A DNA stretch of 24,316 nt, taken from IMG/VR virus record IMGVR_UViG_3300028597_000068, positions 1-24,316 of that record; one strand, 5' to 3'. The notes under the pieces were generated by a model that saw only the letters and a program-made list of their open reading frames with translations, did not search any database and was not told the origin of the DNA. Both the position numbers and the translations under genes were made by a program. Positions 1 to 24,316 of the stretch are shown one piece after another; within the stretch, counting starts at the first letter, position 1, and each line of letters opens with the position of its first letter. Source of the stretch: a virus.

Positions 1-362
1 GCCTTGCGGGCACGGCTGTTCTTGAGGAGACGCTTCTCCTCTTCGGTCTTGAACGTTGGGTGCAGCCACGGCGTCTGCGGTTCCTTGTGCCGCATCAGGT
101 AAGCACCGGCGTTTTGCAGGAAGGCGAGGAACTGCGCGTCGTCGCCCAGCCCGTACCGCGCTCGGTTATTCTCTAGCACGCCGAGCAAGCTGTTGCAGGA
201 CCGGTGCAACACCCCGCGCAGCGCCCCGTGCTTGTGGCAGTGGTCGAGAACATCATTGTCCTTCGGGATAGGCAGCTGGCACACTGCGCACAGCCGCCCT
301 TGCTTAGCCAGTAACTGCTGGCGAACTGGCGCTACCTGCGCCGCTTTGAGCTTCGATGGCAC
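1..362 (-). CDS. Recombination endonuclease VII-like protein (3' end outside window)
   Basis: The first 120 codons of an endonuclease VII family protein, which resolves branched DNA and Holliday junctions during phage DNA packaging and recombination. A zinc-binding CxxC (LCAVC, residues 25-29) is followed by DHCHKHG (40-46) and RGVLHRSCN (49-57), the His-Cys signature of this HNH-type family. The start is taken as GTG at 362 because AGGAGG lies seven bases upstream; this overlaps the 3' end of the exonuclease gene by 59 bases in another frame. No ATG is available near the first conserved residues. The frame is open to the window edge, so the C-terminus is missing. Its place directly after the exonuclease matches phiKMV-like gene order. 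Family assignment is confident; the exact start is inferred. Confidence 0.88.
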   Translation of the reverse strand, partial: MPSKLKAAQVAPVRQQLLAKQGRLCAVCQLPIPKDNDVLDHCHKHGALRGVLHRSCNSLLGVLENNRARYGLGDDAQFLAFLQNAGAYLMRHKEPQTPWLHPTFKTEEEKRLLKNSRARK

Positions 363-1326
363 GGACGGCCTCCTTCGCTGTGCGGACTCGGTTCACCAGC
401 TCTTGACAGCCGCTAGCGAAGTCCTTGAAGTTGTCGGTTGTGCGGTCCAGTTTCAAGTACCGCAAGAAGTCAAGGCAATGCGCATCAGCGCCCCGGCGCA
501 GCCACAGCAGGGACATCTGCTCTGCCAGTTGTACCGGCCAATCCAGATAGTGTCCGCTGTACAACCGCACCACCTTCTGGAACGCTTCCTCGTCGCTCGT
601 CGCGTCTGCGAGCATCTTCTCGGCTGTCTTCTCTCCGATCAGTGCGCTCTTGTGCGGCGAAGGGCAGTACCTTGGAAGGCCGGGGATGTTGTCCACCGAA
701 TCCCCCTGCAAGCACTGCTGCCAGAACCAAGCATGCCCATAGGTGAGGTCTGCGTGGTCCACGACTCGGAACTCGCCAACCGGGACGTCCACCAGCATGT
801 AGTCCATCCAGCCAAGATGCTGGCCCGGATACTGCCGCATGTCCTTGTCCCGTGTGCAGGATACCGCAAGGTCCCATTGCCCACGGCTGATCGCTGTGTG
901 CATCATCAGCGACATCCCGTCGTCGGCCTCCCGGTCGCCCCACTGATGAGGCTTGAACACGTCGCCCTGATAGCCCTCCAGAAAGTCCCGGAGGCTCGCC
1001 CAGTTCTTCGGCTTCGCGCCGCTGCGCTGACCTTGATAGGGCTTCACTGAGGCGATCAGATAACGGTCTGCCTTTGACGAGCCGGTAGCGGTAAGATGGA
1101 GTAAACACTTCTCGCTCCCGCTCATTTCTTTGTAGTTGATGATCCGCTGCATGGCGTTGCGCCGCGCTGTTCCCGGATCGGTGTCGTCGTTCCCCGCCAT
1201 GAAGTACGCGAGGTAGTCACCGTCGAGGTGCAGCACACGCCCCGGCACCACTGGCACGATTGTGGCCAGTGGCATCGGTTCGCTGGCAGCGGCTGCGGAG
1301 ATCGCATCCGCCAGCCACGGTTCCAC
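304..1326 (-). CDS. 5'-3' exonuclease, T7 gp6 / FEN-like
   Basis: A 340-residue flap/5'-3' exonuclease that would degrade host DNA and remove RNA primers. Visible motifs in order: LDGDYLAYF (near residue 34, metal-binding Asp), YQGQRSGAKP (about 97), READD (about 132, acidic cluster), SCTRDKDMRQYPG (about 155), CLQGDSVDNIPGLP (about 205, acidic site leading into the helix-hairpin-helix) and IGEKTAEKML (about 232, helix-hairpin-helix). The start is GTG at 1326, immediately after the stop of the upstream gene with no spacer. The ribosome binding site is weak, so translation is probably coupled to that gene. T7 gp6 is of similar length. The 3' end overlaps the start of endonuclease VII. High confidence in the family. 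Confidence 0.92.
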   Translation of the reverse strand: MEPWLADAISAAAASEPMPLATIVPVVPGRVLHLDGDYLAYFMAGNDDTDPGTARRNAMQRIINYKEMSGSEKCLLHLTATGSSKADRYLIASVKPYQGQRSGAKPKNWASLRDFLEGYQGDVFKPHQWGDREADDGMSLMMHTAISRGQWDLAVSCTRDKDMRQYPGQHLGWMDYMLVDVPVGEFRVVDHADLTYGHAWFWQQCLQGDSVDNIPGLPRYCPSPHKSALIGEKTAEKMLADATSDEEAFQKVVRLYSGHYLDWPVQLAEQMSLLWLRRGADAHCLDFLRYLKLDRTTDNFKDFASGCQELVNRVRTAKEAVRAIEAQSGAGSASSPAVTG

Positions 1327-2220
1327 TTAGATACCCAGTGCGGCCAGTGCAGCGTCCTCGTCAGCCGCAGCGGACGAGTTGTCCGGCAGGCTGTCCGGGT
1401 CAACGCCCAGCGCCATGTCGTCGGTATCCACGTTCAGCACCTCGTCACCGATGATCGCGGCCACCGGCGAACCGGGGAAGTTCTTCGCGGCTTTGATCTT
1501 GTTCTGGATGACGTTCTTGCTGCGCGCCGGGCTGATGACGTTGCCCTTGTCGTCCTTGCGCTCGTCGTACATACCGTCGATGTACAGCGAATCCCACATC
1601 TCGCGGGAGGCGTAGTCCCACAGGAATACACGAGGCTCGCTGTAGACGCGAGGCTTCGGGAACTCCTTGACGATGGTGACGTCAGGCATTTGAGTTTCGG
1701 GATCGACCGGGTTGTAGGTCGGGGCCGCGAAGGTGTAACCGCCGCCTTGTGCGGTTGGCAGCTTGAAGCCTGCCCACACCTTGTCGCCCTTGCCCTTGGT
1801 GTGCACCACGGTGGCGAGGAAGTGACGGCCCACGAGCTGCGCGAAGTGCGTGGCGGAGTTGTCCCAGTTCAGGACCTTGAAGATTTTGTAGAACCAAGCC
1901 TTCTCACTGAGGGACTTCTTCAGGTTGACGGTGATGCGCTCCGGGTAGAACTTGCCGTCGATCTCCTTCGGCTCGTGCCCCTTGCCCGACAGCTCGAAGA
2001 TCAGGTCCACCTGCTCCTCGTCCTTGGCCGGGAACTTGATCGGGTCGGTCTTGCTGGCCGGTACGTGCTGGATGCCCAGCTCGATGTAACCGATCAGGGT
2101 GACGAGGCACTTACCCGCAGCAGGCGGGGTCCATTCACCGCCACCCTTTTGGGCTTCGTTCATGTTCGGGGTTTGTGCGGCTGCGGCGGCGATAGCGGCG
2201 GCGATAGCGTCTTGAGTCAT
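1327..2220 (-). CDS. Probable single-stranded DNA-binding protein
   Basis: A 297-residue protein between DNA polymerase and exonuclease. I do not recognise a diagnostic motif. The core (about residues 30-230) is rich in beta-prone and aromatic segments, and the C-terminus is strongly acidic (several Asp/Glu in the last 40 residues, ending ALGI), as expected for a phage SSB such as T7 gp2.5. The N-terminus is Ala-rich and low in complexity. The ATG at 2220 has AAGGAAC upstream, and the next gene follows with no gap. Context (polymerase upstream, exonuclease downstream) supports a role at the replication fork. The SSB call is an inference from position and acidic tail; it could be another replication accessory protein. 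Confidence 0.6.
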   Translation of the reverse strand: MTQDAIAAAIAAAAAQTPNMNEAQKGGGEWTPPAAGKCLVTLIGYIELGIQHVPASKTDPIKFPAKDEEQVDLIFELSGKGHEPKEIDGKFYPERITVNLKKSLSEKAWFYKIFKVLNWDNSATHFAQLVGRHFLATVVHTKGKGDKVWAGFKLPTAQGGGYTFAAPTYNPVDPETQMPDVTIVKEFPKPRVYSEPRVFLWDYASREMWDSLYIDGMYDERKDDKGNVISPARSKNVIQNKIKAAKNFPGSPVAAIIGDEVLNVDTDDMALGVDPDSLPDNSSAAADEDAALAALGI

Positions 2221-2230
2221 GGTCTGTTCC

Positions 2231-4591
2231 TTATGCTGCTTTACGATATTGGTTGATGTAGCGTGCGTCGATCTCGGCCTTACGGGCCTTCGCCAGTTCT
2301 ACGACATTCGGCACCTTCTCCTCGATAGACATGTTGGGACCGTAGGTGGTTTCGGACGGTACATGCACAGGGCACGGCCAGTCGAAGTACACCTCCATGA
2401 AGGTGGTGGCCAGCTCCATGCACGCATGGATGACCGATGCAGCCTCGATGGCTACGTCCTTGTGCGCATCGCCGTAGCAGGCGTCGTGTACTTGGTTGAT
2501 GAGCACAGCTCGACCGCCCCAGTTACGGTGCTGGTAGAACTCTCGGACCATCATCCACATTGCGGCCTTGGCCCACTCAGCGCCGCCGCCCTGCACGATG
2601 TAGTTCTTGATCTCGGTTGGCGAGAACGAGGACCACACGCCTTCGCGCTCCACGACGAACTTCGGTGCGCACTGCTCCTGATACACGTACAGCTTGCCGT
2701 CTGGCGTGCGGTACGAACCCTTGCCCAGCGGCACCTGCTTGGCAGGGAAGTCCGGGTGCGGTACGACCTTGGTGACGCCATGCTTACTGTTCGCGATCTT
2801 CTTGCCCAGCTCTGCGTAGAACTCTTCCACCTCGGGGTAGCGTGCGTTCTCCGCCTCGATCAAGGCGTAAACCTCGTCGATTGGGATGCCGGTAGAGTCG
2901 CTGATCTTCTGCGCACCGGCGCCGTAAGCGCGCTGGAACGAGAACACCTTCGCCTTCGTCCGCTTGTCCACCCACTCGGGGAATTCCGCAACCTCGGCGC
3001 CGTCGTCCCTGATGATCGTGCTCTTGCATAGCTTGAACGCTTCGTCGTAGCTGATGCCTGCGGTCGTAGCAACTCGAGCTACGTGCATGTCCAGCCCGCC
3101 CAGCAGGTCCAAGATCATCTGCTTGCAGTTCGTCAGGATCGCTTGGATGTAAATCTCAAGCGACGTGAAGTCCGACTGGATGATCTTACCCTCGCTGCCG
3201 AACCGGCTGACGAACACCTGCTTGATCTTGGACTTCCCACCCTTCGGGATGTTCTGCATGTTCGGGTTGCTGGACGAAAAGCGCGCCGTCACGGTAGAGG
3301 TCATGTTGATCTGGTGGTGAATCAGCCCATCTGGCTGTACCAGTGTCAGCATGCCGCCCAAGTTGCCCTGCTTGTCCTCCCGGATGAAGTACGTCCCTAG
3401 GTCCTTATCCACCTTGGCCCGCTCGGCTAGAGCTTTCAGGAACGGCACTCCGCTGTTGCCCAGTGCCTCGATGATTTCGGCACCGGTTTGATACACACCG
3501 GGCGTACTGGTTTCCCACTGCTTACGTGGTGCGGTATAGCCTTTGAATGAATAGATGCGATCCTCGTTCCGCATCTTCTGGCCCCGCGCTACGTCCGGCA
3601 CTGTGACCTGCCGCTTCTTCGGCTCTCCGGCGTTCTTCCCGCTCAGAAAGTATGATAGCGACGGCACGGTCTGGCCTACAACGAGAGCATCGTTGTAAGC
3701 TTGGGTCGCGACAGTCGATCCGTCTGCACATACGTAGTGCTCCTCTTTGAGTTGGAAGTACACTGGTTGCATGTCGTCATCGAAGATCGGAACCTTCGTT
3801 GTGTACTTGATGTCGCCGCCGAAGATCAGCGCGGACAACTGCTGACGGCTGCCCCAGTTGAACTCGAACGGAAGGTCCTTCGGCAGGTACTCCTCCAGCT
3901 CTGCGATCAGTCCAGCGAGCTTCTCTTCCAGCTCGGCTGCCAGCTGCAAGCCCAGCTCGTAGTCCGCACGCATACCGTTCTTCTCGGCCTCGATGGTGTA
4001 CACCAAAGCGCCGTTGTTGAGCATGATGCTGCGCTGCTGCCCGGCTCGCTGCGCTGCAACGACTTGGCCGAGGAAGCTCTTGCGAGTGTTCGTGATGTCG
4101 CCCGGCAGGTATTCCAGCATCAGGTCGTCCGGGATGTCCGGCGTGTCCACGCCAGCAGCCCACAATTCCTTGACCGGATCGGGCTTGACATGCCCCCCGT
4201 ATTTCGGCGCCACCTCGTCCAGAGACAGCATGTGCGCGCTTTGCTCCATGCCACGCAGAAGGTACTCCGCGAGCTGTACGTCCCACAGCTGCCCACCGTT
4301 GGCGATGAATTCCATGTAGGCTTCGTAGTTCACTTCATCCTGCGCTACTGCATGCAGGATGTCGAACTTGATGTTGAAGCCCACGAGCACCTTGACTTCA
4401 GGATGCTGCTTGAAGAACCGGGCGAGCCAGCCTTTGCTTGCTTCCTTGTTGGCGAACTTCTCGGTGAACACGTCGCCATTAGCGATTGCACCGCCGACCC
4501 ATACGACCCAGTTGTCTGGATCGAATGGGTTCGCCTTGCGCTTGAAGCTCTGCTTGATCGTCGTTTCGACGTCCAGCGTTGCGAAGGTCAT
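2231..4591 (-). CDS. DNA polymerase, family A, with 3'-5' exonuclease domain
   Basis: Replicative polymerase of 786 residues (T7 gp5 has 704). The N-terminal proofreading domain shows Exo I TLDVETT (D7, E9). The polymerase domain shows motif A as SDFTSLEIY (about residue 471), motif B as RTKAKVFSFQRAYGAG (about 550, with the conserved Lys and Tyr-Gly) and motif C as QVHDACYGD (about 701). The open frame extends 42 codons further upstream, but that extension is out-of-frame translation of the preceding gene. ATG 4591 puts the Exo I motif at the N-terminus as in T7 and overlaps the stop of that gene as ATGA, implying coupled translation. It acts with the helicase and primase encoded just upstream. 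Confidence 0.96.
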   Translation of the reverse strand: MTFATLDVETTIKQSFKRKANPFDPDNWVVWVGGAIANGDVFTEKFANKEASKGWLARFFKQHPEVKVLVGFNIKFDILHAVAQDEVNYEAYMEFIANGGQLWDVQLAEYLLRGMEQSAHMLSLDEVAPKYGGHVKPDPVKELWAAGVDTPDIPDDLMLEYLPGDITNTRKSFLGQVVAAQRAGQQRSIMLNNGALVYTIEAEKNGMRADYELGLQLAAELEEKLAGLIAELEEYLPKDLPFEFNWGSRQQLSALIFGGDIKYTTKVPIFDDDMQPVYFQLKEEHYVCADGSTVATQAYNDALVVGQTVPSLSYFLSGKNAGEPKKRQVTVPDVARGQKMRNEDRIYSFKGYTAPRKQWETSTPGVYQTGAEIIEALGNSGVPFLKALAERAKVDKDLGTYFIREDKQGNLGGMLTLVQPDGLIHHQINMTSTVTARFSSSNPNMQNIPKGGKSKIKQVFVSRFGSEGKIIQSDFTSLEIYIQAILTNCKQMILDLLGGLDMHVARVATTAGISYDEAFKLCKSTIIRDDGAEVAEFPEWVDKRTKAKVFSFQRAYGAGAQKISDSTGIPIDEVYALIEAENARYPEVEEFYAELGKKIANSKHGVTKVVPHPDFPAKQVPLGKGSYRTPDGKLYVYQEQCAPKFVVEREGVWSSFSPTEIKNYIVQGGGAEWAKAAMWMMVREFYQHRNWGGRAVLINQVHDACYGDAHKDVAIEAASVIHACMELATTFMEVYFDWPCPVHVPSETTYGPNMSIEEKVPNVVELAKARKAEIDARYINQYRKAA

Positions 4592-4830
4592 TGCGGTTGC
4601 CCCCATTTCTGGAGCGCCTTCTTGGCGTGGCGACGCTTGGAGAAGTACAAGGTTTCGCCTTGCTTGTTCCAATTGTGGAATCGCACTACGCTCCAATGCT
4701 TGTTGGTGCCAGACCACGGCCAGTCGCTGTACAGCACAGCGCCATACCGCCCACCCGCTTGCGGGTTATCCGATGAGTACATCATCAGACCGTGGTCACG
4801 TTTGCTGAACTTAACTTGCTGCATCGACAT
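4588..4830 (-). CDS. Small hypothetical protein between helicase and polymerase
   Basis: An 80-residue basic protein, rich in Trp, Lys and Arg, with no motif I recognise. The start is set at ATG 4830 because AGGAGG lies just upstream; an in-frame ATG at 4848 lies before that ribosome binding site and is less likely. The gene overlaps the last 20 bases of the helicase and ends in an ATGA overlap with DNA polymerase, so it sits in a tightly coupled replication operon. The conserved-looking aromatic core (GAVLYSDWPWSG, residues 36-47) and basic C-terminus would fit nucleic acid or polymerase binding, but that is speculation. The coding call is firm because of the spacing and signals at both ends. 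Confidence 0.8.
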   Translation of the reverse strand: MSMQQVKFSKRDHGLMMYSSDNPQAGGRYGAVLYSDWPWSGTNKHWSVVRFHNWNKQGETLYFSKRRHAKKALQKWGQPQ

Positions 4831-6103
4831 ACCTGCCTCCTGTTGCATCCATCATCATGCGGGCACGCGGAGATTGCGGCCTGCCTTCCAGACGAAGTTT
4901 GTTCTTCGTCGTACCGATAAAACGCATCGCTTCAAGCGACGGGTCGTTGCTGGTACCGATGGTGATAATGAGATCCGACGCACCTTGCTTGCCGGTTTTA
5001 GAATCCTTGAGCATTGGTAGTGTCGGGAAGCATTCCCCATCCCCGTCCGCAGAGATCTGCGAGGTGGCGATGATCGGGCAGTCGAAACGTACAGCCAAGT
5101 CTCGGCCCCACTGATACATAGTCTCAAGAATCTGATCGGTCCGTTGCCCGCCATTGGCCAACTCTCCGTCGAACTTCACGTTGTCGATCATATCGAAGAC
5201 GACCAGCCCCGGAGGGAACTGCTTGAAGATCTCCTCGACCTGCCACGACTTGAAGCCGTGGATATCCACAACGCTGATGGTAGTGCGATGCCCGCCGATG
5301 GCCGCCTCATAGTCCGTCCACAGCGTGCCCGCTTCCTGCTTGGCCACAAGCTCGCTGGTCTTGCATCCGAACGCGGACTGCACCAGACGCTTGACGATAC
5401 GCTTGCCGGGGCCTTCGTTGTTCAGCCAGATGATACGGCGCTTCTCCGGGTTGTCCGGGTACACCTCGGGCAACTGCTTAGCCCAGTACGTGCTCAGGTC
5501 CGTGAGCGCTGTGGTCTTGCCCTTATCCGGGCGCCCGGCCAGAATCACGAAGTCCCCGCCACGCAATGGGCGGCATACGTGCGTCAAGCATTCCCAACGC
5601 CACTTGAACCCATCGTTGCGCAGGTCCTCGTCGAACAGGCTCTCGTCCACCGGCACCCATGGCAGGTTGATCTTGCGCTCTACGTCCTTGTCGTAGTTGC
5701 CGAGCAAGTCCCTGATGCCCTTCTGGAAGTCGATCTCGTCGCCACGGGCGTACTGCTCTACGATGTCGCTCACAGCCTGCGCAAGGTTCACCTCCAGCAG
5801 GCGCCCCATCAGCATCTGCTCAGCCAGCTCGTCCGGCTCGCGCTCGATCTCCTTGAACATCTGCGCGTAGATCGCGGCTTGCTCCGGCGCCAGCTTGGGA
5901 TGCGCCACCATCGTGAACCACGTACTGAACTCCCGGCTGATCGGGATTCGCTCCAGCTCCGGCTGCTCTGCGAAGTACTTCTTGAAGTCACTTATGACGA
6001 TGGCCGTTTGCTGCTGCACAGCGCGGCTCTCGACTACACGAATCAGCTTGTTGAATTTCTTGCGATGCTTCATGACCTGAAGCAGGGTAATGTCAAGCGC
6101 CAC
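4811..6103 (-). CDS. Replicative DNA helicase, DnaB/T7 gp4 C-terminal-like
   Basis: A 430-residue hexameric helicase that would unwind DNA at the fork. The RecA-type core begins near residue 180: Walker A GRPDKGKTT (190-198), the helicase H1a region IIWLNNEGPG (224-233), Walker B as LVVFDMIDN (about 305), and an IIATSQIS segment (about 350) matching the sensor region H3. The N-terminal 170 residues are helical, resembling the DnaB N-terminal and linker domain rather than a primase. The start is GTG 6103 with GGAGG six bases upstream, overlapping a small upstream ORF. Unlike T7, primase is encoded separately. High confidence. Confidence 0.94.
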   Translation of the reverse strand: MALDITLLQVMKHRKKFNKLIRVVESRAVQQQTAIVISDFKKYFAEQPELERIPISREFSTWFTMVAHPKLAPEQAAIYAQMFKEIEREPDELAEQMLMGRLLEVNLAQAVSDIVEQYARGDEIDFQKGIRDLLGNYDKDVERKINLPWVPVDESLFDEDLRNDGFKWRWECLTHVCRPLRGGDFVILAGRPDKGKTTALTDLSTYWAKQLPEVYPDNPEKRRIIWLNNEGPGKRIVKRLVQSAFGCKTSELVAKQEAGTLWTDYEAAIGGHRTTISVVDIHGFKSWQVEEIFKQFPPGLVVFDMIDNVKFDGELANGGQRTDQILETMYQWGRDLAVRFDCPIIATSQISADGDGECFPTLPMLKDSKTGKQGASDLIITIGTSNDPSLEAMRFIGTTKNKLRLEGRPQSPRARMMMDATGGRYVDAAS

Positions 6104-6215
6104 GTCGGCACCTCCATAAATAAACGCAGCCCATACCGAGAAGATTGATGGCGCAGCCTGTTACGGCTACTGCCATCGGTCCGAGCACGAACACTAGTGG
6201 CCATGCGTCACCCAC
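6093..6215 (-). CDS. Small membrane protein, 40 residues
   Basis: A short ORF starting at GTG 6215 with GAGGAGG about five bases upstream, the strongest ribosome binding site in this part. One hydrophobic stretch (about residues 6-34, PLVFVLGPMAVAVTG and following) should span the membrane; the C-terminus is short and basic (WRCRRGA), suggesting a cytoplasmic C-terminus. It overlaps the preceding mini-gene by 8 bases and the helicase start by 11 bases. No known family is recognised. Function is unknown. Coding potential rests on the ribosome binding site, the overlaps and the clean transmembrane segment. Confidence 0.6.
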   Translation of the reverse strand: MGDAWPLVFVLGPMAVAVTGCAINLLGMGCVYLWRCRRGA

Positions 6216-6318
6216 GGTCCACCTCCTCGGCGTCTTTTATTAGTTCCGCGAATGTGCGCTCGCCAATCACAAAGTAATTGCGAGTGCGGTTGGCAACGGT
6301 GATCCGCGCTTTCTTCAT
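6208..6318 (-). CDS. Mini-protein, 36 residues
   Basis: Starts at ATG 6318 behind the element repeated in this genome that ends in AGGAGAC, with a seven-base spacing. The product begins MKKARITVANRTRNYFVIG and ends EEVDRG: basic at the N-terminus, acidic at the C-terminus, with a beta-like middle (NYFVIGERTF). The gene's 3' end contains the ribosome binding site of the next small ORF, which it overlaps by 8 bases. No family is recognised; it could be a small host-takeover or regulatory peptide. The start signals are as good as those of the large genes. Confidence 0.65.
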   Translation of the reverse strand: MKKARITVANRTRNYFVIGERTFAELIKDAEEVDRG

Positions 6319-6321
6319 CGC

Positions 6322-6352
6322 GTGTCTCCTGTGCTTAATTGGGTCGTGAGTG
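6322..6352 (-). promoter_or_regulatory. Repeated pre-gene element, copy a
   Basis: Minus strand: CACTCACGACCCAATTAAGC, then ACAGGAGACAC, just before ATG 6318. It aligns without gaps over 32 columns with 9691-9722 and 12131-12162. GTCTCCT and ATTGGGTCG (plus-strand sense) are invariant in all three. Confidence 0.65.
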
Positions 6353-6445
6353 CCCGAAGCGCGCTACCCGCAGGTACCGCTGCAACTTGGCCAGCCGTTT
6401 GAGTAGCACTGGCCGGGTCCGGCCCGGCTTGTAGTACTCCTGCAT
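6335..6445 (-). CDS. Possible basic mini-protein, 36 residues
   Basis: A short ORF in the gap after the primase stop, starting at ATG 6445 and ending with a TAA inside the repeated element at 6322-6352. The product is strongly basic (about eleven Arg/Lys), beginning MQEYYKPGRTRPVLLKRLAK, and could bind nucleic acid. The ribosome binding site is weak (AGCAGG, about eight bases upstream). The same frame is open upstream through the primase gene, so an open frame here is not strong evidence. It may be non-coding intergenic sequence. Confidence 0.35.
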   Translation of the reverse strand: MQEYYKPGRTRPVLLKRLAKLQRYLRVARFGHSRPN

Positions 6446-6455
6446 GCTTGCCTGC

Positions 6456-7277
6456 TCATGACGCAGGACCTGAGACAGGACCTCTGCCGTCAGGAACGCC
6501 GAGTATCCTCGCGATCTCGGCCTTGCTGTGAAACTTCGGGTCACGTTTCGTGCACACGTCGCGGCATGCTTTACCGACCAATTGTAGTTTTGTGCGAATT
6601 TCCCCAGCTGCGTCACGCCCAGCCCTATCCGGGTCGAGCCAGATTGTGATGTCGTCTTCATGAAGTAGGAACTCCCAAAGTAACGGCAACAGCTTCGTTC
6701 CCATCAGGCACAAGGAACGAAAGCCTGCCGTTTGTATCTTGTACGCAGACAATAAGTCCTCGACCAGCACAATCCCTTGCCCACTGCCAAACACTGGCAC
6801 GCATGCTTCGCGCCCACCGGGCATCGAGAGATACTTCGCTCCCGCTGACCCGAATATCTGGCGCGCTTGCCAGTAGACGAGCGAGCCATTCACGACGACG
6901 GGTATGACAACGCGGCGAGTCGTGGGATGGTAATAGAACCCGCCTTGCGTGACTTCCGTCCTTGATAGCCCAGCCTTGAATAACCATAACCTTGCCTCCA
7001 CTGGCCACTCGTCAAGGTCATACACAGCGGGCATTGGTGGCCTCCTGTCCGCTGCAACTAATGCTTCCGCAGTCTCTTGCTCCTTTGCCTTCGCTGCCCG
7101 CTCCGCGAGGGTCGGCAGAGGTTTCCACTCAGGCGGCTGCGGGCCGCACCGGTGGCAATATGCGCTGTACTTGTTGTCGTTGTGGAACACGACGAGGCAA
7201 AGGCCCGGCCCACAATCGTGCCCGATCTTCTTGTGCCCGCCTACAGGCAGGGCCTTCGCTACGTCAATCCAGTTCAT
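6456..7277 (-). CDS. DNA primase with zinc-binding and Toprim domains
   Basis: A 273-residue primase that would make RNA primers for lagging-strand synthesis. The N-terminus has a zinc-binding-like cluster (H20, C22, C27, and CHRC at 41-44). The Toprim domain shows IVLVEDLLSAYK (169-180, catalytic E173) and ITIWLDPDRAGRDAA (210-224, D215 and D217). The start is set at ATG 7277, with AAGGA seven bases upstream and an ATGA overlap with the preceding gene; the in-frame ATG at 7295 has no ribosome binding site. There is no helicase domain: the helicase is a separate gene downstream, as in phiKMV-like phages and unlike T7 gp4. Confidence 0.92.
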   Translation of the reverse strand: MNWIDVAKALPVGGHKKIGHDCGPGLCLVVFHNDNKYSAYCHRCGPQPPEWKPLPTLAERAAKAKEQETAEALVAADRRPPMPAVYDLDEWPVEARLWLFKAGLSRTEVTQGGFYYHPTTRRVVIPVVVNGSLVYWQARQIFGSAGAKYLSMPGGREACVPVFGSGQGIVLVEDLLSAYKIQTAGFRSLCLMGTKLLPLLWEFLLHEDDITIWLDPDRAGRDAAGEIRTKLQLVGKACRDVCTKRDPKFHSKAEIARILGVPDGRGPVSGPAS

Positions 7278-7498
7278 CGCTTGGTCCTTCGCCATAGGGA
7301 TAGATCAGCGTCGAGGTAAGCATCGCTGCCACGAACGGAGATACCGAAGGTGCCCTTGGTGATCTCGAACAGTGACCGCGCCCACGCATTCTTGCAAAGT
7401 GCGGAACGCGCACGCTTGTACGTCATCCCATAGAGCTTCCAGCCTTTCGAGTACAGCCTGCTTAGCTGCTCTGCACTCGCTGGCAGTCGCACGGTCAC
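7274..7498 (-). CDS. Small hypothetical protein upstream of primase
   Basis: A 74-residue basic protein with GTG start at 7498, overlapping the stop of the dioxygenase gene as GTGA and overlapping the primase start as ATGA. The sequence is Arg/Lys-rich with a helical N-terminal half (SAEQLSRLYSKGWKLYGM) and no motif I can name. The tight coupling on both sides suggests it is made with the dioxygenase and primase. A DNA-binding or accessory role is possible but unsupported. Confidence 0.72.
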   Translation of the reverse strand: MTVRLPASAEQLSRLYSKGWKLYGMTYKRARSALCKNAWARSLFEITKGTFGISVRGSDAYLDADLSLWRRTKR

Positions 7499-8163
7499 AG
7501 CTTGCTCCAGAACACGAGTAGGTCTCGCTGTCCTTCTGTGATCTCGGCTCCGCAGTGCAGGGTACTACGTCCCAAGAACAGGAGGGCATGCCCTGTAGGC
7601 AATGGAGGCACAAACAAGGGACGACCGTCGACGAAGAGCTTTGTGCCTCCGCCCGTGTGCCTGCTCCCGAGGTTGATAACTGCGGTACAATCGCTGTCTT
7701 CGTCACGATGCCAGTTCCCCTTGCTGGTGTTCTCCGGCGTGTAGCGTGTGAGCTGGATGCTCGTGACCTCCTCCGGCTCCAGCCTGTACAGAATCTGGAA
7801 CAGCGGCGCGAGCACCATCTCCCATACTGCCATGCACTCGGCGTGAGTCGGCGGGTGCTTGTGTGCCAGCACGATCTCAGGGATTTGGAACTCAGGTTCC
7901 TCGTCCACGTTAGGATCGTAGCCCCACACATCACCGGCGTTCACCAGATTGGCACACGCCGGACCATTCAGTACCGGGACGCTATACACGCCCGGCGCCC
8001 ACTTCTTGATGCAGCGTCGAAGCGCCAGCCCATCGGACCAGTTGGCCCACCCAAGGTGCCGGGACAGGATGAACTCCCCGCCCAGCTCCTTAGCGGCCTC
8101 GGCCATGCGGGCCAGCGTGCACAGGAAGGGTTGAATCTCCCCGTGCAATGCTGGCTGCGTCAT
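7495..8163 (-). CDS. 2-oxoglutarate/Fe(II)-dependent dioxygenase
   Basis: A 222-residue protein whose C-terminal half has the 2OG-Fe(II) oxygenase signature: iron ligands H152 and D154 in NWHRDEDSD, distal ligand H203 in STLHCGAE, and R213 ten residues later in GQRDLLVFW, the usual 2-oxoglutarate-binding position. Between them, INLGSRHTGGGTKLFVDG and the LPTGHALLFLGR turn match the double-stranded beta-helix fold of prolyl-hydroxylase/AlkB-like enzymes. The substrate cannot be read from sequence: protein hydroxylation, repair of alkylated DNA or base modification are all possible. ATG 8163 has AGGTG six bases upstream. It is coupled by GTGA to a small gene and then to primase, which hints at a nucleic acid-related role. 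Confidence 0.85.
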   Translation of the reverse strand: MTQPALHGEIQPFLCTLARMAEAAKELGGEFILSRHLGWANWSDGLALRRCIKKWAPGVYSVPVLNGPACANLVNAGDVWGYDPNVDEEPEFQIPEIVLAHKHPPTHAECMAVWEMVLAPLFQILYRLEPEEVTSIQLTRYTPENTSKGNWHRDEDSDCTAVINLGSRHTGGGTKLFVDGRPLFVPPLPTGHALLFLGRSTLHCGAEITEGQRDLLVFWSKL

Positions 8164-8165
8164 GG

Positions 8166-8651
8166 TTACACCTGAGCCAGCAGGGCATCCACGTCCACGG
8201 CGCCAGCAGCACCGGCATCTGGATTCAGGGCACCGGCGTCGGCCACTGGATCGAGGGCCACTGGAGCCTCTGCGTCGGCCTCTGGTGCGCTTTGAGCCTC
8301 GACCGATACGATGGTAGCCTGCTTGCTCGGCACGTCGTACACGCGCAGCTCAGCGCCTGTCCCGGCCAGTACCTTGAGCAGCTTGCCGGTCGGGGTCTCG
8401 ACCACGGCGATAACCTCGCCCTCGTAGTCCTTGCGGTTCTCGGCGCGGCCAAACTTGAAGCCGACGCGGGTGCCCACCGGGATATTGGCAGCGGCTTCTT
8501 CACGAGCGCGCTCTTCGAGGTAGTTGCTCAGGGCCAAGGCGGATTTCGCAGCAGCCTCGGCAGCTTTATTGGCGGCAGCGACGAGCTTGACTTCCTTGGC
8601 ATCGGAGGTGTTGGTGGCGGTGAAGGCTGGAGTGTTGGTAACTTCGGTCAT
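8166..8651 (-). CDS. Hypothetical protein with SH3/KOW-like middle and acidic C-terminus
   Basis: A 161-residue protein in three parts: a Thr/Ala-rich helical N-terminus (1-55), a compact beta-rich middle (about 57-115, starting IPVGTRVGFKFGRAENRKDY and resembling a KOW/SH3 barrel), and an Ala/Asp-rich acidic tail ending DALLAQV. ATG 8651 has CGGAG eight bases upstream. The stop is two bases before the dioxygenase start, so the two are probably co-translated. No family recognised. The acidic tail could mediate protein contacts or resemble an SSB tail; this is conjecture. Confidence 0.8.
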   Translation of the reverse strand: MTEVTNTPAFTATNTSDAKEVKLVAAANKAAEAAAKSALALSNYLEERAREEAAANIPVGTRVGFKFGRAENRKDYEGEVIAVVETPTGKLLKVLAGTGAELRVYDVPSKQATIVSVEAQSAPEADAEAPVALDPVADAGALNPDAGAAGAVDVDALLAQV

Positions 8652-8682
8652 GGTATTGCTCCGTACAAGAGTTTAGGTGTGA

Positions 8683-8723
8683 TGGGCAGGTACGCCCAGC
8701 ATGCACCCGTAAGAACAGGTGCA
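8683..8723 (-). other. Two adjacent hairpins in an intergenic gap
   Basis: The 86-base gap between two genes holds two perfect inverted repeats next to each other: TGGGC/GCCCA at 8683-8698 (six-base loop) and TGCACC/GGTGCA at 8702-8723 (ten-base loop, with a possible extra G-U pair). Neither is followed by a T-tract on the minus strand, so a rho-independent terminator is unlikely. An RNase processing site or an mRNA-stabilising structure would fit. Confidence 0.45.
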
Positions 8724-8737
8724 GGCGGTGCGATCTG

Positions 8738-9118
8738 TTAGACGAAGAAGTCAGCCGCTAACGACTGGACTCGCTGGTACTCCGGGTACTCTCGCTCTCC
8801 GGGCAGCAACTCCAAGGGGCTGCTGTAGGTGTAGGAGAACCCGGCCACCGGATACTTCAGGCCCACCAGCTTGGAGCAGTGCGCTGTGCTACTGCCGTCA
8901 GCGTGCATTTCCAGACGGTCAACCGAGAAACCCTCGGCCATGATCTGGCTGAACTCGATTGGGGACCCATTGCCGAGGGGAGCAGTACCGCGCAATTTGT
9001 CAAGGCCCTCGTTGTACTGCAACAGGTGCATGCCCTCGGTGCGGCGCAGCAGGCCGATCATGGCAGGGTGGATCAAGGAGCGGGTGACGTGCTGGCGAAC
9101 TTGATGTTGTTTGAGCAT
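8738..9118 (-). CDS. Hypothetical protein, 126 residues
   Basis: ATG 9118 follows AAGGAGA with good spacing, 11 bases after the stop of the upstream gene. The product is soluble-looking, with a His-rich basic N-terminus (first 30 residues) and a mixed alpha/beta remainder ending AADFFV. No motif or family is recognised. It lies in the middle of the run of small genes before replication, with the same orientation and start signals as its neighbours. Confidence 0.78.
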   Translation of the reverse strand: MLKQHQVRQHVTRSLIHPAMIGLLRRTEGMHLLQYNEGLDKLRGTAPLGNGSPIEFSQIMAEGFSVDRLEMHADGSSTAHCSKLVGLKYPVAGFSYTYSSPLELLPGEREYPEYQRVQSLAADFFV

Positions 9119-9129
9119 GGTGAATCTCC

Positions 9130-9687
9130 TTAGAGGACGATGCGCTGGGCAGCGACTGGCTTGACGATCTTGAGGCCGGGGCCGATTGGCATGATGTGGA
9201 AGACTTGACCGGCCTCACGGCTGGCCATGTGCTCTTGAATGCGCTTGGCCTCTTCCAGAGAGCGATAGATGACTTTTGGTGGCATGGAGCTGGCCGGGTT
9301 CCACAGCACGAAGCCGCGCTTCTCGCCTGCGGCCTTCAGCACTACGCTCTCGATCAGCGCCGGTGCGGTGCTCTTACGCTGCTCCAGCAGGTTGTAACGC
9401 TGCACCAGTGCATCGTGGCGGGTAGTCAGCGCAGTCAGCTTGCCATACAGCTCGGAGTTCTTGGCGCGTTCTTGGTCCAGCTCTTGGCAGGCTGCGGCCA
9501 ACATGCGCTTGGCGTCTTCGAGCGCAGTGCTCTCGGCACCGGCGAAGCTCTCCTTGATCGCGGCGAGCACGTCGGGATGTTCGAGGATCGCGGCGAGCTG
9601 CTTGCCCTTCAGCTCGTTGAACTTGCCGTGCTTCGTCTGGCGCAGGCACACGGTCTGGATGTCGGGAGCTTGATATTGTTTGGTCAC
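9130..9687 (-). CDS. Internal-start product of the 287-residue frame (185 residues)
   Basis: GTG 9687 lies in frame inside the longer ORF and is preceded by AGGAGAC at the end of the repeated 32-base element (9691-9722), the same arrangement used to start genes at 6318 and 12127. The product is mostly helical, with a likely coiled coil around the segment ACQELDQERAKNSELYGKLT, and ends with a beta-rich region (RGFVLWNP, IMPIGPGLKIVKPV). This may be the original gene, with the longer ORF resulting from loss of a stop codon in the upstream gene. Both products could be made. Confidence 0.6.
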   Translation of the reverse strand: MTKQYQAPDIQTVCLRQTKHGKFNELKGKQLAAILEHPDVLAAIKESFAGAESTALEDAKRMLAAACQELDQERAKNSELYGKLTALTTRHDALVQRYNLLEQRKSTAPALIESVVLKAAGEKRGFVLWNPASSMPPKVIYRSLEEAKRIQEHMASREAGQVFHIMPIGPGLKIVKPVAAQRIVL

Positions 9688-9993
9688 GCTTGCGTCTCCT
9701 GCTTGTGATTGGGTCGTGAGTGAGAAGAACACGGCACCGAGGCGGGCGAGGACAGCCTCGGAAATGCCAGTCGTATCGTGGTCGAAACGAGAGGCTTTGG
9801 TGTAACGCACGACATAAGGGGAGTTCCCTTGCTCGTGCGGACCTTCTGGATCTAGATAGCACTTTACTTCTAGCCCGTACAACGGGTGCTCCCTTCCGTG
9901 AGCAGTAACTACCGCGAAGGTCCAAGGCCCGAGGGATCCTGAGTTATCAGAAAGCCGGACCTTTACAGCTTGCCCTACATTCGCGTGTGTCAT
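9130..9993 (-). CDS. Hypothetical protein, 287 residues, possible two-gene fusion
   Basis: The frame opens at ATG 9993, overlapping the stop of the upstream gene as ATGA. Residues 1-92 form a small beta-rich domain (VGQAVKVRLSDNSGSLGPWT near the N-terminus). Residues 93-102 are the translation of a repeated intergenic element found elsewhere outside genes or at gene ends. From residue 103 on, the frame equals the 185-residue internal-start product, with a long helical/coiled-coil part (about 140-215). I do not recognise a family. The long form is supported by the ATGA overlap; the repeated element in the middle suggests two formerly separate genes. Confidence 0.6.
   Translation of the reverse strand: MTHANVGQAVKVRLSDNSGSLGPWTFAVVTAHGREHPLYGLEVKCYLDPEGPHEQGNSPYVVRYTKASRFDHDTTGISEAVLARLGAVFFSLTTQSQAGDASVTKQYQAPDIQTVCLRQTKHGKFNELKGKQLAAILEHPDVLAAIKESFAGAESTALEDAKRMLAAACQELDQERAKNSELYGKLTALTTRHDALVQRYNLLEQRKSTAPALIESVVLKAAGEKRGFVLWNPASSMPPKVIYRSLEEAKRIQEHMASREAGQVFHIMPIGPGLKIVKPVAAQRIVL
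9691..9724 (-). promoter_or_regulatory. Repeated pre-gene element, copy b (inside an ORF)
   Basis: Minus strand: CTCACTCACGACCCAATCAC, then AAGCAGGAGACGC, just before GTG 9687. Unlike the other copies it lies inside a continuous reading frame. Confidence 0.65.
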
Positions 9994-10271
9994 TCGTCAA
10001 ACTCCATCATTGAATACCCGGCGCACAGCATCGCGCCTTCGTGTTGTTCACCCAGCACCGCATCGACGCCAGTGTGATTGTTGAACCCCTCATGTGCCCA
10101 CGTTTGCAGGTACTCAGGAGTGTCGTCCGGCAGGCCGAGGAGGCCCGCGTTGTCCGAGTCAAAGATAGCGTCACACGCAGGTGGCAACGCTGTGTCAGTC
10201 AGCAGCACAAGGACATCCTCGGCCACTGCAATGTCCTGCCCTGTGCGTTCGTCGGTCAGAAGGTAATCCAT
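9990..10271 (-). CDS. Highly acidic 93-residue protein, possible DNA mimic
   Basis: The product has about 20 Asp/Glu, one Arg and no Lys in 93 residues, giving a very negative charge spread over the whole chain (for example FDSDNAGLLGLPDDTPEYLQ). Small, acidic early phage proteins include DNA mimics such as T7 Ocr, which blocks restriction enzymes, but I see no sequence similarity to Ocr or ArdA. The ATG at 10271 lies inside the end of the upstream gene (16-base overlap) with no clear AGGAG, so translation is probably coupled. The stop overlaps the next start as ATGA. Coding is likely; function is inferred only from charge and position. Confidence 0.7.
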   Translation of the reverse strand: MDYLLTDERTGQDIAVAEDVLVLLTDTALPPACDAIFDSDNAGLLGLPDDTPEYLQTWAHEGFNNHTGVDAVLGEQHEGAMLCAGYSMMEFDE

Positions 10272-10471
10272 GTCACTGGCCCCGGCTTCTTGGGATTTGT
10301 TGTATGTTTGGCGCGCTCGCGCTGAATCTTGCGCGCAGCGGCATTACGAGTTCTTCGTAGCGCTCTCGCGTTTCGTTCCATACTTCTAATGCAATCCCGC
10401 TCAGCAACCGTGGTGCTGGCGTAGTCGAAGTCACCGCCGACGGCGATGATTGCGCCGTTGATGGTGCGCAT
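10256..10471 (-). CDS. Basic hypothetical protein, 71 residues, overlapping another ORF
   Basis: ATG 10471 has AAGGAAC about five bases upstream. The product has an ordered N-terminal part (MRTINGAIIAVGGDFDYAST) and a strongly Arg/Lys-rich helical C-terminus (about 30-60), typical of a nucleic-acid-binding peptide. Its first half has mostly C or G at third codon positions, as expected for a real gene here. It lies almost entirely within the 3' third of the 197-residue ORF in another frame, so either both are real or the longer ORF is over-extended. Its stop overlaps the next gene's start by 16 bases. Confidence 0.55.
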   Translation of the reverse strand: MRTINGAIIAVGGDFDYASTTVAERDCIRSMERNARALRRTRNAAARKIQRERAKHTTNPKKPGPVTWITF

Positions 10472-10866
10472 TGTGCTTGTTCCTTGGCTGCCTGTAGCAG
10501 CATGTTGAGGTCGCCTGTGATCCACGCTTCAGGATCTATGTGGGCGACTAGTTCAGCCACGGTAGGATCGAAGACGCACTGGTTAGAGTCTGCATGCACG
10601 AGGTGCTCAGGCACCTCATATACGGCTAGTTTGTAACCACGAGTGGCCGCACTGATACGAGCGTGCTCATCCCACCAATTGTTGGCCTGCTCTACGGATA
10701 TGAACCCGTACTTATAATGCCCCGGATTCAGGCCCGGATGATCGAACTCAGGCTGGTAGCCCAGTCCGTAGCTCATGCCCGGCTGCTCGTTGCTGCTATC
10801 CGGGTGCAGCGACTTGTAAGGCCCGCGCCCTGTGCTTGGGTGCTCCAGTCGCATTACTGTGCGCAT
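10273..10866 (-). CDS. Hypothetical protein, 197 residues
   Basis: ATG 10866 has GGAGGAA six bases upstream and overlaps the last codons of the kinase gene. The N-terminal 125 residues look like a normal globular domain (segments such as GHYKYGFISVEQANNWWDEH and DPEAWITGDLNMLLQAAKEQ). A Ser/Thr/Pro/Ala-rich linker (about 130-155) then leads to a helical C-terminal segment (GIALEVWNETRERYEELV). The last 66 codons overlap the 71-residue ORF in a different frame. No family recognised. Confidence 0.65.
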   Translation of the reverse strand: MRTVMRLEHPSTGRGPYKSLHPDSSNEQPGMSYGLGYQPEFDHPGLNPGHYKYGFISVEQANNWWDEHARISAATRGYKLAVYEVPEHLVHADSNQCVFDPTVAELVAHIDPEAWITGDLNMLLQAAKEQAQCAPSTAQSSPSAVTSTTPAPRLLSGIALEVWNETRERYEELVMPLRARFSASAPNIQQIPRSRGQ

Positions 10867-11543
10867 AATGCTTCCTCCATGCGAGGGTGAGGCACGTCGA
10901 TCAATGGCTTCTCGTCATACATGCCAGCGATAGGATCAGTGATGACCCACTGATCGCCATCCTTTAGTGCGTTACCAGCGTGCATGTACAGCTCGCCGGA
11001 TGCGCCCAACCCACTGTCCTTTAGGAACTGCTTGAAGCGACGGAGTTGGCGGCGCTCTTCACGCGGTAGCTTGCGCTGGGCAAAGAATGCCTCGGACTTC
11101 TCCCAGTCAAACACGTCTGTCTTAGCCTGAAACGGCCACTCATCCAAGAACCGTTGATCCTGCCATACAGCATCGTGGCCCCATGGATTCCCGTATTCAG
11201 GCAGCACGCACCAGAAGCAGCCGCCCTGCCCTTCCTTTCCACCATACAGGAATACTTGAGGCATCCAGCGCTCACGGCGCTTGGCATGCACGACGGAGCG
11301 AATCCACTCCGGGTACCCGTCGTGTGCACTGCGGCAGAGCTTCAGCACAAGGCCGGGGAAGTTGCGCAGACGCAGAGCGGTACCGTAGTGCCCCATGCCC
11401 AGCAGGTCCACGGGCAGGAACTTGCAGACCTCTGAGGTCATAGCAAAGGTATTGGAGGTGATCCAATCGGCTACGTTCTGGCACTCGAATTGCAAGCGCC
11501 CGATGGTCATTGTGTCCAGCAGGGATTTCGAATTGTATTGCAT
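10854..11543 (-). CDS. Protein kinase, T7 gp0.7 kinase-domain-like
   Basis: A 229-residue protein with a minimal Ser/Thr kinase pattern: glycine loop LLGMGHYGTA (48-57), probable ATP lysine K68 in GLVLKLC, a catalytic-loop equivalent YMHAGNALKDG (186-196) and a metal-binding Asp in VITDPIAG (D203). T7 gp0.7, as I recall it, has the same order and spelling (GNGHFSAAY, VIKVG, DMHSGN, YITDP), so this is probably an early kinase that phosphorylates host transcription or translation proteins. It is shorter than gp0.7 (359 residues) and ends soon after the kinase domain, so the C-terminal host-shutoff domain is absent. ATG 11543 has AGGAGA upstream. Position in the early region fits. Confidence 0.82.
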   Translation of the reverse strand: MQYNSKSLLDTMTIGRLQFECQNVADWITSNTFAMTSEVCKFLPVDLLGMGHYGTALRLRNFPGLVLKLCRSAHDGYPEWIRSVVHAKRRERWMPQVFLYGGKEGQGGCFWCVLPEYGNPWGHDAVWQDQRFLDEWPFQAKTDVFDWEKSEAFFAQRKLPREERRQLRRFKQFLKDSGLGASGELYMHAGNALKDGDQWVITDPIAGMYDEKPLIDVPHPRMEEALCAQ

Positions 11544-11595
11544 AGTACTATCTCCTGAGTGTCCGCCTTAGCGGTTAGGGTTCAGTTACCACGAC

Positions 11596-11619
11596 ACAAG
11601 GCACCCGCAGATGCCTTGT
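11596..11619 (-). other. Perfect 8-bp hairpin upstream of the kinase gene
   Basis: ACAAGGCA pairs exactly with TGCCTTGT around an eight-base loop, just after the acetyltransferase stop. A smaller hairpin, CCGC-CTTA-GCGG, lies at 11563-11574 close to the kinase ribosome binding site. There is no T-tract. These may be RNase III-type processing sites like those between T7 early genes, or act on mRNA stability. Confidence 0.45.
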
Positions 11620-11626
11620 AGCTTGG

Positions 11627-12127
11627 CTACTGCCTGCGCATCCACACGACATGCGGGAGATCAGGGTTCCAGTTAGGCTCGTGATGGACCTCACGGAAGC
11701 CATATCGAGAGTACAGCCGCAGCAGATGCGGGATTGCAAGCGTATCCAGCCGGTCGGCGCCATCCAGCACAGCGTGCTGTACGAGCCAGTCACCGCAGCC
11801 CTTGCGCAGGTTGTGCAGGCCCAGCAATTCGCCTTCGAGCACCACGTACCCACCCACGGGCTTGTTGTCCTCGTAGCACAGCCTGATCTTGCAGCGGCGG
11901 TCGAAGAAATGGTTCTCGTTGGCCGTCTGGATTTCACGCAGGTCCAAGCGGCTTGCGTCCTTGATCTGCGCAGGCCACGAGACTTTGTGCCGATGGTACG
12001 CTTGCACCACTTTGAGCACGATGTCACCGGCTTCGTGGCAACCATCGGCGATATGCTGGCGAGTGCGGCGAGCAAGCGTCAGCGCGTTCTGGAACTGGTC
12101 CAGTGTTGCGGGAGTAATGACTTGCAT
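11627..12127 (-). CDS. GNAT-like N-acetyltransferase
   Basis: A 166-residue protein. The C-terminal half has the GNAT layout: a beta-strand pair (RLCYEDNKPVGGYVVLEGEL, about 83-102), a segment ending GDWLVQHAVL, then a helix LDTLAIPHLLRLYSRYGFRE with the final YGF typical of the last strand of acetyltransferases. The N-terminal 75 residues are helical. The acetyl-CoA loop (Q/RxxGxG/A) is not clearly conserved, so the fold call is moderate and the substrate unknown. Phage acetyltransferases can modify host proteins. The start is ATG 12127, directly behind the repeated element with AGGAGAC; the in-frame ATG at 12148 lies upstream of that ribosome binding site. Confidence 0.65.
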   Translation of the reverse strand: MQVITPATLDQFQNALTLARRTRQHIADGCHEAGDIVLKVVQAYHRHKVSWPAQIKDASRLDLREIQTANENHFFDRRCKIRLCYEDNKPVGGYVVLEGELLGLHNLRKGCGDWLVQHAVLDGADRLDTLAIPHLLRLYSRYGFREVHHEPNWNPDLPHVVWMRRQ

Positions 12128-12130
12128 GCT

Positions 12131-12164
12131 TGTGTCTCCTATGCACAATTGGGTCGGGAGTGAG
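12131..12164 (-). promoter_or_regulatory. Repeated pre-gene element, copy c
   Basis: Minus strand: CTCACTCCCGACCCAATTGT, then GCATAGGAGACAC, just before ATG 12127 of the acetyltransferase. It begins six bases after the stop of the exported-protein gene. Confidence 0.65.
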
Positions 12165-12169
12165 CGCGG

Positions 12170-12403
12170 CTACAGCTGCGCCTCGGGAGTACCACGTTCT
12201 GCTACCTGTACGCAGGATATGCTGGCCGAGGATCTGAATAAAATGGTGCGAGTGTAAGTATAACACACTACCCCAGCCTGCTCGTCATACTGACGATGGA
12301 TCTCCGGCCCACCAGAGATCCACGCAGCCTGCGCCTCCTTTGAGAGCGCGCCAGCCACCAGCAGGAATGCCAGCACCAGCAGCGTTACTAGATACTTGTT
12401 CAT
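12170..12403 (-). CDS. Small exported protein with signal peptide
   Basis: A 77-residue protein with a textbook Sec signal: MNKY, a 14-residue hydrophobic core (LVTLLVLAFLLVAG), then ALSKEAQAAW with an AQA-A type cleavage site near residue 25. The mature part of about 52 residues has two Cys (VVCYTYTR and SISCVQV) that could form a disulfide in the periplasm. Two ATGs lie in a row at 12406 and 12403; the second has the better spacing from AAGGA. No family recognised. An early exported phage protein could act on the envelope, for example in superinfection exclusion, but nothing in the sequence proves this. Confidence 0.7.
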   Translation of the reverse strand: MNKYLVTLLVLAFLLVAGALSKEAQAAWISGGPEIHRQYDEQAGVVCYTYTRTILFRSSASISCVQVAERGTPEAQL

Positions 12404-12513
12404 CATGGTTCCTTGTCGAAGGGATCGAACAAACCGAGGGAGCACAGCAGGCCGACCAGTAAGGCCAGACCTGCTACGCACCAGTACTCAGGATGTGGTA
12501 CCGGAGGGATCAC
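12403..12513 (-). CDS. Small membrane protein, 36 residues
   Basis: GTG 12513 overlaps the stop of the upstream gene as GTGA, and the TGA at 12403-12405 overlaps the first ATGs of the exported-protein gene. The product has a single transmembrane segment (CVAGLALLVGLLCSLGLF, residues 12-29) between short polar ends (PPVPHPEYW before, DPFDKEP after). The ribosome binding site is poor (GAGGC touching the start), so translation would depend on coupling. Coding is supported by the overlaps and the clean hydrophobic segment. Its stretch also carries the ribosome binding site of the next gene. Confidence 0.5.
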   Translation of the reverse strand: MIPPVPHPEYWCVAGLALLVGLLCSLGLFDPFDKEP

Positions 12514-13049
12514 GCCTCGGTGCCCACAGTAGCCACGGAGACGCCTTCAGAGGCGAGTTTGATGCGGGCCAGTAGGTCAGCCCCTTTGACTTCCTTGCCG
12601 CCCGCTGCGGCCTTCTCTGCGCGCTTCAGGAGGGATGCCAACAGCCCTTGGAAGTCGAAGGCTTCCTCGTCCAGTTTCTCGGGCTTGAAGGTGTACCACG
12701 GGTTCTCCATACCCAGCTCGAACTTCGTCTCCTTGGTCTTGTCGAAGAGCCACGGCAGGTCTTTGTTCACCTTGCCAGCGGCGTCCACGTTCTGGCGCAT
12801 CTTGCCGTGAGCGAGGAACCATTCGATCAGCGCAGCCTTGCGGGAGCCTTGCGGCATGGCGTCCATCAGGCCGGTGGCCACGGTCACGTCACCGCACTTA
12901 TCGACGTGCATGATTACAGACAGAGCTGCCACCTGAATGCGCTGGTCCAGCTTAGCACCAGCAGCCTTGATCAGGCCGAACTCTTTGGACAGGTTGGCGG
13001 CGCCTTCGATCAGCTTAGGAGCCTTGATGGTTTTGGTTTGTTTGGTCAT
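12510..13049 (-). CDS. Hypothetical early protein, 179 residues
   Basis: A soluble, mixed-charge, largely helical protein. It begins MTKQTKTIKAPKLIEGA and has Lys-rich ends with a more hydrophobic middle (IQVAALSVIMHVDKCGDV, about 39-56, and AALIEWFLAHGKM, about 72-84). I do not recognise a family. ATG 13049 has only a moderate ribosome binding site (AAGGG ten bases upstream). It is the second gene after the sigma70 promoters, so it should be expressed immediately after infection, when host-takeover proteins are made. Confidence 0.8.
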   Translation of the reverse strand: MTKQTKTIKAPKLIEGAANLSKEFGLIKAAGAKLDQRIQVAALSVIMHVDKCGDVTVATGLMDAMPQGSRKAALIEWFLAHGKMRQNVDAAGKVNKDLPWLFDKTKETKFELGMENPWYTFKPEKLDEEAFDFQGLLASLLKRAEKAAAGGKEVKGADLLARIKLASEGVSVATVGTEA

Positions 13050-13085
13050 GGTCGTATACCCTTGTGTCAGTTATGTGGTTTCAAG

Positions 13086-13108
13086 CCGTGAGTGAGCGAG
13101 TCACGCTC
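13086..13108 (-). promoter_or_regulatory. Partial pre-gene element with hairpin, copy d
   Basis: Shares only CGCTCACTCACG with the other copies. It follows a GAGCG/CGCTC hairpin at 13094-13108 whose loop holds the stop codon of the first early gene. The AGGAGAC part is missing; the next gene has a weaker ribosome binding site. Confidence 0.45.
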
Positions 13109-13370
13109 GCCCTATGTTCATGCCTTGTTGCTTGCGGGCAGTGAAGCCCCGCTGGATGTTGCGTGCCTTACCTTCACTACCTCGGGCGTGCCTTGCACCT
13201 TTCGGTTGCCACGCTGCCCCGGCGCTAGGATGAAACGCATCAGTATCGTAATACACATCCCGCATCCGTTTGAGTTCCTTGCGTGCTGCTACACCTTCCT
13301 CGCCCTTAGCAGCTTTAAGCTTCGCTACCTTGGAGAAGTAAGCCGCAGCCTTCTTAGCTACTCGACTCAT
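13101..13370 (-). CDS. First early gene: small basic protein, 89 residues
   Basis: This is the first ORF downstream of the four early promoters. The product is strongly basic: an N-terminal Lys/Ala-rich helix (MSRVAKKAAAYFSKVAKLKA), a central RDVYYDTDAFHPSAG, and a Gly/Arg/Lys-rich C-terminus. It may bind nucleic acid. ATG 13370 has AAGG about eight bases upstream; an alternative in-frame start at ATG 13445 would add 25 residues and lies just after a GNRA hairpin. The stop codon falls in the loop of a small GAGCG/CGCTC hairpin (13094-13108). No family recognised. Confidence 0.65.
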   Translation of the reverse strand: MSRVAKKAAAYFSKVAKLKAAKGEEGVAARKELKRMRDVYYDTDAFHPSAGAAWQPKGARHARGSEGKARNIQRGFTARKQQGMNIGRA

Positions 13371-13445
13371 ATCGTCTACCTTGTGGTTGCTTTGCAATGC
13401 GCTCTGTGGGTTATCCTCCCAAGCAGACTCCGTGCCGGAGCGCAT

Positions 13446-13818
13446 CACAAACCTATCACTAGGTTCTGCCCTTCTCGGGAAGCCGGAGCCTTCTGGTCCG
13501 GTCAACTTCTAGCGGGTATCCCCTTTCGCTACGTTGCAGTAGCCACTAGCACCATTCTGAGCTGGTGAACTCCCCCTACTCTGCATCCGCCTAGGAGACG
13601 ACGGTCCTGTATTGCCAGCTCTGCTGCGCCTAACAGTTTGGGCGGTTCCCCAGCTTACCAGCGTTTCCGCTGTCGTCCTAAGTCGGATGTTAGCCAAGTC
13701 ACTAGGTAGTTATCGCTTCGATGTCCACCGACTGCTAACAGCACAGTAAGCTTCGTCTCTACAGTTGGCCTATCTCGCCAGCTAGTCTCAGGAACCTAGC
13801 ACGTTACCCTTGTTGCTT
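13446..13818 (-). ncRNA. Hairpin-rich untranslated leader or structured RNA candidate
   Basis: About 370 bases of transcript between the last early promoter and the first gene contain no convincing ORF but many pairings. They include CAGCG-GAAA-CGCTG (13659-13672, GNRA loop), AACCTA-GTGA-TAGGTT (13450-13465, GNRA loop), TGTTAGC with GCTAACA enclosing about 39 bases (near 13687-13740), an imperfect helix of about 13 pairs between 13673-13686 and 13587-13604, and CCGGA/TCCGG near 13500. The GTGA hairpin abuts the alternative start at 13445. The density of tetraloops suggests a folded 5' leader, RNase processing sites or a small RNA. No known RNA family is recognised. Confidence 0.45.
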
Positions 13819-13825
13819 GGCGGCC

Positions 13826-13854
13826 ATCTTACTAGCTGCCGGTGTATCTGTCAA
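13826..13854 (-). promoter_or_regulatory. Early sigma70 promoter 4
   Basis: TTGACA (13849-13854), a 17-base spacer and TAAGAT (13826-13831) on the minus strand. It is the closest of the four to the first early gene. Transcription would start near 13818 and give a leader of roughly 450 bases. Confidence 0.8.
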
Positions 13855-13900
13855 GCTTCGTCTTACTCGGTGCTTGATGACCTGCGGAATCCTCCTTTAT

Positions 13901-13922
13901 CGGGTCGCCTCCGTCGGACCCG
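13901..13922 (-). other. GC-rich hairpin between early promoters
   Basis: CGGGTC pairs perfectly with GACCCG around a ten-base loop. On the minus strand it is followed by ATAAAGGAGG, a perfect Shine-Dalgarno-like sequence with no ATG or GTG at usable distance. There is no T-tract, so termination is unlikely. Confidence 0.4.
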
Positions 13923-13971
13923 CTCAACCTACTCACTACATCCGTTCGGCCAAGCTGTGTAACTGGTGTGC

Positions 13972-14000
13972 ATCTTGCCTCATTGTTGCTAGCTTGTCAA
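13972..14000 (-). promoter_or_regulatory. Early sigma70 promoter 3
   Basis: TTGACA (13995-14000), a 17-base spacer and CAAGAT (13972-13977) on the minus strand. The -10 is the weakest of the four. Confidence 0.65.
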
Positions 14001-14109
14001 CCCTTGCTACCTACCGGCTTGCTCAGATCAACAGACAGATGAGGATGTGTACCGTTGTCCATCTCACAGTAGCCCTTAGCTACTCTCATTCCGTCTTGCT
14101 ATGTTGCGT

Positions 14110-14138
14110 ACTCTACAGCGTGCTTCAGTTACTGTCAA
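14110..14138 (-). promoter_or_regulatory. Early sigma70 promoter 2
   Basis: TTGACA (14133-14138), a 17-base spacer and TAGAGT (14110-14115) on the minus strand. The -10 and the following bases (TAGAGTACGCAAC) are identical to promoter 1, so the two look like duplicates. A 30-codon ORF beginning MRVAKGYCEM follows this promoter; its stop falls in the -35 of promoter 3 and it has a poor ribosome binding site, so I do not call it a gene. Confidence 0.78.
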
Positions 14139-14283
14139 GCTCTTCTGTAGGTCTCGGATCCTACTGGCTAGCTACGTTAGGTCACACTGCTAGCTGCGGA
14201 GCTTGTTGTGTACCGGCTCGCTCTGCGCCGTAGTAGGTAGCTGGCTAGATGCCTTGTGTCCTACTCTGTCCTTCTGGTTGCGT

Positions 14284-14312
14284 ACTCTATAGCTGTCTGT
14301 CTCTACTGTCAA
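14284..14312 (-). promoter_or_regulatory. Early sigma70 promoter 1
   Basis: TTGACA (14307-14312), a 17-base spacer and TAGAGT (14284-14289) on the minus strand. It is the promoter furthest upstream of the four, which lie 138 to 174 bases apart. Confidence 0.78.
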
Positions 14313-14480
14313 CCCTTCTGTCTTACTATCTGTCTATCTATCTGTCCTGCTTTCCTATGGGCTATCCGTTGCCGCGGTGCCTGGGCTTTCGTGTGATGTT
14401 GTGGTCTGGTGCGTCTGTCTGGCGGGCTGGTCTGCCGTTCCTGTCTGGCTGGCTGTCCTTCTGTCCCGTGGTGTGTTGTG
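14313..14480. repeat. GACA/CTGT-rich low-complexity tract
   Basis: The minus strand repeats GACAG many times, including GACAGATAGATAGACAGATAG-like tetranucleotide runs (near 14322-14345) and several CCAGACAG or GACAGCCAGCC units (near 14415-14465). The composition differs from the surrounding genes and there is no supported ORF. It lies between the phage-type promoter and the sigma70 promoters. Confidence 0.65.
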
Positions 14481-14520
14481 TGGAGTTCACTCCGTAGACA
14501 GATAAGCTCTGTCCCGGCGT

Positions 14521-14547
14521 TTCTCTTGTACTATAGGCACCCAATTA
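14521..14547 (-). promoter_or_regulatory. Phage RNA polymerase-type promoter, left-end copy
   Basis: One of two identical 27-base sequences in the window, reading TAATTGGGTGCCTATAG followed by TACAAGAGAA on the minus strand. The CTATAG core with an AT-rich upstream block and a purine-rich continuation resembles promoters of T7-family polymerases (as I recall them, SP6 ATTTAGGTGACACTATAG and K11 AATTAGGGCACACTATAG). It lies just upstream of the early promoters, the position of T7 phiOL. The polymerase gene itself is outside this window. Confidence 0.7.
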
Positions 14548-14557
14548 AAAGCCCGGC

Positions 14558-14587
14558 CCGAACGAAGCCGAACGAGGCCGAACGAAG
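14558..14587. repeat. Three tandem decamers
   Basis: CCGAACGAAG, CCGAACGAGG and CCGAACGAAG lie head to tail on the plus strand, 11 bases from the phage-type promoter. Short repeats next to the genome ends are known in T7-like phages; their role here is unknown. Confidence 0.75.
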
Positions 14588-14762
14588 ACAGACTGGCCTC
14601 CCGCCTGCCTGTCTATCCTCGCCGTGCCCTCTGTGAGGCCGTCCCGCGCCGTATCAGCGCCGATCTCGTCGCGCCCACCCTACCCTACAGCCCATTGCCG
14701 AGCACCTCACAGCGGCTCTGTGCGGGCCTTGGGCGCCATACTACCGCTCGTCGGGCCGAGGG

Positions 14763-14792
14763 TTGACATGGCCGAGCACCTCGGGATATCCT
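14763..14792 (+). promoter_or_regulatory. Candidate plus-strand promoter
   Basis: TTGACA (14763-14768), an 18-base spacer and TATCCT (14787-14792, four of six matches). It would read opposite to every gene in the window, toward the AGGAGAC plus ATG at 14854 described in the next entry. One exact -35 in GC-rich DNA can arise by chance, so confidence is low. Confidence 0.35.
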
Positions 14793-14853
14793 GTGCCCAC
14801 ATTGCAAGGCGCCACGCGCCGCGCAGCCCCACCAGCGACAGAGGAGACGCCAC

Positions 14854-14989
14854 CATGACCTAGCCGGCTTCCAGCAAGCGCGGGCGACCGGCCAAGCCGA
14901 GCAGCCCTATGGGGGATTCGCGAGCATTTTCACTCCGAGGTCTGCCCTCGCGTAAGCATATCAAATTTGGGTCTGGTACTCTGCACTAA
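14854..14989 (+). pseudogene. Plus-strand ORF start broken by an amber codon at position 3
   Basis: AGGAGACGCCACC precedes ATG 14854, a ribosome binding site in the style used throughout this phage but on the opposite strand. The frame reads Met-Thr-amber, then 41 codons starting PASSKRGRPAKPSSP and ending with TAA at 14987-14989. KRGRPAK is an AT-hook-like basic motif, also seen near the N-terminus of some small terminase subunits. The continuation has no obvious domain. It could be a remnant of a gene, an amber read-through product, or coincidence. Confidence 0.35.
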
Positions 14990-15010
14990 GCGCTATCTCT
15001 AACGCTCAGT
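14985..15010 (-). other. Hairpin after the last late gene
   Basis: On the minus strand ACTGAGCG pairs with CGCTTAGT (one G-U pair) around a ten-base loop, 17 bases after the stop of the last late gene. No T-tract follows, so this is not a canonical intrinsic terminator, but its place at the end of the late operon makes it a candidate for 3'-end formation or stability. Confidence 0.45.
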
Positions 15011-15026
15011 ACGCAATGCCAGAAGC

Positions 15027-15539
15027 TTAGGACTCTACCCACTCCAGCGAATACATGCCGGAAGTAGTGCCAGTTACCGTGATGATGATGTAGTACGTGC
15101 TAGCAGCAAGCATCCGGTCACCGTCTTGCAGATTAGGAGAGCCTACGCCGCCGCCTGCTGTGCCGCTATCGCTACGGAGTACCTCGCGCTCCGTGCCACC
15201 AGTAACGGTACCGCCGACAGTGGCAGTGGTAGTCGAGGCTGTGTTGAGCTGAGTGTTCTTGTTGAACAGCGTTGGCATCGCTCCGAACGTGCCGCCCTCG
15301 GTTCCACCGGTGATAACGACAGCACGGGCAGCGCCTTGACCAGTCCACAGGGTCTGTGAGGTTAGCCGGAAGGGCTTGGTGAACACTAACTTGATAGTAG
15401 TAGTGGCTGTGAACTCCCGGTATGCCCGGAACGCTCGGCCTTCCAGCAGCGCGAGGTCATCGCGGGTGATCAGTGTGCCTTTGTACGTCCGAATGCTTTC
15501 CAGCTTGCCGGTTAAGGCGTCTCTTCCTGTAAGACTCAT
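15027..15539 (-). CDS. Beta-rich hypothetical protein, last gene of the late arm
   Basis: A 170-residue protein. The N-terminal 50 residues are charged and helical (GRDALTGKLESIRTYKGTLI), followed by a Thr/Gly-rich, beta-strand-rich region (about 45-170) with no Cys. That composition is typical of virion or appendage proteins. ATG 15539 overlaps the Rz1 stop as ATGA, and GGAAG lies upstream, so it is translated with the lysis genes. I do not recognise the family. A minor structural role is a guess. Confidence 0.72.
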   Translation of the reverse strand: MSLTGRDALTGKLESIRTYKGTLITRDDLALLEGRAFRAYREFTATTTIKLVFTKPFRLTSQTLWTGQGAARAVVITGGTEGGTFGAMPTLFNKNTQLNTASTTTATVGGTVTGGTEREVLRSDSGTAGGGVGSPNLQDGDRMLAASTYYIIITVTGTTSGMYSLEWVES

Positions 15540-15760
15540 TGCACTTCCTCGATAGGGAACCCGTTTAGGATGTTGCACTGGTCCAGCGCGTCAGCGTAGT
15601 CCAGCAGACCTTGGTTCAATCCACCGTTCGTGCTGACATCCACGACGGGATGCTGGCACTGCACGGCGTTAACGCTTACACTTGAGCCGCTTGCACAGCC
15701 CGTCAGCGACAGCAGGAGGCACAGGAGCGTCCCGGTACGTAGGTTCTTGAGCGAGTGCAT
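15536..15760 (-). CDS. Rz1: Rz1-like outer-membrane spanin lipoprotein
   Basis: A 74-residue lipoprotein: basic start, hydrophobic core (TLLCLLLSL) and lipobox LTGC with the lipidated Cys at residue 22, followed by ASGSS. The mature part is about 53 residues. It begins inside the 3' end of the Rz gene in a different frame (92-base overlap), the classic nested arrangement of spanin genes. ATG 15760 has GGAGG upstream. With Rz it would bridge the inner and outer membranes and fuse them in the last step of lysis. The mature part is less Pro-rich than in lambda. Confidence 0.85.
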   Translation of the reverse strand: MHSLKNLRTGTLLCLLLSLTGCASGSSVSVNAVQCQHPVVDVSTNGGLNQGLLDYADALDQCNILNGFPIEEVQ

Positions 15761-15977
15761 GTGTCACCTCCGCCTTGCTCGATTGGGATTTGGCTGCCAG
15801 CTTGGCGAGGGATGCCGCTGTGCGGGCCTGCGCGGCCTTCAGCGCGTCGATCTGGCCCTCCTGTGTACTGACGGTGCTCTTCACCTCGGAAAGCTCAGCA
15901 CGGGCCGTCAGGAGGCCCCAGCCGAGGCCCACGGTCAAGGTGGCAAGCAGGGCTGTGATAGCTACGATGTACCGCAT
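15669..15977 (-). CDS. Rz: Rz-like inner-membrane spanin
   Basis: A 102-residue protein with an N-terminal signal anchor (YIVAITALLATLTVGLGWGL, about 3-22), then a periplasmic helical/coiled-coil region rich in Ala, Gln, Lys and Glu (about 27-75), and a short Pro-containing basic C-terminus with two Cys. ATG 15977 overlaps the endolysin stop as TGATG and has GGGAGA upstream; an in-frame ATG 18 bases earlier lies within the endolysin and lacks this spacing. It works with Rz1 to disrupt the outer membrane. Confidence 0.87.
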   Translation of the reverse strand: MRYIVAITALLATLTVGLGWGLLTARAELSEVKSTVSTQEGQIDALKAAQARTAASLAKLAAKSQSSKAEVTHALAQEPTYRDAPVPPAVADGLCKRLKCKR

Positions 15978-16474
15978 CAGTACTCTCCCTTCCACATGGA
16001 TTGCTCTGTGTACCGACGGACGTACACGCCATAGCAGTTATTGCTACGAACCTTACAGTCCCGACCACCAGCGAAACGCCAGCGAGGAAATTCGGCAGCT
16101 GCTCCCACATAGTCACCTCGGTTGATCTTCTTGAACAGCGTGCTGGAAGCGCAGTTCGCGTTGCCGATGTTGATGCACAGCAGCATCAAGGCGTCATACT
16201 CCCACTGGTAGAGGGGCACCTTGATGTTGCGGACCAGCATGGCGTGTACCGAGGCTGTATCGCTGCGGAGTAGCTCGCGGCAAGTGCGGTCGTCGTAGTA
16301 ATCCCCGACGCGCATGCTGCGGTCCATGTGCCCCGTACAGACTGTCGGGAGTCCGATGCTGTCGAGGTACACGCGGTTGGAGTAACCTTCCTCTTTCTGG
16401 AGGACGGCTACCCCGCCAGCGCTGAGGGCCAGAGCGGCCACTACACTGCGCACGGCGTTGGCGGGGATCTTCAT
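15977..16474 (-). CDS. SAR endolysin, GH24 lysozyme (P21 type)
   Basis: A 165-residue muramidase. Residues about 9-26 form a weakly hydrophobic, Ala/Gly-rich N-terminal segment (SVVAALALSAGGVAVLQ) typical of a signal-arrest-release domain, so export would be Sec-dependent and activation would follow membrane depolarisation. The catalytic triad fits E29, D38 and T44 (EGYSNRVYLDSIGLPT), the same E-8-D-5-T spacing as P21 endolysin; TLFKKINRGDY and the RWRFAGG motif also match that family. Five Cys are present, which may matter for redox control as in some SAR endolysins. ATG 16474 follows AGGAGG. Confidence 0.9.
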   Translation of the reverse strand: MKIPANAVRSVVAALALSAGGVAVLQKEEGYSNRVYLDSIGLPTVCTGHMDRSMRVGDYYDDRTCRELLRSDTASVHAMLVRNIKVPLYQWEYDALMLLCINIGNANCASSTLFKKINRGDYVGAAAEFPRWRFAGGRDCKVRSNNCYGVYVRRYTEQSMWKGEY

Positions 16475-16483
16475 AGTGCCTCC

Positions 16484-17038
16484 TTACGAAGCGGACAGGA
16501 CGATGCCAGTGATGACGCCGTTGGCCACGGTGAAGGTGGCGAAGTTGCCCGAGCCGGACACAGTACCTGCGTTGTATTTGGTGCCGTTGGTCACGCCAGC
16601 CACGGTTGCAGGGAGCTTTACGTTCGACAGCGCACCAGCGGCCACGGTTGCGGTGCCAGTGCCGATGGCAGCACCAGCCGAGTTCTGGATCGCCATAGTG
16701 TCAGCGTTGTCCACCATCACGGTAGTGGCTGCGAGGTTGACGCCGGTGATGGCGCCAGCCGCGACGACGGCAGTCGAGCCGTGGGAGTCCCCACCTGTGC
16801 TGGTGCGGACGTTCACGGTCTGGCCGTTGGACAGCACAGCTTGGGTAGCAGGCAGGCCAGACACGGCATCCGGGGTCTTGCTAGCGGCGTCATGCAGGAA
16901 CGCAGAGAGCTGGGCACCCTCGCCTACGGCACCCTTGGCCTTGGCGGATTGAATGTTGCCGATGGCCACGGCCACCAGTCGGCGCAGCTTCTCGGCTACG
17001 GAGAAGTTGCCGGGCTTGAGCAGGTTTTCTGGACGCAT
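16484..17038 (-). CDS. Repetitive beta-rich virion protein, possible head fibre
   Basis: A 184-residue protein. The N-terminal 60 residues are helical and charged. The rest is Ala/Gly/Thr/Val-rich with three related units: VVAAGAITGVNLAATT (about 90-105), VAAGALSNVKLPATVAG (about 130-146) and VANGVITGIVLSAS at the C-terminus. This looks like repeated beta strands in a fibrous or decoration protein, reminiscent of phage head-fibre proteins, but I cannot assign a family from sequence alone. ATG 17038 has AAGGAGA upstream. It lies between the terminase block and the endolysin. Confidence 0.7.
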   Translation of the reverse strand: MRPENLLKPGNFSVAEKLRRLVAVAIGNIQSAKAKGAVGEGAQLSAFLHDAASKTPDAVSGLPATQAVLSNGQTVNVRTSTGGDSHGSTAVVAAGAITGVNLAATTVMVDNADTMAIQNSAGAAIGTGTATVAAGALSNVKLPATVAGVTNGTKYNAGTVSGSGNFATFTVANGVITGIVLSAS

Positions 17039-17049
17039 GGTGTGTCTCC

Positions 17050-17301
17050 TTAGTCATTCAGGTCGAGTGGCAGTTGCAGGGGCTGGGCAGGCACCAGAGC
17101 GCCGCCACGGGGTTTGGTCTTCGTCTCCTTGACGAAGCGCAGGAGGTGCGCGGCCAGCTGCTTCACGTTGTCGAGGTGATCGGATACGTCCGAGCCACGG
17201 TCGTGCGCGGTTTCGATGCTGGACAACACGGTCGCTAGGTCGCGGCGGATGTTGTGAGCGCGGGCAAAGGCGCCGAGGGATGGCATGTCAGTGATCTTCA
17301 T
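17050..17301 (-). CDS. Small hypothetical protein after large terminase
   Basis: An 83-residue, mostly helical protein (AFARAHNIRRDLATVLSSIE near the N-terminus) ending in a Pro-rich tail PAQPLQLPLDLND. ATG 17301 shares one base with the terminase stop (TAATG), with GGAGA upstream, so the two are coupled. No family recognised. Its position suggests a role in packaging or morphogenesis. Confidence 0.78.
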   Translation of the reverse strand: MKITDMPSLGAFARAHNIRRDLATVLSSIETAHDRGSDVSDHLDNVKQLAAHLLRFVKETKTKPRGGALVPAQPLQLPLDLND

Positions 17302-19073
17302 TAACGTCTCCGAATGGTGCTGGCGAATCGCCCGTGGCCGTGTGCCAGCGGGTCGTAAGCGCGGTTGTAGTGCATGGGGTCCTTGAACATCTTGAGCAGT
17401 TCTTGCTCACGCGCAGCCTTGGCCGCAAGCTCGCTGTCCTGCCCAAGGGCCTTGATCCAGTACTGCACGGCGATGGCGAGTGCGTCGAGGCGGTCGTCCT
17501 TGGCAAGGGCGCCCCGATCACGAGTCAGCTTGGTGAACTGGTGGATCAGGGTGTACACTTGGCGCTTGTCGAGAGGGTAGTTCTGCGTGGAGGTCCAGTC
17601 CTCCGCGATGACATCCTCGTCGAACACGAGGCTACCGCGAGCGGCTACGGGTTCCAGCGTGTCCGCGATACGCTCTTCCTTCTGGCCAGAGCTGTACACG
17701 TCCTCGACTTGGCACTGCACCCCGGCAGCCCGCAGGAGCGGCAGCAGCACTTGGGTGAAGGCACCGTGGCCCATGTTCTTCTCGATGATGATGACGGTGG
17801 GCTTGAAGCGCACGGCCAGATCAACGATGCTTTGCAGGGTGTCAGGGTCGTACCCGCCGCGCACGCCCGAGGCGTACCGCACGAACAGGTTACCAGATAG
17901 CTGGTCAACGACAGCCACGCCCGTCTCGTCCCCATTCTTACCGCCGCCTGCCGGGTCGATGGCCAGGACGCGGCCTACAGGCAGGGAGGTTTCCGGGGAG
18001 ATGTAGGCAGCGGTAGCCATTTGGAACTTGATGCTGCCGACCTGATACTGCCGCAGCGTGTGTACGTCCATGCTGCGGGTGAAGTGCATCGGCACCTTAT
18101 CGCCCAGCCGCATGACGACGACCTGAGAGGACTTCAGCGGGTACCGGGCAGCGTCGCTTAGCAGCGTGCACAGCATGTGCTGGAGCTGGAAGTACGCCGG
18201 ACCTTGCTTGTTCTCCTTGGCGGTCAGGGCTGCATCGTCCAGCAGCTCAGGATCGGTCGGCGCCCCGGATTTGCCGAGAGGGCCGTATCCGATGCGCAGC
18301 TCAGGGCGCTCGGTCATCCTGCGGACGATCAGCGGTGCGAGCATGTCGCCGTAGGCTTGCTCTTCGCCCGGCGCTGGGTAGCGGCCCGGCCAGATGCGCA
18401 CCACGTACCCGGAGCCGGGCAGGGTGTTGTACACGGAGCTGTCTGTCTGCGGTGTGCCGAGGAAGACTGTCTTCGGCGGCTGGTTCTCCCGGCCCACGCA
18501 GATCGACGGGAAGTCGCGCATGAGGTTCAGGAGCAGCTCACGCATCAGCGCAGTACGGGAGTTCTTGGCGGATTCGATGTCGTCCGCGATCAGCAAGTCC
18601 GCCCGCTTACCCTGCAAGTTACCGGTAATACCGATACAGGCTACGGATGGGGACTTGTCAATGCCCTTCAGGGAATAGTGAACGTCGAACGCCTCGACCG
18701 AGGTTCGGTCGCCTTTAGTCGCGTCAGGGCGCAAGCATTCGAGGATGTCCCAGTTCATGATCAGGCGAACGATCAGAGTACTGATCTCGTTGGCCTGCTT
18801 GCCGCCTGCTGATACAATCAGCACACGGTTCCGAGGATCTTTGATGAGGTACCATACCGCGAAGATGGCGGTGATGGTGCTCTTGGCTTGGGAGCGTTGG
18901 GCCTGTACCATAAGGTCGTTAGGCCCAAACTCAAGGAAGCACCCGATGTCCTTCTGGATGTCGGTAGTGCTGAATCCGAGGTAACGCATAGCCATAACCA
19001 AGAACGGTAGGAAGTGCTCGAACTCCTTCTGGAGCAGTTCGAGCCTTGCATGCCGCTGGGTCTTAGCTGTCAC
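17301..19073 (-). CDS. Terminase large subunit, T7 gp19-like
   Basis: A 590-residue packaging motor (T7 gp19 has 586). ATPase: Walker A-like QAQRSQAKST (57-66, an atypical P-loop with Gln/Ala in place of the usual Gly) and Walker B DLLIADDIE (159-167). Nuclease: VLAIDPAGGGKNGDETG (about 369-385, metal-binding Asp), VIIIEKNMGHG (about 436) and DDRLDALAIAVQYW (about 545). The start is GTG 19073 with GGAGG six bases upstream, overlapping the small-subunit stop as GTGA; an ATG ten codons earlier lies inside the small-subunit gene. It cuts and packages concatemeric DNA into the prohead. Confidence 0.94.
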   Translation of the reverse strand: MTAKTQRHARLELLQKEFEHFLPFLVMAMRYLGFSTTDIQKDIGCFLEFGPNDLMVQAQRSQAKSTITAIFAVWYLIKDPRNRVLIVSAGGKQANEISTLIVRLIMNWDILECLRPDATKGDRTSVEAFDVHYSLKGIDKSPSVACIGITGNLQGKRADLLIADDIESAKNSRTALMRELLLNLMRDFPSICVGRENQPPKTVFLGTPQTDSSVYNTLPGSGYVVRIWPGRYPAPGEEQAYGDMLAPLIVRRMTERPELRIGYGPLGKSGAPTDPELLDDAALTAKENKQGPAYFQLQHMLCTLLSDAARYPLKSSQVVVMRLGDKVPMHFTRSMDVHTLRQYQVGSIKFQMATAAYISPETSLPVGRVLAIDPAGGGKNGDETGVAVVDQLSGNLFVRYASGVRGGYDPDTLQSIVDLAVRFKPTVIIIEKNMGHGAFTQVLLPLLRAAGVQCQVEDVYSSGQKEERIADTLEPVAARGSLVFDEDVIAEDWTSTQNYPLDKRQVYTLIHQFTKLTRDRGALAKDDRLDALAIAVQYWIKALGQDSELAAKAAREQELLKMFKDPMHYNRAYDPLAHGHGRFASTIRRR

Positions 19074-19387
19074 TGGATGCCTCCGGTGTCTAGGCCCATC
19101 CACTTACGGGCATCATCCATCACCTTGTCCAACTCGCTGGAGCTGACACCGGAACCCTTCAGTTCGCCCTTCAGCTTCTGGCCGAGGGCTTCAAGTTCCT
19201 TGTCGCCGCCGGGCTCGGCAGTGATGTTGTTGTCTTTGAGGAACGCACGGAGCACTGCGGCGTCTGCCGAGGTAAACGGCTGCCAGTTCTCGTCTTCCAT
19301 GCTGAGGTCAGCTACTTCGAGTCGATGCTCCCAGTACTTGGTGAAGCGCTCGTGCAACGAGCCTAAGCGGTCGCTAGTTGCTGCCAT
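19070..19387 (-). CDS. Terminase small subunit, T7 gp18-like
   Basis: A 105-residue protein, mostly helical and acidic, beginning MAATSDRLGSLHERFTKYWE with DNNITAEPGGDKELEALGQK in the middle. The start is ATG 19387, which shares a base with the holin stop (TAATG) and has AAGGAGA upstream; the frame extends further back but that part lies over the holin gene. Assignment rests mainly on position: fibre, holin, small terminase, large terminase is the T7 order 17, 17.5, 18, 19. T7 gp18 has 89 residues. It would recognise concatemer DNA and regulate the large subunit. Confidence 0.82.
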   Translation of the reverse strand: MAATSDRLGSLHERFTKYWEHRLEVADLSMEDENWQPFTSADAAVLRAFLKDNNITAEPGGDKELEALGQKLKGELKGSGVSSSELDKVMDDARKWMGLDTGGIQ

Positions 19388-19560
19388 TATGCAGTTCTCC
19401 TTAACTTCTCGTACAGGTAGAAACCTGCTTGGATTAAGATCCAGACCAGTGTGGCCCATTTAAGGGCCACATCCACTGGGAAGTTCATGAACCACTCCAT
19501 ACCGACTACGGTGACGGGTGGTGCGTTTCGAAGCGCTACGTCAACCGTAGTCGGGGTCAT
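19387..19560 (-). CDS. Holin, T7 gp17.5-like
   Basis: A 57-residue protein with one clear transmembrane segment (ALKWATLVWILIQAGFYLY, residues 32-50) followed by a basic tail EKLRRTA; residues 1-30 are mildly hydrophobic. T7 gp17.5 (67 residues) has a similar layout and lies at the same place between fibre and small terminase. It should form or trigger the membrane lesion that starts lysis and, with a SAR endolysin present, depolarise the membrane to release it. ATG 19560 has AAGGAGA seven bases upstream and the stop overlaps the next start. Confidence 0.82.
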   Translation of the reverse strand: MTPTTVDVALRNAPPVTVVGMEWFMNFPVDVALKWATLVWILIQAGFYLYEKLRRTA

Positions 19561-19570
19561 TCGTTTCTCC

Positions 19571-21568
19571 TTAGGCGGATTCTAACGAGTTAATCATATT
19601 ACGGGCTATGATGGAGTGCCCATAGTCATTCGGGTGCAGCTGGTCCGTCGTATACATCAGGTTGTGCATGCCAGCGAAGACGGAGTAGTTGTCGATCATA
19701 TCGAACTGCCGGAGGCGCGCCACGCGGTAGATGATGTTGCGCACTTCCTGCATGTGGAATGGGAAGTCCGTAGGATCTTCATTCCCCGCAGGGTTTGCCG
19801 CCATGAGGATGACCTTCTTCCCAGTGAACGCCGCGTTATCGAGTAGAGCGTTGTACTTCACTTCGAAGTCATTACTGCCCCTAGGGCGTCCAGTGCTCCA
19901 TCCACGGTCGTTGGTGCCCAGCTGGACAAACACGAACATGTCAGTCCCAGTGATCGCCACCCCATCGCCGGAAGTATTACCGTCTAAGCAGTTAGCCAAG
20001 TACGACACGGTAGTAGTACCGCTCAGGCCTTGGTTAACGATGCGTACTTGACGCGGGATGCGGATAGAGGTCAGGCTAAGCAGTCGTTGACCAGCCAAGC
20101 CGTTACGGTTGGTGCGGATGGTGACTGTACCGTCCACGACATATGGGACAACGATTTCAATCTGCTGGTCGTAGTTAAACACATCGTCGACCAGTCCGTT
20201 GTTACCCGGCTGCACGCTGAGGTTCGTGATTACCGGAGTGCCGTTGACCAGAATGTCTACGAACGCATCCGTCGCACCTCCACCGCTGCACCGCAGACCC
20301 ATGATGAACTTCGTCCCAGTGAGCGGGAACGATACGCTGTGACCGTACTGTGCACCGGCTACCGTGTTGTTCAAGGACAGGATGAAGCCGGAAGGAGAGT
20401 TATTAGTCTGGAGATCGACCGCAGCCTGCGAGGCCCCGATGGTTTGCACATCAAAGCGGCCATATCTGGGATACATCAGCTCGATGTTCTGATATAGCAC
20501 AGTAGACTCGCCTGCCGGGCTGGCTGGCCAGTTGCTTACTATCTCTAAGAATCCGTCGCCTTTCTTGTAGTTATCCCGGATATAGCGCTTGAACTGGTTA
20601 ACGAACGTCGGCGCACCGTACATTGCTCGGATATCAGAGAGAGTATGGTCGCTAGGAGGGAACCCTGTACCCGGACTGGTGCCCGTAGCACCAACACCCC
20701 AAGTGATGGAGTCCCCGATGAAAACGATACTAAGGAACTGGCAGAACGTGTCGCACAGGCGGACCTTGAGGTCACGCAGCTGACCGCCGAAAGTATGAAA
20801 CTTAGGCATCACGCTAACAGCCGAGTTAAGCGGGATCGCCGGCTTGTTGAAGCCGTTAATTACGAATACCCCGTTGACATAGGTGTTACCAGTAGGCTCC
20901 GCAGTTACCCTCACTCGTTTGTTCCCGAGGTTGACGATCTGACCTCGGACGTTAGCCTCGAACGCGGTGAACGCGGCAGTGTCATCCGTGATCCCGTCAC
21001 CCTTGGCATTGTAAGGCGGGCTAAACGGGCCATTGGTGATTGTGGACAGCTGATTCGCCGTGGCCTGCGCGATACTCAGAGCCAACTCTGCCTGTGCCTT
21101 AACCTCGGCTAGCTCCTCCAGTGCGATGCCGCCTAGATCCCTCGCAAACTCCTGTGCCTCTAGAGCCAGCAAGTAGGAGGTTTCGGCGGTGTCCTTGGTC
21201 TCCTGTGCCATGTACAGCACTTGCCTGATTGCCAGATCGAGGTCCCGCTCCGACACAGACTGGAGGTTCTTGAAATCTACCAAGGCATACAGGTCTTGTG
21301 TTTCTCGGTAGACCCACAGCTCGGCGTCAGCTGGGATGTTGGCTTGGGTCTGGAAAGTCAGGGCGTTGACCTGAGTCAGTCCGACAGGAGTCTCGACCCG
21401 CTCGCTGGTGGCAGTGGCGGGCTGGACGATTTTAGCCTTGACATCCTCGACATTTAGGTACGGCGCCGGGTTGCCGGGCAAGTCATTCTGGTACCCGGCA
21501 AAGTCGATCTCGACTTGCATGATGCTGCCGGTCCCGGCGAACACGTTTGTGGCTAGGTAGTCGGCCAT
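19571..21568 (-). CDS. Tail fibre/spike with SGNH hydrolase domain
   Basis: A 665-residue receptor-binding protein. Residues 1-150 resemble the T7 gp17 tail-attachment domain (ELWVYRETQDLYALVDFK, then a helical stretch with QVLYMAQETKDTAETSYL). A PYNAKGDGITDDTAAF motif (about 195-210) is the start often seen in phage spike proteins with a pectate-lyase-like fold. From about 275 an SGNH/GDSL hydrolase follows: FIGDSITWG (Ser, about 281), QLGTNDRG (about 549) and DQLHPNDYGH (Asp and His, about 641-644). It would bind and possibly deacetylate surface polysaccharide. ATG 21568 has GGAG upstream; an in-frame TTG lies in the promoter and is rejected. Confidence 0.9.
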   Translation of the reverse strand: MADYLATNVFAGTGSIMQVEIDFAGYQNDLPGNPAPYLNVEDVKAKIVQPATATSERVETPVGLTQVNALTFQTQANIPADAELWVYRETQDLYALVDFKNLQSVSERDLDLAIRQVLYMAQETKDTAETSYLLALEAQEFARDLGGIALEELAEVKAQAELALSIAQATANQLSTITNGPFSPPYNAKGDGITDDTAAFTAFEANVRGQIVNLGNKRVRVTAEPTGNTYVNGVFVINGFNKPAIPLNSAVSVMPKFHTFGGQLRDLKVRLCDTFCQFLSIVFIGDSITWGVGATGTSPGTGFPPSDHTLSDIRAMYGAPTFVNQFKRYIRDNYKKGDGFLEIVSNWPASPAGESTVLYQNIELMYPRYGRFDVQTIGASQAAVDLQTNNSPSGFILSLNNTVAGAQYGHSVSFPLTGTKFIMGLRCSGGGATDAFVDILVNGTPVITNLSVQPGNNGLVDDVFNYDQQIEIVVPYVVDGTVTIRTNRNGLAGQRLLSLTSIRIPRQVRIVNQGLSGTTTVSYLANCLDGNTSGDGVAITGTDMFVFVQLGTNDRGWSTGRPRGSNDFEVKYNALLDNAAFTGKKVILMAANPAGNEDPTDFPFHMQEVRNIIYRVARLRQFDMIDNYSVFAGMHNLMYTTDQLHPNDYGHSIIARNMINSLESA

Positions 21569-21589
21569 CTCGATACTCCATGAATTTCG

Positions 21590-21616
21590 TTCTCTTGTAC
21601 TATAGGCACCCAATTA
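21590..21616 (-). promoter_or_regulatory. Phage RNA polymerase-type promoter before the tail fibre
   Basis: Identical over 27 bases to the copy at 14521-14547, with TAATTGGGTGCCTATAG as its core. It lies 22 bases upstream of the fibre start, the position of T7 promoter phi17. Transcription from it would cover fibre, holin, terminases and lysis genes. Confidence 0.72.
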
Positions 21617-21626
21617 GGGTGCCCAT
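21602..21626 (-). other. 10-bp hairpin overlapping the promoter
   Basis: ATGGGCACCC pairs with GGGTGCCTAT around a TAATT loop (one G-U pair). The right arm is the promoter core. The left-end promoter copy at 14521 lacks the left arm, so the pairing is specific to this site. It could slow transcription from upstream, act as a processing signal, or modulate the promoter. Confidence 0.6.
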
Positions 21627-21631
21627 AGACC

Positions 21632-24316
21632 TTACTGTGCCTGTAATTCGTGCAGGCCGTTAGCTACCGGGGTGAGGAACACGGTGTTCCCGCCCGGGAG
21701 CGACTTAACCAAGGCGCTCATGTCCTTGTTAGTGATGCCCCTTACCAGACCGTCAGCATAACCAATAGCCGGGATATTACCAGAGAAGCTACTTTGGCCA
21801 CTGCGTACTCCAGACATTTCCAGCCCACCCAAAGCAGCACCAGCATCCAGAATGTCACCAGCAAGACCTCCCAGCGACGCGTAGTTGAGCGTGGCTCTGG
21901 CGAGCATGCCCGGAGCAAGCTGGGTTTCAAGGTACTGTTCACGGCGGCTATCCTCCATCGTGGCGGCGTTCAGGTTGACCCGAGCCAGATGGATCGGGAC
22001 GGCAAAGGACATCTGCCCCAGCAACAGGCCCAGCGCTTTAGCCGTGCCACGGTCGGCGGCCACGCGGGAGAACTGCTTGTCCATGGCGATGATGCTGAAG
22101 GATCGGAACTGCGTCAGGATGCGCAGGAAGCTGTCGTGCATGTATGCGCCACGCTCCCCGATGAAAGTGCCTTGGATGATCTGCTTGGCACCTCGCTCCA
22201 CGGCCTGCTGCAAGGCGAGTGCCGCTTCTGGCTCTGTGGTCTGGCGGATATCCAGCGCCGTGAGGTTGCCGTCCTTGTCGAACTTGGCGATGTTGTTGAG
22301 ATCGGCCTTCAGCTTGGCTTGCAGCTCCGGGCTGATGCCCATGCTGCGCAGCGCCGCGTCATCCCCGCCGTCCCGCACCTGTCGCATCACGCGGTGCAGG
22401 ATCTGTTCGGATGCACCCCGGACTTGTGCAGCGTGCAGGTACCTAAACCCAGTCATCAAGCTCTGCGCGTTGCTGGATGCCCGCAGTACGCGGTCAAGCA
22501 TGCCCGGTGCGTCGCGGCCAGCGAGTTCGATGTTGTCCAAGTCCTGCCACGGCATGATCGCCTGATGCTCGTCACCGATACGGCCTCCGGGAATCTCCAG
22601 CGAATCCAACAGCTCGTTGGTGCGCCCCTTGCGGACATCCTGCACCAGCCGTGGAAGGTCCTTGACCATCCGCAGGGCGCTTTGCACGCCCAGTGTCGAT
22701 GCGAGGTTCGCCGTCTCCGCGATCTGCGGCATGATCGCCTGCCCGAGGCGGGACACGGCGGTCAGGATGCGCAGGTTGTCGAGGTGCCGGTTGGCTTCCT
22801 TGAAGGCCCCGCCAGTGAACTCCGCCGCGATCTGGTCGAACGCCCGCAACTCGGCAGCCGTGGTTTCATTCCCCGGTGTGCTCCTGAGCGCCGCCAGATC
22901 GCGTAGCTGCTCCAATCCCTTCCTACCCTGAATACCCCTACGGGTCAGGGTCACTTCGCCGTTCACACGCCGCGCCTGCGCCCTGTAGAGGGCCACCTGA
23001 TCCTGTACGAAGGCATCCGACAGCTCGAACTCGGCGCCAGTTTCGTCCCGCAGGACGGTCGAGGTATCGAGGTCCAGACGACCACGGGTGTGCTTCGCGC
23101 CGCCACGGCCAATGCGATCAATGTAGGCGTCGATGTCCTTGGCGCTCAGGTTGGTACCTTGAGCCAGTGCGTCCCGCAGGTTGGGTGCGGCGTGCGGGTC
23201 GAACACGTTCGCAGGCACCATACCGCCGCCCTGCGCCTCGCGGATGCTGCGGTCGATGTACCTCGCTGCCGTCTCCTTGGCGAACTTGCTGCCGTTGGAG
23301 AAGTCCTTCCATGCGTCTGCCAGCTGCCGTTCGATCTCGGCACGTACCGCGTTCTTGCGGGCCGGGTTGGATACCAGCCACCGCGCGTCGATGACGCGGG
23401 AGAAGTAACCCCGGCTGCTTTCGATGCCGCGCAGGTGCTCGCTCCCGAGGGTCTTGGCGCTGATCTGATCCTCACGCAGACGGGTGTACGCATCGTCCAT
23501 GATGTCCGCTGCCTTGGAGATCAGCGGGTGCTCGTTGGTTGGTACGCCCATGGCCCGGTTGCGGCGAGCATTGGATACGGCGCGGTTGAACTCTTCCCAG
23601 TGCCCGGCCTTCGTGAACACGTCACGGACGCTGCTGCCGCCGTTCTGGTTACGCCACGCGGTGTAGACTTCTTGGTACTGCGCGATTGGTGCGTTGTACT
23701 CCCGCTCCCGAATAGCGTGCTCCACTGCTGCCGAGCTGCGCGGGCCAGCAGCCTGAGTCGGCTGCTCCAGCAGGTTCGCCGCGATCCAGCGCATGGCTGG
23801 GTGCTTGCTCCGTGCAAGCTGCATCGCGGTGCTTTGTAGGGCGTTCGGCAGGCGCTTGGACAGGGTGTCCAGACGAGCCTCGTCGAACTGCGGGGCCTGC
23901 TCTTCCAGACGGGTCAGCATCTCGGTGTCTACCAGACGCTGGGCGTTGTCCGGCACAGTGTCCGGGGTTACACCGTAGCGCGCACCGACTTCCATGCGCT
24001 TCTCCAGTGGCCTGAACTGCGCCTCGATGCCCTTGGTCAAAGAGCCTTCGATGTCACCTTCGCCGGTGCTCTGCCCCTTCAGCTCTTCGATGTCTGGCAT
24101 CAAGCGCTGGTTGTCGGACAGCGGCTCGTGGGCTGCATTGCGCAGCGCTTGTGCCCGCTCGTACTGGATGTTCAGGGCGATCTGCCCAATCTGGTCGGAC
24201 GTTGCGCCCTCCCCTGCACGAGCCTGAGCCTCTTCCCACAAACCCTTCATGAAACGCAACTCGTTGTCGTGGATCTCTTGGGCCTGCATAGTTGCTTCGT
24301 CTGCGGCCTTGGCGCC
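21632..24316 (-). CDS. Internal virion/ejection protein, T7 gp16-like (5' end outside window)
   Basis: At least 894 residues. The frame stays open to the right edge of the window, and the first internal ATG (24289) has no ribosome binding site, so the start lies beyond. Most of the chain is helical, Ala/Arg/Glu-rich, with possible coiled coils (QYERAQALRNAAHEPLSDNQ near the visible N-terminus). The last 200 residues contain more hydrophobic, Gly/Ala-rich stretches (ALGLLLGQMSFAVPIHLARV and LGGLAGDILDAGAALGG). Position before the fibre and the size fit T7 gp16, the ejectosome protein that forms a DNA channel across the cell envelope. Any N-terminal transglycosylase would lie outside. Homology is inferred from position and composition. 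Confidence 0.7.
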   Translation of the reverse strand, partial: GAKAADEATMQAQEIHDNELRFMKGLWEEAQARAGEGATSDQIGQIALNIQYERAQALRNAAHEPLSDNQRLMPDIEELKGQSTGEGDIEGSLTKGIEAQFRPLEKRMEVGARYGVTPDTVPDNAQRLVDTEMLTRLEEQAPQFDEARLDTLSKRLPNALQSTAMQLARSKHPAMRWIAANLLEQPTQAAGPRSSAAVEHAIREREYNAPIAQYQEVYTAWRNQNGGSSVRDVFTKAGHWEEFNRAVSNARRNRAMGVPTNEHPLISKAADIMDDAYTRLREDQISAKTLGSEHLRGIESSRGYFSRVIDARWLVSNPARKNAVRAEIERQLADAWKDFSNGSKFAKETAARYIDRSIREAQGGGMVPANVFDPHAAPNLRDALAQGTNLSAKDIDAYIDRIGRGGAKHTRGRLDLDTSTVLRDETGAEFELSDAFVQDQVALYRAQARRVNGEVTLTRRGIQGRKGLEQLRDLAALRSTPGNETTAAELRAFDQIAAEFTGGAFKEANRHLDNLRILTAVSRLGQAIMPQIAETANLASTLGVQSALRMVKDLPRLVQDVRKGRTNELLDSLEIPGGRIGDEHQAIMPWQDLDNIELAGRDAPGMLDRVLRASSNAQSLMTGFRYLHAAQVRGASEQILHRVMRQVRDGGDDAALRSMGISPELQAKLKADLNNIAKFDKDGNLTALDIRQTTEPEAALALQQAVERGAKQIIQGTFIGERGAYMHDSFLRILTQFRSFSIIAMDKQFSRVAADRGTAKALGLLLGQMSFAVPIHLARVNLNAATMEDSRREQYLETQLAPGMLARATLNYASLGGLAGDILDAGAALGGLEMSGVRSGQSSFSGNIPAIGYADGLVRGITNKDMSALVKSLPGGNTVFLTPVANGLHELQAQ

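Follow-up and report, generated by a model that had tools for sequence, protein, structure and literature searches.

Here we describe the predicted Fe(II)/2-oxoglutarate (2OG) oxygenase of a small Pseudomonas virus, represented by a 24.3-kb record (24,316 nucleotides, analysed in full and hereafter referred to as the window). The protein looks like an ordinary representative of an oxygenase family that is widespread in Pseudomonas phages. The interest lies in this family being nearly confined to such phages, which belong to several genera and carry the gene at several genome positions. That near-restriction is directly supported, as are the assignment to the sequence family, the fold predicted for the protein, the conservation of the iron and 2OG site and the operon position. 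Our preferred reading, to which we assign a probability of roughly 0.55, is that the enzyme is a lysyl hydroxylase-like member of the lysyl/prolyl hydroxylase class, made before or during replication, that modifies a host protein for takeover or counter-defence.

The oxygenase gene and its active site

The genes of the window lie on the minus strand, ordered as T7-type late genes (terminase, tail spike and lysozyme), a gap, early genes and then replication genes (primase, DnaB-type helicase, DNA polymerase and exonuclease). The closest relatives by DNA are the Pseudomonas phages Ppr_SeaD1, Luke-3, Eisa9, PollyC and Bf7; those with a taxonomy line, for example PollyC and Bf7, are Autographiviridae. 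The sequence-only reading had placed a 2OG-Fe(II) dioxygenase at 7274–8163, an interval that spans the oxygenase plus a 74-residue open reading frame (ORF); the oxygenase itself runs from an ATG at 8163 to a TGA at 7495 (Table 1).

Table 1. Positions of the oxygenase gene, its neighbours and the repeat copies within the window
Feature	Position	Strand	Basis
DNA primase (TOPRIM)	6456–7277	-	PHROG 47 (E = 2e-31), Pfam Toprim_2
ATGA stop-start overlap, 74-residue ORF to primase (start ATG 7277)	7274–7277	-	
Basic ORF, 74 residues	7274–7498	-	pI 10.5
GTGA stop-start overlap, oxygenase to 74-residue ORF	7495–7498	-	
2OG-Fe(II) oxygenase, 222 residues, lysyl hydroxylase-like predicted fold	7495–8163	-	PHROG 61, invariant residues, AlphaFold2, Foldseek
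Codons H203 (7555–7557, distal iron ligand) to R213 (7525–7527, 2OG-binding arginine)	7525–7557	-	
HxD motif codons, H152 (7708–7710) and D154 (7702–7704)	7702–7710	-	
Gene directly upstream of oxygenase, 161 residues	8166–8651	-	PHROG 24184 (E = 3e-36)
29-nt repeat copies	12134–12162, 9694–9722, 6324–6352	-	3 copies versus 0 expected

The gene is real: a chance ORF is excluded because the protein matches PHROG 61 (2OG-Fe(II) oxygenase) at E = 2e-21 and a homologue is present in 192 of 50,697 phage records (tblastn). Single-sequence searches of Pfam, the PDB and IMG/VR with the oxygenase returned nothing useful, and alignments were required. In an alignment of 53 proteins, the catalytic set claimed earlier (H152, D154, H203 and R213) is 100% conserved, so that the loss of active-site residues among homologues, named beforehand as grounds for abandoning the assignment, is not seen. 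Also invariant are N85, E88, E96, Q137, Y141, W151, S157, T160 and the GGGT segment at 171–174, and the window copy deviates at just four of the columns that are at least 85% conserved, with catalytic positions unaffected. The protein has the HxD...H triad and the distal Arg/Lys for 2OG that characterize the Fe(II)/2OG superfamily. Structure prediction, the check that had been proposed for the double-stranded β-helix, gave an AlphaFold2 model (built with the family alignment; pLDDT 92, pTM 0.90) with the expected strands and this fold. The model has 453 PDB matches at E ≤ 0.001, the best 50 of which are 2OG oxygenases or homologues thereof. On the strength of alignment and model, the protein is predicted to be a complete and catalytically competent Fe(II)/2OG oxygenase.

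A 29-nt element (CACTCACGACCCAAT...AGGAGAC), which includes a ribosome-binding site just before start codons, has related copies in loci L002, L005, L013 and L028, and may represent a promoter of the phage RNA polymerase combined with a ribosome-binding site. Were it a promoter, the oxygenase would lie in a transcription unit starting at 9722. Its copies also suggest a start near 9683 for the 287-residue ORF at 9130–9993 and, from about 6319 onwards, a small gene that had not been listed. Separately, an identical 27-nt repeat (TAATTGGGTGCCTATAGTACAAGAGAA; 14521–14547 and 21590–21616, minus strand), of which one copy precedes the tail spike gene and the other falls in the non-coding gap, is probably a late phage promoter. 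The tail spike (19571–21613, minus strand) combines a T7 tail-fibre N terminus with a GDSL esterase domain (Pfam E = 6e-16), the target of which is likely to be an acetylated surface polysaccharide. A 229-residue early protein (10854–11543, minus strand) weakly matches the PHROG of the T7-type host-transcription-inhibiting protein kinase (E = 1e-5).

Relation to lysyl hydroxylases

Among solved structures, the lysyl hydroxylases of the PLOD/L230 type are the best relation by both profile and fold. When compared with PDB sequences, the family profile matched LH3 (E = 3.5e-16) and mimivirus L230 (E = 8.9e-11), and all other matches were above 0.3, including prolyl 4-hydroxylase (E = 0.34) and a TET-like match of 32 residues only (E = 0.67). 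In a Foldseek search of the PDB, the first 15 matches were L230 and LH3 (E = 5e-12 to 5e-10), with a TM score of about 0.7 (query length) and 17–20% identity, values too distant for lysine specificity to be transferred. PiuC, PHD2 and then the Pseudomonas putida prolyl-4-hydroxylase (PDB 4j25) ranked next, and the top match in a viral structure library was a Megavirus procollagen-lysine 5-dioxygenase. Nine of 11 family members gave weak matches to the Pfam OGFOD2-like family.

LH3 (PLOD3) and L230 (PDB 6ax6, 6ax7 and 9nev) have the HxD...H...R layout and a GGG motif in common with the phage oxygenase. However, LH3 carries glycosyltransferase domains, whereas the phage enzyme stands alone; its iron motif is WHxDxDS rather than the HHDSS of lysyl hydroxylases, and, in contrast to the setting of procollagen lysyl hydroxylase, its host is bacterial and without collagen. 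The prolyl-4-hydroxylase 4j25 and PiuC are Pseudomonas host enzymes of the same superfamily and fold, but their structure match is weaker than that of the lysyl hydroxylases, with no sequence-profile match at E ≤ 1. Among viral enzymes, PHROG 61 gathers oxygenases of cyanophages, pelagiphages and others, from which the present family differs by its own invariant N..E....QIPE segment; the cyanophage members are more distant by structure. Phage-encoded 2OG-Fe(II) oxygenases have been reported as auxiliary genes (PMC9599517, PMC10580990).

Two other identities were rejected: AlkB was absent from the profile matches to PDB sequences at E ≤ 1, the TET-like match was confined to the short stretch given above, and neither AlkB nor TET/JBP appeared among the best 50 of the 453 PDB structure matches. 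One PADLOC hit (E = 1.6e-5 over 81 positions), to a 2OG model grouped with CRISPR-associated proteins, reflects general similarity of the 2OG domain and was not read as a sign of a defence role. Given the structure and profile matches to lysyl and prolyl hydroxylases and the acidity of the family (median pI 5.4), a protein side chain appears a likelier substrate than DNA. Within this superfamily, lysyl hydroxylase affinity favours a protein substrate without proving it, and fold similarity does not fix the substrate, since PiuC and the small-molecule oxygenases SnoK and PolD are also among the structure matches listed.

Distribution and genomic context

The sequence-only reading took the phage group to be one not usually described with such enzymes. 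This proved wrong: for many of the homologues in the 192 phage records, the existing annotation already reads 2OG-Fe(II) oxygenase or hydroxylase, and 188 of these records are named for Pseudomonas (one spelled Psuedomonas). A helicase homologue is found in 843 records, including 238 from Klebsiella and 87 from Vibrio; no Klebsiella or Vibrio record appears by name in the oxygenase counts. Of 51 best helicase relatives, 50 are individually listed with the oxygenase, and the remaining one, Providencia PSTNGR1, fits the single Providencia record in the oxygenase count. The Pseudomonas restriction rests on a one-query tblastn and may be somewhat overstated; part of it could stem from phages exchanging genes within a common pool of hosts, or from how sensitive that search was. 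No cellular family of the oxygenase was found at the pattern stringency used, because those Pseudomonas genome matches that have sufficient flanking sequence are accompanied by phage genes (RNA polymerase, for example), and the Planctomycetaceae match is a 62,952-base contig with similar contigs in the viral collection. In three Pseudomonas genome contigs of 120–262 kb (L074, L076 and L078), the oxygenase adjoins a T7-type RNA polymerase, and these are possibly T7-like prophages. In a 100-kb viral contig (L026, 3473–4522), the oxygenase ORF is 350 residues long, and ~110 of these form an N-terminal extension to which no Pfam family matches. In Salmonella phage Phylax-28 (L010, 705–1948), the label BRO family protein is attached to the oxygenase and the label prolyl 4-hydroxylase alpha subunit to the gene upstream of it; the two annotations look swapped.

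The oxygenase occurs in at least three contexts among related phages. It precedes the primase in Bifseptvirus/Pollyceevirus-type phages, with Bf7 and PollyC-type phages sharing the position seen in the window; in phages related to Ghunavirus, and in Ghunavirus itself, it precedes the T7-type RNA polymerase, in the early region away from the replication genes; and in Ittyvirus and contigs like it the surroundings are nuclease and recombination genes, with RuvC, HNH or DUF1064 nuclease genes adjoining. In most Bifseptvirus/Pollyceevirus-type relatives, a homologue of the 161-residue gene lies immediately upstream with overlapping or abutting codons, whereas T7-type and Ittyvirus-like relatives have a different upstream gene and retain the oxygenase without it. 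A conserved upstream partner as substrate was therefore rejected family-wide.

The sequence-only reading had coupled the oxygenase to the basic 74-residue protein and to the primase through GTGA and ATGA overlaps. The overlaps are real and the small protein is indeed basic, with the ATGA overlap holding if the primase starts at ATG 7277; this is the better-supported start, with AAGGA seven bases upstream, as the longest primase ORF reaches 7295 without an AAGGA-type site before it. The coupling itself was not borne out. A search of 50,697 phage records at E ≤ 1 gave no match to the 74-residue protein, nor was one present in related loci, and this protein was rejected as a partner of the oxygenase; the primase is not a neighbour in the RNA polymerase-proximal and Ittyvirus-like contexts.

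The window copy is unusually divergent for its genome, as judged from sequence comparisons. Relative to SeaD1, the helicase is 88% identical, the primase 70% and the oxygenase 45%, whereas in another pair with equal helicase identity the oxygenase is 66% identical. Family members in Bf7, PollyC, Ppr_SeaD1, Andromeda and Ghunavirus relatives are all ≤45% identical to the window copy, which sits on a long branch of the tree without a supported sister. This divergence fits either a replacement acquired from a distant phage or an accelerated rate of change; genes of host interaction may often diverge likewise.

Proposed role

In our preferred reading, the oxygenase would be expressed together with the primase, as part of one operon, either before phage DNA replication or while it is under way. 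It would belong to the lysyl/prolyl hydroxylase class, with the procollagen lysyl hydroxylase catalytic domain as its nearest relation, and would act by hydroxylating a host protein important to Pseudomonas phages at a side chain, probably that of lysine or proline, as a step in takeover or counter-defence. Here we infer activity, a protein substrate and its host origin, expression timing and benefit to the phage. A bolder version is possible but doubtful: that Pseudomonas phages of several genera, carrying the gene at several genome positions, use a lysyl hydroxylase-like enzyme to hydroxylate a single protein specific to Pseudomonas hosts, and thereby take over the cell or disarm a defence. 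If true, it would be, to our knowledge, the first known peptidyl hydroxylation serving takeover or counter-defence in a bacterial virus.

The enzyme might instead be an auxiliary metabolic one that hydroxylates a small molecule, such as a free amino acid, or lowers 2OG or iron. In favour of this, PHROG 61 is classed with the auxiliary metabolic genes, the structure matches listed include small-molecule oxygenases as well as the iron-uptake factor PiuC, and there are weak matches to the Fe2+-dependent dioxygenase PRK05467. However, the best matches are clearly peptide hydroxylases, no conserved pathway partner adjoins the oxygenase, and phages of such size carry few metabolic genes; we consider this role unlikely.

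Oxidation of a DNA or RNA base, whether to shield phage DNA from host nucleases, for repair in the manner of AlkB or to modify tRNA or other RNA, seems less probable again. The operon with replication genes, the nuclease neighbours in Ittyvirus-like phages and the presence of nucleic-acid oxygenases in the same superfamily speak for it, as does an AlkB-like enzyme reported in jumbo phages (PMC7824862). Against it are the missing AlkB and TET/JBP folds among the best 50 structure matches, the profile that points to lysyl hydroxylases, the acidity of the family, the early-region position in T7-type relatives and the fact that no base-hypermodification partner was seen among the genes examined. 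Of the substrates offered by the sequence-only reading, a replication or host protein is thus favoured, whereas DNA or nucleotide modification and alkylation repair are disfavoured, because of the peptidyl-lysine and peptidyl-proline hydroxylase matches and the acidic family. A phage-protein substrate (the upstream 161-residue protein, the primase or a virion protein) is improbable: the abutting 161-residue gene favours it in most Bifseptvirus/Pollyceevirus-type relatives, but T7-type and Ittyvirus-like relatives dispense with that gene, and a host-genus distribution is not obviously expected for such a substrate.

No study of these Pseudomonas phage oxygenases, and no function for this one, was found in the literature searched, which covered few subscription journals. 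About 190 sequenced phages, nearly all of Pseudomonas, retain the enzyme with an intact active site at differing genome places, and a common gene with such a host-genus distribution offers a workable way towards finding a host target or a defence. The affinity to lysyl hydroxylases makes a 16-dalton change in a protein the first place to look, before modified DNA bases.
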